Source: Streptomyces sp. NBC_01267 (lineage in GTDB: Bacteria; Actinomycetota; Actinomycetes; Streptomycetales; Streptomycetaceae). Taken from it: a stretch of 64,000 nt of DNA. The stretch spans positions 4,715,501-4,779,500 of the forward strand of contig NZ_CP108455.1 of the NCBI RefSeq assembly GCF_036241575.1. Reading direction: 5' to 3'. Shown here one piece after another: positions 1-64,000 of the stretch. The notes under the pieces are model-generated. The model did not search any database. It was not told the origin of the DNA and saw only the letters and a list, made by a program, of their open reading frames with translations. Both the position numbers and the translations under genes were made by a program. The stretch's first letter is position 1, and each line of letters starts with the position of its first letter.

Positions 1-270
1 CGTATCGCGATGACCCGCCACATCAAGCGTGGCGGCAAGGTCTGGATCAACATCTACCCGGACCGTCCGCTCACCAAGAAGCCTGCCGAGACCCGCATGG
101 GTTCCGGTAAGGGTTCCCCGGAGTGGTGGATCGCGAACGTCAAGCCCGGCCGGGTGATGTTCGAGCTGTCCTACCCGAACGAGAAGGTCGCTAAGGAGGC
201 GCTCACCCGCGCCGCCCACAAGCTTCCGATGAAGTGCCGCATCGTGCGGCGCGAGGCAGGTGAGTCGTGA
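1..270 (+). CDS. rplP: 50S ribosomal protein L16 (3' part)
   Basis: C-terminal 89 residues of L16, a large-subunit protein near the peptidyl-transferase centre and A-site tRNA. The reading frame is open from base 1 (Arg-Ile-Ala before the first Met at 10), so the gene starts upstream; about 50 residues are missing against the usual 139. Recognisable blocks are [20 protein letters not shown] and [10 protein letters not shown]. Its TGA overlaps the rpmC start, showing translational coupling inside the S10 operon. Identity is secure; only the 5' end is unseen. Confidence 0.97.
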
Positions 271-494
271 TGGCGGCCGGTACCAAGGCGACCGAGCTGC
301 GTGAGCTGAACGACGAGGACCTCGTCGCCAAGCTCCGTGAGGCCAAGGAAGAGCTGTTCAACCTCCGCTTCCAGGCGGCGACCGGGCAGCTCGAGAACCA
401 CGGTCGGCTCAAGTCCGTCCGTAAGGACATCGCCCGGATCTACACCCTGATGCGTGAGCGCGAGCTGGGCATCGAGACGGTGGAGAGCGCCTGA
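270..494 (+). CDS. rpmC: 50S ribosomal protein L29
   Basis: L29, 74 residues, sits at the polypeptide exit tunnel near L23. The family signature is the central [17 protein letters not shown] helix followed by [18 protein letters not shown] at 267 and an ATG at 270 are both in frame. I chose the ATG because it overlaps the rplP stop by one base (TGATG arrangement) and gives the usual length. Its TGA overlaps the rpsQ ATG in the same way, so rplP-rpmC-rpsQ are probably translationally coupled. Confidence 0.96.
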
Positions 495-778
495 TGAGCG
501 AGAAGAATGTGACTGAGACGACTGAGCAGCGCGGTTTCCGCAAGACCCGTGAGGGTCTCGTCGTCAGCGACAAGATGGACAAGACCGTCGTCGTCGCTGT
601 CGAGGACCGCGTCAAGCACGCGCTGTACGGCAAGGTCATCCGCCGTACGAACAAGCTCAAGGCGCACGACGAGGCCAACGCCGCAGGCGTGGGCGACCGT
701 GTGGTCATCATGGAGACGCGTCCGCTCTCCGCGACGAAGCGCTGGCGCATCGTCGAGATCCTTGAGAAGGCCAAGTAA
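494..778 (+). CDS. rpsQ: 30S ribosomal protein S17
   Basis: S17, 94 residues, binds 16S rRNA early in small-subunit assembly. The OB-fold core is clear: [30 protein letters not shown], then [24 protein letters not shown] and a WRIVEI end. The first 15 residues are a polar extension common in actinobacteria. ATG overlaps the rpmC stop. It is the last gene before a 112-base gap with a strong hairpin, so it probably closes the S10 operon or marks an RNA processing point before rplN. Confidence 0.96.
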
Positions 779-822
779 TAATCCCTGAGCTCATCGCTCA
801 GGTCAGTTCCGCCAGGCTCGGT

Positions 823-858
823 GGGGGACCCGCGTAAGTCACTTACGCGGGTTCCCCC
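823..858 (+). terminator. Hairpin between rpsQ and rplN
   Basis: Inverted repeat with 17-base arms (left 823-839, right 841-858) separated by one base, with a single bulged T in the right arm. There is no U-run behind it; the sequence continues into the rplN leader, whose ribosome site AGGAG is at 880-884. It could be the S10 operon terminator, an attenuator, or an RNase processing site between the S10 and spc parts of the transcript. Confidence 0.6.
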
Positions 859-890
859 GCCGGGAACCGGCAGACGATCAGGAGATAGAC

Positions 891-1259
891 GTGATCCAGC
901 AGGAGTCGCGACTTCGCGTCGCCGACAACACGGGTGCGAAGGAAATTCTCACCATTCGTGTTCTCGGTGGCTCGGGTCGCCGCTACGCGGGTATCGGCGA
1001 CGTTATCGTCGCCACCGTCAAGGATGCGATCCCCGGTGGCAACGTGAAGAAGGGTGACGTCGTCAAGGCGGTCATCGTTCGCACCGTCAAGGAGCGCCGC
1101 CGCCAGGACGGCTCGTACATCCGCTTCGACGAGAACGCCGCCGTCATTCTGAAGAACGACGGCGACCCCCGCGGCACCCGTATCTTCGGCCCGGTGGGCC
1201 GTGAGCTGCGCGAGAAGAAGTTCATGAAGATCATCTCGCTCGCGCCGGAGGTGCTGTAA
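891..1259 (+). CDS. rplN: 50S ribosomal protein L14
   Basis: L14, 122 residues, contacts 16S rRNA in intersubunit bridge B8. The protein starts [18 protein letters not shown] and ends with the family block [29 protein letters not shown]. Start is GTG at 891 with AGGAG six bases upstream. This is the first gene of the spc operon. rplX follows after two bases with its ribosome site inside the L14 3' end, so the two are probably coupled. Confidence 0.97.
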
Positions 1260-1261
1260 GC

Positions 1262-1585
1262 ATGAAGATCAAGAAGGGCGACCTGGTTCAGGTCATCACC
1301 GGTAAGGACCGCGGCAAGCAGGGCAAGGTCATCGTTGCCTACCCCACGCAGAACCGTGTCCTCGTCGAGGGTGTCAACCGGGTCAAGAAGCACACCAAGG
1401 CCGGCCAGACCGCTCGTGGTTCGCAGACCGGTGGCATCGTGACGACCGAAGCCCCTGTCCACGTCAGCAATGTTCAGCTGGTTGTGGAGAAGGACGGCAA
1501 GAAGGTCGTCACCCGCGTCGGCTACCGCTTTGACGACGAGGGCAACAAGATCCGCGTTGCCAAGCGGACCGGTGAGGACATCTGA
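1262..1585 (+). CDS. rplX: 50S ribosomal protein L24
   Basis: L24, 107 residues, initiates 50S assembly and lies near the tunnel exit. The N-terminal KOW motif is visible ([20 protein letters not shown], residues 4-23), followed by the conserved [16 protein letters not shown] and the [15 protein letters not shown] strand pair. ATG lies two bases after the rplN stop; the TGA overlaps the rplE ATG by one base. Length and sequence are typical for Streptomyces. Confidence 0.97.
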
Positions 1586-2142
1586 TGACTGCCACCACTG
1601 CGCCGCGTCTGAAGACGCGCTACCGCGAGGAAATCGCCGGCAAGCTGCGTGAGGAGTTCTCCTACGAGAACGTCATGCAGATCCCCGGTCTCGTCAAGAT
1701 CGTGGTCAACATGGGTGTGGGCGACGCCGCCCGCGACTCCAAGCTGATCGACGGTGCCATCAAGGACCTCACCACGATCACCGGTCAGAAGCCGGCCGTC
1801 ACCAAGGCCCGCAAGTCGATCGCGCAGTTCAAGCTGCGCGAGGGGCAGCCGATCGGCTGCCACGTCACCCTCCGCGGTGACCGCATGTGGGAGTTCCTGG
1901 ACCGTACGCTGTCGCTCGCGCTTCCGCGTATCCGTGACTTCCGTGGCCTGTCGCCGAAGCAGTTCGACGGCCGTGGCAACTACACCTTCGGTCTCACGGA
2001 GCAGGTCATGTTCCACGAGATCGACCAGGACAAGATCGACCGGGTCCGGGGCATGGACATCACCGTGGTCACCACGGCGACCAATGACGACGAGGGTCGT
2101 GCCCTCCTTCGTCACCTCGGCTTCCCGTTCAAGGAGAACTGA
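1585..2142 (+). CDS. rplE: 50S ribosomal protein L5
   Basis: L5, 185 residues, binds 5S rRNA in the central protuberance and contacts P-site tRNA. Diagnostic blocks: [45 protein letters not shown], then [10 protein letters not shown] and the C-terminal [30 protein letters not shown] overlaps the rplX TGA. rpsN follows after two bases. Nothing unusual is seen. Confidence 0.97.
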
Positions 2143-2144
2143 CC

Positions 2145-2330
2145 GTGGCGAAGAAGTCCCTGATCGCTAAGGCCGCCCGCAAGCCGAAGTTCGGCGTCCG
2201 CGGGTACACCCGCTGCCAGCGCTGCGGCCGGCCCCACTCCGTCTACCGCAAGTTCGGCCTGTGCCGCGTGTGCCTTCGTGAGATGGCCCACCGTGGCGAG
2301 CTGCCGGGCGTGACCAAGAGCTCCTGGTAA
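2145..2330 (+). CDS. rpsN: 30S ribosomal protein S14, zinc-binding type
   Basis: S14 of the short 61-residue type. It carries the two CxxC pairs of the zinc-ribbon (C+) form: CQRC (residues 24-27) and CRVC (residues 40-43). Streptomyces usually also has a Cys-free paralogue used in zinc starvation, not in this window. GTG start at 2145, preceded by AAGGAG inside the end of rplE. It is the last gene before a 209-base structured gap ahead of rpsH. Confidence 0.96.
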
Positions 2331-2360
2331 TCCCTTCCGGGATAAACCAGAGGCTCTCGG

Positions 2361-2440
2361 TAAGTATCTGGTCGGCAGAAGCCCCGCTCCGCATGCCGTA
2401 GGCTTGCGGGGTTGGGCGTCTGCCGCCCTAGACCGACTTA
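2361..2440 (+). promoter_or_regulatory. Nested hairpin in the rpsN-rpsH gap
   Basis: The 209-base gap holds a two-tier stem. CGGCAGA (2373-2379) pairs with TCTGCCG (2419-2425). Inside it AGCCCCGC (2380-2387) pairs with GCGGGGTT (2406-2413) with wobble ends. No U-run follows and no consensus promoter is obvious. In E. coli S8 represses the spc operon through an rRNA-like hairpin; this could be an equivalent site or a processing signal, but I cannot fold it here. Confidence 0.45.
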
Positions 2441-2539
2441 CTACGCCGTAGGTCCCCGCACCGCACCCGTCCCGCCACTGAGTGGGGAGAGGGATGGCGC
2501 ATACAGGAAACCCCGGCGAGAGAGGCCGAAGGCCAATTC

Positions 2540-2938
2540 ATGACCATGACTGATCCCATCGCAGACATGCTCACGCGTCTGCGTAACGCAAACTCGGCGT
2601 ACCACGACTCCGTCGTGATGCCGCACAGCAAGATCAAGTCGCACATCGCGGAGATCCTCCAGCAGGAGGGCTTCATCACCGGCTGGAAGACCGAGGACGC
2701 CGAGGTCGGCAAGAACCTCGTTCTCGAGCTGAAGTTCGGCCCGAACCGCGAGCGCTCGATCGCCGGCATCAAGAGGATCTCGAAGCCGGGTCTGCGTGTG
2801 TACGCGAAGTCCACCAACCTGCCGAAGGTTCTCGGCGGCCTGGGCGTGGCGATCATCTCCACGTCCCACGGTCTCCTGACCGGCCAGCAGGCCAGCAAGA
2901 AGGGCGTAGGTGGGGAAGTCCTCGCCTACGTCTGGTAG
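2540..2938 (+). CDS. rpsH: 30S ribosomal protein S8
   Basis: S8, 132 residues, a primary 16S rRNA binder and, in E. coli, the translational repressor of the spc operon. Conserved [13 protein letters not shown] at the N-terminus and the RNA-binding loop [12 protein letters not shown] near residues 107-118, ending GGEVLAYVW. The start MTMTD is in the context AATTCATGACC with a purine-rich stretch upstream. It follows the structured gap, so its translation could respond to that element. Confidence 0.97.
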
Positions 2939-2959
2939 TCGGGAACGGAGGAAAAGCTA

Positions 2960-3499
2960 ATGTCGCGAATCGGCAAGCTCCCCATCCAGGTTCCCGCCGG
3001 TGTGGACGTCACCATCGATGGCCGCACGGTCGCGGTGAAGGGCCCCAAGGGGACCCTCACGCACACCGTCGCCGCGCCGATCGAGGTCACCAAGGGCGAG
3101 GACGGCGTGCTGAACGTCGTCCGTCCTAACGACGAGCGTCAGAACAAGGCCCTTCACGGCCTGTCCCGCACGCTGGTGGCGAACATGATCACCGGCGTGA
3201 CCGCGGGATACAGCAAGGCGCTCGAGATCAGCGGTGTCGGTTACCGCGTCCAGGCGAAGGGCTCCAACCTGGAGTTCGCCCTGGGCTACAGCCACCCGGT
3301 CGTCGTCGTTGCCCCCGAGGGCATCACCTTCAAGGTCGAGTCGCCCACGAAGCTCAGCGTCGAGGGCATCGACAAGCAGAAGGTCGGCGAGGTCGCCGCT
3401 AACATCCGCAAGCTGCGGAAGCCCGACCCGTACAAGGCCAAGGGCGTCAAGTACGCCGGCGAGGTTATCCGCCGCAAGGTCGGAAAGGCGGGTAAGTAA
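2960..3499 (+). CDS. rplF: 50S ribosomal protein L6
   Basis: L6, 179 residues, lies near the factor-binding stalk base. It starts [17 protein letters not shown] and has the duplicated fold, with the second repeat carrying the family signature [18 protein letters not shown] near the C-terminus. A strong GGAGG site lies ahead of ATG 2960. It is separated from rpsH by 21 bases and from rplR by three bases, in a tightly packed run. Confidence 0.97.
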
Positions 3500-3502
3500 G
3501 CC

Positions 3503-3886
3503 ATGGCATACGGTGTGAAGATCGCCAAGGGCGACGCGTACAAGCGCGCTGCCATCAAGCGCCGCCACGTCCGCGTGCGCAAGCACATCTCCGGTACGCC
3601 GGAGCGTCCGCGCCTGGTCGTGACGCGTTCCAACCGCAACATCGTTGCGCAGGTCATCGACGACATCGCGGGCCACACGCTCGCGTCGGCGTCGACCCTG
3701 GACACCTCGATCCGCGGTGGCGAGGCCGACAAGAGCGCCCAGGCGCAGCAGGTCGGTGCGCTCGTCGCCGAGCGTGCGAAGGCCGCGGGTGTCGAGGCTG
3801 TCGTGTTCGACCGTGGTGGCAACAGGTACGCCGGGCGCATTGCCGCTCTGGCTGACGCCGCCCGCGAAGCCGGGCTGAAGTTCTAA
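3503..3886 (+). CDS. rplR: 50S ribosomal protein L18
   Basis: L18, 127 residues, binds 5S rRNA together with L5. A basic N-terminus ([22 protein letters not shown]) leads into the conserved core [13 protein letters not shown] and the C-terminal [26 protein letters not shown]. Residues 70-85 ([16 protein letters not shown]) vary between species. It starts ATG three bases after the rplF stop; a 46-base gap with a GAGAGG ribosome site separates it from rpsE. Confidence 0.97.
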
Positions 3887-3932
3887 GCCCCGGTTCCGGG
3901 ACTAACGGACGTAACAGAGAGAGGTAAATCCA

Positions 3933-4535
3933 ATGGCTGGACCCCAGCGCCGCGGAAGCGGTGCCGGTGGCGGCGAGCGGCGGGACCGGAAGGGTCGCGA
4001 CGGTGGCGCTGCCGCCGAGAAGACCGCTTACGTTGAGCGCGTAGTCGCGATCAACCGCGTTGCCAAGGTTGTCAAGGGTGGTCGTCGCTTCAGCTTCACC
4101 GCGCTCGTCGTGGTCGGAGACGGTGACGGCACCGTAGGTGTCGGTTACGGCAAGGCCAAGGAAGTTCCCGCGGCCATCGCCAAGGGCGTCGAAGAGGCCA
4201 AGAAGAGCTTCTTCAAGGTCCCGCGTATCCAGGGCACCATCCCGCACCCGATCACGGGCGAGAAGGCCGCGGGCGTCGTCCTGCTGAAGCCTGCTTCCCC
4301 CGGTACCGGTGTTATCGCCGGTGGCCCGGTGCGCGCCGTTCTGGAGTGCGCCGGCGTTCACGACATCCTGTCGAAGTCGCTCGGCTCCGACAACGCGATC
4401 AACATCGTGCACGCGACCGTGGCGGCCCTCAAGGGCCTGCAGCGTCCCGAGGAGATCGCGGCTCGCCGTGGTCTGCCCCTCGAGGACGTCGCCCCCGCGG
4501 CTCTGCTCCGTGCGCGTGCGGGAGCGGGTGCGTAA
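3933..4535 (+). CDS. rpsE: 30S ribosomal protein S5
   Basis: S5, 200 residues, lines the mRNA entry channel and affects decoding fidelity. An actinobacterial Gly/Arg-rich extension (about 30 residues) precedes the double-stranded-RNA-binding-like domain with [23 protein letters not shown], followed by [10 protein letters not shown] and the C-terminal [25 protein letters not shown] 3933 has GAGAGG upstream. Its TAA overlaps the rpmD ATG by one base. Confidence 0.97.
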
Positions 4536-4717
4536 TGGCTCGCCTCAAGATCACGCAGACGAAGTCGTACATCGGCAGCAAGCAGAACCACCGCGACACC
4601 CTGCGTTCGCTCGGGCTCAAGCGCCTGCACGACGTGGTTGTCAAGGAGGACCGCCCCGAGTTCCGCGGAATGGCTAACACCGTCCGCCACCTCGTGACGG
4701 TTGAGGAGGTCGACTGA
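4535..4717 (+). CDS. rpmD: 50S ribosomal protein L30
   Basis: L30, 60 residues, a small globular protein of the 50S subunit. The sequence [20 protein letters not shown] with the later [10 protein letters not shown] and [10 protein letters not shown] is typical. The open frame extends upstream into rpsE, but the ATG at 4535 overlapping the rpsE stop gives the correct family start and length. The rplO ATG follows its TGA by one base. Confidence 0.96.
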
Positions 4718-4718
4718 C

Positions 4719-5174
4719 ATGGCGGAGAACAACCCGCTGAAGGTCCACAACCTCCGGCCCGCCCCCGGTGCCAAGACCGCCAAGACCCGTGTGGGCCGTG
4801 GTGAGGCATCGAAGGGTAAGACCGCAGGTCGTGGTACCAAGGGCACGAAGGCCCGTTACCAGGTTCCGGAGCGCTTCGAGGGTGGGCAGATGCCCCTCCA
4901 CATGCGTCTCCCGAAGCTCAAGGGCTTCAAGAACCCGTTCCGCACCGAGTTCCAGGTCGTGAACCTGGACAAGCTCGGTGAGCTCTACCCGCAGGGTGGG
5001 GACGTCACGGTGGCCGACCTGGTCGCCAAGGGCGCGGTGCGCAAGAACTGCCTCGTCAAGGTCCTTGGCCAGGGCGAGATCTCCGTGGCGCTGACGGTTT
5101 CGGTTGACGCCGTTTCCGGCTCCGCCAAGGAGAAGATTGCCGCCGCGGGCGGCACCGTCACCGAGCTCGTCTGA
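4719..5174 (+). CDS. rplO: 50S ribosomal protein L15
   Basis: L15, 151 residues, a late-assembly 50S protein with a long Gly/Arg/Lys-rich N-terminal arm threading through rRNA ([19 protein letters not shown]). The globular end has [32 protein letters not shown] 4719 is preceded by GAGGAGG in the rpmD 3' end and is preferred over an upstream in-frame codon at 4701. It ends the ribosomal run before a very strong hairpin. Confidence 0.97.
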
Positions 5175-5196
5175 GACGACTCGATGACCTGAACAC

Positions 5197-5236
5197 CCAA
5201 CCGGGGATGCCCTTTTGAAAGGGCATCCCCGGTTGG
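5197..5236. terminator. Perfect hairpin after rplO
   Basis: A 40-base perfect palindrome: 19-base arms (5197-5215 and 5218-5236) with a two-base centre. It follows rplO by 22 bases and precedes secY. No U-run follows. Terminators of this kind, a long GC stem without a U tail, are common in Streptomyces. It probably separates the ribosomal block from secY-adk-map or reduces read-through. Confidence 0.8.
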
Positions 5237-5387
5237 TCGTTCCTAGGGGGCGGGGTCGCCGGTAAGGTGGCGCTGCACTGTCTGAACCCAGCGTGGTGTA
5301 TCCGCGCGGCTATTGACCGATACGTACTCATCGAACCTCAAGACCGTCACCTCTGACGCAGACCGCGCGGGGGTCGCAGGAGGCACC

Positions 5388-6701
5388 GTGCTCACCGCGT
5401 TCGCCCGAGCGTTCAAGACGCCCGACCTGCGCAAGAAGCTGCTCTTCACACTCGCCATCATCGTGATCTACCGGCTCGGGACGCACATCCCGATTCCCGG
5501 TGTCAGCTACTCGAACGTGCAGACCTGCATGGACCAGACGAAGACCAACCAGGGTCTGTTCGGTCTGGTCAACATGTTCAGTGGTGGCGCGCTGTTGCAG
5601 ATCACCATCTTCGCGCTCGGCATCATGCCGTACATCACGGCGAGCATCATCCTTCAGCTGCTGACCGTGGTGATCCCGCGGCTGGAAGCCCTGAAGAAGG
5701 AAGGGCAGTCCGGCCAGGCGAAGGTCACGCAGTACACGCGTTATCTGACGGTCGCGCTCGCGATCCTTCAGGGCACCGGCCTGGTGGCCACCGCCCGTAC
5801 CGGCGCGCTGTTCAGCGGCTGCCCGGTCGCCAGCCAGATCGTGCCCGACCAGTCGATCTTCATCACCGTCACCATGGTCATCTGCATGACCGCCGGTACC
5901 TGCGTCGTGATGTGGCTCGGCGAGCTCGTGACCGACAAGGGCATCGGCAACGGTATGTCGATCCTGATGTTCGTCTCGATCGCCGCCGGTTTCCCCGGTG
6001 CGCTGTGGGCCGTCAAGCAGCAGGGCAAGCTCGCGGACGGCTGGATCGAATTCGGCGCCGTGATCCTGGTGGGTCTGGCCATGGTCGGCCTCGTCGTCTT
6101 CGTGGAGCAGGCCCAGCGCCGGATCCCCGTTCAGTACGCGAAGCGCATGATCGGCCGGAAGTCCTACGGCGGTACGTCCACTTACATCCCGCTGAAGGTC
6201 AACCAGGCCGGTGTGATCCCGGTCATCTTCGCTTCGTCGCTGCTCTACATCCCTGGTCTCGTCGTGCAGTTCAGCGGTTCGACCGCGGGCTGGGCGACCT
6301 GGATCAAGGACAACCTGGTCAAGGGCGACCACCCCGCCTACATCGTTTCGTACTTCCTGTTGATCGTGTTCTTCGCCTTCTTCTACGTGGCGATCTCGTT
6401 CAACCCCGAGGAAGTCGCCGACAACATGAAGAAGTATGGTGGCTTCATCCCGGGCATCCGGGCTGGCCGACCGACCGCTGAGTACCTGAGTTACGTACTC
6501 AACCGGATCACCTGGCCGGGGTCGCTGTATCTGGGTGTGATCGCTCTTGTCCCAACGATGGCGTTGGTGGGCTTCGGTGCGAACCAGAACTTCCCGTTCG
6601 GCGGGACGAGCATCCTGATCATCGTGGGTGTGGGTCTGGAGACCGTGAAGCAGATCGAGAGCCAGCTCCAGCAGCGCAATTACGAAGGGTTCCTCCGCTG
6701 A
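5388..6701 (+). CDS. secY: Protein translocase subunit SecY
   Basis: SecY, 437 residues, is the membrane channel of the Sec translocase, working with SecE, SecG and SecA. Ten hydrophobic segments can be followed from [14 protein letters not shown] to the last at [15 protein letters not shown]. The family blocks [16 protein letters not shown] and the cytosolic [11 protein letters not shown] are present. An upstream TTG (5313) keeps the frame open, but GTG 5388 has AGGAGG (5378-5383) at ideal spacing and gives the usual length. Its TGA overlaps the adk ATG. Confidence 0.96.
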
Positions 6702-7357
6702 TGCGTATCGTCCTCGTCGGACCGCCCGGGGCGGGCAAGGGAACGCAGGCCGCGTACCTTGCCAAGAACCTGGTGATCCCGCACATCTCCACGGGCGACC
6801 TCTTCCGTGCCAATATCAGTCAGGGCACGGAGCTGGGCAAGCAGGCCAAGGCGTACATGGACGCCGGCGACCTGGTGCCCGACGAGGTCACCATCGGGAT
6901 GGCACAGGACCGCATGTCCCAGCCGGACGCCGTGGGAGGGTTCCTCCTCGACGGCTTCCCGCGGAACGTCGCGCAGGCCCAGGCGCTCGACGAGTCGCTG
7001 AAGTCCGCGGGGCAGAAGCTGGACGCGGTGCTGGATCTTGAGGTCCCCGAGGACGAGGTCGTCAAGCGGATCGCAGGTCGGCGTACCTGCCGCAACGACG
7101 GCAAGCATGTCTTCCACCTGGTGTACAGCCCGCCCAAGCAGGACGGTGTCTGTGACATCTGCGGTGGCGAGCTGTACCAGCGCGGTGACGACAGCGAGGA
7201 GACGGTCCGCCGTCGCCTGGAGGTCTACCACGCCGAGACCGAGCCGATCATCGACCACTACAAGGCCCAGGGCCTGGTGGTCACGATCTCCGCACTCGGC
7301 AAGGTCACCGAGGTGACCGAGCGGGCCATGGAGGCCCTTCGGGCCGACCGGGCCTGA
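6701..7357 (+). CDS. adk: Adenylate kinase
   Basis: Adk, 218 residues, cytosolic, catalyses ATP + AMP to 2 ADP. The P-loop [10 protein letters not shown] (residues 7-16), the AMP-binding STGDLFR and the [10 protein letters not shown] block are all present. The long LID carries a probable zinc knuckle: Cys-x2-Asp early (CRND) and CxxC later (CDIC), that is three Cys and one Asp. ATG overlaps the secY stop, giving the secY-adk coupling usual in high-GC Gram-positives. Confidence 0.97.
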
Positions 7358-7373
7358 CGCAGTACGTATCCAG

Positions 7374-7406
7374 ACGGCCGCGGTGTCCCCAGGACGCCGC
7401 GGCCGT
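7374..7406. terminator. Hairpin between adk and map
   Basis: Perfect 10-base arms ACGGCCGCGG (7374-7383) and CCGCGGCCGT (7397-7406) around a 13-base loop, followed by ACTGTT. It lies 16 bases after the adk stop. It may act as a partial terminator; map would then be read partly from its own promoter in the rest of the gap. Confidence 0.55.
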
Positions 7407-7483
7407 ACTGTTGAACAGACATCTGGCGCACTCACAATCCGGTGTCGCACACACAATCCGGGTTCGACGGGGAAGGCAATTCG

Positions 7484-8329
7484 ATGGTGGAGATCAAGAC
7501 TCCCGAGCAGATCGCGAAGATGCGTGAGGCGGGGCTGGTCGTTGCCGCGATCCACTCCGCGACCCGGGAAGCCGCGGTGCCCGGGGCGACCACGAACGAT
7601 CTGGACCAGGTGGCCCGGAAGGTGCTCGCCGAGCACGGCGCGAAGCCGAACTTCCTCGGGTACGGCGGGTTCCCCGCCACGATCTGTACGTCGGTGAACG
7701 AGGTCGTGGTCCACGGCATCCCCGACGACAGGACCGTCCTCAAGGACGGCGACATCATCTCGATCGACTGCGGCGCCATCATCGACGGCTGGCACGGCGA
7801 CGCGGCGTACACCGCGTTCGTCGGCACGGGGCACGCCCCGGAGCTGGTCGAGCTCTCCCGGGTGACCGAGGAGTCGATGTGGGCCGGGATCGCCGCGATG
7901 AAGAAGGGCGCCAGGCTGGCCGAGGTCTCGAAGGCGATCGAGGGCTACATCCGCCGCCAGCCCCGCCCGTCCTCCGGCAAGTACGGGATCATCGAGGACT
8001 ACGGGGGCCACGGCATCGGCTCGGAGATGCACATGGACCCGCATCTGCTGAACTACGTCGACAAGCGGCGCCTCATCGGCCGGCACAACCCGAAGCTGGT
8101 GCCCGGGTTCTGCCTGGCGATCGAGCCGATGGTCTCGCTGGGCACCCCGCGGACCCAGGTGCTGGACGACGACTGGACGGTCATCACGACCGACGGGACC
8201 TGGTCCTCGCACTGGGAGCACTCGATCGCGCTGACCGAGGAGGGCCTGATCGTGCTGACCGCGCCCGACGGCGGCAAGGCCAAGCTGGCCGAGCTGGGTG
8301 TCACGACCGCCCCCGACCCGCTCGGCTGA
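7484..8329 (+). CDS. map: Methionine aminopeptidase, type I
   Basis: MetAP, 281 residues, removes the initiator Met co-translationally. Metal ligands of the pita-bread fold are visible: the two Asp in DGDIISIDCGAIIDGWHGDAAYT, the His in GGHGIGSEMHMDPH, and Glu residues in LAIEPMVSLG and HWEHSIALTEEG. An ORF extension to 7442 is possible, but ATG 7484 (MVEIKTPEQIAKM) fits the family start and has a GGGGAAGG site. The link with secY-adk is the standard gene order. Confidence 0.95.
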   Translation: MVEIKTPEQIAKMREAGLVVAAIHSATREAAVPGATTNDLDQVARKVLAEHGAKPNFLGYGGFPATICTSVNEVVVHGIPDDRTVLKDGDIISIDCGAIIDGWHGDAAYTAFVGTGHAPELVELSRVTEESMWAGIAAMKKGARLAEVSKAIEGYIRRQPRPSSGKYGIIEDYGGHGIGSEMHMDPHLLNYVDKRRLIGRHNPKLVPGFCLAIEPMVSLGTPRTQVLDDDWTVITTDGTWSSHWEHSIALTEEGLIVLTAPDGGKAKLAELGVTTAPDPLG

Positions 8330-8362
8330 GTCTTCGGCCGACCGGCTTAAGGATCTTGACAG

Positions 8363-8401
8363 CAGGGCATCCTTCCCGGATTCGTCTTTACGGATGCCCT
8401 G
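8363..8401. promoter_or_regulatory. Inverted repeat upstream of infA
   Basis: Ten-base perfect arms CAGGGCATCC (8363-8372) and GGATGCCCTG (8392-8401) lie in the 163-base gap before infA. A TTGACA box (8356-8361) overlaps the left side, and a -10-like TAGACT (8405-8410) lies just downstream. The two boxes are too far apart to form one promoter. The repeat may be the map terminator or an operator for an infA promoter. Confidence 0.45.
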
Positions 8402-8492
8402 ACGTAGACTGACTCGTCGGCTCGCGTATACCCGTATGTCTTCATGCGTGCTGTACGGAGTCGATCAAGGTAGCCGATTCGAAGGGCGAAGC

Positions 8493-8714
8493 GTGGCCAA
8501 GAAGCAAGGTGCCATCGAAATCGAGGGCACCGTGATCGAGTCCCTCCCGAACGCAATGTTCAAGGTGGAACTTCAGAACGGTCACAAGGTCCTAGCGCAC
8601 ATCAGCGGCAAGATGCGGATGCACTACATCCGCATCCTCCCGGATGACCGGGTCGTGGTGGAGCTGTCTCCTTACGACCTGACGCGTGGTCGGATCGTCT
8701 ACCGCTACAAGTAG
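8493..8714 (+). CDS. infA: Translation initiation factor IF-1
   Basis: IF-1, 73 residues, an OB-fold protein that occupies the ribosomal A site during initiation. The sequence [30 protein letters not shown] and [34 protein letters not shown] is almost invariant in the phylum. The GTG at 8493 is the real start; the frame is open to 8436. It is followed by rpmJ, rpsM, rpsK and rpoA, so it opens the alpha-operon part of the cluster. Confidence 0.97.
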
Positions 8715-8776
8715 ATCTTGCCCGCATCCCGCTTCGCGGTGGGGTGGTGGCACCGACCCGGAGAACCTGACATCCC

Positions 8777-8890
8777 ATGAAGGTCAAGCCGAGCGTCAAG
8801 AAGATCTGCGACAAGTGCAAGGTGATCCGCCGTCACGGTCGGGTCATGGTCATCTGCGACAACCTGCGCCACAAGCAGCGCCAGGGCTGA
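8777..8890 (+). CDS. rpmJ: 50S ribosomal protein L36, zinc-binding type
   Basis: L36, 37 residues. It starts [11 protein letters not shown] and has the zinc ligands Cys11, Cys14, Cys27 and His32 of the C+ form. It lies 62 bases after infA and ends at TGA 8888-8890. The order infA-rpmJ-rpsM-rpsK is conserved across many bacteria, which supports the call. It is the shortest ribosomal gene here. Confidence 0.95.
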
Positions 8891-9006
8891 CGCACGACCT
8901 GCACCTCGCAGTTCTTCGCGCGACGCACGTAAATACGTACATACGCAGGGCCCGCCCAGCTGACACAGCGGGCGACACCTCCGGCGGGGGCCGGGGACCC
9001 GGAATC

Positions 9007-9034
9007 GTGCCTACGCATCTGTAGGCACTTTTGT
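9007..9034 (+). terminator. Intrinsic terminator between rpmJ and rpsM
   Basis: Perfect 8-base arms GTGCCTAC (9007-9014) and GTAGGCAC (9021-9028) with a 6-base loop, directly followed by TTTTGT. This looks like a classical rho-independent terminator or attenuator, in the 192-base gap between rpmJ and rpsM. The preceding part of the gap is unusually A/T-rich (about 8928-8948). I see no clear promoter between the terminator and rpsM. Confidence 0.65.
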
Positions 9035-9082
9035 CTGGGAGAGGCTCTGCGGAAGACCCCCGATATCAACAGGAGCCATTGA

Positions 9083-9463
9083 ATGGCACGCGTTTCAGGT
9101 GTTGACATCCCGCGCGAAAAGCGCGTGGAGGTTGCCCTCACCTACGTCTTCGGCATCGGGCGCACCCGGTCCAAGGAGGCCCTGGCCGCCACCGGTGTTG
9201 ACCCCAACACCCGCGTTCGTGATCTGGCCGAAGAGGACCTGGTCAAGATCCGCGAGTACGTGGACGCCAACCTCCGTACCGAGGGTGACCTCCGCCGCGA
9301 GATCCAGGCCGACATCCGCCGCAAGGTCGAGATCGGCTGCTACCAGGGTCTGCGTCACCGTCGTGGACTTCCGGTCCACGGCCAGCGCACCAGCACGAAC
9401 GCTCGTACCCGCAAGGGCCCGCGTCGCGCGATCGCCGGTAAGAAGAAGCCGGGCAAGAAGTAG
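9083..9463 (+). CDS. rpsM: 30S ribosomal protein S13
   Basis: S13, 126 residues, in the 30S head, contacts P-site tRNA and intersubunit bridges. It begins [21 protein letters not shown] with [10 protein letters not shown] and ends with the basic tail [23 protein letters not shown], both family signatures. AGGAG lies upstream of ATG 9083. A 72-base gap follows before rpsK. Confidence 0.97.
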
Positions 9464-9535
9464 TCCTCAGCTAGGGACGCTGTTCAGCGGTCTTCGCTGT
9501 AGGACCGATCACCTCCACTCCAACGGGAGTAAGAC

Positions 9536-9940
9536 ATGCCTCCTAAGGGCCGTCAGGGTGCTACCAAGAAGGTGCGCCGCAAGGAAAAGAAGAACGTCGC
9601 TCATGGGCATGCCCACATCAAGAGCACGTTCAACAACACCATCGTCTCGATCACGGACCCCTCGGGCAACGTGATCTCCTGGGCCTCCGCCGGCCACGTC
9701 GGCTTCAAGGGCTCGCGCAAGTCCACCCCCTTCGCCGCGCAGATGGCTGCCGAGTCGGCCGCCCGTCGCGCGCAGGAGCACGGCATGCGCAAGGTCGACG
9801 TCTTCGTCAAGGGTCCCGGCTCCGGCCGTGAGACCGCGATCCGCTCCCTCCAGGCCACCGGCCTCGAGGTCGGCTCGATCCAGGACGTCACGCCCACCCC
9901 GCACAACGGCTGCCGCCCTCCCAAGCGTCGCCGCGTCTGA
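9536..9940 (+). CDS. rpsK: 30S ribosomal protein S11
   Basis: S11, 134 residues, in the 30S platform, helps select mRNA at the Shine-Dalgarno site. Key blocks are [27 protein letters not shown] and [21 protein letters not shown], ending with [22 protein letters not shown] lies ahead of ATG 9536. In E. coli rpsD follows rpsK; here the next gene is rpoA. Confidence 0.97.
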
Positions 9941-9970
9941 CCCGTTACGGGCCGGACCTGCAGGACTCTC

Positions 9971-10002
9971 GGGCGGTACGGCGCTTCGGTGCCGTGCCGC
10001 CC
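9971..10002. terminator. Hairpin between rpsK and rpoA
   Basis: Twelve-base arms (9971-9982 and 9991-10002) with one G-U pair and an 8-base loop that contains UUCG. It lies 30 bases after rpsK in a 122-base gap, and a run TACCCTTGTAG follows. It probably lets rpoA-rplQ be expressed separately from the ribosomal genes. I see no confident promoter downstream. Confidence 0.55.
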
Positions 10003-10062
10003 GTACCCTTGTAGTACTTGGGGGCGTCAAATAGTGGGCGCCCACGAATGAAGGATCACCAC

Positions 10063-11085
10063 ATGCTTATCGCTCAGCGTCCGTCGCTGACCGAAGAGGT
10101 CGTCGACGAGTACCGCTCCAGGTTCGTCATCGAGCCGCTGGAGCCGGGCTTCGGTTACACCCTCGGCAACTCGCTCCGCCGCACGCTCCTCTCCTCCATC
10201 CCCGGCGCCGCTGTCACCAGCATCCGCGTCGACGGTGTCCTGCACGAGTTCACCACCGTGCCGGGCGTCAAGGAGGACGTGACCGACCTCATCCTCAACA
10301 TCAAGCAGCTGGTCGTCTCCTCGGAGCACGACGAGCCGGTCGTGATGTACCTGCGCAAGCAGGGCCCCGGCCAGGTCACCGCTGCTGACATCGCCCCGCC
10401 GGCCGGTGTCGAGGTGCACAACCCCGACCTGGTGCTCGCCACGCTGAACAGCAAGGGCAAGCTGGAGATGGAGCTGACCGTCGAGCGCGGTCGCGGCTAC
10501 GTCTCCGCCGTGCAGAACAAGCAGCTGGGCCAGGAGATCGGCCGTATCCCGGTCGACTCCATCTACTCCCCGGTGCTGAAGGTCACGTACAAGGTCGAGG
10601 CGACCCGTGTCGAGCAGCGCACCGACTTCGACAAGCTGATCGTCGACGTCGAGACCAAGCAGGCCATGCGTCCCCGTGACGCGATGGCGTCGGCCGGTAA
10701 GACCCTGGTCGAGCTGTTCGGTCTGGCCCGTGAGCTCAACATCGACGCCGAGGGCATCGACATGGGCCCGTCGCCGACGGACGCCGCGCTCGCCGCCGAT
10801 CTCGCCCTGCCGATCGAGGAGCTGGAGCTCACCGTTCGGTCGTACAACTGCCTCAAGCGCGAGGGCATCCACTCCGTGGGTGAGCTCGTGGCGCGTTCCG
10901 AGGCCGACCTGCTCGACATCCGCAACTTCGGTGCGAAGTCGATCGACGAGGTCAAGGCGAAGCTGGCCGGCATGGGCCTGGCGCTCAAGGACAGCCCGCC
11001 CGGATTCGACCCGACCGCGGCTGCTGACGCGTTCGGCGCCGACGACGACGCGGACGCCGGTTTCGTGGAGACCGAGCAGTACTAG
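10063..11085 (+). CDS. rpoA: RNA polymerase subunit alpha
   Basis: RpoA, 340 residues. The N-terminal domain (residues 1-230) dimerises and nucleates polymerase assembly ([23 protein letters not shown] is the assembly motif). The C-terminal domain (about 250-310) binds UP elements and activators ([23 protein letters not shown] and [14 protein letters not shown]). An acidic tail ends the protein. The true start is ATG 10063 ([13 protein letters not shown]), inside an ORF open from 10018, and gives the usual Streptomyces length. Confidence 0.97.
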
Positions 11086-11196
11086 CACGTCCCGGGGCCC
11101 GAGAGGGCCCCGGATCTGAACTTCCGGCGGGCACCAGCCCCCGGTAACTGACACCGGTACCTGATACGGCCGGTGCAGATCACAAGGAGCAACACC

Positions 11197-11697
11197 ATGC
11201 CGAAGCCTGCCAAGGGTGCCCGTCTGGGCGGCAGCGCCGCGCACGAGCGTCTGCTGCTCGCGAACCTCGCGAAGTCGCTGTTCGAGCACGGCCGCATCAC
11301 CACGACCGAGGCCAAGGCTCGCCGCCTGCGTCCGGTCGCGGAGCGTTTCATCACCAAGGCGAAGAACGGTGACATCCACAACCGTCGCCTCGTGCTGAAG
11401 TCGATCACGGACAAGGGCGTCGTCCACACGCTCTTCACCGAGATCGCCCCCCGGTACGAGAACCGCCCCGGTGGCTACACCCGCATCACCAAGATCGGCA
11501 ACCGTCGTGGCGACAACGCCCCGATGGCGGTCATCGAGCTGGTCGAGGCGCTGACCGTGGCCCAGGAGGCCACCGGTGAGGCCGAGGCCGCGACCAAGCG
11601 TGCCGCCAAGGACGCGGCGCCCAAGACCGAGGCCCCGGCCGAGGTCGTCGAGGACGCCAAGCCGGTCGAGGCCGCTGAGGAGTCCAAGGACGCCTGA
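11197..11697 (+). CDS. rplQ: 50S ribosomal protein L17
   Basis: L17, 166 residues, of which the first 120 are the conserved fold near the tunnel exit: [46 protein letters not shown], then [23 protein letters not shown]. The last 45 residues are an Ala/Glu/Lys-rich disordered tail typical of actinobacteria. AAGGAG precedes ATG 11197. It closes the alpha operon and is followed by a terminator with repeats. Confidence 0.96.
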
Positions 11698-11716
11698 GCG
11701 TTCTGAAGACTGCTGG

Positions 11717-11760
11717 ACGGGCTCGTATCTCCCTTCGGGGCGGTGCGGGCCCGTTCTTTT
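11717..11760 (+). terminator. Terminator after rplQ
   Basis: Nine-base stem ACGGGCTCG (11717-11725) with CGGGCCCGT (11746-11754), with one wobble pair and an inner CCC-GGG mini-stem, followed by TCTTTT. It is 20 bases after rplQ. The T-rich tail is also the first unit of the tandem repeat that follows. Confidence 0.7.
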
Positions 11761-11834
11761 GTGGTGCCGTTCTTTTGTGGTGCCGTTCTTTTGTGGTGCC
11801 GAGCTTTCAGTGGTGCCGAGCTTTCAGTGGTGCT
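11753..11834. repeat. Tandem repeats, 3 x 16 bp and 2 x 17 bp
   Basis: Three exact copies of GTTCTTTTGTGGTGCC (11753-11768, 11769-11784, 11785-11800) are followed by two near-identical copies of GAGCTTTCAGTGGTGCC (11801-11817, 11818-11834; last base differs). All units share the end GTGGTGCC. They fill the gap between the rplQ terminator and truA. Each first-type unit repeats the T-run of the terminator. Confidence 0.9.
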
Positions 11835-11860
11835 GTGCTTTTAGAGGAGAGGACGCGCGG

Positions 11861-12712
11861 GTGAGTGACGAGGTGGAGCCCGGTTCGGTGCGGGTGCGGC
11901 TGGACCTTGCGTACGACGGCAGGGACTTCTCGGGCTGGGCGAAGCAGAACGAACGGCGCACCGTGCAGGGCGAGTTGGAGTCGGCGATCCGTACGGTGAC
12001 CCGGTCGCCCAGGACGTACGACCTGACGGTGGCCGGGCGCACCGACGCGGGCGTGCACGCGCGTGGCCAGGTCGCGCAGGTCGACCTGCCCGTCGAGGTG
12101 TGGGAGGAGCACGGGGACAAGCTGCTGCGGCGGCTGGCCGGGCGGCTTCCGCAGGACGTACGGGTGTGGCGGGTGGCGGAGGCGCCCGCCGGTTTCAACG
12201 CGCGGTTCTCGGCGGTCTGGCGGCGGTACGCCTACCGCGTGACGGACCGTCCGGGCGGGGTCGACCCGCTGCTGCGGGGTCACGTCCTCTGGCACGACCG
12301 GGAGCTTGACGTCGCGGCGATGAACGATGCGTCGCGGCTGCTGCTCGGCGAGCACGACTTCGCGGCGTACTGCAAGAAGCGGGAGGGCGCGACCACCATC
12401 CGTACCCTCCAGCAGCTGATCTGGGAGCGCGGTACCGACGGGATCGTGACCGGGACCGTGCGGGCCGATGCCTTCTGCCACAACATGGTGCGCTCGCTGG
12501 TGGGCGCCCTGCTGTCCGTCGGCGACGGGCACCGGCCGGTGGAGTGGCCGGGTGAGGTACTGGCCGCCGCGGTGCGGGACTCCTCGGTGCGGGTGGTGCG
12601 GCCACATGGGCTGACCCTGGAGGAAGTCGGGTACCCCGCCGACGAGTTGCTCGCCGCGCGGAGCAGGGAGGCCCGTAATATGCGGACGCTGCCGGGGTCC
12701 GGCTGCTGCTGA
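11861..12712 (+). CDS. truA: tRNA pseudouridine(38-40) synthase
   Basis: TruA, 283 residues, converts uridines 38-40 of the tRNA anticodon stem to pseudouridine. The catalytic Asp is in [18 protein letters not shown] (about residue 60), and the C-terminal block [19 protein letters not shown] is diagnostic. The frame is open far upstream into rplQ in another frame, but GTG 11861 follows AGAGGAGAGG and gives [29 protein letters not shown], the normal start. rplQ-truA adjacency is widely conserved. Confidence 0.94.
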
Positions 12713-12767
12713 GCGGCGGCCGTCGGTCCGCCGCACGGTGCTCACCCGACCCATGTACGGAGGACCC

Positions 12768-13556
12768 ATGGCCCAGCCCTCTGCGAGCGAGCGGATTCCC
12801 CAGGAGTGGGGCCGGCTGCCGCTGACCGTGGTGATGCCGACGTACAACGAGGTGACGAATCTGCCGCGGATCGCCGAGACCGTACTGGGGCTGCCGCTGA
12901 CGGGCCTTCAGCTGAAGATCGTCGACGACTCCAGCCCCGACGGTACCGGGCGGCTGGCGGACGAGCTGGCCGCCGGGTACAACGCGGGGGGCCGCACCCG
13001 GATGACGGTGCTGCACCGTACGGAGAAGGACGGCCTCGGGCGGGCCTACGCCGCGGGGATGCTCGCCGCGCTCGACGAGGGCGCCGAGTTCGTCGTGCAG
13101 ATGGACGCCGACGGCAGCCACCCCGCGCACGTCGTGCCGCAGATGCTGGGGACGGCGCTGGCCACCGACGCGGGGTTCGTCGTCGGCAGCCGGTACGTGG
13201 ACGGCGGCTCGCTCGACGAGGACTGGGGCTGGCACCGGAAGGTGCTGTCGCGCTTCGCCAACCGGTACGCGCGCACCGTGCTGAACACCCGGATCAGGGA
13301 CATCACGGCCGGGTTCAACCTGTGGCGGGCGGACACGCTGCGGGGGGTGGACCTGACGACGCTGGGCAGCGCCGGCTACAGCTTCCAGGTGGAGCTGAAG
13401 TTCCTCGCCGTACGCCGTGGTTACACCGGTGTGGAGATCCCGATCCGCTTCGAGGAGCGGACCGAGGGCGTCTCGAAGATGAACCTGTCGACCCAGATCG
13501 AGTCGGCGCTGGTGCCGCTGCGGCTGCGGATCCGTGACCGCAGCCGCGTGCGCTGA
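12768..13556 (+). CDS. Polyprenol-phosphate mannosyltransferase-like glycosyltransferase (GT2)
   Basis: 262 residues, with no membrane segments visible. It has the GT-A fold of dolichol/polyprenol-phosphate mannose synthases: VVMPTYNEVTNLPRI near the start, DDSSPDGTG (the UDP/GDP-binding Asp pair), FVVQMDADGSHP (the metal-binding DxD) and VVGSRYVDGGS, with RDITAGFNLWR further on. Such enzymes move mannose from GDP-mannose to a lipid carrier for protein O-mannosylation or lipomannan. The donor and acceptor are not shown here. ATG 12768 has GGAGG upstream. Confidence 0.82.
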   Translation: MAQPSASERIPQEWGRLPLTVVMPTYNEVTNLPRIAETVLGLPLTGLQLKIVDDSSPDGTGRLADELAAGYNAGGRTRMTVLHRTEKDGLGRAYAAGMLAALDEGAEFVVQMDADGSHPAHVVPQMLGTALATDAGFVVGSRYVDGGSLDEDWGWHRKVLSRFANRYARTVLNTRIRDITAGFNLWRADTLRGVDLTTLGSAGYSFQVELKFLAVRRGYTGVEIPIRFEERTEGVSKMNLSTQIESALVPLRLRIRDRSRVR

Positions 13557-13584
13557 CAGGTGGCCGTGAGCGGGGCGGGGCGGG

Positions 13585-14460
13585 TCAGCCCGCGGGTGCG
13601 CCGGCCGCGGCGGACGCCTGGGCCTGTCCGCGGGCGACGATCTGACGGAAGGTGAACTCGGCCACGTCGTCACCGGCCGTGAAGACGTTCGCGTCGGACT
13701 GGGCGACGTTCTTGCCGCTGGTGAACCCACCGACCGTGAAGTAGGCATAGCGGCCGTAGGAGTTGCCGACCCGGCGGCAGACCGAGCCGTTGCGGCAGAA
13801 GGTGGGGACCCCGCCGCCGCTGAGCGAGGCGATGCCGCCGGACGACTGCTTCACGGCCTGCTGCGCCTGCGCCTCGGTGTCGAAGACCGCGACCCCGATG
13901 GTGACGGCGACGCCGCCCTTGCTGAAGGTGGCCCGGATGACCTGGCCACAGCCGTTGTTCACCAGGACGGCGCCGAGTGCGCCCTGGGTGACGGAGCCGC
14001 AGGCGGTGGTGCGGTGCGTGGCGCCCTTGGCGTACGTGTGGTCGCCCACCGTCAGATTCGGGCCCGGGAAGAGGGTGTTGGCGCTGAGCGGCGCCTTGTC
14101 CTTCTTCGAGCTGGAGATGTAGTCCTTCGGATTCGGCGGCGGCGCGGGCGCCTTCGGGGTGAAGGAGGGTATGGCCTCGCCGGACTTGCTGGGCAGCGCC
14201 TCGGGTGAGGGGAGCTGGCTGGCGTTCTTGTCCGCGGAGTCCGCTCCCTTGCCCGCCGAGACGACGGCGGTGGCCACGATCGCGCCCACCGCGGCGGTCG
14301 CCAGTACGCCGCCCCCGATCAGCAGCCACTTCTTACGACGGCCGCGCGCGGCGCTCGCGTCGGCGAGTGCGGTCCAGTCAGGAGTCTGCGGACTGTGCTG
14401 CGGATGCTGATCCCCCGGCCCCCAGGAGGGCCCCCCTTGCCCAAAGCTCATGGCGCGCAT
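13585..14460 (-). CDS. Membrane-anchored hypothetical protein
   Basis: 291 residues. A Pro/Gly/Gln-rich cytosolic head (1-44) leads to one transmembrane helix (about 45-69, after RGRRKKW), so the rest should be outside. That is a Pro/Ser-rich linker, then a globular domain from about residue 115, with Cys pairs in TTACGSVTQG, VNNGCGQV and TFCRNGSVCRR that may form disulphides. I do not recognise the domain. ATG at 14460 or 14451 are both possible. It is convergent with the glycosyltransferase gene. Confidence 0.7.
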   Translation of the reverse strand: MRAMSFGQGGPSWGPGDQHPQHSPQTPDWTALADASAARGRRKKWLLIGGGVLATAAVGAIVATAVVSAGKGADSADKNASQLPSPEALPSKSGEAIPSFTPKAPAPPPNPKDYISSSKKDKAPLSANTLFPGPNLTVGDHTYAKGATHRTTACGSVTQGALGAVLVNNGCGQVIRATFSKGGVAVTIGVAVFDTEAQAQQAVKQSSGGIASLSGGGVPTFCRNGSVCRRVGNSYGRYAYFTVGGFTSGKNVAQSDANVFTAGDDVAEFTFRQIVARGQAQASAAAGAPAG

Positions 14461-14463
14461 CTT

Positions 14464-14625
14464 ACGACCTCACCCGCGATGGAGAGTGGATCAGCGAGCG
14501 GCGTCATGCGGCTTCGCATCCAAGGCCGAGGAGGGAGGGATGGCGGAGCCCTCGCGACTGACGACAACGCCGGAGGCGGAGTCGCAGGGCGTCGGGAGCC
14601 CGCTCGCTATCGCGGGTGAGGTCGT
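14464..14625. repeat. Long imperfect inverted repeat
   Basis: The 17-base arm ACGACCTCACCCGCGAT (14464-14480) is exactly complementary to 14609-14625. Inside it AGCGAGCGG (14493-14501) pairs with CCGCTCGCT (14600-14608), so the stem continues after a 12-base bulge on the left. The 98-base interior holds further complementary bits (GCGACT and AGTCGC). It fills the divergent gap between the membrane protein gene and the ABC-F gene. Confidence 0.75.
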
Positions 14626-14714
14626 TGGACCGACCGGCACATGGGGGGCGGCGTCGCGGGTGCCGATCGAAATGGGGTTGCCTCCGGGCCGTCGTGGTGG
14701 GCGACAATCCGTTC

Positions 14715-16334
14715 ATGGGACATCTTGAAGCGGGACATCTGGAGTACTACTTGCCGGACGGGCGGGTGCTCCTCGGTGACGCCTCGTTCCGGGTGGGGGA
14801 AGGCGCGGTCGTGGCCCTGGTGGGGGCGAACGGCGCGGGGAAGACCACGCTGCTGCGGCTGATCGCGGGGGAGTTGCAGCCGCACGGCGGGAGCGTCTCG
14901 GTGAGCGGCGGGCTCGGGGTGATGCGGCAGTTCGTCGGCTCGGTCCGGGACGACCGTACGGTCAGGGACCTGCTCGTCTCGGTGGCCCAGCCGCGGATCA
15001 GGGAGGCCGCGCAGGCCGTGGACGCCGCCGAGCACCTGATCATGACCGTCGACGACGAGGCCGCGCAGATGAAGTACGCGCAGGCGCTGAGCGACTGGGC
15101 GGAGGTGCAGGGGTACGAGGCCGAGACCGTCTGGGACATCTGCACGATGGCGGCGCTCGGGGTCCCGTACGAGAAGGCCCAGTTCCGCGAGGTGCGGACG
15201 CTGTCGGGCGGTGAACAGAAGCGGCTGGTCCTGGAGGCGCTGCTGCGCGGCCCGGACGAGGTCCTGCTGCTCGACGAACCGGACAACTACCTGGACGTTC
15301 CCGGCAAGCGGTGGCTGGAGGAGCGGCTGAAGGAGACCCGTAAGACGGTCCTGTTCGTCAGCCACGACCGGGAGCTGCTGTCCCGCGCCGCCGAGAAGAT
15401 CGTGAGCGTGGAGCCGAGCCCGGCGGGCTCGGACGTCTGGGTGCACGGCGGCGGATTCGACACGTACCACGCCGCCCGCAAGGAGCGCTTCGCCCGCTTC
15501 GAGGAGCTGAAGCGGCGCTGGGACGAGGAGCACGCCCGGCTGAAGGCGCTGGTGCTGCGGCTGCGCAACCAGGCGGCGATCAGCCCCGACATGGCCTCGC
15601 GGTACCGGGCGATGCAGACCCGCTTCCAGAAGTTCGAGGACGCCGGGCCGCCGCCCGAGCCGCCGCGCGAGCAGGAGATCACGATGCGGCTGCGCGGCGG
15701 CCGTACCGGCGTGCGGGCCGTGACCTGCGAGAACCTTGAGCTGACCGGGCTGATGAAGCCGTTCTCGCTGGAGATCTACTACGGCGAGCGGGTGGCGGTT
15801 CTCGGGTCCAACGGTTCCGGCAAGTCGCACTTCCTGCGGCTGCTCGCCGACGGGGCCGTGGCCCACACCGGCCAGTGGAAGCTCGGCGCGCGCGTCGTCC
15901 CCGGCCACTTCGCCCAGACGCACGCCCACCCGGAGCTGCTGGGCCGCACCCTGGTCGACATCCTGTGGACCGAGCACGCCAAGGACCGGGGCGCCGCGAT
16001 GTCCGTACTGCGCAGGTACGAGCTGGAGCGCCAGGGCGACCAGAGCTTCGAGAAGCTCTCCGGCGGCCAGCAGGCGCGCTTCCAGATCCTGCTCCTGGAG
16101 CTGGCGGGCACGACGGCGCTGCTGCTGGACGAGCCGACGGACAACCTGGACCTGGAGTCCGCGGAGGCGCTCCAGGAGGGCATGGAGGCGTACGACGGCA
16201 CGGTGATCGCGGTCACCCACGACCGCTGGTTCGCCAAGTCCTTCGACCGGTACCTGGTCTTCGGCTCGGACGGTGTCGTACGGGAGACGCCGGAGCCGGT
16301 GTGGGACGAGCGGCGGGTGGCACGGGCCCGATGA
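14715..16334 (+). CDS. ABC-F family ATPase
   Basis: 539 residues, two ABC domains without membrane segments, joined by a charged linker: the ABC-F layout of ribosome-associated translation or resistance factors. First domain: Walker A GANGAGKT (37-44), LSGGEQ (163-168), then LLLDEPDNYLD. Linker: KERFARFEELKRRWDEEHARLK. Second domain: GSNGSGKSH, LSGGQQ and LLLDEPTDNLD. ATG 14715 has no Shine-Dalgarno but lies six bases after GACAAT (14703-14708), which fits a leaderless transcript. Whether it confers resistance cannot be told from sequence. Confidence 0.88.
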   Translation: MGHLEAGHLEYYLPDGRVLLGDASFRVGEGAVVALVGANGAGKTTLLRLIAGELQPHGGSVSVSGGLGVMRQFVGSVRDDRTVRDLLVSVAQPRIREAAQAVDAAEHLIMTVDDEAAQMKYAQALSDWAEVQGYEAETVWDICTMAALGVPYEKAQFREVRTLSGGEQKRLVLEALLRGPDEVLLLDEPDNYLDVPGKRWLEERLKETRKTVLFVSHDRELLSRAAEKIVSVEPSPAGSDVWVHGGGFDTYHAARKERFARFEELKRRWDEEHARLKALVLRLRNQAAISPDMASRYRAMQTRFQKFEDAGPPPEPPREQEITMRLRGGRTGVRAVTCENLELTGLMKPFSLEIYYGERVAVLGSNGSGKSHFLRLLADGAVAHTGQWKLGARVVPGHFAQTHAHPELLGRTLVDILWTEHAKDRGAAMSVLRRYELERQGDQSFEKLSGGQQARFQILLLELAGTTALLLDEPTDNLDLESAEALQEGMEAYDGTVIAVTHDRWFAKSFDRYLVFGSDGVVRETPEPVWDERRVARAR

Positions 16335-16412
16335 CCCTCCCGGTACCTCCGATCAGGATCCTGCCGCTGGGAAGCGGCGGGTGAGCGGTCCGGGCACGGG
16401 TGCTGAGGCGTT

Positions 16413-16442
16413 TTGACCCGGGTGAGGGAACGCGGGTAGTCT
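16413..16442 (+). promoter_or_regulatory. Promoter of rplM-rpsI
   Basis: TTGACC (16413-16418) and TAGTCT (16437-16442) are 18 bases apart, an excellent match to the Streptomyces vegetative (HrdB) consensus. The start would be near 16449, leaving a leader of about 180 bases before rplM. A small stem GCCGCT/AGCGGC (16363-16378) just upstream may end the ABC-F transcript. The leader holds no ORF that I can support. Confidence 0.75.
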
Positions 16443-16629
16443 CGGGTTTTGTTATACGTATTGGCTTCGTCGTTCTCACGCGAAGGGCCCTTACGTAGGT
16501 TCCCTGGAGCAGTTACCAGAGGCTCGCATACGGGCAGTGTCCCCGGCATTGTGAGCCCCAGCTGCATGTGATCGCTTCAGCGGTGCCGTGTGTCTGGACC
16601 TCATCCACTGAAGAAGCGAAGGCTACGAA

Positions 16630-17073
16630 GTGCGTACGTACAGCCCCAAGCCCGGCGATGTCACTCGCCAGTGGCACATCATCGACGCGCAGGACATCGT
16701 CCTGGGCCGTCTGGCGACGACCGCCGCCACCCTCCTGCGGGGCAAGCACAAGGCGATCTACGCCCCGCACATGGACATGGGCGACTTCGTCATCATCATC
16801 AACGCCGAGAAGGTTCACCTCTCCGGCAACAAGAAGACCCAGAAGATGGCGTACCGCCACTCCGGTTACCCGGGTGGTCTGCGTTCCGTCCGCTACGACG
16901 AGCTGCTCGAGAAGAGCCCCGAGAAGGCCATCGAGAAGGCCATCAAGGGCATGATCCCCAAGAACACCCTGGGTCGTCAGGTGCTCTCGAAGCTGAAGAT
17001 CTACGCGGGAGACCAGCACCCGCACGCTGCTCAGCAGCCTGTTCCGTTCGAGATCACCCAGGTCGCGCAGTAG
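16630..17073 (+). CDS. rplM: 50S ribosomal protein L13
   Basis: L13, 147 residues, an early 50S assembly protein. The blocks [56 protein letters not shown] and [21 protein letters not shown] are characteristic. Start is GTG at 16630. It has its own strong promoter and a 180-base leader. rpsI follows after 44 bases, the usual L13-S9 pair. Confidence 0.97.
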
Positions 17074-17117
17074 TTCCGGCCGCCCCCTAAGACATCCAGA
17101 AAGATCTGAGGAGAATC

Positions 17118-17654
17118 GTGGCCGAGACCACTGCAGAGACGCCCACCGACGACGTGGCGGGCACCGAGGGCGAAGAGACCTTCGCCGAGGTGACCACCTT
17201 CGAGTCCGAGGTCCCCGTCGAGGGCGAGTACACCAGCGAGTCGCTCGCGGGCCGCTTCGGCGACCCGCAGCCGGCGGCCGGCCTGGGCCGTCGCAAGAAC
17301 GCCATTGCCCGCGTCCGGATCGTTCCGGGCACCGGCAAGTGGAAGATCAACGGTCGCACCCTTGAGGACTACTTCCCCAACAAGGTGCACCAGCAGGAAG
17401 TCAACGAGCCCTTCAAGGTGCTCGAGCTCGACGACCGCTACGACGTCATCGCCCGCATCTCGGGTGGCGGCGTCTCCGGCCAGGCCGGCGCCCTGCGCCT
17501 CGGTGTGGCCCGCTCGCTGAACGAGGCGGACGTGGACAACAACCGCGCCACGCTGAAGAAGGCCGGCTTCCTCTCCCGCGACGACCGTGCGGTCGAGCGC
17601 AAGAAGGCCGGTCTCAAGAAGGCCCGTAAGGCCCCGCAGTACAGCAAGCGCTAA
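17118..17654 (+). CDS. rpsI: 30S ribosomal protein S9
   Basis: S9, 178 residues, whose C-terminal tail reaches the P-site tRNA. The ribosomal fold begins near residue 55 ([32 protein letters not shown]) and ends [17 protein letters not shown]. The first 50 residues are an acidic, Glu/Thr-rich extension found in streptomycete S9 proteins. GTG start at 17118 after GAGGAG. It is followed by a clear terminator. Confidence 0.97.
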
Positions 17655-17700
17655 ATACCGCTTGCAGGGCTGCATGCACGACCCTGTTCGTATGACGTTC

Positions 17701-17739
17701 GCCCCGGCGGCACCTTCTGTGCTGCCGGGGCGTTCGTTT
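17701..17739 (+). terminator. Terminator after rpsI
   Basis: Twelve-base stem GCCCCGGCGGCA (17701-17712) with TGCTGCCGGGGC (17720-17731), one G-U pair and a 7-base loop, followed by GTTCGTTT. It lies 46 bases after rpsI and should end the rplM-rpsI transcript. Confidence 0.8.
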
Positions 17740-17763
17740 ATCGGGCCCCCCGGCGTATAACGG

Positions 17764-17819
17764 CACAAGGCGTCGTACAAGGCGTCGCACGAGGCGTCGT
17801 ACGAGACGTTCAAGGCGTT
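17764..17819. repeat. Degenerate 12-bp tandem repeat
   Basis: ACAAGGCGTCGT (17764-17775), ACAAGGCGTCGC (17776-17787) and ACGAGGCGTCGT (17788-17799) are followed by decayed units ACGAGACGTTC and AAGGCGTTC. They occupy the space between the rpsI terminator and glmM, where its promoter should lie. A 12-bp period is close to one helical turn. Confidence 0.8.
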
Positions 17820-17870
17820 CAGGGCGCTCGGGGACCCGTATTTTCGGAGCTTTCTTTCGGAGGACAGCAA

Positions 17871-19229
17871 GTGGGACGACTCTTCGGCACGGACGGTGTG
17901 CGCGGTGTCGCCAACGTGGATCTGACGGCGGAGCTCGCGCTCGGCCTCTCGGTCGCCGCGGCGCACGTACTCGCAGAGGCGGGCACGTTCGAGGGCCATC
18001 GGCCCAAGGCGGTGGTCGGACGAGATCCGCGCGCGTCCGGAGAGTTCCTGGAGGCCGCCGTCGTCGCGGGCCTCGCGAGCGCGGGCGTGGACGTCCTGCG
18101 CGTCGGTGTGCTGCCCACCCCCGCGGTGGCGTATCTCACCGGTGCGCTCGGTGCCGACTTCGGCGTGATGCTCTCCGCCAGTCACAACGCCATGCCGGAC
18201 AACGGCGTCAAGTTCTTCGCCCGCGGCGGTCACAAGCTCGCCGACGAGCTGGAGGACCGGATCGAGACGGTCTACGACCAGCACCGCGGCGGCGAGCCGT
18301 GGGAGCGGCCGACCGGCGCGGGTGTGGGCCGGGTACACACGTACGACGAAGGCTTCGACCAGTACGTCGCCCACCTCATCGCGGTCCTGCCCAACCGGCT
18401 CGACGGCCTCAAGGTCGTCCTCGACGAGGCGCACGGCGCGGCCTCCCGGGTCTCGCCCGAGGCGTTCACCCGGGCCGGGGCCGAGGTCGTCACCCTGGGC
18501 GCCGAGCCCGACGGGCTGAACATCAACGACAACTGCGGCTCGACCCACCTGGACCTGATCAAGGCCGCGGTCGTCGAGCACGGCGCCGCCTTCGGCATCG
18601 CGCACGACGGCGACGCCGACCGCTGCCTCGCCGTGGACGCGTCCGGCGAAGAGGTGGACGGGGACCAGATCCTCGCCGTGCTGGCCCTCGCCATGCGTGA
18701 GGCGGGCACCCTGCGCGGGAACGCCGTGGTGGGCACCGTGATGTCCAACCTCGGCTTCAAGATCGCCATGCAGCGTGAGGGCATCGAGCTGGTCGAGACC
18801 GCGGTGGGCGACCGCTATGTGCTGGAGTCGATGAAGGAGCACGGCTACGCGCTGGGTGGCGAGCAGTCAGGCCACGTCATCGTGCTGGACCACGCGACGA
18901 CCGGCGACGGCACCCTGACCGGTCTGATGCTGGCCGCCCGGGTGGCGGCCACCGGCCGTTCGCTCGCCGAGCTGGCGGGCGTGATGGAGCGGCTGCCGCA
19001 GGTCCTGATCAACGTCCCGGACGTGGACAAGTCGCGGGTCACCACCTCCGCCCAGCTGATGACCGCCGTCGCCGAGGCCGAGCGCGAGCTGGGCTCGACC
19101 GGCCGCGTACTGCTCCGCCCCTCGGGCACGGAGCCGCTGGTACGGGTCATGGTCGAGGCGGCGGACATCGAGCAGGCCCGGTCGGTGGCCGGACGGCTGG
19201 CCGACGTGGTCAAGTCGGCGCTGGGGTAG
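17871..19229 (+). CDS. glmM: Phosphoglucosamine mutase
   Basis: GlmM, 452 residues, isomerises glucosamine-6-phosphate to glucosamine-1-phosphate on the way to UDP-GlcNAc and peptidoglycan. It starts [11 protein letters not shown]; the phosphoserine loop [13 protein letters not shown] places the active Ser at 104; the metal loop is AHDGDADR; the C-terminal phosphate-binding loop is [14 protein letters not shown] 17871 follows GGAGGA. glmS lies 2.2 kb downstream, so both GlcN steps are close by. Confidence 0.96.
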
Positions 19230-19258
19230 GTCCCGCCCGCCGCGGTCCTTTCGCCGCC

Positions 19259-19290
19259 CCGCCCCGCCCGCCGTGCTGCGGGCGGGGCGG
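19259..19290. terminator. Bidirectional terminator glmM / DUF389
   Basis: Perfect 13-base arms (19259-19271 and 19278-19290), almost all G and C, with the 6-base loop CGTGCT. It lies between the converging ends of glmM and the DUF389 gene, 29 and 28 bases from their stops, so it probably serves both. Confidence 0.75.
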
Positions 19291-19317
19291 TGTGCGTACG
19301 GCAACCGGACGGCTGGT

Positions 19318-20262
19318 TCAGCCGGCCGGTTGTGGCGTACGGCGGCGGCGTGCCGACTGCAGGGCCTTCTGCACCAGCAGGGTCAGCGTGCCCGCGAGCA
19401 CGATCCCGCCGAGGTTCGCCATCAGCTGGCCGACCGAACCCCAAGTCTGCGCGTAATCGCGGTAGTTGAACGCCACCGCGGCATTCGCGGCGGCCGGTAC
19501 GGTCGTCACCGAGATGGCCACACCGATCAGGGCCCCGGACTTCGCCGAGGTGAGCGAGAGCGTTCCCGCGATGCCGGCGAGGAACGCCACCACGAAGGAC
19601 ATCCAGTTCGGCTGCCAGATGAACGACGTGTTGGGGCGGTCCGCCTCGATCATCTGCATCGTGAAGAGCCCGAAGGCGTTCATCATCCAGGCGAACCCGG
19701 CCGTCAGCGCCATCGCCGACGCGAACCCGCCGATCAGTGCCCACAGCGACCGGACCACCAGGCGTGGAGCACGCTGCACGATCGCCGTCGAGATCCCCGC
19801 CAGCGGGCCGAAATCGGGGCCGACCGCCATCGCGCCCACGATCAGGATCGAGTTGTCGAGCATCACACCGCAGGCGGCGAGCATCGTCGCCACGGCCATG
19901 AACGCCACATAGGTGATGCTGAACGTGGACTCCTCGTCGGTCGCCTTGGTCAGCTCCTCCCACAGCACCGCGTCCGATCCCTCGCCGGGCGCATCGGCCT
20001 CGGCCTTGTCGGCGAACGCGGAGAGCGTCAGGTCCATGTTCTCCAGCGTGATCGACCCCTCCCGGTCGATGCCGAGTCCGCGCAGCGCGCCGATCAGATC
20101 GTCGCCCGCCTCGCGCGCCACATCGCACATCACCACGTCGCCCTGCGGATCGTGGGCCACACCGGGCAGCACCACGAGGTGCGTGGTGCCCACGGTGTCC
20201 CGCACCAGGCGCAGCACCTCGTCCGTACGGTCGGTGGGCACGATCAGGCGCAGATGCAGCAC
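19318..20262 (-). CDS. DUF389 membrane protein
   Basis: 314 residues. A soluble N-terminal domain (1-120) resembles a ferredoxin-like fold (LHLRLIVPTDRTDEVLRLV). The membrane part has about six helices, with the DUF389 signature VATMLAACGVMLDNSILIVGAMAVGPDFGPLAGIS and later VTTVPAAANAAVA. The family is widespread in actinobacteria with no firm function. GTG start at 20262, only 15 bases from the coaA stop, so the two may share a transcript. Confidence 0.85.
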   Translation of the reverse strand: MLHLRLIVPTDRTDEVLRLVRDTVGTTHLVVLPGVAHDPQGDVVMCDVAREAGDDLIGALRGLGIDREGSITLENMDLTLSAFADKAEADAPGEGSDAVLWEELTKATDEESTFSITYVAFMAVATMLAACGVMLDNSILIVGAMAVGPDFGPLAGISTAIVQRAPRLVVRSLWALIGGFASAMALTAGFAWMMNAFGLFTMQMIEADRPNTSFIWQPNWMSFVVAFLAGIAGTLSLTSAKSGALIGVAISVTTVPAAANAAVAFNYRDYAQTWGSVGQLMANLGGIVLAGTLTLLVQKALQSARRRRTPQPAG

Positions 20263-20280
20263 GCGGGTACTCCCGGGGGG

Positions 20281-21279
20281 TCAGAGCTTGCGGAGCGAGA
20301 GGCGCTGGACCTTGTGGTCCGGTCCTTTGCGCACGACGAGGGTGGCACGGCTGCGCGTCGGCGCCACATTCTCCACCAGATTGGGCTTGTTGATGGTCCG
20401 CCACATGGTGCGGGCGTACTCCAGCGCCTCCTCCTCGGAGACCTGTGTGTACTTCCTGAAGTACGAACAGGGGTCCTGGAACGCGGTCTCGCGCAGCTTC
20501 CGGAAGCGGTTGAGGTACCAGGTCTCGATGTCCTCGGTGCGCGCGTCGACGTACACGGAGAAGTCGAAGTAGTCGGCGAGTCCGACCCGGGTGCGGCCGT
20601 CGCTGCCGGGGAGCGCGGGCTGGAGCACGTTCAGCCCCTCGACGATCAGGATGTCCGGGCGGCGCACGGTCAGCCGCTCGCCGGGCACGATGTCGTAGAT
20701 CAGGTGCGAGTAGACGGGGGCGGTGACCTCGTCCCGGCCGGACTTCACGTCCGCGACGAACCGGGTGAGGGCGCGGCGGTCGTACGACTCGGGGAATCCC
20801 TTGCGGGCCATGAGCCCGCGCCGCTTCAGCTCGGCCATCGGGTGGAGGAACCCGTCGGTGGTGATCAGCTCGACGTGCGGGTGCTCGGGCCAGCGGGCGA
20901 GCAGCGCCTGGAGGAGCCGGGCGACGGTGGACTTGCCGACCGCCACGCTCCCCGCGACGCCTATGACGAAGGGCGTGCCGTGCTGGGTGCCGTGGCCGTT
21001 GCCCGCGTCGCCGAGGAAGGTGTTGAGCGCGCCGCGCAGCCCGTCCGACGCCTGGACGTACAGATTCAGCAGCCGCGACAGCGGGAGGTAGATGTCCCGC
21101 ACCTCGTCGAGATCTATCACGTCGCCGAGCCCGCGCAGCTGCTCGACCTCCTCGGCGGTCAGCGGCAGCGGCGTCTTCTCCCGCAGGGCGCTCCATTCGG
21201 TACGGGTGAGGTCCACGTACGGGGTCGGCTCGGCCCGGCGGTGGGACCGGTGGACGTTTCGTGGCGGCGAATCGATCAC
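20281..21279 (-). CDS. coaA: Pantothenate kinase, type I
   Basis: CoaA, 332 residues, phosphorylates pantothenate, the first step of coenzyme A synthesis. Walker A is [18 protein letters not shown]; other marks are [34 protein letters not shown] and [12 protein letters not shown]. The frame runs far upstream, but GTG 21279 ([29 protein letters not shown]) gives the normal length. No Shine-Dalgarno is seen; GACAAT lies six bases before the GTG, as expected for a leaderless message. It is divergent from glmS. Confidence 0.94.
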
Positions 21280-21417
21280 CCGTTCATTGTCGGGGGTGTG
21301 AGCCGATGGTGGAGGGTGGGGTGGGTCACGTGGGGCGGCCGGGCGGGCCGGGTGAGCGGCCGTCGGGGCGGTGCGCGGATACCGGCCTCGCGGGCAGGTC
21401 CGCCGTAGGCTGCCGAC

Positions 21418-23265
21418 ATGTGCGGAATCGTGGGGTACGTCGGCGGGCAGTCGGCGCTGGATGTTGTCATCGCGGGTCTCAAACGGCTGGAGTACCGGGG
21501 CTACGACTCGGCCGGGGTGGCCGTGCTCGCGGACGGCGGGCTGGCAGCCGCGAAGAAGGCCGGGAAGCTCGTCAATCTGGAGAAGGAGCTGGTCGAGCGG
21601 CCCTTGCCCGCCGGGTCGACCGGGATCGGGCACACCCGGTGGGCGACGCACGGTGCGCCCAACGACGACAACGCGCATCCGCATCTGGACAACGCGGGGC
21701 GGGTCGCGGTCGTGCACAACGGGATCATCGAGAACTTCGCGGCGCTCCGTGACGAACTGGCCGGACGCGGACACGACTTGGCGTCGGAGACCGACACCGA
21801 GGTGGTGGCCCACCTGCTCGCCGAGGCGTACTCCTCGTGCGGGGACCTGGCGGAGGCGATGCGTCAGGTGTGCAGGCGGCTCGACGGGGCGTTCACCCTG
21901 GTCGCGGTGCACGCGGACGAACCGGACGTGGTGGTCGGCGCGCGGCGGAACTCCCCCCTGGTGGTGGGCGTCGGGGAGGGCGAGGCCTTCCTCGCCTCGG
22001 ACGTGGCCGCGTTCATCGCCCATACCCGGTCCGCGATCGAACTGGGGCAGGACCAGGTGGTGGAGCTCCGCCGGGACGGGGTGCTCGTCACCGACTTCGA
22101 GGGGGCGCCGGCCGAGACCCGTGCGTACCACGTGGACTGGGACGCGTCGGCGGCGGAGAAGGGGGGTTACGACTACTTCATGCTCAAGGAGATCGCCGAA
22201 CAGCCGAAGGCGGTCGCCGACACCCTGCTGGGACGGATCGACGCCGGCGGGCTGCTGACCCTCGACGAGGTGCGGATTCCCGCCGGTGTGCTGCGGGAGG
22301 TCGACAAGGTCGTCATCGTGGCCTGCGGGACCGCGTACCACGCAGGGATGATCGCCAAGTACGCGATCGAGCACTGGACGCGGATCCCCTGCGAGACCGA
22401 ACTGGCCAGCGAGTTCCGCTACCGGGACCCGATCCTCGACCAGCAGACGCTGGTGATCGCCATTTCGCAGTCCGGCGAGACCATGGACACGCTGATGGCG
22501 CTGCGCCATGCCCGCGAGCAGGGCGCGAAGGTGCTGGCCATCTGCAACACCAACGGGTCGACCATTCCCCGGGAATCGGACGCGGTGCTCTACACGCACG
22601 CGGGCCCTGAGGTCGCCGTCGCCTCGACCAAGGCGTTCCTCACCCAACTGGTGGCGTGCTACCTCGTGGCGCTGTACCTGGGGCAGGTGCGCGGGACGAA
22701 GTGGGCGGACGAGATCAGGGTGGTCGTCCGTGAGCTGTCCGAGATCTCGGGACAGGTCGAGCGGGTGCTGGAGACCATGGGCCCGGTGCGGGAGTTGGCG
22801 CGGTCACTGGCCGGCAAGCGCACGGTGCTGTTCGTCGGCCGCCACGTCGGGTACCCGGTGGCGCTGGAGGGCGCGCTCAAGCTGAAGGAGCTGGCGTACA
22901 TGCACGCCGAGGGGTTCGCGGCGGGTGAGCTCAAGCACGGCCCCATCGCGCTGATCGAGGACGATCTGCCGGTGGTCGTGGTGGTGCCGTCGCCGCGCGG
23001 CCGGTCGGTGCTGCACGGGAAGATGGTGTCGAACATCCAGGAGATCAGGGCCCGTGGGGCGCGCACGATCGTGATCGCGGAGGAGGGGGACGAGGCCGTG
23101 GTGCCGTACGCGGACCATCTCGTCCGGATCCCGGCCACGCCCACGCTGCTGCAGCCGCTGGTGGCGGCCGTCCCGTTGCAGGTCTTCGCCTGCGAACTGG
23201 CGACCGCGCGCGGCAACGAGGTCGACCAGCCGCGCAACCTCGCGAAGTCGGTGACGGTCGAATGA
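21418..23265 (+). CDS. glmS: Glutamine-fructose-6-phosphate aminotransferase
   Basis: GlmS, 615 residues, makes glucosamine-6-phosphate from fructose-6-phosphate and glutamine. The N-terminal amidotransferase domain begins [10 protein letters not shown] with nucleophile Cys2 and has HTRWATHG and HNGIIENF. Two SIS sugar-isomerase domains follow ([34 protein letters not shown]). The tail is [19 protein letters not shown] 21418 lies six bases after TAGGCT with no ribosome site, so it is probably leaderless. Its TGA overlaps the acpS ATG. Confidence 0.97.
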
Positions 23266-23630
23266 TTGTCGGGGTCGGGATCGACGTCGCCGAGATCGAA
23301 CGGTTCGCCGCAGCTCTGGAGCGGACCCCGCAGATGGCCGAACGGCTCTTCCTGCCGGGGGAGTTGATACTTCCCGGCGGTGAACGGCGGGGTATCGCCT
23401 CACTGGCTGCCCGGTTCGCCGCCAAGGAGGCGCTGGCGAAGGCGCTCGGGGCGCCCAGCGGGCTGCGCTGGACGGACGCCGAGGTGTTCGTGGAGGACAG
23501 CGGGCGGCCCAGGCTTCGGGTCAGCGGCACGGTGGCGGCGCGCGCCGCCGAGCTGGGGGTGCAGTCGTGGCATGTCTCGCTCAGCCATGACGCGGGAGTG
23601 GCCTCCGCCGTCGTGATCGCGGAGGGTTGA
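23262..23630 (+). CDS. acpS: Holo-[acyl-carrier-protein] synthase
   Basis: AcpS, 122 residues, transfers 4'-phosphopantetheine from CoA to ACP. The metal-binding Asp is in [10 protein letters not shown] (residues 7-16) and the Glu in [12 protein letters not shown] (about residues 50-61), both typical. [18 protein letters not shown] is the C-terminal strand pair. It overlaps glmS by four bases (ATGA) and is followed by nnrD/E after three bases, so the three genes form one operon. Confidence 0.94.
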
Positions 23631-23633
23631 GGT

Positions 23634-25052
23634 ATGCGTACTGCTTACAGCGTGGAGACCGTACGAACCGCCGAGCGCGAACTGATGGCCCGGCTGCCGG
23701 AGGGCGCCCTCATGCAGCGGGCCGCCGCCGGCCTTGCCGCGGCCTGCGCGGACCTGCTGGGACGGGTGTACGGCGCCAGGGTCGTGCTCCTCGTCGGGAG
23801 CGGGGACAACGGCGGGGACGCCCTGTACGCGGGGGCCCGGCTCGCCCGGCGCGGTGCGGGGGTGGCGGCGGTGCTGCTGGCCCCCGACCGGGCCCACCCG
23901 GGCGGGCTGCGGGCGCTGCTCGCGGCCGGTGGGCGGGTCGACGACGTCTCGGTGATCGGCCGCGCCGACCTGGTGGTCGACGGGATCACCGGCATCGGCG
24001 GCCGGGGCGGTCTGCGGCCGGACGCGGTGGCCGCGCTGTGGGCGGTGTCCGACGCGGTCCCGGTGGTCGCCGTGGACCTGCCGAGCGGGGTGTCCGCCGA
24101 CACCGGTGAGGTCGTCGGCGAGGCGGTGCGGGCGGACGCGACGGTCACCTTCGGGGCGTACAAGCCGGGGCTGCTCATCGACCCGGCCGCCGAGTACGCC
24201 GGGGCGGTGCGGCTCGTCGACATCGGGCTCGACCTGCCCGTCGTACCGGAGCTCGAAGCGCTCCAGTACGCGGACGTGGCGGCCCTGCTGCCGATGCCTT
24301 CCGCCGAGAGCGACAAGTACCGGCGCGGCGTCGTCGGCATCGTCGCCGGGTCGGCGCGCTATCCCGGCGCCGCGGTGCTCGCGGTGGCGGGCGCGCTGCG
24401 GGGCGGTGCGGGCGCGGTGCGGTACGTGGGCCCGGCGGCGGACGCGGTGATCGCGCGGTTCCCCGAGACGCTGGTGCACGCCGGGCCGCCGTCGAAGGCC
24501 GGACGGGTGCAGGCCTGGGTGGTGGGACCGGGGCTCGGGGACGACGTGTCGGCGGTCGACGAGATCCTGGCCTCCGACGTCCCGGTCCTGGTGGACGCCG
24601 ACGGGCTGCGGCTGCTGGACGCCGCGGCCGTACGGGCCCGGTCGGCGCCCACCCTGCTCACCCCGCACGCGGGCGAGGCGGCGGCGCTGCTGGAGGTGTC
24701 GCGCGAGGAGGTCGAGGGCGCCCGGCTGTCGTCGGTGCGGGCGCTGGCCTCGCGGTACGGGGCGACGGTCCTGCTCAAGGGCTCCACCACGCTCGTCGCG
24801 GCGCCCTCGGGGGACACCCCGGTTCGGGTGAATCCGACCGGCACACCGTGGCTGGCCACCGCGGGCAGCGGCGATGTGCTGTCGGGCCTCGCGGGCTCGC
24901 TGCTCGCGGCGGGTCTCGACGCGCGGGACGCGGGTTCGGCCGCGGCCTATCTGCACGGCCTGGCGGCCCGCCGGGCGTCCGGCGGGGCGTCCGTGGTGGC
25001 GCAGGACGTGGCGGACGGTATCGCGGGGGCCTGGCGGGATGTCTGCGGGTGA
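23634..25052 (+). CDS. nnrDE: Bifunctional NAD(P)H-hydrate epimerase / dehydratase
   Basis: 472 residues in two repair enzymes for damaged NAD(P)H hydrates. Residues 1-210 are the YjeF-N epimerase (LVGSGDNGGDALYAGARLA; VDGITGIGGRGG). Residues 220-472 are the ADP-dependent dehydratase: VGIVAGSARYPGAAVLAVAGALRGGAG, then PVLVDADGL, LTPHAGE, KGSTTLV and TAGSGDVLSGLAGSLLA. The fusion is the usual bacterial arrangement. ATG 23634 lies three bases after acpS. Confidence 0.93.
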   Translation: MRTAYSVETVRTAERELMARLPEGALMQRAAAGLAAACADLLGRVYGARVVLLVGSGDNGGDALYAGARLARRGAGVAAVLLAPDRAHPGGLRALLAAGGRVDDVSVIGRADLVVDGITGIGGRGGLRPDAVAALWAVSDAVPVVAVDLPSGVSADTGEVVGEAVRADATVTFGAYKPGLLIDPAAEYAGAVRLVDIGLDLPVVPELEALQYADVAALLPMPSAESDKYRRGVVGIVAGSARYPGAAVLAVAGALRGGAGAVRYVGPAADAVIARFPETLVHAGPPSKAGRVQAWVVGPGLGDDVSAVDEILASDVPVLVDADGLRLLDAAAVRARSAPTLLTPHAGEAAALLEVSREEVEGARLSSVRALASRYGATVLLKGSTTLVAAPSGDTPVRVNPTGTPWLATAGSGDVLSGLAGSLLAAGLDARDAGSAAAYLHGLAARRASGGASVVAQDVADGIAGAWRDVCG

Positions 25053-25124
25053 GAGCGGTGCGGGTCCGGCGCCGGCCGGACAGGTCCTGAGTCCCTGCCC
25101 GCGCTCTGAGAGACTGTCGACGCG

Positions 25125-26363
25125 ATGACTGACACCCCCATGCGAGCGCGCGCCGAGATCGATCTCGCAGCTCTGCGCGCCAATGTTCACGCTCTGCGCG
25201 CCCGCGCGCCCCGTGCCCAGCTGATGGCTGTGGTCAAGGCGGACGCCTACGGGCACGGCATGGTGCCCTGTGCCAGGGCCGCCCTGCAGGCCGGTGCGAA
25301 CTGGCTCGGCACCGCCACCCCGCAGGAGGCCCTCGCGCTGCGCGCCGCGGGAATCGACAGCAGGCTGCTCTGCTGGCTGTGGACGCCCGGCGGGCCGTGG
25401 CGGGAGGCCGTCGAGGCCGATATCGACGTGTCCGTGGGCGGGATGTGGGCGCTCGACGAGGTACGGGAGGCGGCGCGGGCGAGCGGTCGCACGGCGCGGG
25501 TCCAGCTCAAGGCCGACACCGGCCTCGGGCGGGGCGGCTGCCAGCCCGCCGACTGGCCGGAACTGGTCGCTGCGGCGGTCGCCGCCGAGGCGGCCGGGCT
25601 GATCCGGGTCACCGGGATCTGGTCGCACTACGCCTGCGCGGACGAGCCGGGCCACCCGTCGATCGCCCCGCAGACGGCCCGCTTCGACGAGGCCGTCGCG
25701 TACGCGGAGAAGGCGGGCCTGCGCCCCGAGGTCCGGCACATCGCCAACTCACCGGCGGTGCTGACCCTGCCCGGCTCGCACTACGACCTGATCCGCCCCG
25801 GCGTCGCGCTGTACGGCATCTCGCCCGTTCCGCAGCTCGGCAGCGCCGCCGACTTCGGCCTGCGCCCGGTGATGACGCTCAGCGCCCGCCTCGGCCTGGT
25901 CAAGCGGGTCCCGGCGGGCCACGGCGTCAGCTACGGCCACCACTACGTCACCTCCGCCGACACCACCCTGGGCCTGGTCCCGCTCGGATACGCGGACGGC
26001 ATCCCCCGGCACGCCTCGGGCCGGGGCCCGGTGCTGGTCGGCGGCGCGTGGCGGCGGGTGGCCGGACGGATCGCCATGGACCAGTTCGTGGTGGATCTGG
26101 ACGGGGACGCGCTCCTGCCGGGCGCGGAGGCCGTGCTGTTCGGCCCGGGTGACCGGGGCGAGCCGACCGCGGAGGACTGGGCGGAGGCGGCGGACACGAT
26201 CGCGTACGAGATCGTCACCCGCATCGGTTCCCGGGTGGACCGCGTGTACGTCGACGGGGACCCGGAAGGCCCGGTGAACGGGGATCCGGCCGGTGCGGTG
26301 ATCAGGACCCCGGAAGGCCCGCGGGATCCGGCCGGCCAGGGCGACGACCGGACGGACCACTAG
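25125..26363 (+). CDS. alr: Alanine racemase
   Basis: Alr, 412 residues, a PLP enzyme giving D-alanine for peptidoglycan. The PLP lysine is in LMAVVKADAYGHGM (residues 31-44); the catalytic Tyr region is PAGHGVSYGHHYVT; RIAMDQFVVDL and YEIVTRIGSRVDRVYV close the fold. The last 35 residues are an unusual Gly/Asp/Pro-rich tail built from a repeated PEGP and DPAG pattern (from about 26258). The 72 bases before the gene have GAGACT near the start but no clear ribosome site. Confidence 0.95.
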   Translation: MTDTPMRARAEIDLAALRANVHALRARAPRAQLMAVVKADAYGHGMVPCARAALQAGANWLGTATPQEALALRAAGIDSRLLCWLWTPGGPWREAVEADIDVSVGGMWALDEVREAARASGRTARVQLKADTGLGRGGCQPADWPELVAAAVAAEAAGLIRVTGIWSHYACADEPGHPSIAPQTARFDEAVAYAEKAGLRPEVRHIANSPAVLTLPGSHYDLIRPGVALYGISPVPQLGSAADFGLRPVMTLSARLGLVKRVPAGHGVSYGHHYVTSADTTLGLVPLGYADGIPRHASGRGPVLVGGAWRRVAGRIAMDQFVVDLDGDALLPGAEAVLFGPGDRGEPTAEDWAEAADTIAYEIVTRIGSRVDRVYVDGDPEGPVNGDPAGAVIRTPEGPRDPAGQGDDRTDH

Positions 26364-26408
26364 ACGACCGCTGTACGACCGCTGTACGACCACGAGGAGA
26401 GCGGCACG

Positions 26409-27623
26409 GTGAGCGAGAGCACCAGCGCGGATGTGGCCGGGGCCGTCGCGGCGGGCGCCAACTGGCGCCGGGCCGGGGGCTTCGCCGGTGCCGCCATCGG
26501 CGTGCTCGCGGCCGGGGCCGCGGCGGGCGTGGCCGTCGAGCGGCTGACCGTCGGCCGCGGCATGCGCAAGAAGGCACGGCTCGCCCTGGACGCGTCGGGG
26601 CCGTACGGCTCCCTGCGCGGCATGCCGGGCCGGGCGGTCGCCGACGACGGCACGGAGATCTACTACGAGGTGGACGAGACCGGCCCGGAGGCCTCCGGGC
26701 CCGCCCCCCGGCTACCCGGTCGCCGGGCCGCCCGTCCCGTCACGGTCGTCTTCTCGCACGGCTACTGCCTCGGCCAGGACTCCTGGCACTTCCAGCGCGC
26801 GGCGCTGCGCGGCGTCGTCCGTACCGTCCACTGGGACCAGCGCAGCCACGGCCGGTCACAGCGTGGCCGGGCGCAGGCCGACGGCGTACCGGTCACCATC
26901 GACCAGCTCGGCCGCGACCTGAAGGCGGTCATCGACGCGGCGGCGCCCGAGGGGGACCTGGTCCTGGTGGGGCACTCGATGGGCGGCATGACGATGATGG
27001 CGCTCGGCGACCAGTTCCCCGCGCTGGTACGCGAGCGGGTGGTCGGCGCCGCCTTCGTCGGCACCTCCTGCGGGAAGCTCGGCGAGGTGAGCTTCGGGCT
27101 GCCCGTGGCGGGGGTGAACGCGGTACGCAGGGTGCTCCCCGGCGTACTGAAGGCGCTCGGCTCCCAGACGGAGCTGGTGGAGCGGGGACGGCGTGCCACC
27201 GCCGATCTGTTCGCCGGTCTGATCAAGCGGTACTCCTTCGGTTCGAAGGATGTCGACCCCGGGGTGGCCCGGTTCGCCGAGCGGCTGATCGAGGGGACGC
27301 CGATCGACGTGGTCGCGGAGTTCTACCCGGCCTTCACCGATCACGACAAGGCGGACGCGCTGGCCGCGGTCTTCGCCGAGGTGCCCGCGCTCGTCCTGGC
27401 GGGCGACAACGACCTGGTGACACCCAGCGCGCACAGCGAGGTCGTCGCCGACCTGCTGCCCGGTTCCGAGCTGGTCATCGTCCCGGACGCCGGGCACCTG
27501 GTCATGCTCGAACACCCCGAGGTCGTCACCGATCGGCTGGCCGCGCTGCTGGCCCGGGTCGGCGTGGTGCCGGCAGCCGCTAACGTTGGACCGTATGGAA
27601 GCCCCGCACAGCCCGGCAGCTGA
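26409..27623 (+). CDS. Alpha/beta hydrolase with N-terminal membrane segment
   Basis: 404 residues. A hydrophobic segment at about 20-42 (AGGFAGAAIGVLAAGAAAGVAV) suggests a membrane anchor. The hydrolase core has VFSHGYCLGQDSW (oxyanion-hole region), the nucleophile elbow GHSMGGM (Ser), the acid in LVLAGDNDLVTP and His in DAGHLVMLEHPE, so the triad is complete. The substrate cannot be told. GTG 26409 has GAGGAGAG upstream. It overlaps tsaE by 29 bases; the alr-hydrolase-tsaE order is common in streptomycetes. Confidence 0.85.
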   Translation: MSESTSADVAGAVAAGANWRRAGGFAGAAIGVLAAGAAAGVAVERLTVGRGMRKKARLALDASGPYGSLRGMPGRAVADDGTEIYYEVDETGPEASGPAPRLPGRRAARPVTVVFSHGYCLGQDSWHFQRAALRGVVRTVHWDQRSHGRSQRGRAQADGVPVTIDQLGRDLKAVIDAAAPEGDLVLVGHSMGGMTMMALGDQFPALVRERVVGAAFVGTSCGKLGEVSFGLPVAGVNAVRRVLPGVLKALGSQTELVERGRRATADLFAGLIKRYSFGSKDVDPGVARFAERLIEGTPIDVVAEFYPAFTDHDKADALAAVFAEVPALVLAGDNDLVTPSAHSEVVADLLPGSELVIVPDAGHLVMLEHPEVVTDRLAALLARVGVVPAAANVGPYGSPAQPGS

Positions 27624-28155
27624 TCCGGCCGCCGCGTTCGCCACCCGCCTGACCGTCGATTCCCCCCGCCGCATGCAGGAGCTGGGCCGCCGCCTGGCCG
27701 CTCTGCTGCGCCCCGGTGACCTGGTGATGCTCTCCGGGGAGCTCGGCGCGGGCAAGACCACGCTGACGCGCGGCCTGGGCGAGGGCCTGGGCGTGCGCGG
27801 CGCGGTCACGTCCCCGACCTTCGTCATCGCCCGCGTCCACCCGCCGCTGGGTGACGGTCCCGCGCTGGTGCACGTGGACGCGTACCGCCTCGGCGGCGGT
27901 CTCGACGAGATGGAGGACCTGGACCTCGACGTCTCGCTGCCCGACTCGGTGATCGTGGTCGAGTGGGGGGACGGGAAGGTCGAGGAGCTGTCCGACGACC
28001 GGCTGCGGGTGGTCATCGAACGGGGCGTCGGGGACACCGACGACGACCGCCGTGTGGTCACGCTCAGCGGGATCGGCGGACGGTGGGGGCAGGACGAACT
28101 GACGGGGCTGCTGGGACACGAGGGGAACCAGCCGCACGAGGGCCAGGACGGCTGA
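27595..28155 (+). CDS. tsaE: tRNA t6A synthesis ATPase TsaE
   Basis: TsaE, 186 residues, the ATPase that works with TsaB and TsaD to add threonylcarbamoyl to A37 of ANN-decoding tRNAs. Walker A is SGELGAGKTTLTRGLGEGLG, followed by VTSPTFVIARV and HVDAYRLGG, and the Walker-B-like VIVVEWGDG. ATG 27595 is preferred over TTG 27586; TAACGT (27581-27586) lies eight bases before it. tsaB and tsaD are 1.1 and 2.3 kb downstream. A 30-residue acidic tail extends beyond the usual end. Confidence 0.92.
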   Translation: MEAPHSPAADPAAAFATRLTVDSPRRMQELGRRLAALLRPGDLVMLSGELGAGKTTLTRGLGEGLGVRGAVTSPTFVIARVHPPLGDGPALVHVDAYRLGGGLDEMEDLDLDVSLPDSVIVVEWGDGKVEELSDDRLRVVIERGVGDTDDDRRVVTLSGIGGRWGQDELTGLLGHEGNQPHEGQDG

Positions 28156-28243
28156 CGGCTCCGCGCCCGGCGTCCCGTGCCGGACGGCCGCCGCGCTCCG
28201 TACTTTCCGACAAGCCGTCGGCAAGGTGTTGCACAGATCCCAC

Positions 28244-28297
28244 CAGGCGTGGTCACATGGATGGCAAGACCTGGTTAGGTCTACCTAACCACGCCTG
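28244..28297. promoter_or_regulatory. Competing palindromes ahead of a small ORF
   Basis: GGTTAGGT (28273-28280) and ACCTAACC (28283-28290) form an 18-bp perfect palindrome with a CT centre. A second, longer-range pair, CAGGCGTGGT (28244-28253) and ACCACGCCTG (28288-28297), shares ACC with its right arm, so in RNA the two stems exclude each other. The ribosome site GAGGAGG (28301-28307) follows at once. The inner palindrome resembles, but is not, the 19-bp iron box of DtxR-type repressors. Confidence 0.65.
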
Positions 28298-28312
28298 ACC
28301 GAGGAGGCAGCC

Positions 28313-28477
28313 ATGTCCGCGTCGGAGACCGAAGCGCAGTCGCCGTCCCCCCTGTCGATGCGCGATCTGCTCGCCTCCTGCGAGGCGGCCAGCGCCGTGT
28401 CCACACCACCGCGAGCCCCGGAGCCCGATCCCGGGGCCGACGTGGTGGAGCCCGAGGAGCAGCGCGACGCCGCGTAA
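28313..28477 (+). CDS. Small hypothetical protein (54 aa)
   Basis: A 54-residue ORF starting MSASETEAQSPSPLSMRDLLASCEAASAVST and ending in a Pro/Glu-rich tail (PRAPEPDPGADVVEPEEQRDAA). ATG 28313 has a perfect GAGGAGG at ideal spacing and codon use is normal for the genome. The protein is acidic, with no membrane segment and one Cys in a short predicted helix, RDLLASCEAA. It is not part of a known family to me. It sits alone between tsaE and the converging transpeptidase-like gene. Confidence 0.7.
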   Translation: MSASETEAQSPSPLSMRDLLASCEAASAVSTPPRAPEPDPGADVVEPEEQRDAA

Positions 28478-28576
28478 TCCGTACGGGTCACGCGGGACAG
28501 CGGGCCGAGGGGCTCCGCGGCCTGCCCTGCGCCTGACGGCCCCTGCCTGTCCCTGATGGCTTTCCCGCCCGTTCCG

Positions 28577-29131
28577 CTACAGGACGACGACGACCTTCGT
28601 GCCGTACGTCGCCAGCGGCCACATCGCGTCGCCGTCCTCCCGCGACATCCGGATCCCGCCGGTCTTCTGGGTCGGGTCCGGACTCGCCATGGAGCCGTCC
28701 ACCGCCGCGCTGAAGCCGATCGTCACCCCGTTGACGCTCGCGAACCGGACCACGTGCTCGATCCGCACCCCGTCGGAACCGGGGATGTTCCCCGAGCGGG
28801 ACTGCACCCCGTAGATGCCCACCGGCGGATTCACCGTGCTCGGCATGACCTTGAAGGTCCGCGTGCCGGAGTCGGAGACCAGCCATACCCGCTTCTCCGA
28901 CAGCGAGTACACGACGCGGGTGCCGGTTCCGGAGTGCGGGGGCACGGCGGCGGGGCCGTGCGGTTTCTTCGGAGTGCCTCCGGGGTGCGCCGGGGCGCTG
29001 GCCGAGACCGAGGGCTTGGGGGCCGCCAGGCTGTCAGGGGCGTTCGCGGACGCCTGGTAGGCGAGGAAACCCACCGTGACGAGCGCTGCCCCGGTGAGCC
29101 CGGCCACGATTCCCGAGCTGCTCCTTGACAC
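28577..29131 (-). CDS. L,D-transpeptidase-like secreted protein, catalytic residues missing
   Basis: 184 residues with an N-terminal signal anchor (about 8-28, GIVAGLTGAALVTVGFLAYQ) and an Ala/Pro linker. The rest follows the YkuD fold: TRVVYSLSEKRVWLVSDSGTRTFKV at the start, VNPPVGIYGV, and the end GGIRMSREDGDAMWPLATYGTKVVVV. In active enzymes this end reads SHGC(I/V)R; here it is KTGGIR, so the Cys is Gly. The preceding His is also absent (VTIGFSAAVDG). GTG 29131 follows AGGAG and is a better start than the long upstream extension. Confidence 0.75.
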   Translation of the reverse strand: MSRSSSGIVAGLTGAALVTVGFLAYQASANAPDSLAAPKPSVSASAPAHPGGTPKKPHGPAAVPPHSGTGTRVVYSLSEKRVWLVSDSGTRTFKVMPSTVNPPVGIYGVQSRSGNIPGSDGVRIEHVVRFASVNGVTIGFSAAVDGSMASPDPTQKTGGIRMSREDGDAMWPLATYGTKVVVVL

Positions 29132-29239
29132 CTGAGGCTCCTCATTTCTTCGTACGTACGAATTCTCGGTGACGTTAGCAGCAGGAGGCTGACGGGACGG
29201 GGCGCCGTGCCTCCGCCACAGGAGCCGTAGGCTGTTTGC

Positions 29240-29923
29240 GTGCTCTTGCTCGCCGTTGATACCGCCACGCCCGCCGTCACCGCCGCCCTCCACGACGGCA
29301 CCTCCGTCGTCGCCGAAACCAGCAGGACCGACGCCCGCCGGCACGGGGAGCTGCTGCTGCCCGCCGTCGACCAGGTCCTCGCCGAGGCCGGACTCACGCT
29401 CGACGCCGTCACGGACATCGTCGTCGGGGTCGGCCCGGGACCGTACACCGGACTGCGCGTCGGCCTGGTGACAGCCGCCACATTCGGCTCCGTCCTGGGG
29501 GTGCCGGTCCACGGGCTGTGCACGTTGGACGGCCTCGCGTACGCCTCCGGGCTGGAGGGCCCCTTCGTCGTCGCGACGGACGCCCGGCGCAAGGAGGTCT
29601 ACTGGGCGCGGTACGACGGCTGCCGTACGCGCCTGGGCGAGCCCGCGGTCGACCGGCCCGCCGACATCGCCGAACAGGTCGCCGGGGTGCCCGCGGTGGG
29701 AGCCGGGGCGCTGCTCTACCCCGGGACCTTTCCGGACGCCCGCGCTCCCGAGCACGTCCCGGCGGGGGCGCTCGCCGCGCTGGCCGCGGAGAAACTGGCC
29801 GCTGCGGGACCGGCCGCGGGGGACGGGACGGCCGTGGCCGGCTTCCTCCCGGTCACCCCCCTCTACCTGCGGCGTCCCGACGCGCAGGTGCCCAAGAACT
29901 ACAAGGTGGTCACCCCGCAGTGA
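29240..29923 (+). CDS. tsaB: tRNA t6A synthesis protein TsaB
   Basis: TsaB, 227 residues, the non-catalytic partner of TsaD. The ASKHA fold begins LLLAVDTATPAVTAALHDG; RRHGELLLPAVDQVLAEAGL and VGVGPGPYTGLRVGLVTA are signature blocks. The tail PLYLRRPDAQVPKNYKVV is typical. GTG 29240 lies six bases after TAGGCT (29228-29233) with no ribosome site, so the message is probably leaderless. Its TGA overlaps the rimI GTG. Confidence 0.93.
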   Translation: MLLLAVDTATPAVTAALHDGTSVVAETSRTDARRHGELLLPAVDQVLAEAGLTLDAVTDIVVGVGPGPYTGLRVGLVTAATFGSVLGVPVHGLCTLDGLAYASGLEGPFVVATDARRKEVYWARYDGCRTRLGEPAVDRPADIAEQVAGVPAVGAGALLYPGTFPDARAPEHVPAGALAALAAEKLAAAGPAAGDGTAVAGFLPVTPLYLRRPDAQVPKNYKVVTPQ

Positions 29924-30447
29924 CCGCCCCCGTACTGCGCGAGATGCGCTGGTGGGACATTGCTCCCGTACTGGATCTCGAACACGAGCTGTTTCCCGAG
30001 GACGCCTGGTCCGAGGGCATGTTCTGGTCGGAGCTCGCCCATGCGCGCGGGCCCGCCGCGACCCGCCGATACGTGGTCGCGGAGGCCGGCGAGCGGATCG
30101 TCGGCTACGCCGGGCTGGCGGCCGTCGGCGGCACCGGGGACGTCCAGACCATCGCGTCGGCCCGTGACCGGTGGGGCTCCGGCCTCGGCGCCGAACTGCT
30201 CGGCGACCTCCTCAGGCACGCCACCGCCTTCGAATGCGCCGAACTGCTCCTCGAAGTGCGGGTCGACAACATCCGCGCCCAGAAACTCTACGAACGCTTC
30301 GGCTTCGAGCCCATCGGCTTCCGCCGCGGCTACTACCAGCCGGGCAATGTGGACGCGCTCGTGATGCGCCTCGACCTGCACCCGGAAGCGGACCTCGCAC
30401 AGGGACCCGAAACGGACCTCGCACAAGGAACAGAGACCCATGGCTGA
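29920..30447 (+). CDS. rimI: Ribosomal-protein S18 alanine N-acetyltransferase-like GNAT
   Basis: 175 residues, GNAT fold. [31 protein letters not shown] is the RimI N-terminus, [20 protein letters not shown] the acetyl-CoA loop, and [38 protein letters not shown] the C-terminus. Its position between tsaB and tsaD is the standard tsaB-rimI-tsaD order. The last 19 residues repeat [16 protein letters not shown], from a short tandem duplication at 30400-30439. GTG 29920 overlaps the tsaB stop; the end overlaps tsaD by eight bases. Confidence 0.9.
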
Positions 30448-31561
30448 CGAACCTCTCGTACTCGGTATCGAGACCTCCTGCGACGAGACGGGCGTCGGCA
30501 TCGTCCGCGGTACGACGCTGCTCGCCGACGCCGTGGCTTCGAGCGTCGACACGCACGCCCGTTTCGGCGGTGTGGTGCCGGAGATCGCCTCCCGGGCGCA
30601 TCTGGAGGCGATGGTTCCGACCATCGAACGCGCGCTGAAGGAGGCCGGGATCGCCGCCAGGGACCTGGACGGCATCGCGGTCACGGCGGGGCCCGGCCTC
30701 GCCGGGGCGCTGCTGGTCGGTGTCTCGGCGGCGAAGGCGTACGCGTACGCCCTGGGCAAGCCGCTGTACGGCGTCAACCACCTGGCCTCGCACATCTGCG
30801 TCGACCAGCTCGAACACGGACCGCTGCCCGAGCCGACGATGGCCCTGCTGGTCTCGGGCGGGCACTCGTCGCTGCTGCTCGCGCCGGACATCACCGCGGA
30901 CGTACGGCCGCTGGGCGCCACCATCGACGACGCGGCGGGCGAGGCGTTCGACAAGATCGCGCGGGTGCTGAACCTCGGGTTCCCGGGCGGCCCGGTCATC
31001 GACCGGCTGGCGAAGGAGGGCGACCCGAAGGCGATCGCGTTCCCGCGCGGTCTCACCGGCTCGCGCGACCCCGCGTACGACTTCTCGTTCTCCGGACTGA
31101 AGACCTCCGTGGCGCGGTGGATCGAGGCGAAGCGCGCGGCGGGCGAAGAGGTCCCGGTACGTGATGTCGCGGCGTCCTTCCAGGAGGCCGTCGTCGACGT
31201 CCTCACCCGCAAGGCCGTCCGCGCCTGCAAGGACGAGGGTGTCGACCACCTGATGATCGGCGGCGGTGTCGCCGCCAACTCCCGGCTGCGCGCGCTCGCC
31301 CAGGAGCGCTGCGAACGGGCGGGCGTCCGGCTGCGGGTGCCGCGTCCGGGGCTCTGCACGGACAACGGCGCGATGGTGGCGGCGCTCGGCGCGGAGATGG
31401 TGGCGCGGAACAGGGCCGCGTCGGACTGGGACCTGTCGGCGGACTCCTCGCTGCCGGTGACGGACCCGCACGTCCCGGGGACGGGCCAGGGGCACGCGCA
31501 CGGCCACGCCGTCGATCACGACCACGTGCACGAGATCAGCAAGGAGAACCTCTACCCGTGA
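30440..31561 (+). CDS. tsaD: tRNA threonylcarbamoyladenosine transferase TsaD
   Basis: TsaD, 373 residues, transfers the threonylcarbamoyl group to A37 of t[18 protein letters not shown] starts the ASKHA fold; metal ligands His114 and His118 are in [22 protein letters not shown] and [14 protein letters not shown] are conserved. The C-terminus carries a non-family tail with eight residues of His among [14 protein letters not shown] (about residues 353-366), probably metal-binding. ATG 30440 is within the rimI end; the TGA overlaps the next gene. Confidence 0.95.
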
Positions 31562-31815
31562 CGGTCGCACTGATGTGGGAGGCCCGCGCCGCGGACGGCC
31601 GGGGCGCCGAACTGCTGGCATGGGCGCGGGCGCAGGTGCTCGACGGGCAGCCGCTGCGCCGCGAGTTCCTGCGCGCCCCGCAGGACCGGGTGCTCGTCCT
31701 CACCTGGTGGGACGCCCCCTACGACGCGGATCTGCCGGAACTCCCGGAGCCCGCAGCCGAGTTGGTCACCCGCGCGGTGCACCGCTGGCGCTTCGAATCG
31801 GTGGCGGCGGAGTAG
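31558..31815 (+). CDS. Small hypothetical protein (dimeric alpha/beta barrel-like)
   Basis: 85 residues, starting GTG in the tsaD stop (GTGA overlap), so it is the last gene of the tsaB-rimI-tsaD operon. The pattern is strand (VALMWEARA), helix ([15 protein letters not shown]), strand ([19 protein letters not shown]), helix ([12 protein letters not shown]). It looks like a ferredoxin-like monooxygenase or stress-response barrel unit, but no signature is decisive. Codon use is normal. Translational coupling is the best evidence that it is real. Confidence 0.65.
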
Positions 31816-31825
31816 TCCGGCTCTT

Positions 31826-31843
31826 CCGGCGCGCCCGCGCCGG
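31826..31843. terminator. Short convergent terminator
   Basis: CCGGCGC (31826-31832) and GCGCCGG (31837-31843) with a 4-base loop, between the end of the tsaD operon and the converging TetR gene. The stem is short but entirely G and C. Confidence 0.45.
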
Positions 31844-31861
31844 GCGCCGCGTCAGGCGGGT

Positions 31862-32596
31862 TCAGCGCTTGCTCAGCAGCCCCTCGATGACCGCGTCGAG
31901 CTGCTCCGCGATGTCGTACGACTCCGTCATCTCGCGCCAGCGGTCCGCCAGCGCGGTGAGGTGCGGCAGTTCGGCGGCGTCCTCGGCCGTGAGCAGTTCG
32001 GGGAAGAGGCGCCCGTCCCCGGGCTGTTCGGCGGCGCGTTTCGCCAGGGCGTTGCGGAAGACGAGGTCGCCGTAGGCGCAGTGCCAGATGGTGCGGTACG
32101 CGCGCACTGCCTGGGTCTCACTCAGTCCGCAGGCCAGACCCGAGCCGATGATCTCGTCGACCATCCACAGCGCGGACTTGTCGGTGAGCTCGCCGAGGGT
32201 GAGGATCTCCACCACCCAGGGGATCTGCAGCAGTACGTCATGCATGTGAACCGAGACGGCGAGCATCCGCGCGCGCGGATCCGACGGGAGTTCGGGGCGG
32301 GGGAAGCCGTCCGCGATTCCGGCCAGGGTGAGCATCAACAGCTCGTCCTTGTCGCGCACATGGTGGTAGAGCGCCATCGGGGTGACGCCGACCTCTTTGG
32401 CGACCCGACGCATGGACAGGGTGTCGACGCCCTCCTCCTCGATGATGCGGCGGGCGATCCCGACGATCTTCTCCGGCTCGACCCGACGCGGCCGTCCGAC
32501 AGCTCGCTTGGCGGTCGGACCTGCCTCGCCGTGTGTTCCCCGCTGTGTTCCGGTCGCCGCCGCGCTCTCGTCTCCTGGCACTCGCCCATTCTCCAT
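31862..32596 (-). CDS. TetR family regulator
   Basis: 244 residues. The N-terminal helix-turn-helix is VGIARRIIEEEGVDTLSMRRVAKEVGVTPMALYHHVRDKDELLML (about residues 43-88), preceded by a basic Gly/Arg-rich extension. The C-terminal ligand domain is like that of TetR-class proteins (residues 110-240). The frame is open to a TTG at 32629, but ATG 32596 has GAAGGGAG upstream. A perfect 12-bp palindrome lies 21 bases upstream. It is divergent from a nucleotidyltransferase gene and probably represses itself. Confidence 0.85.
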   Translation of the reverse strand: MENGRVPGDESAAATGTQRGTHGEAGPTAKRAVGRPRRVEPEKIVGIARRIIEEEGVDTLSMRRVAKEVGVTPMALYHHVRDKDELLMLTLAGIADGFPRPELPSDPRARMLAVSVHMHDVLLQIPWVVEILTLGELTDKSALWMVDEIIGSGLACGLSETQAVRAYRTIWHCAYGDLVFRNALAKRAAEQPGDGRLFPELLTAEDAAELPHLTALADRWREMTESYDIAEQLDAVIEGLLSKR

Positions 32597-32616
32597 CTCC
32601 CTTCTCCCGTTGTTTC

Positions 32617-32628
32617 TGTACGCGTACA
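32617..32628. promoter_or_regulatory. Probable TetR operator
   Basis: TGTACGCGTACA is a perfect 12-bp palindrome of the kind bound by TetR-type dimers. It lies 21 bases before the regulator start and 83 bases before the divergent nucleotidyltransferase start, so it probably mediates autoregulation and perhaps control of both genes. Confidence 0.6.
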
Positions 32629-32710
32629 ATAATCTGTGCGGGATGAGGAACTCACCGCCTTTCCGAACGAAGCTGATCCCGGCCCCATGCGCTCGCTAGA
32701 GTCTGGTGCC

Positions 32711-33388
32711 GTGTCACTCCCGGATCTCGACCCCGCCCGCCGATACGCCCTCGCGCGGCAGTTGATGAACACGCTGGAAGCCGAATTCCCGGGTTCCGTA
32801 GCCGAGTTGCGGGGTTCGCTCGCCTCGGGTGCGGCGGATCCGTACAGCGACATCGATCTCGCCTGGACCGTGCCCGACGCGGATTTCGACGCCTGTCTGG
32901 CGGGCGTCGAGGCCTGCCTGGGACGTGTGCGGGACGTCGCTTCGCTGCGCAGCGACCCCGATCTCCAGCGGTCGCGCAAACGGCGGCTGCTGTTCGTCGC
33001 GTTCCGGGATCTGCCGCTGTTCTGGCGGCTGGACCTGGAGATCTCGGCGCGATCGGTGGCCGGAGACCCCGCGTACGACCGCGACAACCCGGCGGCGCGC
33101 GGCGACGACTGGTCCGCCGCAGCCAGCGCGCTCGCCAATGCCGTGGCCGTCGTCAAAGCGGTGCTGCGCCAACGGCCGGACGTGGCAGCAGGGTTGCTGG
33201 AGCGCGGTCTGCGGCGGGTCGGTGTGGCCGGGGACGCGGCAGTGGCGGCAGCAGAAGCAGGGACGGCGAGCGGGCGCTGGCAGGCGGGTGTCGTACGGCT
33301 CGCCGATGCGGCCGTACGGCACGAGCCCGCCCAGCGCCCCCTCGCCGACCGGGTCAGACGTCTCGCCGCGGAACTGCTGGAGCCCTGA
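32711..33388 (+). CDS. Nucleotidyltransferase-domain protein
   Basis: 225 residues. The polymerase-beta-type motif is GSLASGAADPYSDIDLAW (about residues 36-53), with the two metal Asp in DID, and a third carboxylate in RLDLEISAR. The helical C-terminal half recalls aminoglycoside or tRNA-type nucleotidyltransferases, but the substrate is unknown. GTG 32711 lies eight bases after TAGAGT (32697-32702) with no ribosome site, so the message is probably leaderless. An ATG at 32687 is an alternative. Confidence 0.72.
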   Translation: MSLPDLDPARRYALARQLMNTLEAEFPGSVAELRGSLASGAADPYSDIDLAWTVPDADFDACLAGVEACLGRVRDVASLRSDPDLQRSRKRRLLFVAFRDLPLFWRLDLEISARSVAGDPAYDRDNPAARGDDWSAAASALANAVAVVKAVLRQRPDVAAGLLERGLRRVGVAGDAAVAAAEAGTASGRWQAGVVRLADAAVRHEPAQRPLADRVRRLAAELLEP

Positions 33389-33392
33389 GCGG

Positions 33393-33422
33393 CGCCCCTC
33401 CCGGGCACACCCGCGAGGGGCG
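33393..33422. terminator. Convergent terminator
   Basis: CGCCCCTC (33393-33400) pairs with GAGGGGCG (33415-33422) over a 14-base loop, just after the nucleotidyltransferase stop and before the end of the converging peptidase gene. Confidence 0.55.
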
Positions 33423-33439
33423 GACGCCAGGCGCTCGCG

Positions 33440-35080
33440 TCACGAACAGCTCGTCCCGTACGCCGGGACCTTCCCGTCCAGCAGATACGCGTTCGCCGTG
33501 CCGTCGATGCACGCGCTGCCCTTGCCGTACGAGCAGTGTCCCTCGCCGCCCTTCCAGCTCACCAGCACGCCCACGCCCCGGCCGAGCCGGTGTGCCATCC
33601 GCTCGGCGCCGCCGTACGGGGTCGCGGGGTCGCCCGTGTTGCCGATGACCAGGATCGGCGGGGCGCCGTCGGCGTTCACCTCCATGCGCTTCGTGGCCCC
33701 CTCGACCGGCCAGTACGTGCACTGGTTCAGCGCCCAGGCGAACTGTGCGCCGAACAGCGGGGACGCCTTGCGGTAGGCGGGCAACTGCCGCTGGATCTCC
33801 GCCTGCTGGACCGGCACGCCGAAGTCCGCGCAGCTGGTCGCCGAGAAGACGTTGTTGCTGTTCGCGTAGTGGCCCTTGGCGTCGCGGCCCGTCATCTGGT
33901 CGGCCACGGCCAGCAGCGCGGACGGGTCGTGGCTGCGGAGATACCCGGCCACCGCGCGGGAGATTCCCGACCAGCCGGAGGCTGGGGAGTACAGCGCGCC
34001 CTCGATCGCGGTGAGTGCCAGCGAGTCGTTGAGCTTCCGGCCGCCCGGGGCGGTCGCGGGGTGCTTCTCCAGACCGGACACCAGGTCGATCAGTACCTGC
34101 TCGACCGCCTTCGGGGTGGAGCGGTGCAGCGGGCAGAGGTACGTGGCGGCCACGCAGGCCCGCGCGTAGTGGTCCAGGGCCAGTTGGAAGCCCTTGAGCT
34201 GGTAGAGCGCCCCGTCCTCGTAGTCCTTGTCGGGGTTCATGACACCGTCGAGAACCATCCGGCCGACCTGCTGCGGGAAGAGGTGGGCGTAGGTCGCGCC
34301 CAGTTCCGTACCGTAGGAGAAGCCGTAGTAGTTCAGCTTCTCGTCCCCGACGGCCGCGCGGATCCGGTCCAGGTCCCGGGCCACATCGGTGGTCCGCAGG
34401 TGGGGGAGGAGCGGGCCGGACTTCTGCTCGCACCGCGTCGCGAAGTTCCGGGTGGCGTCCATCCAGGCCTTGGCCTCGGCCGGGGTGTCCGGGGTGGAGT
34501 CGACGGCGTTCAGCGCGTCGGTCTCCCGGTCGGTGAGGCAGTGCACGGGGGCGCTGTTGCCGACCCCGCGCGGATCGAAACTCACCAGGTCGTAACGGGT
34601 GTTGAGCTTCGCGAAGGTGGGGCCGAAGGCGGGCAGCGCGTCGACCCCGGAGCCGCCGGGGCCGCCGAAGTTGTAGACCAGCGAGCCGAGGCGCTTGCCG
34701 GGGCCGGTGGCGCGGTGCCGGATCAGGGCCAGCGGGACGGTCCTGCCGCCGGGGGCGGCGTAGTCGAGCGGGACGTCCAGGGTGGCGCAGGTCCACCCGG
34801 CGCCGGGCGCCTTGCCGCCGCCCTGGTCCACGGAGGGTGCGGGGCAGGCGGCCCAGACCGGCCGCTGGTGCGGCTTCGCCGGGGTGGTGGCGGCTGCCGT
34901 GCCGCCGAGCAGCAGGGACGTGGCGGTCGCGCAGCCCACCGCGCAGCCCACCGCGCGGACCACGGCCCGGCGGAGCGGCCGGGCGTACGGCTCGCGGTAC
35001 GGCCTGCGGGGCGACGAGCGATGGGGCTTACGGGACGTCACATTACGCGGCGTCACATCATGAGGCGTCATGTCGATCAT
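33440..35080 (-). CDS. Secreted tripeptidyl aminopeptidase (S33 alpha/beta hydrolase)
   Basis: About 546 residues. An Arg-rich N-terminus and a hydrophobic stretch (AVVRAVGCAVGCATATSLLLGG) form a signal peptide, with Ala-rich cleavage sites after it. The hydrolase core has YNFGGPGGSGVDALP and SFDPRGVGNS; nucleophile Ser in YGFSYGTELG; acid and His near LVIGNTGDPATPY and GEGHCSYGKGSACID. Family members SlpD/SlpE and Tap cut tripeptides from the N-terminus of secreted proteins. ATG 35080 or 35071 are likely starts; an ORF to 35140 lacks a ribosome site. Confidence 0.85.
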   Translation of the reverse strand: MIDMTPHDVTPRNVTSRKPHRSSPRRPYREPYARPLRRAVVRAVGCAVGCATATSLLLGGTAAATTPAKPHQRPVWAACPAPSVDQGGGKAPGAGWTCATLDVPLDYAAPGGRTVPLALIRHRATGPGKRLGSLVYNFGGPGGSGVDALPAFGPTFAKLNTRYDLVSFDPRGVGNSAPVHCLTDRETDALNAVDSTPDTPAEAKAWMDATRNFATRCEQKSGPLLPHLRTTDVARDLDRIRAAVGDEKLNYYGFSYGTELGATYAHLFPQQVGRMVLDGVMNPDKDYEDGALYQLKGFQLALDHYARACVAATYLCPLHRSTPKAVEQVLIDLVSGLEKHPATAPGGRKLNDSLALTAIEGALYSPASGWSGISRAVAGYLRSHDPSALLAVADQMTGRDAKGHYANSNNVFSATSCADFGVPVQQAEIQRQLPAYRKASPLFGAQFAWALNQCTYWPVEGATKRMEVNADGAPPILVIGNTGDPATPYGGAERMAHRLGRGVGVLVSWKGGEGHCSYGKGSACIDGTANAYLLDGKVPAYGTSCS

Positions 35081-35149
35081 CTTCGGGTGACCGTGCCCGT
35101 CGCGCCTCGCGCACGGGCCGTACGGGGGACCCCCGGGCACCCCCGTGAG

Positions 35150-35158
35150 TTGTCCACA
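35150..35158 (+). other. DnaA box-like sequence
   Basis: TTGTCCACA, the preferred Streptomyces DnaA box, lies alone in the gap between the peptidase gene and the following small membrane-protein gene. One copy can occur by chance; no AT-rich element or cluster suggests an origin. Confidence 0.5.
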
Positions 35159-35228
35159 GGCCTACGGCTCCGGACGCACCTGCGCGTAACCTGGAATCGG
35201 ACACGTACTCCAGGGGGAGGGGTCGCAA

Positions 35229-35594
35229 GTGCAGTGGTTCTGGTGGGTATTCGCCTTCTTCATGGTGGGCGGTTTCGGCTGGATCGCCGACGCCGGCCGC
35301 ACCGCGCTGCGCACACGCCACGAGCGCAGGATGGAACGGCTGGAGACGGCCGAGCGGGAACGACGGGAGATCGAGGCCGCGCACAGACCGCCCGAGCCGG
35401 TCTGCGGCTGCACGCACCATCTCGCCAAGCACGACCGGCAGGGCAAGTGCCACGAGACCGTCGAGATACCGACGGCCTGGGACGAGAACAAGAAGCCGGT
35501 GGGTTTCGAGCCCGGCGTCTGCAACTGCCAGCAGTACGTGGGACCGCAGCCGCTCTCCCAGGTCTACGCGGACGAGCTCACCGACCTGGCGTGA
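35229..35594 (+). CDS. Membrane-anchored Cys/His-rich protein
   Basis: 121 residues. A single N-terminal helix (1-20, WFWWVFAFFMVGGFGWIADA) is followed by a charged coiled-coil-like stretch (TRHERRMERLETAERERREIEAAH). A metal-site-like region then reads VCGCTHHLAKHDRQGKCHE and, after 27 residues, GVCNCQQYVG, that is C-x-C-x-H-H, C, C-x-C. This pattern suggests one zinc. No known family is recalled. GTG 35229 has GGGAGGGG upstream. Its end overlaps the converging methyltransferase gene by 17 bases. Confidence 0.7.
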   Translation: MQWFWWVFAFFMVGGFGWIADAGRTALRTRHERRMERLETAERERREIEAAHRPPEPVCGCTHHLAKHDRQGKCHETVEIPTAWDENKKPVGFEPGVCNCQQYVGPQPLSQVYADELTDLA

Positions 35595-36822
35595 CCGCCG
35601 TCGCGGGCCGCCCGACGAGCATGGTGGGTGCGCCCGCGACCCGGGTGAGGAAGACCGTCGCCGCGTTCGGCCCCTGTGGCTTCACCTTGCGGCGCACCTC
35701 TTCCGGCTCGACCGCCGAACCGCGCTTCTTGACGGTCAGGTTGCCCACCTCCCGCTCGCGCAGCAGGGCCTTCAGCTTCTTCAGACCGAAGGGGAGGGCG
35801 TCGGTGATCTCGTAGGCGGTCGCGTACGGCGTGGGGCGCAGCTCGTCCGCCGTGATGTACGCGATCGTCTCGTCGATCAGCCCGCCGTCCAGCTCCTCGG
35901 CGGCCTCGGCGACCAGATGGGCGCGGATGACGGCGCCGTCCGGCTCGTACAGGTACCGGCCGAACGGCCGGACCGGCGGGTCGGGCAGACCGCGGCCGGT
36001 GAGGACCGCGCCGGAGGGGAGCAGGGTGGCGCGGCGCAGCCCCGGTCGCGTACCGAACCAGAGCACCGCCTCCTTGACGTCCCCGCCGTCCGAGATCCAC
36101 TCCGCCTCGGCGTCCGCGGGGATCATCTCGTGCGGGATGCCGGGGGCGATCTTGATGGCTCCGGTACCGCCGCGTACCGCCTCGGTCGCCCAGGACAGCG
36201 GTGGTGAGTACGCCTCGGGGTTGAAGATCCGGCCCCGCCCGCCACGGCGTGCGGGGTCGACGAAGACTGCGCCGTGCGAGGCGGTGTCGGACGGGGCGGT
36301 GCCGGACGGAGCGGCGTTGGACGGCGCGCTGTACGGGGCCGTGTCGATCTCCTGCACGTCCGCGCAGCGCACCTCGATCAGGTCGCTGAGGCCGAGGGCG
36401 ACGGCGTTGGCCCCGGCCACGGCCGCCGTCAGCGGATCGCGGTCGACCGCCAGTACGGAGATCCCGGCGCGGGCGAGCGCGATCGCGTCCCCGCCGATGC
36501 CGCAGCAGAGGTCGGCGACGCTGCGTACATCCAGCTCGGCCAGGCGGCGGGCGCGGTGTTCGGCGACGGAGCGGCGGGTGGACTGCTCGACACCGTTGGG
36601 CGTGAAGAACATCCGGTACGCGTCCTCGGCCCCGAACTTCGCCACCGCCCGCTGCCGCAGCCGGGCCTGGGCCAGCGCGGCCGTGACCAGTTCGGCCGGG
36701 TACGCGCGGCGCAGCCGGGTGGCGACGGCCAGTTCCTGCGCGGGGTCGTAGTCCCGCAGGGATGCCAGCAGGGCGGGGCCCTCGTCGGTGAGCAGCGCGG
36801 AGAAGGAGTCGAGGTCGGTCAC
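35578..36822 (-). CDS. SAM-dependent methyltransferase with THUMP-like C-terminus
   Basis: 414 residues. The Rossmann core has ADLCCGIGGDAIALARAGISVLAVDRDP (SAM motif I and the acidic end of strand 2) and the motif FVDPARRGGRGRIFNPE. The C-terminal region from about 325 (TPYATAYEITDALPFGLKKLKALLREREVGNLTVKKRG) looks like the THUMP-like domain of rRNA/tRNA methylases. A low-complexity insert rich in Ala/Pro/Ser/Thr lies at about 164-188. GTG 36822, with CACAAT six bases upstream, fits a leaderless start. The target is unknown. Confidence 0.8.
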   Translation of the reverse strand: MTDLDSFSALLTDEGPALLASLRDYDPAQELAVATRLRRAYPAELVTAALAQARLRQRAVAKFGAEDAYRMFFTPNGVEQSTRRSVAEHRARRLAELDVRSVADLCCGIGGDAIALARAGISVLAVDRDPLTAAVAGANAVALGLSDLIEVRCADVQEIDTAPYSAPSNAAPSGTAPSDTASHGAVFVDPARRGGRGRIFNPEAYSPPLSWATEAVRGGTGAIKIAPGIPHEMIPADAEAEWISDGGDVKEAVLWFGTRPGLRRATLLPSGAVLTGRGLPDPPVRPFGRYLYEPDGAVIRAHLVAEAAEELDGGLIDETIAYITADELRPTPYATAYEITDALPFGLKKLKALLREREVGNLTVKKRGSAVEPEEVRRKVKPQGPNAATVFLTRVAGAPTMLVGRPATAVTPGR

Positions 36823-37055
36823 CGGTCCATTGTGGGCCTTGACCGGTAGAGCGAGTCGAGGGCGATGCTCATGGGGAAGGGGACGGCGAGCCGCCGCACC
36901 ACCTGGCTGTGGAAGCCGGTCTGCGGCGACCTCATGACGAGCGCTCCGTCGATGAGCTCGAACCGCGGTGCCGACGGAGGAATCCGGTCCGGATCGTCCA
37001 CCGTCCAACCGCCGGGCGGTGGAGGGAACCAGTCGGGGAGCGGTTCCGCGGTCAT
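36819..37055 (-). pseudogene. Truncated Uma2 (DUF820)-like gene
   Basis: 78 residues. It begins like Uma2 endonuclease-fold proteins: a Pro-rich opening then [25 protein letters not shown]. Full-length proteins have about 190 residues and carry the nuclease core after this point; here the remaining 20 residues do not follow the family and the core is missing. It overlaps the methyltransferase start by four bases. It is probably a decayed copy that ended up fused to the neighbouring promoter region. It is divergent from groES, 213 bases away. Confidence 0.55.
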
Positions 37056-37095
37056 GGCGGCAACGGTGGCGGCGCTCGGACATCGACGGGCCGAA

Positions 37096-37122
37096 TTGGC
37101 ACTCCGCTTGACCGAGTGCTAA
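37096..37122. promoter_or_regulatory. CIRCE operator 1 (HrcA)
   Basis: TTGGCACTC (37096-37104), nine bases, GAGTGCTAA (37114-37122): one mismatch from the CIRCE consensus bound by the heat-shock repressor HrcA. It covers the -35 box of the groES promoter, which sits inside its spacer. Confidence 0.9.
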
Positions 37123-37137
37123 CCGCCGTCCTAGTCT
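37108..37137 (+). promoter_or_regulatory. Promoter of groES-groEL1
   Basis: TTGACC (37108-37113) and TAGTCT (37132-37137) with 18 bases between. The hexamers and spacing are identical to the rplM promoter. The start would be near 37144, within the second CIRCE. Confidence 0.85.
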
Positions 37138-37142
37138 CAGTT

Positions 37143-37169
37143 CTGGCACTCCCCACGGGAGAGTGCCAA
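37143..37169. promoter_or_regulatory. CIRCE operator 2 (HrcA)
   Basis: CTGGCACTC (37143-37151), nine bases, GAGTGCCAA (37161-37169). A second CIRCE, less conserved in its outer bases than the first, covering the predicted transcription start, so HrcA binding would block initiation. Confidence 0.88.
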
Positions 37170-37268
37170 ATATGGCGACGGGCCGGTCCGGCACCCGCGA
37201 CGACGGATCCATCCGGTCGCCACCCAAACAGTTCACCCCGTGAGATCTCCGAAGGGGGAGACCGGATC

Positions 37269-37577
37269 GTGTCGACAACCAGCTCCAAGGTTGCCATTAA
37301 GCCGCTTGAGGACCGCATCGTGGTCCAGCCGCTCGACGCCGAGCAGACCACGGCCTCCGGCCTGGTCATTCCGGACACCGCCAAGGAGAAGCCCCAGGAG
37401 GGCGTCGTCCTGGCCGTGGGTCCGGGCCGCTTCGAGAACGGCGAGCGTCTTCCGCTCGACGTCAAGACCGGCGATGTCGTGCTGTACAGCAAGTACGGCG
37501 GCACCGAGGTGAAGTACAGCGGCGAGGAGTACCTCGTCCTCTCGGCTCGCGACGTTCTCGCGATCGTCGAGAAGTAA
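37269..37577 (+). CDS. groES: Co-chaperonin GroES
   Basis: GroES, 102 residues, forms the heptameric lid of Gro[46 protein letters not shown] and [34 protein letters not shown] are standard; the mobile loop is [11 protein letters not shown] 37269 follows AGGGGGAG. It is first in the groES-groEL1 operon under two CIRCE sites, and a strong terminator lies between it and groEL1. Confidence 0.97.
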
Positions 37578-37598
37578 TTCACCGACGTTTTTCTTGAT

Positions 37599-37670
37599 CT
37601 GCGCCCCTGGCCCCCCACATCTGCTGTGTTCGCACACCGAGTGACGGGCACCAGGGGCGCAGTTCTTTTT
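37599..37670 (+). terminator. Intrinsic terminator/attenuator between groES and groEL1
   Basis: Twelve-base perfect stem CTGCGCCCCTGG (37599-37610) with CCAGGGGCGCAG (37651-37662), loop of 40 bases, followed by TTCTTTTTTG. The loop can form smaller stems. It lies wholly within the 114-base intercistronic gap and ends 22 bases before groEL1, so it should reduce read-through and raise groES above groEL1, or mark an RNA processing site. Confidence 0.72.
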
Positions 37671-37682
37671 TGAGAGGACTGA

Positions 37683-39314
<1,632 letters not shown>

Positions 39315-39332
39315 GGCTGAATCACCGCACGG

Positions 39333-39372
39333 CTGAGGCCCGGCACCCCTGCGAAGGGGTGCCGGGCCTCAG
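39333..39372. terminator. Bidirectional terminator after groEL1
   Basis: Perfect 18-base arms (39333-39350 and 39355-39372) closed by a GCGA tetraloop (GNRA class), 18 bases after the groEL1 stop. It also faces the converging dehydrogenase gene 100 bases away. Confidence 0.85.
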
Positions 39373-39475
39373 TGCTTTCCGCTTCCGGGCCGTTCGTACG
39401 GGTCCGGTTCCCGGATACCCGGCGCTCCCAGGTTGTCCGGGCACCGGGGTTGCCCAGGGCCTGTTTCCCGGCCGG

Positions 39476-40504
39476 TTACGCGGAGTGGTTCAGGTCCGAC
39501 GGAAGCACCGGGTCCGCGAACTCCTGCCCGGACGCGTACCGTTCGAGCTCGTCCAGCGCCTGGTCCGCCATCCGGTACAGCTCCCCGCCGAGCGATCCCG
39601 CGACATGCGGCGTCAGCAGTACGTTCGGCAGGTCGTAGAGAGGCGATCCCGCGTACGGGGTCTCGGGATCCGTCACATCGAGCACGGCGTGCAGCCGCCC
39701 GCCCGCCAGCTCGGGCAGCAGCGCCGCCTCGTCGATCAGCGAGCCCCGCGCGGTGTTGATCAGCGTCGCCCCGTCCGGCATGGCCGCCAGCTGACGGGCG
39801 CCGATCATGTGCCGGGTGGCGGGGAGCTGCGGCGCGTGCACCGACACGATGTCGCTGCGGGTGCACAGTTCGTCCAGCGGGACCGCTTCCACTCCGAGCA
39901 CGGCGGCCCCGGCCGCGTCGACGAACGGGTCGTACAGCAGGACCCGCAGGTCGAAGGGGCGCAGCAGCTCGATCACCCGGCGTCCGATGCGGGACGCGCC
40001 GATGATGCCGACGGTGCGGCGGTAGTTGCCCGCGCCTTCGAGTGCGTCCCGCCAGTCCTGGTCGCCGCGCATCGCGCGGTACCGGTGCGCGGACTGGAGC
40101 ACCTGCTTGTTGGCGAAGAGGATCGCGGCGAGCGTGTACTCGGCGACGGGCAGGGCGTTGGCCGCGGCGGCCGAGGCGACGGTGATGCCGCGCTCCCAGC
40201 AGGCCTCGGTGATGTGGTGCTTGACCGAGCCCGCCGCGTGGACGACGGCCCGCAGCCTGGGCGCCGCGTCCAGGACCTGAGGGGTGAGCGGGGTCGCTCC
40301 CCAGCAGGTGAAGAGGACTTCGGCCTCGGCGAGGGCGGCGGCGACCTCGGGGGTGGGGTCGGCGAGGTCGTGGGCGACCAGTCGGCTGTCCGTACGGGCC
40401 AGGGCGGTGAGCCGGACGTGGTGGCGCTCGGTGAGCAGGCGCTCGGCGATGCCGGGAGCCATGGCGAGCAGGACGCCCGGCCGATTGTCAGTGGCGTGGT
40501 GCAT
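39476..40504 (-). CDS. D-isomer-specific 2-hydroxyacid dehydrogenase
   Basis: 342 residues, cytosolic NAD-dependent reductase. The nucleotide-binding domain has VGIIGASRIGRRVIELLRPFDLRVLLYDP; catalytic Arg is in INTARGSLID, Glu in DVTDPETP and His in LLTPHVAGSLG, so the triad looks intact. It is the last gene of the ABC-importer operon, 53 bases after the permease, and probably acts on a sugar acid or 2-keto acid derived from the imported substrate. Confidence 0.84.
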   Translation of the reverse strand: MHHATDNRPGVLLAMAPGIAERLLTERHHVRLTALARTDSRLVAHDLADPTPEVAAALAEAEVLFTCWGATPLTPQVLDAAPRLRAVVHAAGSVKHHITEACWERGITVASAAAANALPVAEYTLAAILFANKQVLQSAHRYRAMRGDQDWRDALEGAGNYRRTVGIIGASRIGRRVIELLRPFDLRVLLYDPFVDAAGAAVLGVEAVPLDELCTRSDIVSVHAPQLPATRHMIGARQLAAMPDGATLINTARGSLIDEAALLPELAGGRLHAVLDVTDPETPYAGSPLYDLPNVLLTPHVAGSLGGELYRMADQALDELERYASGQEFADPVLPSDLNHSA

Positions 40505-40557
40505 GGTGGTCCCAGTGCTCCTTCTCGGGTGCTCCGGCGGGGGTCAAGAGGCGGGGG

Positions 40558-41415
40558 TCACTTGACACTTCCGGCTGTCAGGCCGGCCTTCCAGTGCCGC
40601 TGGAGGGAGACGAAGGCGACGATCAGGGGGATGACGGCGAGCAGGGACCCGGTGACGACGAGCGGATAGAAGCTCGGCTCGCCGTGGGTGTTGGTGTTCC
40701 AGGAGTACAGACCGAGGCTCAGCGGGAAGAGGTTCCGGTCCGAGAGCATCACCAGGGGGAGGAAGAAGTTGTTCCAGATCGCGGTGAACTGGAAGAGGAA
40801 GACGGTCACGAACCCCGGCATGACCATGGGAAGACCGATCGACCAGAAGGTGCGCAGCTCGCCCGCCCCGTCGATACGGGCGGCCTCCAGCGCCTCGTTC
40901 GGGATGTAACCGGCGCTGAAGACCCGGGCGAGATAGACGCCGAAGGGGTTGACCAGCACCGGGATCAGCACCGACCAGTAGGTGTTGACGATCCCGATCT
41001 TGCTGGCGAGCAGGTACATCGGCAGCGCGAGCGCGGTGGTGGGCACCAGCACGCCCAGCAGGACGAGGCCGAAGAGCTTCTCCTTGCCGCGGAATTCGTA
41101 CTTGTCGAAGGCGTACCCGGCGGCGACACAGATCAGCGAGCAGACGACAGCGCCGACGCCCGCGTACAGCAGGCTGTTGCCGTACCAGCGGAAGTAGACG
41201 CCGTCCCCGTAGGAGGCCAGGTCGGACAGGTTCTGGCCGAGGTTGAAGCCCTTGAAGGAGAAGGCGTTCCCGGCGAGCAGGCCGCCGGTGTCCTTGGTGG
41301 AGGCGGTGACCAGCCAGATGAGGGGGAAGAGCATGTAGACGACGGCCAGGACGAGTGCGCCGTTGACCGCGGTCTTCGAGAGCCAGCGGTTCCTGTGCGC
41401 GGGGCGGGGGCTCAT
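40558..41415 (-). CDS. ABC sugar transporter permease (MalG-like)
   Basis: 285 residues, about six transmembrane helices (first: VNGALVLAVVYMLFPLIWLVTA). The EAA-loop for ATPase contact is EALEAARIDGAGELRTFWSIGLPMVMPG. ATG 41415 overlaps the upstream permease stop by four bases. It pairs with the next gene to form the CUT1 permease pair. No ATPase gene accompanies it. Confidence 0.9.
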   Translation of the reverse strand: MSPRPAHRNRWLSKTAVNGALVLAVVYMLFPLIWLVTASTKDTGGLLAGNAFSFKGFNLGQNLSDLASYGDGVYFRWYGNSLLYAGVGAVVCSLICVAAGYAFDKYEFRGKEKLFGLVLLGVLVPTTALALPMYLLASKIGIVNTYWSVLIPVLVNPFGVYLARVFSAGYIPNEALEAARIDGAGELRTFWSIGLPMVMPGFVTVFLFQFTAIWNNFFLPLVMLSDRNLFPLSLGLYSWNTNTHGEPSFYPLVVTGSLLAVIPLIVAFVSLQRHWKAGLTAGSVK

Positions 41416-42299
41416 GCGTTCTTCCCCTTGCGGCCGGTGAAGCGGGTGACGAGGAACGACAGCAGCGCGGCGGCGAGCGCGAGGAGTACGGAGGCGGAGG
41501 CCGCGAGCCCGTAGTCGTTGCGGGAGAAGGCCGCGGTGTACGCGTACATGTTCGGTGTCCAGGTGGAGGAGACGGCTGACCCGGAGCCGCTGTTGAGGAT
41601 CAGCGGCTCGGTGAACAGCTGGAGCGATCCGATGACGGTGAACAGCGCGACCATCACGACGGAGGCGCGGATCAGCGGGAGTTTGATGCTGAGGGCGGTG
41701 CGCCAGCCACCGGCGCCGTCCACCGTGGCCGCTTCGAGCACGGACCGGTCGATGGCCTGCAGCGCGGCGTAGAAGATCACCATGTTGTAGCCGAGCCACT
41801 CCCACAGCGCGATGTTGACGATGGAGGGGAGAGCACCCGAAGAGGAGAAGAAGTTGAATCCGATGCCGCCGGAGTGCATCGCGGAGACCACCGGGCTCAG
41901 TCCGGGTGTGTAGAGGTACACCCAGATCAGTGCGGCGATGATGCCGGGCACGGCGTGCGGCAGGAAGAGCGCCAGCTGGAAGAAGCGCTTGGCACGGGCC
42001 AGCGCGGAGTCCAGCAGCAGCGCCAGTGCGAGGGCCCCGCAGACCATCAGGGGGATGTAGATGACGCAGTATCCGAGGAGTACGCCGAAGCCCTCGCGGA
42101 AGGCCCGGTCACCCAGCGCCGCCGCGTAGTTGTCGAGACCGGAGAAGACGGACTCGGTGCCGCCGAACCCCAGTCCCGACTGCTTCTCGGTGAAGAGGCT
42201 GAGCCAGACCGCGTATCCGATCGGCACCAGCATCACAGCGGTGAACAGGACGTAGAAGGGGGTCAGCAGTATTGCGGCGGCGCGGGTGCGGGCCTTCAT
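41412..42299 (-). CDS. ABC sugar transporter permease (MalF-like)
   Basis: 295 residues with about six membrane helices. The EAA-loop is DRSVLEAATVDGAGGWRTALSIKLPLIRAS, and ILLTPFYVLFTAVMLVPIGYAVWLSLF is the first helix. It lies five bases downstream of the binding-protein gene in the operon order. Together with the second permease it would form a heterodimeric importer for an oligosaccharide. Confidence 0.9.
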   Translation of the reverse strand: MKARTRAAAILLTPFYVLFTAVMLVPIGYAVWLSLFTEKQSGLGFGGTESVFSGLDNYAAALGDRAFREGFGVLLGYCVIYIPLMVCGALALALLLDSALARAKRFFQLALFLPHAVPGIIAALIWVYLYTPGLSPVVSAMHSGGIGFNFFSSSGALPSIVNIALWEWLGYNMVIFYAALQAIDRSVLEAATVDGAGGWRTALSIKLPLIRASVVMVALFTVIGSLQLFTEPLILNSGSGSAVSSTWTPNMYAYTAAFSRNDYGLAASASVLLALAAALLSFLVTRFTGRKGKNA

Positions 42300-42304
42300 T
42301 CCGA

Positions 42305-43624
42305 TCAGCCCTCGACCTTCAGGCCGCGCTTCTTCAGTTCCTTGACGGTCGCGTCATGGCCTGCCTTGACCGCGTCGGGGATCGTGGTGCCACCACTGGC
42401 CACCTTGCCGAACTCGTCCTTGATCGCGGTGTTCGTGGTGCCGGTCGCCGGGCCCCAGGTCCAGCCCTGCTTGATCGAGGCAGCCGCGGTGCCGAACAGC
42501 TGGTAGATGTCCTGGCCGCCGTAGAACGAGGCGTCGAAGGACTCCTTCGCGACGGGCAGCAGCTCCGTGGCGGCCGGGTAGGCGCTCGAAGTACCCGAGG
42601 AGATACGGGCCTTGACGCCCTCCTTGGTGGTCGACATCCACTTGGCGAACTCGACCGCGGCATCGACGTGCTTGCTGCCCTTGGTCACGGCCCAGGTGGA
42701 GCCGCCGAGCATGCCGCTGGCGGGCTTACCGTCCCAGGACGGCATCGGGGCGACGGCCCACTTGCCGCTCTGCTCGGGCAGCGTCGCCTTCATGACGCCC
42801 GCTCCCCAGGCGGCGCCGAGGTAGCCGATGGTGCCGCCGCTCTTCAGGGAATTGGTCCACTCCGGGCTGAACGACGCCTGCGAGCGGATCAGGTCGTCCT
42901 TGACCAGGCCCTGCCAGTAGTCGGAGACCTTGGTGGTGGCGGGATCGGTGGTGTTGATCTTCCAGGTGTCACCGTCGGCCTTGAACCACTGGGCCCCGGC
43001 CTGCCAGACCATGGCCTGGAAGGTGGTCGGGTCGTCCGGGAAGAAGGTGCCGATCCGGGCCTTCTTGTCGGCCTTCTTGATCTTCTCGGCGGCCTTGCGG
43101 AAGTCGTCCCAGGTCTTGGGGACTTCGACGCCGTACTTGGTGAAGAGGTCCTTGCGGTAGTAGAACGCCTGCGGCGACGCGTCGAAGGGGACGGCCCAGT
43201 TCTTGCCGCCGAGGGTGGTCTGCTCCACGGCCTGCGGCAGGAACTTCTTCTTGACGTCGTCGGTCATGTACGAGCTGATGTCCTGGAGCGCGCCCTGGCT
43301 GACGTACTCCGGCAGCTGCGGGTACTCGATGGAGACCAGGTCGGGGGCGTTGCCCGCCTTGACCGCGTTGGAGATCTTGGCGTAGCCGCCCGCGTTGCCG
43401 GACGGGATCTCCTCGAACTTCACGTGGATGTTCTTGTGCGAGGCGTTGAACGCGTCCACGGTCTCCTTGGAGCCCTTGGTCCAGCCCCAGTAGGTGATGT
43501 TCGCGGGCTTGCCGTCCGTGGCCTTCGCGGTGTCGTCGCCGCTGCCGCCGCAAGCCGTGAGGACGGCCAGGGCGGTGGCGGCGCCGGCTATGGAAAGGGA
43601 CGTTCTGCTCCAACTGCGGCTCAC
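42305..43624 (-). CDS. ABC sugar-binding lipoprotein
   Basis: 439 residues. Lipoprotein signal with lipobox LTAC (modified Cys25). The mature part is a type-1 solute-binding protein: ITYWGWTKGSKETVDAFNASHKNIHVKFEEIPSGNAGGYAKISNAVKAGNAPDLVSIEYPQLPEY is the classic start. Start GTG 43624, first gene of the operon, after a promoter carrying two copies of TTCGATCATTC-like words. The ligand is unknown, probably an oligosaccharide. Confidence 0.9.
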   Translation of the reverse strand: MSRSWSRTSLSIAGAATALAVLTACGGSGDDTAKATDGKPANITYWGWTKGSKETVDAFNASHKNIHVKFEEIPSGNAGGYAKISNAVKAGNAPDLVSIEYPQLPEYVSQGALQDISSYMTDDVKKKFLPQAVEQTTLGGKNWAVPFDASPQAFYYRKDLFTKYGVEVPKTWDDFRKAAEKIKKADKKARIGTFFPDDPTTFQAMVWQAGAQWFKADGDTWKINTTDPATTKVSDYWQGLVKDDLIRSQASFSPEWTNSLKSGGTIGYLGAAWGAGVMKATLPEQSGKWAVAPMPSWDGKPASGMLGGSTWAVTKGSKHVDAAVEFAKWMSTTKEGVKARISSGTSSAYPAATELLPVAKESFDASFYGGQDIYQLFGTAAASIKQGWTWGPATGTTNTAIKDEFGKVASGGTTIPDAVKAGHDATVKELKKRGLKVEG

Positions 43625-43666
43625 AGCGAGACTCCTGAGCTAGCGGCGACATTGACGTTGGCCGTG

Positions 43667-43718
43667 ATCCTTGGCCTCTCAATGACCGAAGTCAAGAGCG
43701 AAAGATTGAATGATCGAA
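43667..43718 (-). promoter_or_regulatory. Promoter with two operator words, ABC operon
   Basis: On the minus strand TTGACT (43690-43695) and AAGGAT (43667-43672) lie 17 bases apart. TTCGATCATTC (43708-43718) sits 12 bases upstream of the -35 box and a variant TTCGGTCATTG (43680-43690) starts at its end. The same arrangement occurs at the promoter of the DUF2264 gene. Confidence 0.72.
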
Positions 43719-43818
43719 AAAAGATCAGAGCGTTATCGGAATCCAGGGTCCGCCGGACGCGCTCCGGGGGCCTGCTACGGGCCGCCCACCAGCCTGCTAC
43801 GGGCCGCCCGTCGGCCCC

Positions 43819-44919
43819 CTACGGGAGCGCGCCGGCCCCGCAGGAAGCCCGTACGTGGAGCCGGGGCAGCAGCGCCAGATGCCTGCCCGGCTCCAGCCCG
43901 CGCGGCTCCGTGCCCAGCCGCTCGACCAGCAGCCGGGTCCCGTGCCGCCCCACCTGGCGTTTGGGCGGAGCCACCGCGGTGAGCGGGGTGTCCGCCAGCG
44001 CGGCCACCTCGTCGTCGTAGGCCACCAGGGCCAGGTCCTCGGGCACCCGGACACCCAGCTCGGCCAGGCGCTGCACCAGGTGGATCGCGTCCACGTCGTT
44101 GTGCACCAGGGCCGCCGTCACCCCGCCCGACACGACGGCCTCCTGCACGGCCCGTACGGCCTCCTCGAAGCGCCCCCGGTCCAGCTCCGCGGGCACCGAG
44201 CCGATCACCGGGCGCGGCTGCTCCAGACCCAGCGCACCCAGCGCCTCGTCGTACCCGGCCCGTACGGCCAGCGCCGTCGGACTGTCGGCGCGCGCCACCA
44301 GCAGCGGCGCTCCGTGGCCGAGGCCGACCAGGTGGCGCACGGCCAGCAGCACCCCGTGCCGGTGGTCGGAGCAGACCCGGTCCAGATCGTCCAGGGCGCT
44401 GCCGGGCGCGGGCTCCCGCTCCAGCAGCACGGCGGGCACGGGCAGTTCGGCCATCCAGTCCCCGTACGCCGCCTGATCGCCCGCGCCCTGCCAGCCGGGC
44501 GCGATCAGCAGCCCCTCGGCGCCCGACGCGAGCAGCCCCTCCGTGCGGGCCCTGTCCTGCTCGGGGCGGTAGTCGGAGATCCGCAGGATCAGCCGGGCGC
44601 CCGCTTCGGCCGCCGCCTCGTGCGCGCCTCTGATCACTTCGGCGAAGTAGTACGTCGCCGAAGGGGCCAGCAGGCCGAGGACCGGCCCGCCGCTGCCCGC
44701 GGACGAGCCCGTCCCGCCCGCGGCTGCCGCCGACTGCGGCCAGGAGACCGACCCGTGGACCCGGTCGAGCAGCCCGCGCTCGGCCAGCGCCTCGACGTCC
44801 CGCCGCACCGTGACGGGGGAGACCCCGAGGCGGCCGGCGAGATCGGAGACCCGGGCCGAGCCCTGTTCCCGTACCAGTTCGAGCAGTCGGTCATGACGTT
44901 CGGCAGCGCTCTCGCGCAC
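43819..44919 (-). CDS. DeoR/LacI hybrid transcriptional regulator
   Basis: 366 residues. The N-terminal winged HTH is DeoR-type (LVREQGSARVSDLAGRLGVSPVTVRRDVEALAERGLLDRVHG, about residues 10-52). The rest is a LacI-like periplasmic-binding domain (from VLGLLAPSATYYF at about 78), which would sense a sugar. GTG 44919 has GGGAG upstream. It lies between the two outward-facing operons, and shared operator words suggest it controls both. Confidence 0.85.
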   Translation of the reverse strand: MRESAAERHDRLLELVREQGSARVSDLAGRLGVSPVTVRRDVEALAERGLLDRVHGSVSWPQSAAAAGGTGSSAGSGGPVLGLLAPSATYYFAEVIRGAHEAAAEAGARLILRISDYRPEQDRARTEGLLASGAEGLLIAPGWQGAGDQAAYGDWMAELPVPAVLLEREPAPGSALDDLDRVCSDHRHGVLLAVRHLVGLGHGAPLLVARADSPTALAVRAGYDEALGALGLEQPRPVIGSVPAELDRGRFEEAVRAVQEAVVSGGVTAALVHNDVDAIHLVQRLAELGVRVPEDLALVAYDDEVAALADTPLTAVAPPKRQVGRHGTRLLVERLGTEPRGLEPGRHLALLPRLHVRASCGAGALP

Positions 44920-44976
44920 GGCGGCACTCCCCCTCGCGGTGTGGTGGCTCGCTCTCAAGGCGAGACCCTAATGCAA

Positions 44977-45049
44977 TTTGATCGAACGATGGGAGTTTCG
45001 ATCATTCGTCACTCTTCCATTGACGTTCGATCATTCCCGGGTTCAAGAT
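44977..45049 (+). promoter_or_regulatory. Promoter and operator words, DUF2264 operon
   Basis: TTGACG (45020-45025) and CAAGAT (45044-45049) are 18 bases apart. TTCGATCATTC lies at 44997-45007, 12 bases before the -35, and again at 45026-45036, right behind it. A third half-copy with the same core TGATCGAA is at 44979-44986. The region also carries the promoter side of the regulator gene, which faces the other way. Confidence 0.72.
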
Positions 45050-45087
45050 TCCGGCGACGCCGCAGTCCGCCGCCTTCAGGGAGCATC

Positions 45088-47136
45088 ATGCCCACGCCGA
45101 CCCCGCACCCAGCGAGCCCGTACACCGGCTGGACCCGCGCGCACTGGGAGAAGGCGGCCGATGAACTCCTGCTGGCGGTACGGCCGTGGGCATCGCCCCG
45201 TCACGGCCTGATCAACCTCCCCGGCCTCCGCCCCAGTTGGTCGGGGACGCGTTCCGACGGCCTCGAAGGGTACGCCCGTACCTGGCTCCTCGCCGCGTTC
45301 CGGGTCGCCGGGGCGGAGGGCCGGGATCCGCACGGCTTCCTCCCCCGGTACGCCGAGGGCCTGGCGGCGGGCACCGCGCCCGGTCCGGCGGGTGCGCCGG
45401 GTACCGCATCGGGTCTGCTGGGGCCGGACTCCTGGCCGCAGATGGCCGGAACCCGGCAGGCCGTCGTCGAGTCCGCGTCCGTCGCGCTGGGCCTGCGCGT
45501 CACCCGCCCCTGGCTCTGGGACACCCTCGACGACCGCACCCGGCAGCAGGCCGTCGACTGGCTGCTGCCCGCTCTCGACCCGTCACCGGTGAACAACAAC
45601 TGGTGGCTCTTCGGCCTCACCGTTGCCGGATTCCTCCAGGACGCGGGTATCGAGACCGACCGGGCCCGCCGGACGATCGGCCGCTCGCTGGAGCGCATCG
45701 AGGAATGGTGGCTCGGCGACGGCTGGTACAGCGACGGCCCCAACCGCTCCTTCGACCACTACAACGCCTGGGCGATGCACTTCTACCCGGTCCTGCACGC
45801 CCATCTCGCGGGCGACCGGGAACTCCTCGCCCGGTACGGGCCCCGGCTGCACGCCCATCTCGACGCGTACACGCGGATGTTCGGCGCAGACGGCGCACCC
45901 ATGCCGTACGGCCGCTCGCTCACCTACCGGTTCGCCGCCGCGGCAGCACCCTGGCTCGGCGCGCTGACCGGCCACACCCCGCTCAGCCCTGGCGCCACCC
46001 GCCGCCTCGCCTCCGGCACCCTGCGCTACTTCCTGGACCCGGCCGCACCCGATGGCCGTACGCACGAGCGCGCGACCGACGAGCACGGGCTGCTCACGCT
46101 GGGCTGGCACGGTCCGTACGCGCCGATCATCCAGACGTACTCGGGCCCCGCGTCCCCCTACTGGGCGTCCAAGGGATTCCTCGGTCTGCTGATGCCCGCC
46201 GACCACCCGGTGTGGACGGCGGACGAGGAGCCGCTGCCGTCCGAAACGGCCGACACGGTCACCACCCTGGCCACGCCCCACCTGCTGATCCAGTCCACCG
46301 CCGCCGACGGACTCGTACGCCTCCACAACCACGGCAGCAACCACGTGGGCCAGGACGAGGACCCGGGCTACGCCCGCTACGCGTACTCCACCCGCACCGG
46401 CCCCACCAGTCCCGCCACTACCACCGGCCCCGCCACTACCACCGGCCCTGCCACCACCGACTCGGGCTCCACGGACGCGGCTGCCGCCGGTTCCGGCTCC
46501 GGCACCGATTCCGGTGCCGACGCCACCGAACACGCCCCGCGCGACAACCACTTCGCGCTCCTCACCGACGCAGGACCCACCGTCCGGGGCCCGGCCACCC
46601 CCCTGACCAGCGGCTCCGGCTGGGCCGCCTCCGTCACCACCCCGCTCCCCGGCGTACGGATCGTGTCCGCCACCCTCGCCCACGGCCGCGCCGAACTCCG
46701 CGCCCACCTGGTCCTCGGAGCCGAGCCGGGAACCCCCGTACGCCAGACCGGCTGGGCCACCACACCGGCCACACCCGTACCGGCCGCACCAGCCACCCCG
46801 ACACCGGCCGCACCCACAGCACCGCCCGCCTCGCCCGGCACAGCCGCCACCGGCGCACTCACCGCCCAACTCCACCCCGTCCACGGCTACACCGGGACCC
46901 CACGGCAACTCGCCGCAGGTTCCACCCTGTTCGGCCCGCGCTCGGACGTCCTCGCGCTCGACGGCCGTACCACCGCACCCGCGTCGCTCTTCGTCAGCCT
47001 CGCGTCGCTCACCGCCGAGCCGGACCCCGCCCCCGCGGACACGCTCGCGGACATCCGCGTCAACGACCCCCGCACGATCCATGTGACCTGGCAGGACGGC
47101 ACCACCGCCGTACTGCAACTCCCGGAGGAATCATGA
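45088..47136 (+). CDS. DUF2264 protein (probable polysaccharide-active enzyme)
   Basis: 682 residues, no signal peptide. The N-terminal 370 residues match DUF2264: GWTRAHWEKAADELLLAVRPWASP, SVALGLRVTRPWLWDTLDDRTRQQAVDWLLPAL, NNNWWLFGLTVAGFL, NRSFDHYNAWAMHFYPVL. I recall that this family includes a glycoside hydrolase group acting on uronate-containing glycans, but I am not sure of its CAZy number. A low-complexity Thr/Pro/Gly/Ala region (about residues 430-480) interrupts the middle. ATG 45088 has CAGGGAG upstream; the stop overlaps the next start. Confidence 0.82.
   Translation: MPTPTPHPASPYTGWTRAHWEKAADELLLAVRPWASPRHGLINLPGLRPSWSGTRSDGLEGYARTWLLAAFRVAGAEGRDPHGFLPRYAEGLAAGTAPGPAGAPGTASGLLGPDSWPQMAGTRQAVVESASVALGLRVTRPWLWDTLDDRTRQQAVDWLLPALDPSPVNNNWWLFGLTVAGFLQDAGIETDRARRTIGRSLERIEEWWLGDGWYSDGPNRSFDHYNAWAMHFYPVLHAHLAGDRELLARYGPRLHAHLDAYTRMFGADGAPMPYGRSLTYRFAAAAAPWLGALTGHTPLSPGATRRLASGTLRYFLDPAAPDGRTHERATDEHGLLTLGWHGPYAPIIQTYSGPASPYWASKGFLGLLMPADHPVWTADEEPLPSETADTVTTLATPHLLIQSTAADGLVRLHNHGSNHVGQDEDPGYARYAYSTRTGPTSPATTTGPATTTGPATTDSGSTDAAAAGSGSGTDSGADATEHAPRDNHFALLTDAGPTVRGPATPLTSGSGWAASVTTPLPGVRIVSATLAHGRAELRAHLVLGAEPGTPVRQTGWATTPATPVPAAPATPTPAAPTAPPASPGTAATGALTAQLHPVHGYTGTPRQLAAGSTLFGPRSDVLALDGRTTAPASLFVSLASLTAEPDPAPADTLADIRVNDPRTIHVTWQDGTTAVLQLPEES
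46414..46461 (+). repeat. 18-bp in-frame tandem repeat
   Basis: GCCACTACCACCGGCCCC (46414-46431) and the same with one change (46432-46449), then a partial third copy, encode repeated Ala-Thr-Thr-Thr-Gly-Pro in the DUF2264 protein. It lies in a variable linker, not the catalytic part. Confidence 0.8.
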
Positions 47137-48671
47137 GACATCGCCGTACGTACACCGCCCTGACCGCCGCGTCCCTCACCGCGCTCGCGGTCACCGGGCT
47201 CACCGCCCAGGCCCAGGCGGCGCCCCGGCCCGGCGCCACGTTCCACGTCGACTGCTCGGCCACCGCGGGCAGCCGGAGCGACGGCTCCGTCCGGCACCCC
47301 TGGACCACGCTCGACCAGGCCAACGCGCACACCTACGGCCCCGGCGACCGTCTCCTCTTCAAGCGGGGCGCGACCTGTACGGGTTCCCTCACCCCGAAGG
47401 GAGCGGGCTCGTCCCGCGCGTCCTTCACGATCGCCGACTACGGCACCGGCCGGGACCGTGCGGTGATCGACGGAGCGGGCACCCACGATGCCGTACTCCT
47501 CTCCAACACCCAGTACGTCCACCTGTCCGGGCTGGAGATCACCAACGCCGAGAACCCGGGCAGCGAGCGCAACGCAGTGCGGCTGCGGCTGACCGACTAC
47601 GGCACCGCGCACGGCTTCGAGATCGACCACCTCTACATCCACGACGTGCGCGGTGGTGACTCCAAGACCCTCACCGGTTCCAGCGCCATCCACGTCGACG
47701 TCGAGGGCACCGCCAAGGCGAGCAACTACGACGGCCTGGACATCCACCACAACCGCATCGAGGACGTCGACCGGGAAGGCATCTACTTCAAGTCGACCTT
47801 CTCCAAGCGCGATCTGGTCGGCGAGCAGCAGGACCCGAACGTGTACCCGGGCGCCTGGACCCCGTCGACCCGTGTCCGGGTCGCCGACAACACGCTGAAG
47901 TCCATCGGCGGCGACGGCATGAAGCTGGACACCACCAGCGGCGCGGTCGTGGAGCGCAACCGTGTCGACGGCTTCCAGCTGCGCTCGCCCTCCGCCAACG
48001 CGGGCATCTGGACCTTCAACACCGACGACACGCTGATCCAGTACAACGAGGTCTCGGGCGGCGGGAACAGCCACGACGGCATGTCCTTCGACGCCGACGG
48101 CGCCTCCAGCCACACGGTCTTCCAGTACAACTACAGCCACGACAACAAGGGCGGCTTCCTGCTGGTCTGCCCCTACAGCGGCGCGAAGACCGTGGACACG
48201 GTCGCCCGTTACAACGTGAGCCACAACGACGGCACCCGGCTGCTGCAGAACTGCGCGGGACCGATCCTCAACACCCAGATCTACAACAACTCGTTCTCCA
48301 ACAAGGAGACGATCCCCGGCTACCTGGTGCAGGACGACAACGGCAGCCCCGCCACCACGCAGCACGAGCAGTACATCCGCAACAACATCTTCGTGAGCGA
48401 GGGCACCGGCGGCTACGGCTTCAGCAACCCGACCGCAGGGCTCTCCTTCGACCACAACGCCTTCTACGGCATCGACATGACCCGCCCCAACCCGGGAGGC
48501 ATCACCGCCGACCCGCTGCTGCGCGATGACTTCAAGCTGGCGAAGGGCTCGCCCGCCCTCGGCGCGGGGACGGTCGTGGCGGACAACGGAGGCAAGGACT
48601 ACTTCGGCAACAAGCTGAAGCCGGGCGCCCCCAACATCGGCGCCTACGCGGGCCCCGGCACCGACCGGTAG
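47133..48671 (+). CDS. Secreted right-handed beta-helix protein
   Basis: 512 residues. Signal peptide MRHRRTYTALTAASLTALAVTGL with AQAQA cleavage site. The rest shows the strand-turn pattern of pectate-lyase-like beta-helices (VILSGLEIT-like repeats; Asn and Asp ladders in NNIFVSEG and YNYSHDNKGG). Conserved Arg/Asp needed for pectate lysis cannot be identified with confidence, so lyase or hydrolase activity is open. ATG overlaps the DUF2264 stop (ATGA), so the two form an operon. Confidence 0.78.
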   Translation: MRHRRTYTALTAASLTALAVTGLTAQAQAAPRPGATFHVDCSATAGSRSDGSVRHPWTTLDQANAHTYGPGDRLLFKRGATCTGSLTPKGAGSSRASFTIADYGTGRDRAVIDGAGTHDAVLLSNTQYVHLSGLEITNAENPGSERNAVRLRLTDYGTAHGFEIDHLYIHDVRGGDSKTLTGSSAIHVDVEGTAKASNYDGLDIHHNRIEDVDREGIYFKSTFSKRDLVGEQQDPNVYPGAWTPSTRVRVADNTLKSIGGDGMKLDTTSGAVVERNRVDGFQLRSPSANAGIWTFNTDDTLIQYNEVSGGGNSHDGMSFDADGASSHTVFQYNYSHDNKGGFLLVCPYSGAKTVDTVARYNVSHNDGTRLLQNCAGPILNTQIYNNSFSNKETIPGYLVQDDNGSPATTQHEQYIRNNIFVSEGTGGYGFSNPTAGLSFDHNAFYGIDMTRPNPGGITADPLLRDDFKLAKGSPALGAGTVVADNGGKDYFGNKLKPGAPNIGAYAGPGTDR

Positions 48672-48677
48672 CGGCCG

Positions 48678-48696
48678 GCGGGACCAACGGTCCCGC
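48678..48696. terminator. Convergent terminator
   Basis: GCGGGACC (48678-48685) and GGTCCCGC (48689-48696) with the 3-base loop AAC, between the beta-helix gene and the converging SDR gene. Confidence 0.6.
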
Positions 48697-48715
48697 GGGA
48701 CCGGGACGGTCGGTC

Positions 48716-49489
48716 CTACTGCGGCCCGTACTTGCGGCCTGTCTTGGAGGTGATCCCTCCGAGCAGGCCGCGCGGCGCCAGCTTCGCCGCACCCATCAGC
48801 GCCTTGTACCGCGGGTCCGGGATCGACAACGACTTGCCGCGCGCGAGATCCGTGAGCGCGGCAGCCACCAGCTTGTCCGCGTCCAGCCACATCCAGCCGG
48901 GGATGTTGTCCGTACCCATCCCGGCCCGCTCATGGAACTCGGTACGGACGAACCCCGGGCACAGCGCCATCAGCCGTACCCCCGAACCGGCCAGGTCCCG
49001 CGCCGCGCCCTGGGTGAACTGCACGACCCACGCCTTCGAAGCGCCGTACGTCCCGCGCGGCAGGAACGCCGCCACCGAGGCCACATTGACGACGCCGCCG
49101 CGCCCGCGGTCCCGCATCCCCGGAACCGCGGCCGAGGTCAGCCGCAGCACCGCCTCGCAGTGCACCTTCAGCATCATCAACTCGTCCGCCACGGAGACGT
49201 CGAGGAAGCGGCCCTTGTTGCCGAACCCGGCGTTGTTGACCAGCAGATCGATGGCGTTCCGCGGGTCCGAGAGACGCTCCTCGACGGAGGAGATCCCGTC
49301 CTCGATGGCCAGATCCGCGGTCAGCACCTCGGCCTCGATGCCGTGCAGATCGTGCAGTTCGGTCGCCTGACGCCGGAGCCGTTCGGTATCGCGCGCCACC
49401 AGGACGAGGTTGTGCCCGTCCGTGGCCAGACGCCGTGCGAAGGCGGCTCCGATTCCCGCTGTGGCGCCCGTGATCAGTGCTGTTGTCAT
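48716..49489 (-). CDS. Short-chain dehydrogenase/reductase
   Basis: 257 residues. Classical SDR: NAD(P) motif TGATAGIGAAFAR (residues 8-20), NNAGFGNKG, catalytic Ser in NVASVAAFLPRG, and YGASK with the Tyr-x3-Lys pair. The C-terminal GKSLSIPDPRYKALMGAAKLAPRGLLGG may form a membrane-associated end. ATG 49489 with TAACGT seven bases upstream and no ribosome site looks leaderless. The substrate is unknown. Confidence 0.88.
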   Translation of the reverse strand: MTTALITGATAGIGAAFARRLATDGHNLVLVARDTERLRRQATELHDLHGIEAEVLTADLAIEDGISSVEERLSDPRNAIDLLVNNAGFGNKGRFLDVSVADELMMLKVHCEAVLRLTSAAVPGMRDRGRGGVVNVASVAAFLPRGTYGASKAWVVQFTQGAARDLAGSGVRLMALCPGFVRTEFHERAGMGTDNIPGWMWLDADKLVAAALTDLARGKSLSIPDPRYKALMGAAKLAPRGLLGGITSKTGRKYGPQ

Positions 49490-49529
49490 GGGCGGAACGT
49501 TAGACGGTCCCGTAGACGGCGAGCGGCCT

Positions 49530-50207
49530 TCACTGCCCCGCTACCCCGTACTTGGCGGTGTATGCACGCGCCTCCCGGAGCAGCCCGGACTCCATCCACT
49601 CCGCTGCCACCAGCGTGCCCGGCAGCAGCTCGCGTTCGACGGTCGCCGCCCGGAACAGCAGCGCGACGGTGATGTCGTGGTCCGGCCGGTGCACGACCTC
49701 GATCGGGTCGCCCGCGGTGAACGCACCCGGCTCGATCACCCGCAGCAGCGCCCCGGGCGCCCCGGCCCGGGTGAACCGCTTGACCCACCCCGGCTCGCCG
49801 ACGTGATTCTGGAACGTACGGCAGGGGATGCGCCCGCCGGTGACTTCGAGCACCACCTCGGGCCCCACCCGCCACCGCTCCCCGATCAGGGCGCCGGTCA
49901 CATCGACCCCGCCGGTGGTGAGGTTCTCGGCGAACGCGCCGTCGGCCAGCGGGCGCCCCAACTCCCGCTCCCAGGCGTCGAGGTCCTCGCGCGCGAAGGC
50001 GTACACCGCCCGGTCGTCGCCGCCGTGGAACCGCAGGTCGCAGACCGAGTCGCCCTCGACCCCACCGGCGCCGACCCCTGGCGGCCCCGGCGAGAACACC
50101 CGTACGGGCCCTTCGACCGGCCGCTTGTCCACCCCGGTCATCCCGCCCACGGCATCCGTGTACGCGGCGGACCGGGCCTTCCCCACATTCACCGACAGAA
50201 GCTTCAT
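49530..50207 (-). CDS. MOSC domain protein (YiiM-like)
   Basis: 225 residues. The MOSC core is GVEGDSVCDLRFHGGDDRAVYAFAREDLDAWERELGRPLADGAFAENLTTGGVDVTGALIGERWRVG (about residues 52-117), with the Cys of VCDLRFHGG typical of sulphur carriers, and a later RIPCRTFQ. Such proteins reduce or bind molybdenum cofactor sulphur. ATG 50207 is six bases after TAGCCT, so the transcript is likely leaderless. It is divergent from a LysR regulator. Confidence 0.88.
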   Translation of the reverse strand: MKLLSVNVGKARSAAYTDAVGGMTGVDKRPVEGPVRVFSPGPPGVGAGGVEGDSVCDLRFHGGDDRAVYAFAREDLDAWERELGRPLADGAFAENLTTGGVDVTGALIGERWRVGPEVVLEVTGGRIPCRTFQNHVGEPGWVKRFTRAGAPGALLRVIEPGAFTAGDPIEVVHRPDHDITVALLFRAATVERELLPGTLVAAEWMESGLLREARAYTAKYGVAGQ

Positions 50208-50286
50208 GGAGAAAGGCTAGAGGCTCACCATCAAAGCCACTACACGATTATCCGCACCCTCCCCAAGAACCCCTTATGCTCGAATC

Positions 50287-51177
50287 ATGATCGAGGCCCG
50301 TCACCTCCGTGTCCTGCGCGCCGTCGCCACCACCGGCTCCTTCTCCGCCGCCGCGCGGGAACTGGGCTGCACCCAGCCCGCGGTCAGTCAGCAGATGAAG
50401 GCGCTGGAGGCCTCGTCGGGTACGACGCTGCTGATCCGTACGGGCCGCGAAATGCGCCTGACCCAGGCCGGTGAGGCCCTGGTGCGCCACGCGGCGGGCA
50501 TCCTCGCCGGGCTGACCGCCGCGGAGGAGGAGGTCGCCGCCATCGCCGGACTGCGCGCGGGCCGCGTACGGCTGGTGTCGTTCCCCAGCGGCAGCTCGAC
50601 GCTGGTGCCCACGGCCCTGGCCGCGCTGCGCGCCGCACACCCGGGTACCCGGGTCTCCCTGGTCGAGGCGGAGCCACCGCGCTCGGTCGACCTGCTGCGC
50701 GACGGCGACTGCGACGTCGCACTCGCCTTCCGCTACGGGCCCGCCACGGACGAGTGGGACGACCTGGTCGTGCGCCCGCTGCTCACCGACCGCATGGTCG
50801 GACTGGTCCCGGAGGGGCACCGGCTGGCCGATGCGGACACGATCACCGTCGGCGATCTCGCCGAGGAGTCCTGGATCGCGGGCTGCCCGCGGTGCCGCCG
50901 CCAGCTGGTGGAGGTCTGCGAGGGCGCCGGCTTCACGCCCCGCATCGACTTCGCGACCGACGACTATCCGGCGGTGATCGGCCTGGTCGGCGCGGGCCTC
51001 GGGGTCGCGGTGCTGCCGGAACTGGCGATCGAGTCGGTGCGTCCGAAGGGCGCCAGGACGGTGTCGGTGGAACCGGCCGTACAGCGCGAGATCGTCGCGC
51101 TGACCCTGCCCGACCTGGCACAGGTGCCCGCGGTGGCGGCGACCCTGGACCGGCTCGCCCAGGCCGCCACCCGCTGA
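50287..51177 (+). CDS. LysR family regulator
   Basis: 296 residues. The N-terminal HTH is RHLRVLRAVATTGSFSAAARELGCTQPAVSQQMKALEASSGTTLLIRTGR (about residues 5-55). The effector domain follows (VRLVSFPSGSSTLVPTALAALRAAHPG). Start ATG 50287 is six bases after TATGCT. The upstream gap is short (79 bases) and shared with the MOSC gene, so it may regulate that gene and itself. Confidence 0.88.
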   Translation: MIEARHLRVLRAVATTGSFSAAARELGCTQPAVSQQMKALEASSGTTLLIRTGREMRLTQAGEALVRHAAGILAGLTAAEEEVAAIAGLRAGRVRLVSFPSGSSTLVPTALAALRAAHPGTRVSLVEAEPPRSVDLLRDGDCDVALAFRYGPATDEWDDLVVRPLLTDRMVGLVPEGHRLADADTITVGDLAEESWIAGCPRCRRQLVEVCEGAGFTPRIDFATDDYPAVIGLVGAGLGVAVLPELAIESVRPKGARTVSVEPAVQREIVALTLPDLAQVPAVAATLDRLAQAATR

Positions 51178-51247
51178 GCCGACGGCAGGGGTACGGGCCG
51201 AGGCCCCCTGAAGGAACGTTTCTCCTTCGGTGAGCTGCGGGTGACCG

Positions 51248-51571
51248 TCAAGCGGGGCCGGGGCCGTTGGGTGTGGCGGCGGTGATCAGCCGGTTGCGGG
51301 CCCGGCCCATGAGCTCCTCGCGTTCGTCCTCGGTCAGCCCACCCCACACTCCGTACGGCTCGCGCACGGCGAGCGCGTGCGCGGCGCACTCGGCACGGAC
51401 CGGGCAGCGCATGCACACCTCCTTCGCCGAGGTCTCGCGGGCGCTTCGCGCCGCACCTCGTTCGCCCTCCGGGTGGAAGAAGAGCGAGCTGTCCACCCCA
51501 CGGCAGGCCGCGAGGAGCTGCCAGTCCCATAGATCGGCGTTGGGTCCGGGAAGGCGGGAGAAATCTGCCAT
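51248..51571 (-). CDS. whiD: WhiB-like protein WhiD
   Basis: 107 residues, with the four iron-sulphur Cys at 23, 53, 56 and 62 and GVWGG (74-78) of the WhiB family. The sequence MADFSRLPGPNADLWDWQLLAACRGVDSSLFF and its place divergent from bldM match the S. coelicolor whiD gene as I recall it. WhiD holds a 4Fe-4S cluster and is needed for late sporulation stages. ATG 51571 has GGGGAC upstream; TAGATT on the minus strand (51640-51645) is a possible -10. Confidence 0.92.
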   Translation of the reverse strand: MADFSRLPGPNADLWDWQLLAACRGVDSSLFFHPEGERGAARSARETSAKEVCMRCPVRAECAAHALAVREPYGVWGGLTEDEREELMGRARNRLITAATPNGPGPA

Positions 51572-51606
51572 TGCTTGTCCCCTTTAAGCCGTGACCGTGC
51601 ATCCAC

Positions 51607-51648
51607 GATGTAAGTAGATGTAAATATGACTCATTACGAATCTAGTCA
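51607..51648. promoter_or_regulatory. Direct and inverted repeats in the whiD promoter
   Basis: GATGTAA occurs twice 10 bp apart (from 51607 and 51617), and TGACT (51627-51631) and AGTCA (51644-51648) form an inverted pair around 12 bases. A GACAC word follows at 51651-51655, the WhiA recognition pentamer. The rest of the 357-base gap is the bldM promoter region. Confidence 0.55.
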
Positions 51649-51775
51649 CAGACACCACCAAAATGGAAGAAGAGCAGCTAAATGGGTCACAACTGCTCAA
51701 TACGGGCAATTGGGGCGTGGGGCTCTCCTCTGCGACCGTCCCCTCACGTAGAGTGTCGAAGGCGGCGGTCCCGCC

Positions 51776-51803
51776 CGTAACTCTTTCGAGTGACCATCGT
51801 TGA
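51776..51803 (+). promoter_or_regulatory. Sigma-BldN promoter of bldM
   Basis: CGTAAC (51776-51781), 16 bases, CGTTGA (51798-51803): an exact match to the sigma-BldN consensus known from S. coelicolor bldM. It is about 125 bases before the bldM start. A vegetative -10-like TAGAGT (51749-51754) lies upstream and could belong to a second promoter. Confidence 0.85.
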
Positions 51804-51928
51804 GAGTGCGTGGGCGGTTGAGACAAGAACCACTCGGGCACATGTCCGAGAGGCATCGACCGCACAGGTGACGATTCGTACCCAGCCTGGAGGCCCAAGG
51901 TGACGCGCATCAGCTGCGGAGGGCGGTC

Positions 51929-52540
51929 ATGACATCCGTCCTCGTCTGCGACGATTCCCCGCTTGCCCGAGAAGCGCTCCGTCGGGCGGTCGCGACCGTG
52001 CCCGGCGTCGAGCGTGTGACCACGGCGGCCAACGGCGAGGAAGTTCTTCGCCGCTGGGGTGCCGACCGTTCGGACCTGATTCTGATGGACGTACGCATGC
52101 CCGGTCTGGGCGGCGTCGAGACGGTGCGGCGGCTGCTCTCCGCGGACCCCGGTGCCCGGATCATCATGCTGACCGTTGCCGAGGACCTGGACGGTGTCGC
52201 GCTGGCGGTCGCCGCCGGTGCCCGCGGCTATCTGCACAAGGACGCCTCGCGCGCCGAACTGCGGGCGACGGTCACGCAGGCGCTCGCCGATCCGACCTGG
52301 CGGCTCGCCCCGCGGCGGCTGCGTTCGGCCGAGATGGGCGCGGCACCCACGCTCACCGCGCGGGAGATCCAGGTGCTCGAAGGGATGAGCCACGGCCGGT
52401 CGAATGCGGAGATCGGCCGCGAACTCTTCCTCTCCGAGGACACGGTGAAGACGCACGCCAGGAGGCTCTTCAAGAAGCTCGGAGCGTCGGACCGCGCCCA
52501 CGCGGTGGCGCTCGGTTTCCGATGGGGCCTGGTTCGTTAG
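51929..52540 (+). CDS. bldM: Developmental response regulator BldM
   Basis: 203 residues. An N-terminal receiver (1-118) with DD at 8-9, the phospho-Asp position Asp54 (LILMDVRMPG) and a C-terminal LuxR-type HTH (about 138-200: LTAREIQVLEGMSHGRSNAEIGRELFLSEDTVKTHARRLFKKL). BldM is needed for aerial hyphae and activates sporulation genes, alone or with WhiI, and is known to act without phosphorylation. Start ATG 51929. The exact sigma-BldN promoter supports the identity. Confidence 0.93.
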   Translation: MTSVLVCDDSPLAREALRRAVATVPGVERVTTAANGEEVLRRWGADRSDLILMDVRMPGLGGVETVRRLLSADPGARIIMLTVAEDLDGVALAVAAGARGYLHKDASRAELRATVTQALADPTWRLAPRRLRSAEMGAAPTLTAREIQVLEGMSHGRSNAEIGRELFLSEDTVKTHARRLFKKLGASDRAHAVALGFRWGLVR

Positions 52541-52684
52541 AAGATGACCGGCAGGACCCCCCGTCCGCTCGGTGGCGGACGGGGTGGCGGACGCCCCAAC
52601 TCTGTTTCCCGCGTGATGCCGCATCCTTGAGTTGTGGAGTTCCTCGGGGACGAGTCGTTCGAGCGGGAGGGGAGGGCGCAGGGG

Positions 52685-53362
52685 ATGAGTTCCGGCGCAC
52701 CTGCTCATAACGCTTCAGTGCACAACTACGAGCGCGGTGAAGCGGATGGTTCGGTGCCGAGGCACCATGGACCGATGCGCGACGACGAGGCTGCGAATGC
52801 CCATGGGGCGATCGGTGCACTCGTTCACCTGGCCGTCGACGGCGACCAGCAGGCGACGCACGATCTGCTGGCCCATGTCCACCCACTGGCCCTGCGCTAC
52901 TGCCGTACGCGGCTGAACCGGCTGCCCGGTGATGCCCGCCACTTCGTGGAGGACCTCGCGCAGGAGGTCTGTGTCGCCGTCCTGATGGCGCTGCCGCGCT
53001 ACAAGGACACCGGCCGGCCCTTCGAGGCCTTCGTCTTTGCCATTGCCACGCACAAGGTCGCCGACCTCCAGCGGGCGGCCATGCGGCATCCGGGGTCGAC
53101 GGCAGTGCCGTCCGACGAGATGCCGGAACGGCCCGACGATTCGCTCGGCCCCGAGGAGCGCGCGCTGCTCAGCAGCGATGCCGCCTGGGCCAAGAAGCTG
53201 CTCGCCAACCTCCCTGAGAACCAGCGGGAACTGCTCGTCCTGCGGGTCGCGGTCGGGCTGACCGCCGAGGAGACCGGGCAGCTGCTGGGCATGTCCCCGG
53301 GAGCGGTACGGGTCGCGCAGCACCGCGCGCTGAGCAGGCTGCGGGCGCTCGCCGAGCAGTAG
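52685..53362 (+). CDS. shbA: ECF sigma factor, probably ShbA
   Basis: 225 residues from ATG 52685. Region 2 is [42 protein letters not shown] with the [15 protein letters not shown] block; region 4 is [47 protein letters not shown]. Position next to bldM and guaB matches the sigma factor ShbA, which drives hrdB transcription. The start is uncertain: an ATG at 52775 lacks a ribosome site, while 52685 follows GGAGGG. The N-terminal 30 residues may be disordered. Confidence 0.75.
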
Positions 53363-53514
53363 GCGGGGCCGATCGGGCCCACCGGGACCGGCGGGGCTGT
53401 GCTGTCCGCCGTACGGAAACGCGCCCCTGTACGGAACGGGTCTCCGCGGCCCGCGCGGAGGGCGGCTCCCGCGCGCGGTAGGAACCTCCAAGGATTCCCG
53501 ATCAGGTCGATCGT

Positions 53515-53540
53515 GGAATGAGACGCCTCCCGAGCCCGTT
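53515..53540 (+). promoter_or_regulatory. Sigma-R-type motif upstream of guaB
   Basis: GGAAT (53515-53519), exactly 18 bases, GTT (53538-53540) fits the core of promoters used by the oxidative-stress sigma factor SigR. TAGCAT (53540-53545) is also a vegetative -10-like box. The rest of the 222-base gap shows nothing else. Confidence 0.5.
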
Positions 53541-53542
53541 AG

Positions 53543-55087
<1,545 letters not shown>

Positions 55088-55103
55088 GGCGTACGCACCA
55101 CCT

Positions 55104-55139
55104 CGGAAGCCCGCGGGCCGGACGGCCCGCGGGCTTCCG
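55104..55139. terminator. Terminator after guaB
   Basis: Perfect 16-base arms (55104-55119 and 55124-55139) with the loop GGAC, 17 bases after guaB. No U-run, as usual here. Confidence 0.75.
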
Positions 55140-55192
55140 CGCGCGCGTCGGGGATACTGGAACGGCAGACATAGAGGGAAAGGCCACACATC

Positions 55193-56317
55193 GTGACTGA
55201 GATCGAGATCGGGCGCGGCAAGCGCGGCCGAAGGGCGTACGCGTTCGACGACATCGCCATCGTGCCGAGCCGGCGCACCCGGGACCCGAAGGAGGTCTCG
55301 ATCGCCTGGCAGATCGACGCCTACCGGTTCGAGCTGCCGTTCCTGGCCGCCCCGATGGACTCGGTCGTGTCACCGCGGACCGCGATCCGGATCGGCGAGA
55401 TGGGCGGCCTCGGCGTACTGAACCTCGAAGGTCTGTGGACGCGGTACGAGGACCCGCAGCCGCTGCTGGACGAGATCGCCGAGCTGGACGAGGAGACGGC
55501 GACCCGGCGTCTGCAGGAGATCTACGCGGCGCCGATCCAGGAGGACCTGATCGGTCTGCGCATCAAGGAGGTGCGCGACTCGGGTGTGGTCACCGCGGCG
55601 GCGCTCTCCCCGCAGCGCACCGCCCAGTTCTCCAAGGCGGTCGTGGACGCGGGCGTCGACATCTTCGTCATCCGCGGTACGACGGTCTCGGCCGAGCACG
55701 TCTCCGGTGCCGCCGAGCCGCTGAACCTGAAGCAGTTCATCTACGAGCTGGACGTCCCGGTCATCGTGGGCGGCTGCGCGACGTACACCGCGGCCCTGCA
55801 CCTGATGCGCACCGGCGCGGCGGGCGTGCTGGTCGGCTTCGGCGGCGGCGCCGCGCACACCACGCGCAACGTGCTGGGCATCCAGGTCCCGATGGCGACC
55901 GCGGTCGCCGATGTGGCCGCGGCCCGCCGCGACTACATGGACGAGTCCGGCGGCCGGTACGTCCACGTCATCGCGGACGGCGGCGTCGGCTGGTCGGGCG
56001 ACCTGCCGAAGGCCATCGCGTGCGGTGCGGACTCGGTGATGATCGGCTCCCCGCTGGCCCGCGCGTCGGACGCGCCGGGCCGGGGCCACCACTGGGGCAT
56101 GGAGGCCGTCCACGAGGACGTGCCGCGCGGCAAGCTGGTGGACCTGGGCATCGTCGGTACGACCGAGGAGATCCTGGCCGGCCCCTCGCACATCCCGGAC
56201 GGTTCGATGAACTTCTTCGGTGCGCTGCGCCGCTCGATGGCGACCACGGGCTACAGCGAGCTGAAGGAATTCCAGCGCGTCGAGGTGACGGTGGCGGACG
56301 CGCAGCACAAGCGCTGA
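55193..56317 (+). CDS. GuaB-family protein with Cys-to-His at the active site
   Basis: 374 residues. A single IMPDH-type barrel without CBS domains. It starts IEIGRGKRGRRAYAFDDIAIVPSRRTRDP and has AAPMDSVVSP, VGFGGGAAHTTRNVLGIQVPMATA and GVGWSGDLPKAIACGADSVMIGSP. In guaB next door the aligned loop reads GSICTTR with the catalytic Cys; here it reads GAAHTTR, so the Cys is His222. This matches the actinobacterial GuaB-related group of unknown role. GTG 55193. Confidence 0.82.
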   Translation: MTEIEIGRGKRGRRAYAFDDIAIVPSRRTRDPKEVSIAWQIDAYRFELPFLAAPMDSVVSPRTAIRIGEMGGLGVLNLEGLWTRYEDPQPLLDEIAELDEETATRRLQEIYAAPIQEDLIGLRIKEVRDSGVVTAAALSPQRTAQFSKAVVDAGVDIFVIRGTTVSAEHVSGAAEPLNLKQFIYELDVPVIVGGCATYTAALHLMRTGAAGVLVGFGGGAAHTTRNVLGIQVPMATAVADVAAARRDYMDESGGRYVHVIADGGVGWSGDLPKAIACGADSVMIGSPLARASDAPGRGHHWGMEAVHEDVPRGKLVDLGIVGTTEEILAGPSHIPDGSMNFFGALRRSMATTGYSELKEFQRVEVTVADAQHKR

Positions 56318-56335
56318 GCCCCTGAGGCGGATCTA

Positions 56336-56381
56336 CACGACGGGGCCCCGTTGCCGGAACCGGCAGCGGGGCCCCGTCGTG
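56336..56381. terminator. 22-bp convergent hairpin
   Basis: Arms 56336-56357 and 56360-56381 are complementary over 22 bases with one G-U pair and a two-base loop. It lies between the converging ends of the guaB-like gene and the following membrane protein gene and probably ends both. Confidence 0.8.
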
Positions 56382-56400
56382 CGTACGGCGGGAGCGGCGG

Positions 56401-56928
56401 TCAGGCGGCTGCCTTCCTGGCACCCGAGAAGGCGGCGATGACGCCGAGGGCCAGGAAGACGAACGACATGAAGTCCAGGCTCTCCTTCCAGGCGCTCGAC
56501 AGCAGGCCGAAATTCTGGAAGAACAGCTCGGACACGGAGACCGGCGCCGACTTGGCGATGATGATGGCCGCGCCGAGCAGTTCGCCGAGGTAGATCGCGA
56601 CGAGTGCGAGGGCCGCGCTGACGAAGGGAAGCACGGGGTTGCGCCCGCCGACCTTGCCCGCGGCGAAGCCGATCACGAAGCCCACGCCGAGCGCGGCATA
56701 GCTCACCTCGCGCTCGATGGCGCCGCCGAGGGCCCCGTAGATCCCTGCGGCGACGAGCGCGACGACCAGCGCGACCACCACACCGCCCGCCAGGTTGTCG
56801 CGCACCGGTGCCGGAGGCGGTGCCATCGGGTAGCCGAAGGCCGACGGCTGTCCGGGCTGGGGCTGTCCGGGCTGCTGGGGTGCGTCGTTCGGGTCCGACG
56901 GGTACGGCGGTGGCACGGGCTGGCTCAT
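56401..56928 (-). CDS. Four-helix membrane protein
   Basis: 175 residues. A Pro/Gln-rich cytosolic head (1-43, QPVPPPYPSDPNDAPQQPGQPQPGQPS-type) is followed by about four membrane helices (from GGVVVALVVALVAAGIYGALG; last at FVFLALGVIAAFSG). No family signature is recognised. ATG 56928 (MSQPVPPPYPS) fits better than the longer ORF to 57012. The 115-base gap to the next gene shows nothing further. Confidence 0.65.
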   Translation of the reverse strand: MSQPVPPPYPSDPNDAPQQPGQPQPGQPSAFGYPMAPPPAPVRDNLAGGVVVALVVALVAAGIYGALGGAIEREVSYAALGVGFVIGFAAGKVGGRNPVLPFVSAALALVAIYLGELLGAAIIIAKSAPVSVSELFFQNFGLLSSAWKESLDFMSFVFLALGVIAAFSGARKAAA

Positions 56929-57043
56929 GGTGGGTCCCCCCTGGGACAGAAGCGCACGACTGTGCGAGAAGCGAACGTCGCACGCTAGCAGTCCCCACCG
57001 ACAATCACCCACGGCATTCCCTCACGGCATTCACCCAGGACCT

Positions 57044-58294
57044 TCACAGCCGGTGGGCGGCTCCCGCCGGGGTGGCTCCCCTGGTGTCCAGCAGGAGCTG
57101 GGCCTTCACGGAGAGGCCCTGGAGGTCGTAGGTGCGGTGCTGCTGGAGCAGAACGGTCAGATCGGCGCCCGCCGCCGCCTCGTACAGCGAGTCGGCACGG
57201 GGCACCGGCACGTCGCGGATGCGCCAGTCGGGGACGTACGGGTCGTGGTAGCTCACCGAGGCGCCGAGGTCCATCAGACGCCGGGCGATCTCTCCCGCGG
57301 GGGAGTTCTCCTGGTCGGCGAGATCGGGCTTGTACGTCACGCCGAGCAGCAGCACGCGGGCGCCGCGCGCCGACTTGCCGTGCTCGTTGAGGAGGGTGGC
57401 GCAGCGCTGGATGACGTACTGCGGCATCCGGTCGTTGACCTGCTGCGCGAGTTCGACCATGCGCAGCGGCCGGACCGTGTGCGGGGGACCGGCGGTGTCC
57501 ACCGGGACGCCGTGGCCGCCGACGCCGGGGCCCGGACGGAAGGCCTGGAAGCCGAAGGGTTTGGTCTCGGCGCAGCGGATGACGTCCCAGAGGTCCACGC
57601 CCAGCTCGTGGCAGAGCACGGCCATCTCGTTGACCAGGGCGATGTTGACGTGCCGGTAGTTCGTTTCGAGGAGTTTGGTCATCTCGGCCTCGCGGGGACC
57701 CCGGGCCCTGACGACCTTGTCGCTCAGTCGGCCGTAGAACGCCGCCGCGGATTCCGTGCAGGCGGGGGTCAGGCCGCCGATGACCTTGGGTGTCGCGGCG
57801 TAGGGGTGGTTGCGGTTGCCGGGGTCGAGGCGGCTGGGGGAGTACGCGAGGTGGAAGTCCCGGCCGGCCCGCAGCCCTGAGCCCTCCTCCAGGAGGGGGC
57901 GCAGGATCTCCTCGGTGGTGCCCGGGTAGACGGCCGATTCGACGATGACCGTGGTGTGCGGGCGCAGCCGTGCGGCGAGCGCACGGGTCGCGTCGGCGAC
58001 CGGGGTCAGATCGAGCGCCCGGTCCTCGCCGAGCGGGGTGGGCGCGCAGATGACGGCGGTACGCACCCGGCCCAGTTCGGCCGGATCGGTGACGGGCCGG
58101 AAGCCCCCCGAGAGCATCCGGCGGATGTCGGCCGCGCTGAGGGAGCCGTCGACGGGGGTGTGACCGGCGGCGAGTTGGAGGAGTCGGCGTGGGTCGGTGT
58201 CGTATCCGATCGTTTCGAGGCCGGTGGCGACTGCGGCCTGGGCGAGCGGCAGGCCGAGGTGACCGAGTCCGATGACGGCGAGATCTGCGGGCAT
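57044..58294 (-). CDS. Nucleotide-sugar dehydrogenase homologue lacking catalytic Cys and Glu
   Basis: 416 residues of the UDP-glucose/UDP-ManNAc dehydrogenase type. The NAD domain starts LAVIGLGHLGLPLAQAAV, YPGTTEE and the Lys of EMTKLLETNYRHVNIALVNE are kept. The SPERxDPG motif reads SPSRLDPG (Glu to Ser, residue 154) and the Cys motif GGHCIPVDP reads GGHGVPVDT (Cys to Gly, residue 262). The two-step oxidation should therefore be impaired. The C-terminal Rossmann domain is complete (LLGVTYKPDLADQENSPAGEI). It could be inactive, regulatory or an altered enzyme. Confidence 0.8.
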   Translation of the reverse strand: MPADLAVIGLGHLGLPLAQAAVATGLETIGYDTDPRRLLQLAAGHTPVDGSLSAADIRRMLSGGFRPVTDPAELGRVRTAVICAPTPLGEDRALDLTPVADATRALAARLRPHTTVIVESAVYPGTTEEILRPLLEEGSGLRAGRDFHLAYSPSRLDPGNRNHPYAATPKVIGGLTPACTESAAAFYGRLSDKVVRARGPREAEMTKLLETNYRHVNIALVNEMAVLCHELGVDLWDVIRCAETKPFGFQAFRPGPGVGGHGVPVDTAGPPHTVRPLRMVELAQQVNDRMPQYVIQRCATLLNEHGKSARGARVLLLGVTYKPDLADQENSPAGEIARRLMDLGASVSYHDPYVPDWRIRDVPVPRADSLYEAAAGADLTVLLQQHRTYDLQGLSVKAQLLLDTRGATPAGAAHRL

Positions 58295-58417
58295 GGGGTG
58301 ATCCGCTTCCCAATAGCCGGAGGGGGACGAGAGCGCAAGTCCTGTGGACCATGCAATGTCAGGTTAGGAGTAAATATGACCGATTTGCGGTATTGGGCGG
58401 GTCCGGGTGTCCGTGTG

Positions 58418-58426
58418 TTGTCCACA
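58418..58426 (+). other. DnaA box-like sequence
   Basis: TTGTCCACA lies in the divergent gap before glpD. The second single copy in this window; no cluster is present. Confidence 0.5.
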
Positions 58427-58510
58427 GGCGGTGGCTGAAGTCGGCGAGGGCGGACAGAATCGGTGGTGTGCCGGACACCGTTCTGGCGGCCTGATCAACG
58501 GGAGGCAGCA

Positions 58511-60220
58511 GTGAGGACAGCGACACTGGGGCCCGAGGAGCGCACGGCAGCGCTCGCCGGGATGGCCGAGCGTGAACTGGATGTACTGGTCGTAGGGGCC
58601 GGTGTGGTCGGTGCGGGGACGGCGCTGGACGCCGCGACGCGCGGGCTCGCGACCGGTCTCGTCGAGGCGAGGGACTGGGCTTCGGGCACATCGAGCCGGT
58701 CGAGCAAGCTCATCCACGGCGGCTTGCGCTATCTGGAGATGCTCGACTTCACGCTCGTACGGGAGGCCCTGAAGGAGCGCGGGCTGCTCCTGGAGCGCCT
58801 GGCGCCCCATCTGGTGAAGCCGGTGCCGTTTCTCTATCCCTTGCAGCACAAGGGCTGGGAACGCTGGTACGCGGGCTCGGGCGTCGCGTTGTACGACGCG
58901 ATGTCGGTCTCGTCGGGACACGGCCGCGGACTGCCGCTGCACCGGCACCTGACGCGCAAGCACGCGCTGCGGGTGGCGCCGGCGCTGAAGAAGGACGCGC
59001 TGGTCGGGGCGTTGCAGTACTACGACGCGCAGATGGACGACGCGCGCTATGTGACGACGCTGGTGCGGACGGCCGCGAGCTACGGCGCACTGGCCGCGAA
59101 CCGCGCCCGGGTCATCGGCTTCCTGCGGGAGGGCGAACGGGTCGTCGGCGCGCGGGTGGAGGACGTCGAGACCGGTACCGAGTACGAGATCCGTGCCAAG
59201 CAGGTCGTCAACGCCACCGGGGTGTGGACGGACGACACCCAGGCGCTGATCGGCGAGCGCGGACAGTTCCATGTGCGGGCCTCGAAAGGCATCCATCTGG
59301 TCGTACCGAAGGACCGGATTCATTCCTCCACCGGGCTCATCCTGCGGACCGAGAAGTCGGTGCTGTTCGTGATCCCGTGGGGACGCCACTGGATCGTCGG
59401 GACCACGGACACCGACTGGGACCTGGACAAGGCGCACCCGGCCGCGTCCAGCGCCGACATCGACTACCTCCTCGAACACGTCAACTCGGTGCTTGCGACG
59501 CCCCTGACCAGGGACGACGTCCAGGGCGTGTACGCGGGCCTGCGGCCGTTGCTGGCCGGGGAGTCCGATGCGACCAGCAAGCTCTCGCGGGAGCACACGG
59601 TGGCGCATCCGGTGCCGGGCCTGGTGGTCGTCGCCGGCGGCAAGTACACGACGTACCGCGTGATGGCGAAGGACGCGGTGGACGAGGCGGTGCACGGGCT
59701 GGACCAGCGGGTCGCCGAGTGCGTCACGGAGAACGTGCCGCTGATCGGAGCAGAGGGCTACAACGCCCTGTGGAACGCGCGGGCGCGGATCGCCGCGCGC
59801 ACCGGTCTGCACGTGGCCCGGGTCGAGCACCTGTTGAACCGCTTCGGCTCGATGACCCAGGAGCTGCTCGACCTGATCGTGGCGGACCCCTCGCTGGGCG
59901 AGCCGCTGGGCAGCGCGGACGACTATCTGCGGGCCGAGGTCGTCTATGCCGCTTCGCACGAAGGGGCCAGGCATCTGGACGACGTGCTGACCCGGCGTAC
60001 ACGCATCTCGATCGAGACCTTCGACCGGGGGACGCGCAGCGCGCGGGAGGCCGCCGAGTTGATGGCGAAGGTGCTCGGCTGGGACAAGGGCCGGACGGAG
60101 AAGGAGATCGCGCACTACGAGAAGCGGGTGGAGGCGGAGCGGGAGTCGCAGCGGCAGCCGGACGACCTGACGGCGGACGCGGCGCGGCTCGGGGCGCCGG
60201 ACATATTGCCGCTGGGGTGA
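58511..60220 (+). CDS. glpD: Glycerol-3-phosphate dehydrogenase
   Basis: GlpD, 569 residues, an FAD enzyme oxidising glycerol-3-phosphate to dihydroxyacetone phosphate at the membrane. FAD motif DVLVVGAGVVGAGTALDAATRG; SGTSSRSSKLIHGGLRYLE; HLVKPVPFLYP; the C-terminal GRTEKEIAHYEK and long helices. GTG 58511 has GGGAGG at 58499-58504, better than the ORF start at 58463. The upstream gap holds a DnaA box and CAGAAT (58455-58460) as a possible -10. Confidence 0.94.
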   Translation: MRTATLGPEERTAALAGMAERELDVLVVGAGVVGAGTALDAATRGLATGLVEARDWASGTSSRSSKLIHGGLRYLEMLDFTLVREALKERGLLLERLAPHLVKPVPFLYPLQHKGWERWYAGSGVALYDAMSVSSGHGRGLPLHRHLTRKHALRVAPALKKDALVGALQYYDAQMDDARYVTTLVRTAASYGALAANRARVIGFLREGERVVGARVEDVETGTEYEIRAKQVVNATGVWTDDTQALIGERGQFHVRASKGIHLVVPKDRIHSSTGLILRTEKSVLFVIPWGRHWIVGTTDTDWDLDKAHPAASSADIDYLLEHVNSVLATPLTRDDVQGVYAGLRPLLAGESDATSKLSREHTVAHPVPGLVVVAGGKYTTYRVMAKDAVDEAVHGLDQRVAECVTENVPLIGAEGYNALWNARARIAARTGLHVARVEHLLNRFGSMTQELLDLIVADPSLGEPLGSADDYLRAEVVYAASHEGARHLDDVLTRRTRISIETFDRGTRSAREAAELMAKVLGWDKGRTEKEIAHYEKRVEAERESQRQPDDLTADAARLGAPDILPLG

Positions 60221-60231
60221 CCGGGTGAGGA

Positions 60232-60267
60232 CGGGCTGTCCGGGCCGGAGGCGGTCCGGACAGCCCG
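60232..60267. terminator. Terminator after glpD
   Basis: Perfect 12-base arms CGGGCTGTCCGG (60232-60243) and CCGGACAGCCCG (60256-60267) around a 12-base loop, 12 bases after glpD. Confidence 0.75.
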
Positions 60268-60689
60268 CGGGGGAAGCCCCGGGGCGGACCGGGTCCGCTC
60301 AGGGGCGGAACACCTCGCCCAGGACCTGTGGTTCGAGGTCCGGGCTGACGGGTCGTCGTCCGTGTCGGTCCGCATCGTCGTGGCGTGACTGCCGGGGGGA
60401 TCCGTCTTCGGGGACCAGCCGTCCAGCGCCGTGCGCACGGGCTTGACCTCCGGTTCCCGGGGCAGGGACCCGTTGGCGGCGCCGAGCGGCGTCAGCAGCG
60501 GAGGGGCGGCCGGGACACGTCCCAGGGCAGGTCCTAGAACCTGTCCGACCAGCGGACGGTGTATCGGCATGGCGGGAAGACCTTCCTCCATGGCCCATGA
60601 TGGTCGCCCGCGGACCCGGCACCATCACCGGTCCCGGAGTGAGAGACAATGGACGCTCTGCCAGGGCGGGTTGAACGCAGAGGGGACGC
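60268..60689. other. Intergenic region with no supported gene
   Basis: 422 bases between the glpD terminator and the kinase gene. Several short antisense ORFs exist, but none has a ribosome site or family features. The sequence ends with GACAAT (about 60645-60650), roughly 40 bases before the kinase ATG, a possible promoter -10. I see no repeats or RNA structures I can defend. Confidence 0.5.
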
Positions 60690-62603
60690 ATGTCGGAGGC
60701 GGAGCAGGCGAAGGACACCAAGGGGCGCCTCCTGGCTGGGCGGTACCGGCTTGGAGAGGTGCTCGGCAAGGGCGGTATGGGCACGGTCTGGCGGGCCGTG
60801 GACGAGACGCTCGGCCGCACCGTCGCCGTGAAGGAGCTGCGCTTTCCCTCGGCCATCGACGAGGAAGAGAAGCGCAGGCTCGTCACGCGCACACTGCGCG
60901 AGGCGAAGGCGATCGCGCGGATCCGTAACAACGGCGCGGTGACCGTCTTCGACGTCGTGGACGAGGACGACCGGCCGTGGATCGTGATGGAGCTCGTCGA
61001 GGGCTGCTCGCTGGCCGAGTTGGTACGGGAGAAGGGTGCCCTCACACCCGTGCGCGCGGCCGAGGTGGGTCTCGCGATCCTCGACGTGCTGCGGCTGGCC
61101 CACCGTGAGGGCATCCTGCACCGCGACGTGAAACCGTCCAACGTGCTGATCGCCGAGGACGGCCGCGTCGTACTGACCGACTTCGGGATCGCCCAGGTCG
61201 AGGGCGACCCGTCCGTCACCTCGACGGGGATGCTGGTCGGCGCCCCCTCGTACATCTCGCCCGAGCGTGCCCGCGGTCACAAGCCGGGCCCTCCGGCCGA
61301 CCTGTGGTCGCTGGGCGGGCTGTTGTACGCGAGCGTCGAGGGCGTGCCGCCGTACGACAAGGGCTCGGCCATCGCGACCCTCACCGCCGTGATGACCGAA
61401 CCGGTCGATCCGCCGAAGAACGCGGGACCGCTGACAGAGGTCATCTACGGGCTGCTCGCGAAGGATCCGGCCCAGCGGCTCGACGACGCGGGGGCGCGGC
61501 GGCTGCTCAACGATGTGATCCACGCTCCGGTGGCGCCCGCCGCGGACGAGCCGGTCGCGCTGGACGCCACGCGGGTGGTTCCGCTGCCGCCCGTGCCCGA
61601 CGAACCTGCGGCTGCGGACCGGTCGGGACGGGCCGGGGCCACGAACCCGTCGAAGCCCGCCAGGCAGCCCAGGGCTCCGAAGCCCGCGAAGCCTCCGCGG
61701 TCTCCGAACACCCCCGGCGCCAGGGACACGGCCGCGGCTGCCGCCGACCGGATGCGTGGCGCGCTGAAGTCCGTACGGAACGCCAGGTCCGAGCCCGCTC
61801 CGGCCGCGCCCGCGGCGGTACCCGCCGGTCAGGCCGCCCGGGTGCGGGCCTCGCTCACCGATGTCGTACCGCGCCGCACGCTGGTGATAATCGCGGCCGT
61901 CGTCGTGCTCCTGGTGCTCGGTACGGTCCTGGCCTTCGCCCTCAACGGGGGCGGCGACAAGGACAACCAGGGCAAGCCCAAGGGTGACAAGGGCACTTCG
62001 AGCTCCGCGACGGCCGGGGACGACAGCAAGGACAAGGGAAAGACGGGCGGGCAGGGCAAGAACGGCGGCCAGAACGACGGCAGTACCGCGCCGACGCCCG
62101 GCGACAAGGCGACCGAAGCCTCCAAGCCGTCCGCTGACGCCCTGCCCAGCGGGTACAAGAAGGTCTCGGACGGCCGGTTCCACTTCAGCATGGCGATACC
62201 CGCGGGGTTCCACCGCACGGGTATCGCCGGGCAGAACTCGGGCGGGATCTACAACGCGTCCGAGGGCGGCTTCCCGCGCGTCCAGATCGACTTCAACAGC
62301 TCGCCCGGGAACGACGCCGCCGGTGCCTGGCGGTCCGCGGAGGGCGGTGCTTCCAGGAGCATGGGCGCCTACAAGGGCCTCGGCATCCACGAGGTCGACT
62401 ACAACGGCTATCCGACCGTCGCCGACTGGTCGTTCGAGCGGGACCAACACGGTGAGCGCGTCCGGGTGCTCAACCGCGGATTCAAGGTGGACGCCCACCG
62501 CGGGTATTCCATCATGGTCAGCTGCAAGGCGAGCGAATGGGACGGCGACGCGTGCACCACGCTGCGTAACACGGCGTTCAAGACATTCGCCCCCAAGAAG
62601 TGA
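60690..62603 (+). CDS. Membrane-bound Ser/Thr protein kinase
   Basis: 637 residues. An active Hanks-type kinase domain: GKGGMG glycine loop (27-32), Lys48 in VAVKEL, catalytic HRD (144-146) in HRDVKPSN, DFG (164-166), and APSYISPE. A Pro/Ala-rich juxtamembrane stretch leads to one transmembrane helix (about 397-418, TLVIIAAVVVLLVLGTVLAFAL) and an extracellular Gly/Lys-rich linker plus a domain of about 140 residues with no PASTA repeats. As I recall, the S. coelicolor kinase cluster after glpD acts in spore-wall formation. ATG 60690 has GAGGGGA. Confidence 0.9.
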   Translation: MSEAEQAKDTKGRLLAGRYRLGEVLGKGGMGTVWRAVDETLGRTVAVKELRFPSAIDEEEKRRLVTRTLREAKAIARIRNNGAVTVFDVVDEDDRPWIVMELVEGCSLAELVREKGALTPVRAAEVGLAILDVLRLAHREGILHRDVKPSNVLIAEDGRVVLTDFGIAQVEGDPSVTSTGMLVGAPSYISPERARGHKPGPPADLWSLGGLLYASVEGVPPYDKGSAIATLTAVMTEPVDPPKNAGPLTEVIYGLLAKDPAQRLDDAGARRLLNDVIHAPVAPAADEPVALDATRVVPLPPVPDEPAAADRSGRAGATNPSKPARQPRAPKPAKPPRSPNTPGARDTAAAAADRMRGALKSVRNARSEPAPAAPAAVPAGQAARVRASLTDVVPRRTLVIIAAVVVLLVLGTVLAFALNGGGDKDNQGKPKGDKGTSSSATAGDDSKDKGKTGGQGKNGGQNDGSTAPTPGDKATEASKPSADALPSGYKKVSDGRFHFSMAIPAGFHRTGIAGQNSGGIYNASEGGFPRVQIDFNSSPGNDAAGAWRSAEGGASRSMGAYKGLGIHEVDYNGYPTVADWSFERDQHGERVRVLNRGFKVDAHRGYSIMVSCKASEWDGDACTTLRNTAFKTFAPKK

Positions 62604-62736
62604 CCCAGGACACGTAAGGTGAGAAGTCGCGGACCGTACGCAGCCGCAATAGGCCCGTAATCGACCGTAATTGACGGTTTGACGTGACCTGAGACCAGTG
62701 ATGTGACCAGGGAACAGCGCGCTTCGGGGAGGCGTC

Positions 62737-64000
62737 GTGGACGAGTACGCGGGAAGGGTCCTTGCCGACCGCTACCGTCTTCCGCTGCTGCCTTCCGATG
62801 AGTACGAACTGGCGGAGACCCGCGCGTTCGACACCTACAGCGGGCAGGAAGTCCTCGTCCGGCAGGTGCCGTTGCCGGAGGTCGTGGACGCGGAGATGGT
62901 CGACGAGGGCGGCGCCGGGGCGCGGGCCGCCGGCGGGCCCGGGGTGCCGTCGCAGCGGCGGATGTCCGGGCGTACCACCCGGCGGCCCGCCGAACCGGCC
63001 GTACTGCGCGCCATCGAGGCGGCCCAGTCCGCCGCGCAGATCCCCGACCACCCCCGTCTCGACCAGGTCTTCGACGTCTTCGCCGAGGGCGGCTCGCTCT
63101 GGGTGGTGAGCGAACTGGTCGACGCCAGGCCGCTGGCCGCGATGCTGGCCGAGCGCCCGCTGAATCCGTACCGGGCCGCCGAGATCGCCTCGGACGTGCT
63201 CACCGCGCTGCGCGTGCTGCACGCGCACGGCTGGACCCACCGGAACATCACCGCCCGCACCGTGCTGGTCTGTGAGGACGGCCGGGTGGTCCTGACCGGT
63301 CTGGCGGCGGGCGCGGCGGAAGAGGCGCTGTGCGGCTACGACCCGGTGCCGGGGACGGATTTACCGGATCTGCCGCAGGCGCTCGCGGCCGGGACGGTCG
63401 GAGCGGACGGGCCACTGCCGGTGGAGCGGGCGCTTCCGGTGGAGCGGGCGCTTCCGGCCGGGCCGGAGTTGCCCGCCGGGTACACCCAGGATCCGGGCCG
63501 CGAGCAGGCGCGCGAGCACCCGGCGCGCGGCCGGATGTACGACCAGATGCAGGACCCCGAGCGGGACCCGGCGCGGAATCCGGTGCGGAATCCGGTGCCC
63601 GGTCAGCAGGCCGCCTCCCGCCAGGAGACCGGGCTGCCCGCCGTCCCGGGCGGTGCCTCCAGTGACATCCGCGCGGCCCGTGCCGGTGCCATAGCGGCCT
63701 ACCGAGCGGGGGCCCGCGCCGCCGCACGGGTCAGTGAGGACGAACGAGGGGACGAGCGGGGGAGCGAGCGGCAGGGCAGCACCGGGGGCCTCCCGGTCCA
63801 GCGGCCCGCGACCGGGGCCGATCCGCGGGAGGCGGGGCGGCAGGAGCCGATGGGCCTCTGGCACGGCGCGGGGCCGCGGTCCGGCGCCGGGGACGGCATG
63901 CGCGCCGACGACCTGCGTGACGCCCACGCCCGGGACGCCCACGAGCAGGACGTCCATGCCCGGGACACCCTCTCCCGGGACACCCGGTCCAGAGAGATCC
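62737..64000 (+). CDS. Pseudokinase (3' end outside the window)
   Basis: At least 421 residues from GTG 62737 (GGGGAGG at 62727-62732), cut by the window end. The first 200 residues follow a protein-kinase fold, but the invariant Lys is Arg (VLVRQV, residue 42), the HRD motif is HRN (168-170, HRNITARTVLV), and DFG is replaced by TGL (187-189). It should not transfer phosphate. The second half is disordered, Arg/Asp/Pro-rich, with short repeats (PVERALPVERAL; DAHARDAHEQD). Codon 209 is TTA. It follows the active kinase by 133 bases. Confidence 0.8.
   Translation, partial: MDEYAGRVLADRYRLPLLPSDEYELAETRAFDTYSGQEVLVRQVPLPEVVDAEMVDEGGAGARAAGGPGVPSQRRMSGRTTRRPAEPAVLRAIEAAQSAAQIPDHPRLDQVFDVFAEGGSLWVVSELVDARPLAAMLAERPLNPYRAAEIASDVLTALRVLHAHGWTHRNITARTVLVCEDGRVVLTGLAAGAAEEALCGYDPVPGTDLPDLPQALAAGTVGADGPLPVERALPVERALPAGPELPAGYTQDPGREQAREHPARGRMYDQMQDPERDPARNPVRNPVPGQQAASRQETGLPAVPGGASSDIRAARAGAIAAYRAGARAAARVSEDERGDERGSERQGSTGGLPVQRPATGADPREAGRQEPMGLWHGAGPRSGAGDGMRADDLRDAHARDAHEQDVHARDTLSRDTRSREI
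63418..63453 (+). repeat. 18-bp in-frame tandem repeat
   Basis: CCGGTGGAGCGGGCGCTT occurs twice in a row (63418-63435, 63436-63453), giving Pro-Val-Glu-Arg-Ala-Leu twice in the pseudokinase linker, just after the TTA codon. Confidence 0.85.

Follow-up and report, generated by a model that had tools for sequence, protein, structure and literature searches.

The closest described relatives of the protein treated here are the UDP-ManNAc-type dehydrogenases (family model TIGR03026), among them Cap5O of S. aureus and the P. horikoshii enzyme (4r16). PMC4794789 assigns roles to 18 residues that are invariant among 229 family members, and it reports that the P. horikoshii counterpart of Arg211 of the S. 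aureus UDP-ManNAc dehydrogenase binds the alpha-phosphate; by our reading of the alignment this Arg211 corresponds to Arg214 of the protein described below. Canonical actinobacterial paralogues (L068-L080, P0225-P0344, and L002 and L003 from the same genome) show about 43-59% identity to our protein and share its family model.

The window, by which we mean the whole stretch of 64,000 nucleotides that was analysed, carries a member of this family between a guaB-like and a glpD-like gene. The features of the locus are given below, with matches counted over 80 named Streptomyces loci (L082-L161).

57044..58294, reverse strand: NDP-sugar dehydrogenase-like putative pseudoenzyme, 416 aa, three-domain fold
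58463..60220, forward strand: glpD-like gene, divergent neighbour, coordinates of the ORF as listed (match in 80/80 loci)
55193..56317, forward strand: guaB-like gene (IMP dehydrogenase family), convergent neighbour (match in 77/80 loci)
56401..56928, reverse strand: small Pro-rich membrane protein, encoded downstream of the pseudoenzyme gene and in the same orientation (match in 59/80 loci)
58370..58381, reverse strand: core GGTCATATTTAC of a conserved noncoding block in the interval between the gene and glpD, putative promoter or operator

The first of these reading frames starts with ATG and is intact; we refer to its product as the query. In a profile search it matches TIGR03026 with 352.1 bits over residues 4-405 (cut-off 189.8), and all three Pfam UDPG_MGDP_dh domains score over their cut-off. 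Judged by these profiles, membership of the NDP-sugar dehydrogenase superfamily by descent is certain, and the three-domain fold is intact. In the AlphaFold2 model, confidence is lowest precisely at the pocket, with pLDDT below 50 at residues 245-251, 256-258 and 269-277.

We compared the query with its relatives in an alignment assembled from three homologue searches (best 120 of each) and the proteins of fetched loci; the set went from 342 sequences to 318 without identical ones, and to 534 with later homologue searches. FastTree groups 370 of the 534 sequences with the query as a single clade (support 0.906), which leaves 164 others. The clade is defined by this tree, as a split at 59.5% identity would count the canonical paralogues L069 and L164 as altered. 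Its members carry the public names nucleotide sugar dehydrogenase or UDP-N-acetyl-D-glucosamine dehydrogenase. Catalytic and cofactor positions were mapped by alignment, and the family residues below follow the S. pyogenes UDPGDH numbering.

57509..57511, reverse strand: Gly262 codon (plus strand gcc, minus strand GGC), family catalytic Cys (Cys260)
57833..57835, reverse strand: Ser154 codon (plus strand gct, minus strand AGC), family Glu (Glu141)
57662..57664, reverse strand: Thr211 codon, family Asn (Asn208); Asn in 7/370 of the clade and 164/164 others
57932..57934, reverse strand: Ala121 codon, family Thr (Thr118); Thr in 51/370 of the clade and 164/164 others
58259..58261, reverse strand: His12 codon, family Tyr (Tyr10, thioester hydrolysis); Tyr in 3/370 of the clade and 161/162 others
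57308..57310, reverse strand: Glu329 codon, family Arg (Arg327, NAD-pyrophosphate salt bridge); Arg in 4/369 of the clade and 164/164 others
57674..57676, reverse strand: Lys207 codon (Lys204), kept in the query; lost in 72/370 clade members
57497..57499, reverse strand: Asp266 codon (Asp264, general base), kept in the query; Asp in 363/368 of the clade
57329..57331, reverse strand: Lys322 codon (Lys320, UDP diphosphate contact), kept in the query; Lys in 361/368 of the clade

Six catalytic or cofactor positions are thus altered together in the query, namely the equivalents of Cys260, Glu141, Thr118, Asn208, Tyr10 and Arg327. The initial annotation of this gene had reported Gly in place of the family Cys (GGHGVPVDT, residues 259-267) and Ser in place of the family Glu (SPSRLDPG, residues 152-159), both of which we confirm at residues 262 and 154 of an intact frame, together with the retained Lys207. 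It had overlooked the four further changes, Ala121, Thr211, His12 (within the NAD motif) and Glu329. Its statement that the NAD motif is kept holds for the GxGxxG glycines, but the Tyr10 equivalent is His and the NAD-pyrophosphate Arg327 has become Glu. Its conclusion that the normal four-electron oxidation should be impossible agrees with our finding that the query lacks the Cys, the Glu, the Asn and the Thr alike; we regard it as very probable that the protein is not a normal four-electron dehydrogenase.

The loss is a property of the whole clade. Cys and Glu occur together in none of the 370 clade members, whereas Glu, Lys, Asn and Cys are all kept in 163 of the 164 sequences outside it. 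The exception, L079 (from G099, 54% identity), keeps Cys, Lys and Asn, has Gln for Glu, and has changes at two further invariant Asn; it is possibly an independent onset of the same kind of loss. Glu is found at position 154 in one of 370 clade members versus 163 of 164 others, and position 262 is occupied in the clade by Gly (265), Ala (63), Ser (26), Cys (7), Asp (6) or Thr (3) versus Cys in 164/164 others; no one replacement is fixed at either position. The protein L084 from Streptomyces sp. NBC_01669 has Cys at 262, yet Ser at 154 and Thr at 211, and from this Cys we conclude that the column drifts and is not fixed. Among the best 120 database proteins listed, the window's own included, Gly stands at 262 in 120/120 and Glu at 154 in none; the 80 named loci have Cys262 in 1/80, Glu154 in 0/80, Lys207 in 56/80 and internal stops in 0/80. 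The suggestion in the initial annotation that the substitution is old and not an error is therefore borne out by the same sites being altered across the clade and intact in nearly all other sequences. The observation that it named as counter-evidence, orthologues at this locus with Cys and Glu retained, was looked for and did not turn up. A private loss in a single lineage is ruled out by the same clade-wide pattern.

What the clade has kept is as distinct as what it has lost. Counting seven pocket positions with published roles, clade members retain none (66 sequences), one (253), two (43), three (3), four (2) or five (3). By the 18 invariants of PMC4794789, which do not include Tyr10 and Arg327, 161 of the 164 non-clade sequences keep 18/18; the other three keep 15, two of them starting after the N-terminal glycines and the third being L079 with its three changes. 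On the same list, clade members keep 14 (227 sequences), 13 (96), 15 (27), 12 (11), 17 (4), 11 (3) or 16 (2). The contacts on the UDP side are nearly invariant in the clade (R155 in 368/370, R214 in 369/370, G259 in 369/370, K322 in 361/368), and Pro140, Glu201, Asn219, Gly257, Gly258 and Asn287 are each kept in 369 or 370 of 370. On the NAD side the three GxGxxG glycines are mostly present (368, 346 and 369 of 370), but this half of the pocket has decayed at the Tyr10, Thr118 and Arg327 positions and also at D29 (kept in 334/370) and T83 (342/370). In the Lys204 column, Gln is found in 43/370 and some other residue in 29, and the Lys204 and Asp264 equivalents are jointly kept in 293/370. The clade is one that has lost the chemistry (Glu141, Cys260, Asn208, Thr118, Tyr10, Arg327) and retained the structure and the UDP side.

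Purifying selection has preserved the fold and most of the sequence. From synonymous and nonsynonymous counts over the 80 loci (3146 non-independent pairs for the pseudoenzyme gene), the median dN/dS is 0.232 for the pseudoenzyme gene, about twice that of glpD (0.103) and the guaB-like gene (0.106), and 0.11 for a sigma factor; at the same loci guaB, which occurs in two types, has 0.246 and the small membrane protein 0.655 (39 sequences). It is in this sense, a clade-wide loss of catalytic residues in a fold under selection, that we speak of a pseudoenzyme. Site entropy, calculated from weighted sequences (effective numbers 38.7 for the clade and 45.2 for the others, L004 excluded), averages 0.87 in the clade versus 1.25 in the others, in part because the clade is the shallower sample and the 164 others extend to proteins just 43-59% identical to the query. 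The direction is reversed in the Cys loop (257-272; 1.07 in the clade versus 0.33), near the active-site Thr (113-128; 0.71 versus 0.42), near the Glu (145-160; 0.73 versus 0.54) and in 209-224 (0.52 versus 0.31), and in 33-48, 81-96 and 321-336 the clade lies slightly above the others. The central domain is well conserved. The Cys-loop stretch 262-277 varies between 8 and 30 residues in the clade and between 18 and 22 in the others; the control segment 178-219 is near-constant (41-42 residues versus 42, with one of 46). At 41 positions the residue is shared by at least 97% of the clade and by less than 70% of the other sequences; many are Arg (58, 59, 78, 189, 196, 240, 253, 310, 339), to which Glu243 is added, and end gaps in the non-clade rows account in part for those at residues 3-5 and 409-416.

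The order in which residues were lost can be followed on a 77-row maximum-likelihood tree calculated without the catalytic columns, with rows picked by similarity and at least 90% coverage. The clade forms one side of a branch with support 100/100. Within it, nine sequences with partial loss (99/92) are sister to the remaining 38 (100/98), a split that was also present in the earlier tree. Two Wenjunlia species are among the nine (P0121 and P0124, the same sequences as L201 and L200); Glu is replaced by Thr in 9/9, Cys is kept in six and Asn in five, and four of them keep 17 of the 18 published family invariants. The fewest changes needed on this tree are three for Glu, five each for Cys and Asn, eight for Lys and nine for Thr. 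The simplest reading is that Glu was lost first, then Cys and Asn, with Lys lost or changed several times. Five changes in the Cys column imply either repeated loss or a regain, as in L084; the direction of loss follows from rooting the tree on the non-clade sequences.

A match at E <= 1e-130 was found in 121 of 121 genus genomes (own included), with no internal stops among the matches listed; two of these matches are fragments at the end of a contig, and an N run breaks up a third. The last had seemed a truncated orthologue, and we rejected it as a case of gene loss since the interruption lies in the stored data. A second family copy at E <= 1e-130 is present in 19/121 genus genomes, and canonical paralogues are sporadic. 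Of 16 other genera covered by a family-wide search, 8 yielded orthologues with at least 68% identity; in G201, of a genus having the gene, just a canonical paralogue at 58% identity was found. Beyond the family, the best match among 15 genomes from the same order has 52% identity.

The glpD-like gene adjoins the pseudoenzyme gene in all 80 named loci, its match ending 169-405 bp from the start of the pseudoenzyme gene; in the window the glpD-like frame probably begins at the GTG near 58511. The guaB-like gene lies on the opposite side in 77/80, 64 bp to 3.9 kb away, the contigs of the other three ending first. The pseudoenzyme gene also adjoins the guaB-like gene in G128 from Wenjunlia, where glpD flanks its opposite end, and in G131 from another genus. 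These are the two with the gene among 18 genomes inspected at the guaB-like gene; 16 are without it. In 11 of these 16 relatives the guaB-like gene is followed by glpD (at 67-277 bp in nine, and about 660 and 1,150 bp in two), which makes an insertion of the gene between the two likely. In the other five, neither glpD nor the pseudoenzyme gene was found within 1.5 kb of the guaB-like gene, and perhaps some genera later lost the guaB-like-glpD stretch. The small membrane protein, which evolves fast and is also matched at the locus in two genomes without the pseudoenzyme (L226, L229), is not clearly part of the same system. Farther along, guaB itself (IMP dehydrogenase, window 53585-55087) occurs in two types at this place across the 80 named loci: compared with the window's copy, 38 of 76 loci have 84-86% identity and 36 above 91%, and the types are separated by 28 near-fixed differences, the majority lying close to residues 30-36, 233-268 and 442-467. 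Allele replacement by recombination would be our guess.

Upstream of the gene, window positions 58295-58510 correspond to a noncoding interval that is conserved across the 80 named loci. The core GGTCATATTTAC is found at up to two mismatches in 78/80 of them, and the 27-mer around it matches the genome once when up to three mismatches are allowed. An exact TTGTCCACA, which we take to be the DnaA-box consensus, occurs within 260 bp upstream of the gene in 64/80 loci, and exact sites for it number merely 68 across all 1.31 Mb of the 80 loci. The exact motifs were not found in L203, L204 or the 18 guaB-like loci, which span only part of the interval. A search of the block against Rfam gave no match at E <= 1. 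A sigma-70 scan of 56300-58600 gave no promoter-like site, and for this reason we treat a promoter role for the block as putative.

Several explanations of the altered pocket have to be weighed. That Gly262 is an assembly or sequencing error has a vanishingly small probability: a change from Cys to Gly can be one base, but Gly is found at this position in all of the best 120 proteins listed (the window's own included), and five further catalytic or cofactor positions are altered in the same protein; the orthologues refute it. A gene in slow decay, its function gone, would explain why dN/dS exceeds that of glpD and the guaB-like gene, and partial decay fits the most divergent orthologues (L062-L065, 62-70% identity), in which further core residues, including K322 or R155, have changed, suggesting relaxed constraint in some lineages. 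We nevertheless consider decay very unlikely, as a stop-free match is present in 121/121 genus genomes among the matches listed and in 80/80 loci, the upstream block is conserved in 78/80, and dN/dS stays well under 1 and does not exceed the value for guaB in these loci.

Two further explanations leave the protein a role close to the family enzymes. The initial annotation had proposed that the enzyme might stop at the aldehyde or epimerise its substrate, that is, oxidise and re-reduce it, and the retained Lys207 and Asp266 could serve such an altered yet active redox enzyme. Because the equivalents of both are kept in 293/370, the first half-reaction is possible, and NAD may still bind because the Rossmann glycines are mostly kept; moreover, the human C276A mutant, unable to complete the reaction from UDP-glucose, is reported to oxidise the aldehyde intermediate (PMC3184952). 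Against this, the Tyr10, Asn208 and Arg327 equivalents are gone in nearly all clade members and Thr118 in 319/370, Lys204 is lost in 72, and the catalytic loop ranges from 8 to 30 residues. A new chemistry would also be likely to fix pocket residues of its own, and neither 154 nor 262 has settled on one replacement. We therefore find an active enzyme improbable. The other possibility, a dead subunit that pairs with and tunes an active nucleotide-sugar dehydrogenase, has a precedent in a dead paralogue that activates an enzyme (PMC6221367). It would agree with the intact fold and the conserved central domain, with the at least two TIGR03026 matches (E <= 1e-30) found in 61/61 genus genomes, one of which is presumably this gene, and with two closer canonical paralogues, L002 and L003, at 44-45% identity in the query's own genome. 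However, no other match at E <= 1e-90 was found in 13 of 21 same-genus genomes, so that pairing with a close active paralogue is not general and the obligate co-occurrence expected of a prozyme is not observed; 4 of the 61 genomes have just two family matches among the matches listed; and L004, the fourth and most distant family match in the own genome (28% identity), would be ill suited to forming mixed dimers. These counts weaken the idea that the protein generally pairs with a close active paralogue, a more distant family member could still be the partner, and overall we consider a dead subunit of this kind unlikely. The role of regulator or binding partner, which the initial annotation also offered, is left standing.

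The explanation that we favour is that an NDP-sugar dehydrogenase gene became lodged between glpD and the guaB-like gene in an ancestor of Streptomyces and several sister genera, and that the inserted dehydrogenase turned into a pseudoenzyme as its catalytic residues were lost step by step. It would still bind a nucleotide sugar without oxidising it, and may act as a ligand-responsive binding or regulatory protein through clade-fixed residues such as R58, R59, R78, R189, R196, R240 and E243. The near-invariant UDP-side contacts point to nucleotide-sugar binding, which we consider probable, and the decay of the Cys loop and of the NAD and catalytic half of the pocket argues against sugar oxidation. 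A job other than the family chemistry is probable, because the catalytic residues were lost while the rest remained under selection. That this job is that of a non-catalytic regulator or scaffold, the step we hold least firmly, seems to us slightly favoured, and for the combined statement, that the pseudoenzyme binds a nucleotide sugar and works as a binding or regulatory protein, sequence comparison leaves the balance even. More tentatively still, the protein could be a genus-wide UDP-sugar sensor that reports on its ligand through the clade-only residues without consuming it, with the Wenjunlia partial-loss clade as a surviving intermediate between enzyme and sensor. The ligand might then be a cell-wall precursor whose status is reported to a partner in Streptomyces growth or development; we consider this sensor possible but doubtful.

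The gene has a match in all 121 sampled genus genomes, and the dehydrogenase name it carries is very probably a misnomer; metabolic models built on that name would contain a nonexistent reaction. The clade also offers a rare graded series, from 17 down to 11 of the 18 family-invariant residues, so that the sequence of steps by which an enzyme gives up catalysis can be tested directly. Text searches of the open-access literature, where most subscription papers are missing, found no description of this protein or of the family as inactive. SCO4772-4774 is, we assume, the numbering for this locus; one paper lists SCO4772 as a transposase.

In its history the clade resembles the T. brucei AdoMetDC prozyme, which according to PMC6221367 is likewise a dead paralogue under selection; unlike for that prozyme, a close active relative is missing here from 13 of 21 genomes. 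The UDP-ManNAc-type dehydrogenases Cap5O and 4r16 differ more plainly: the query is without their catalytic Cys, Glu and Asn, the equivalents of Thr118, Tyr10 and Arg327 are lost, and the catalytic loop is of variable length in the clade. The canonical non-clade group, unlike the pseudoenzyme clade, retains the residues of the family reaction. Human Glu161 and Thr131 presumably map to two of the sites altered in the query. The human UDP-glucose dehydrogenase mutants Glu161Gln (3khu) and Thr131Ala (3itk) would thus carry changes at sites that are altered naturally here; these are engineered single changes in an enzyme that is otherwise active, whereas in the query six positions have changed together.
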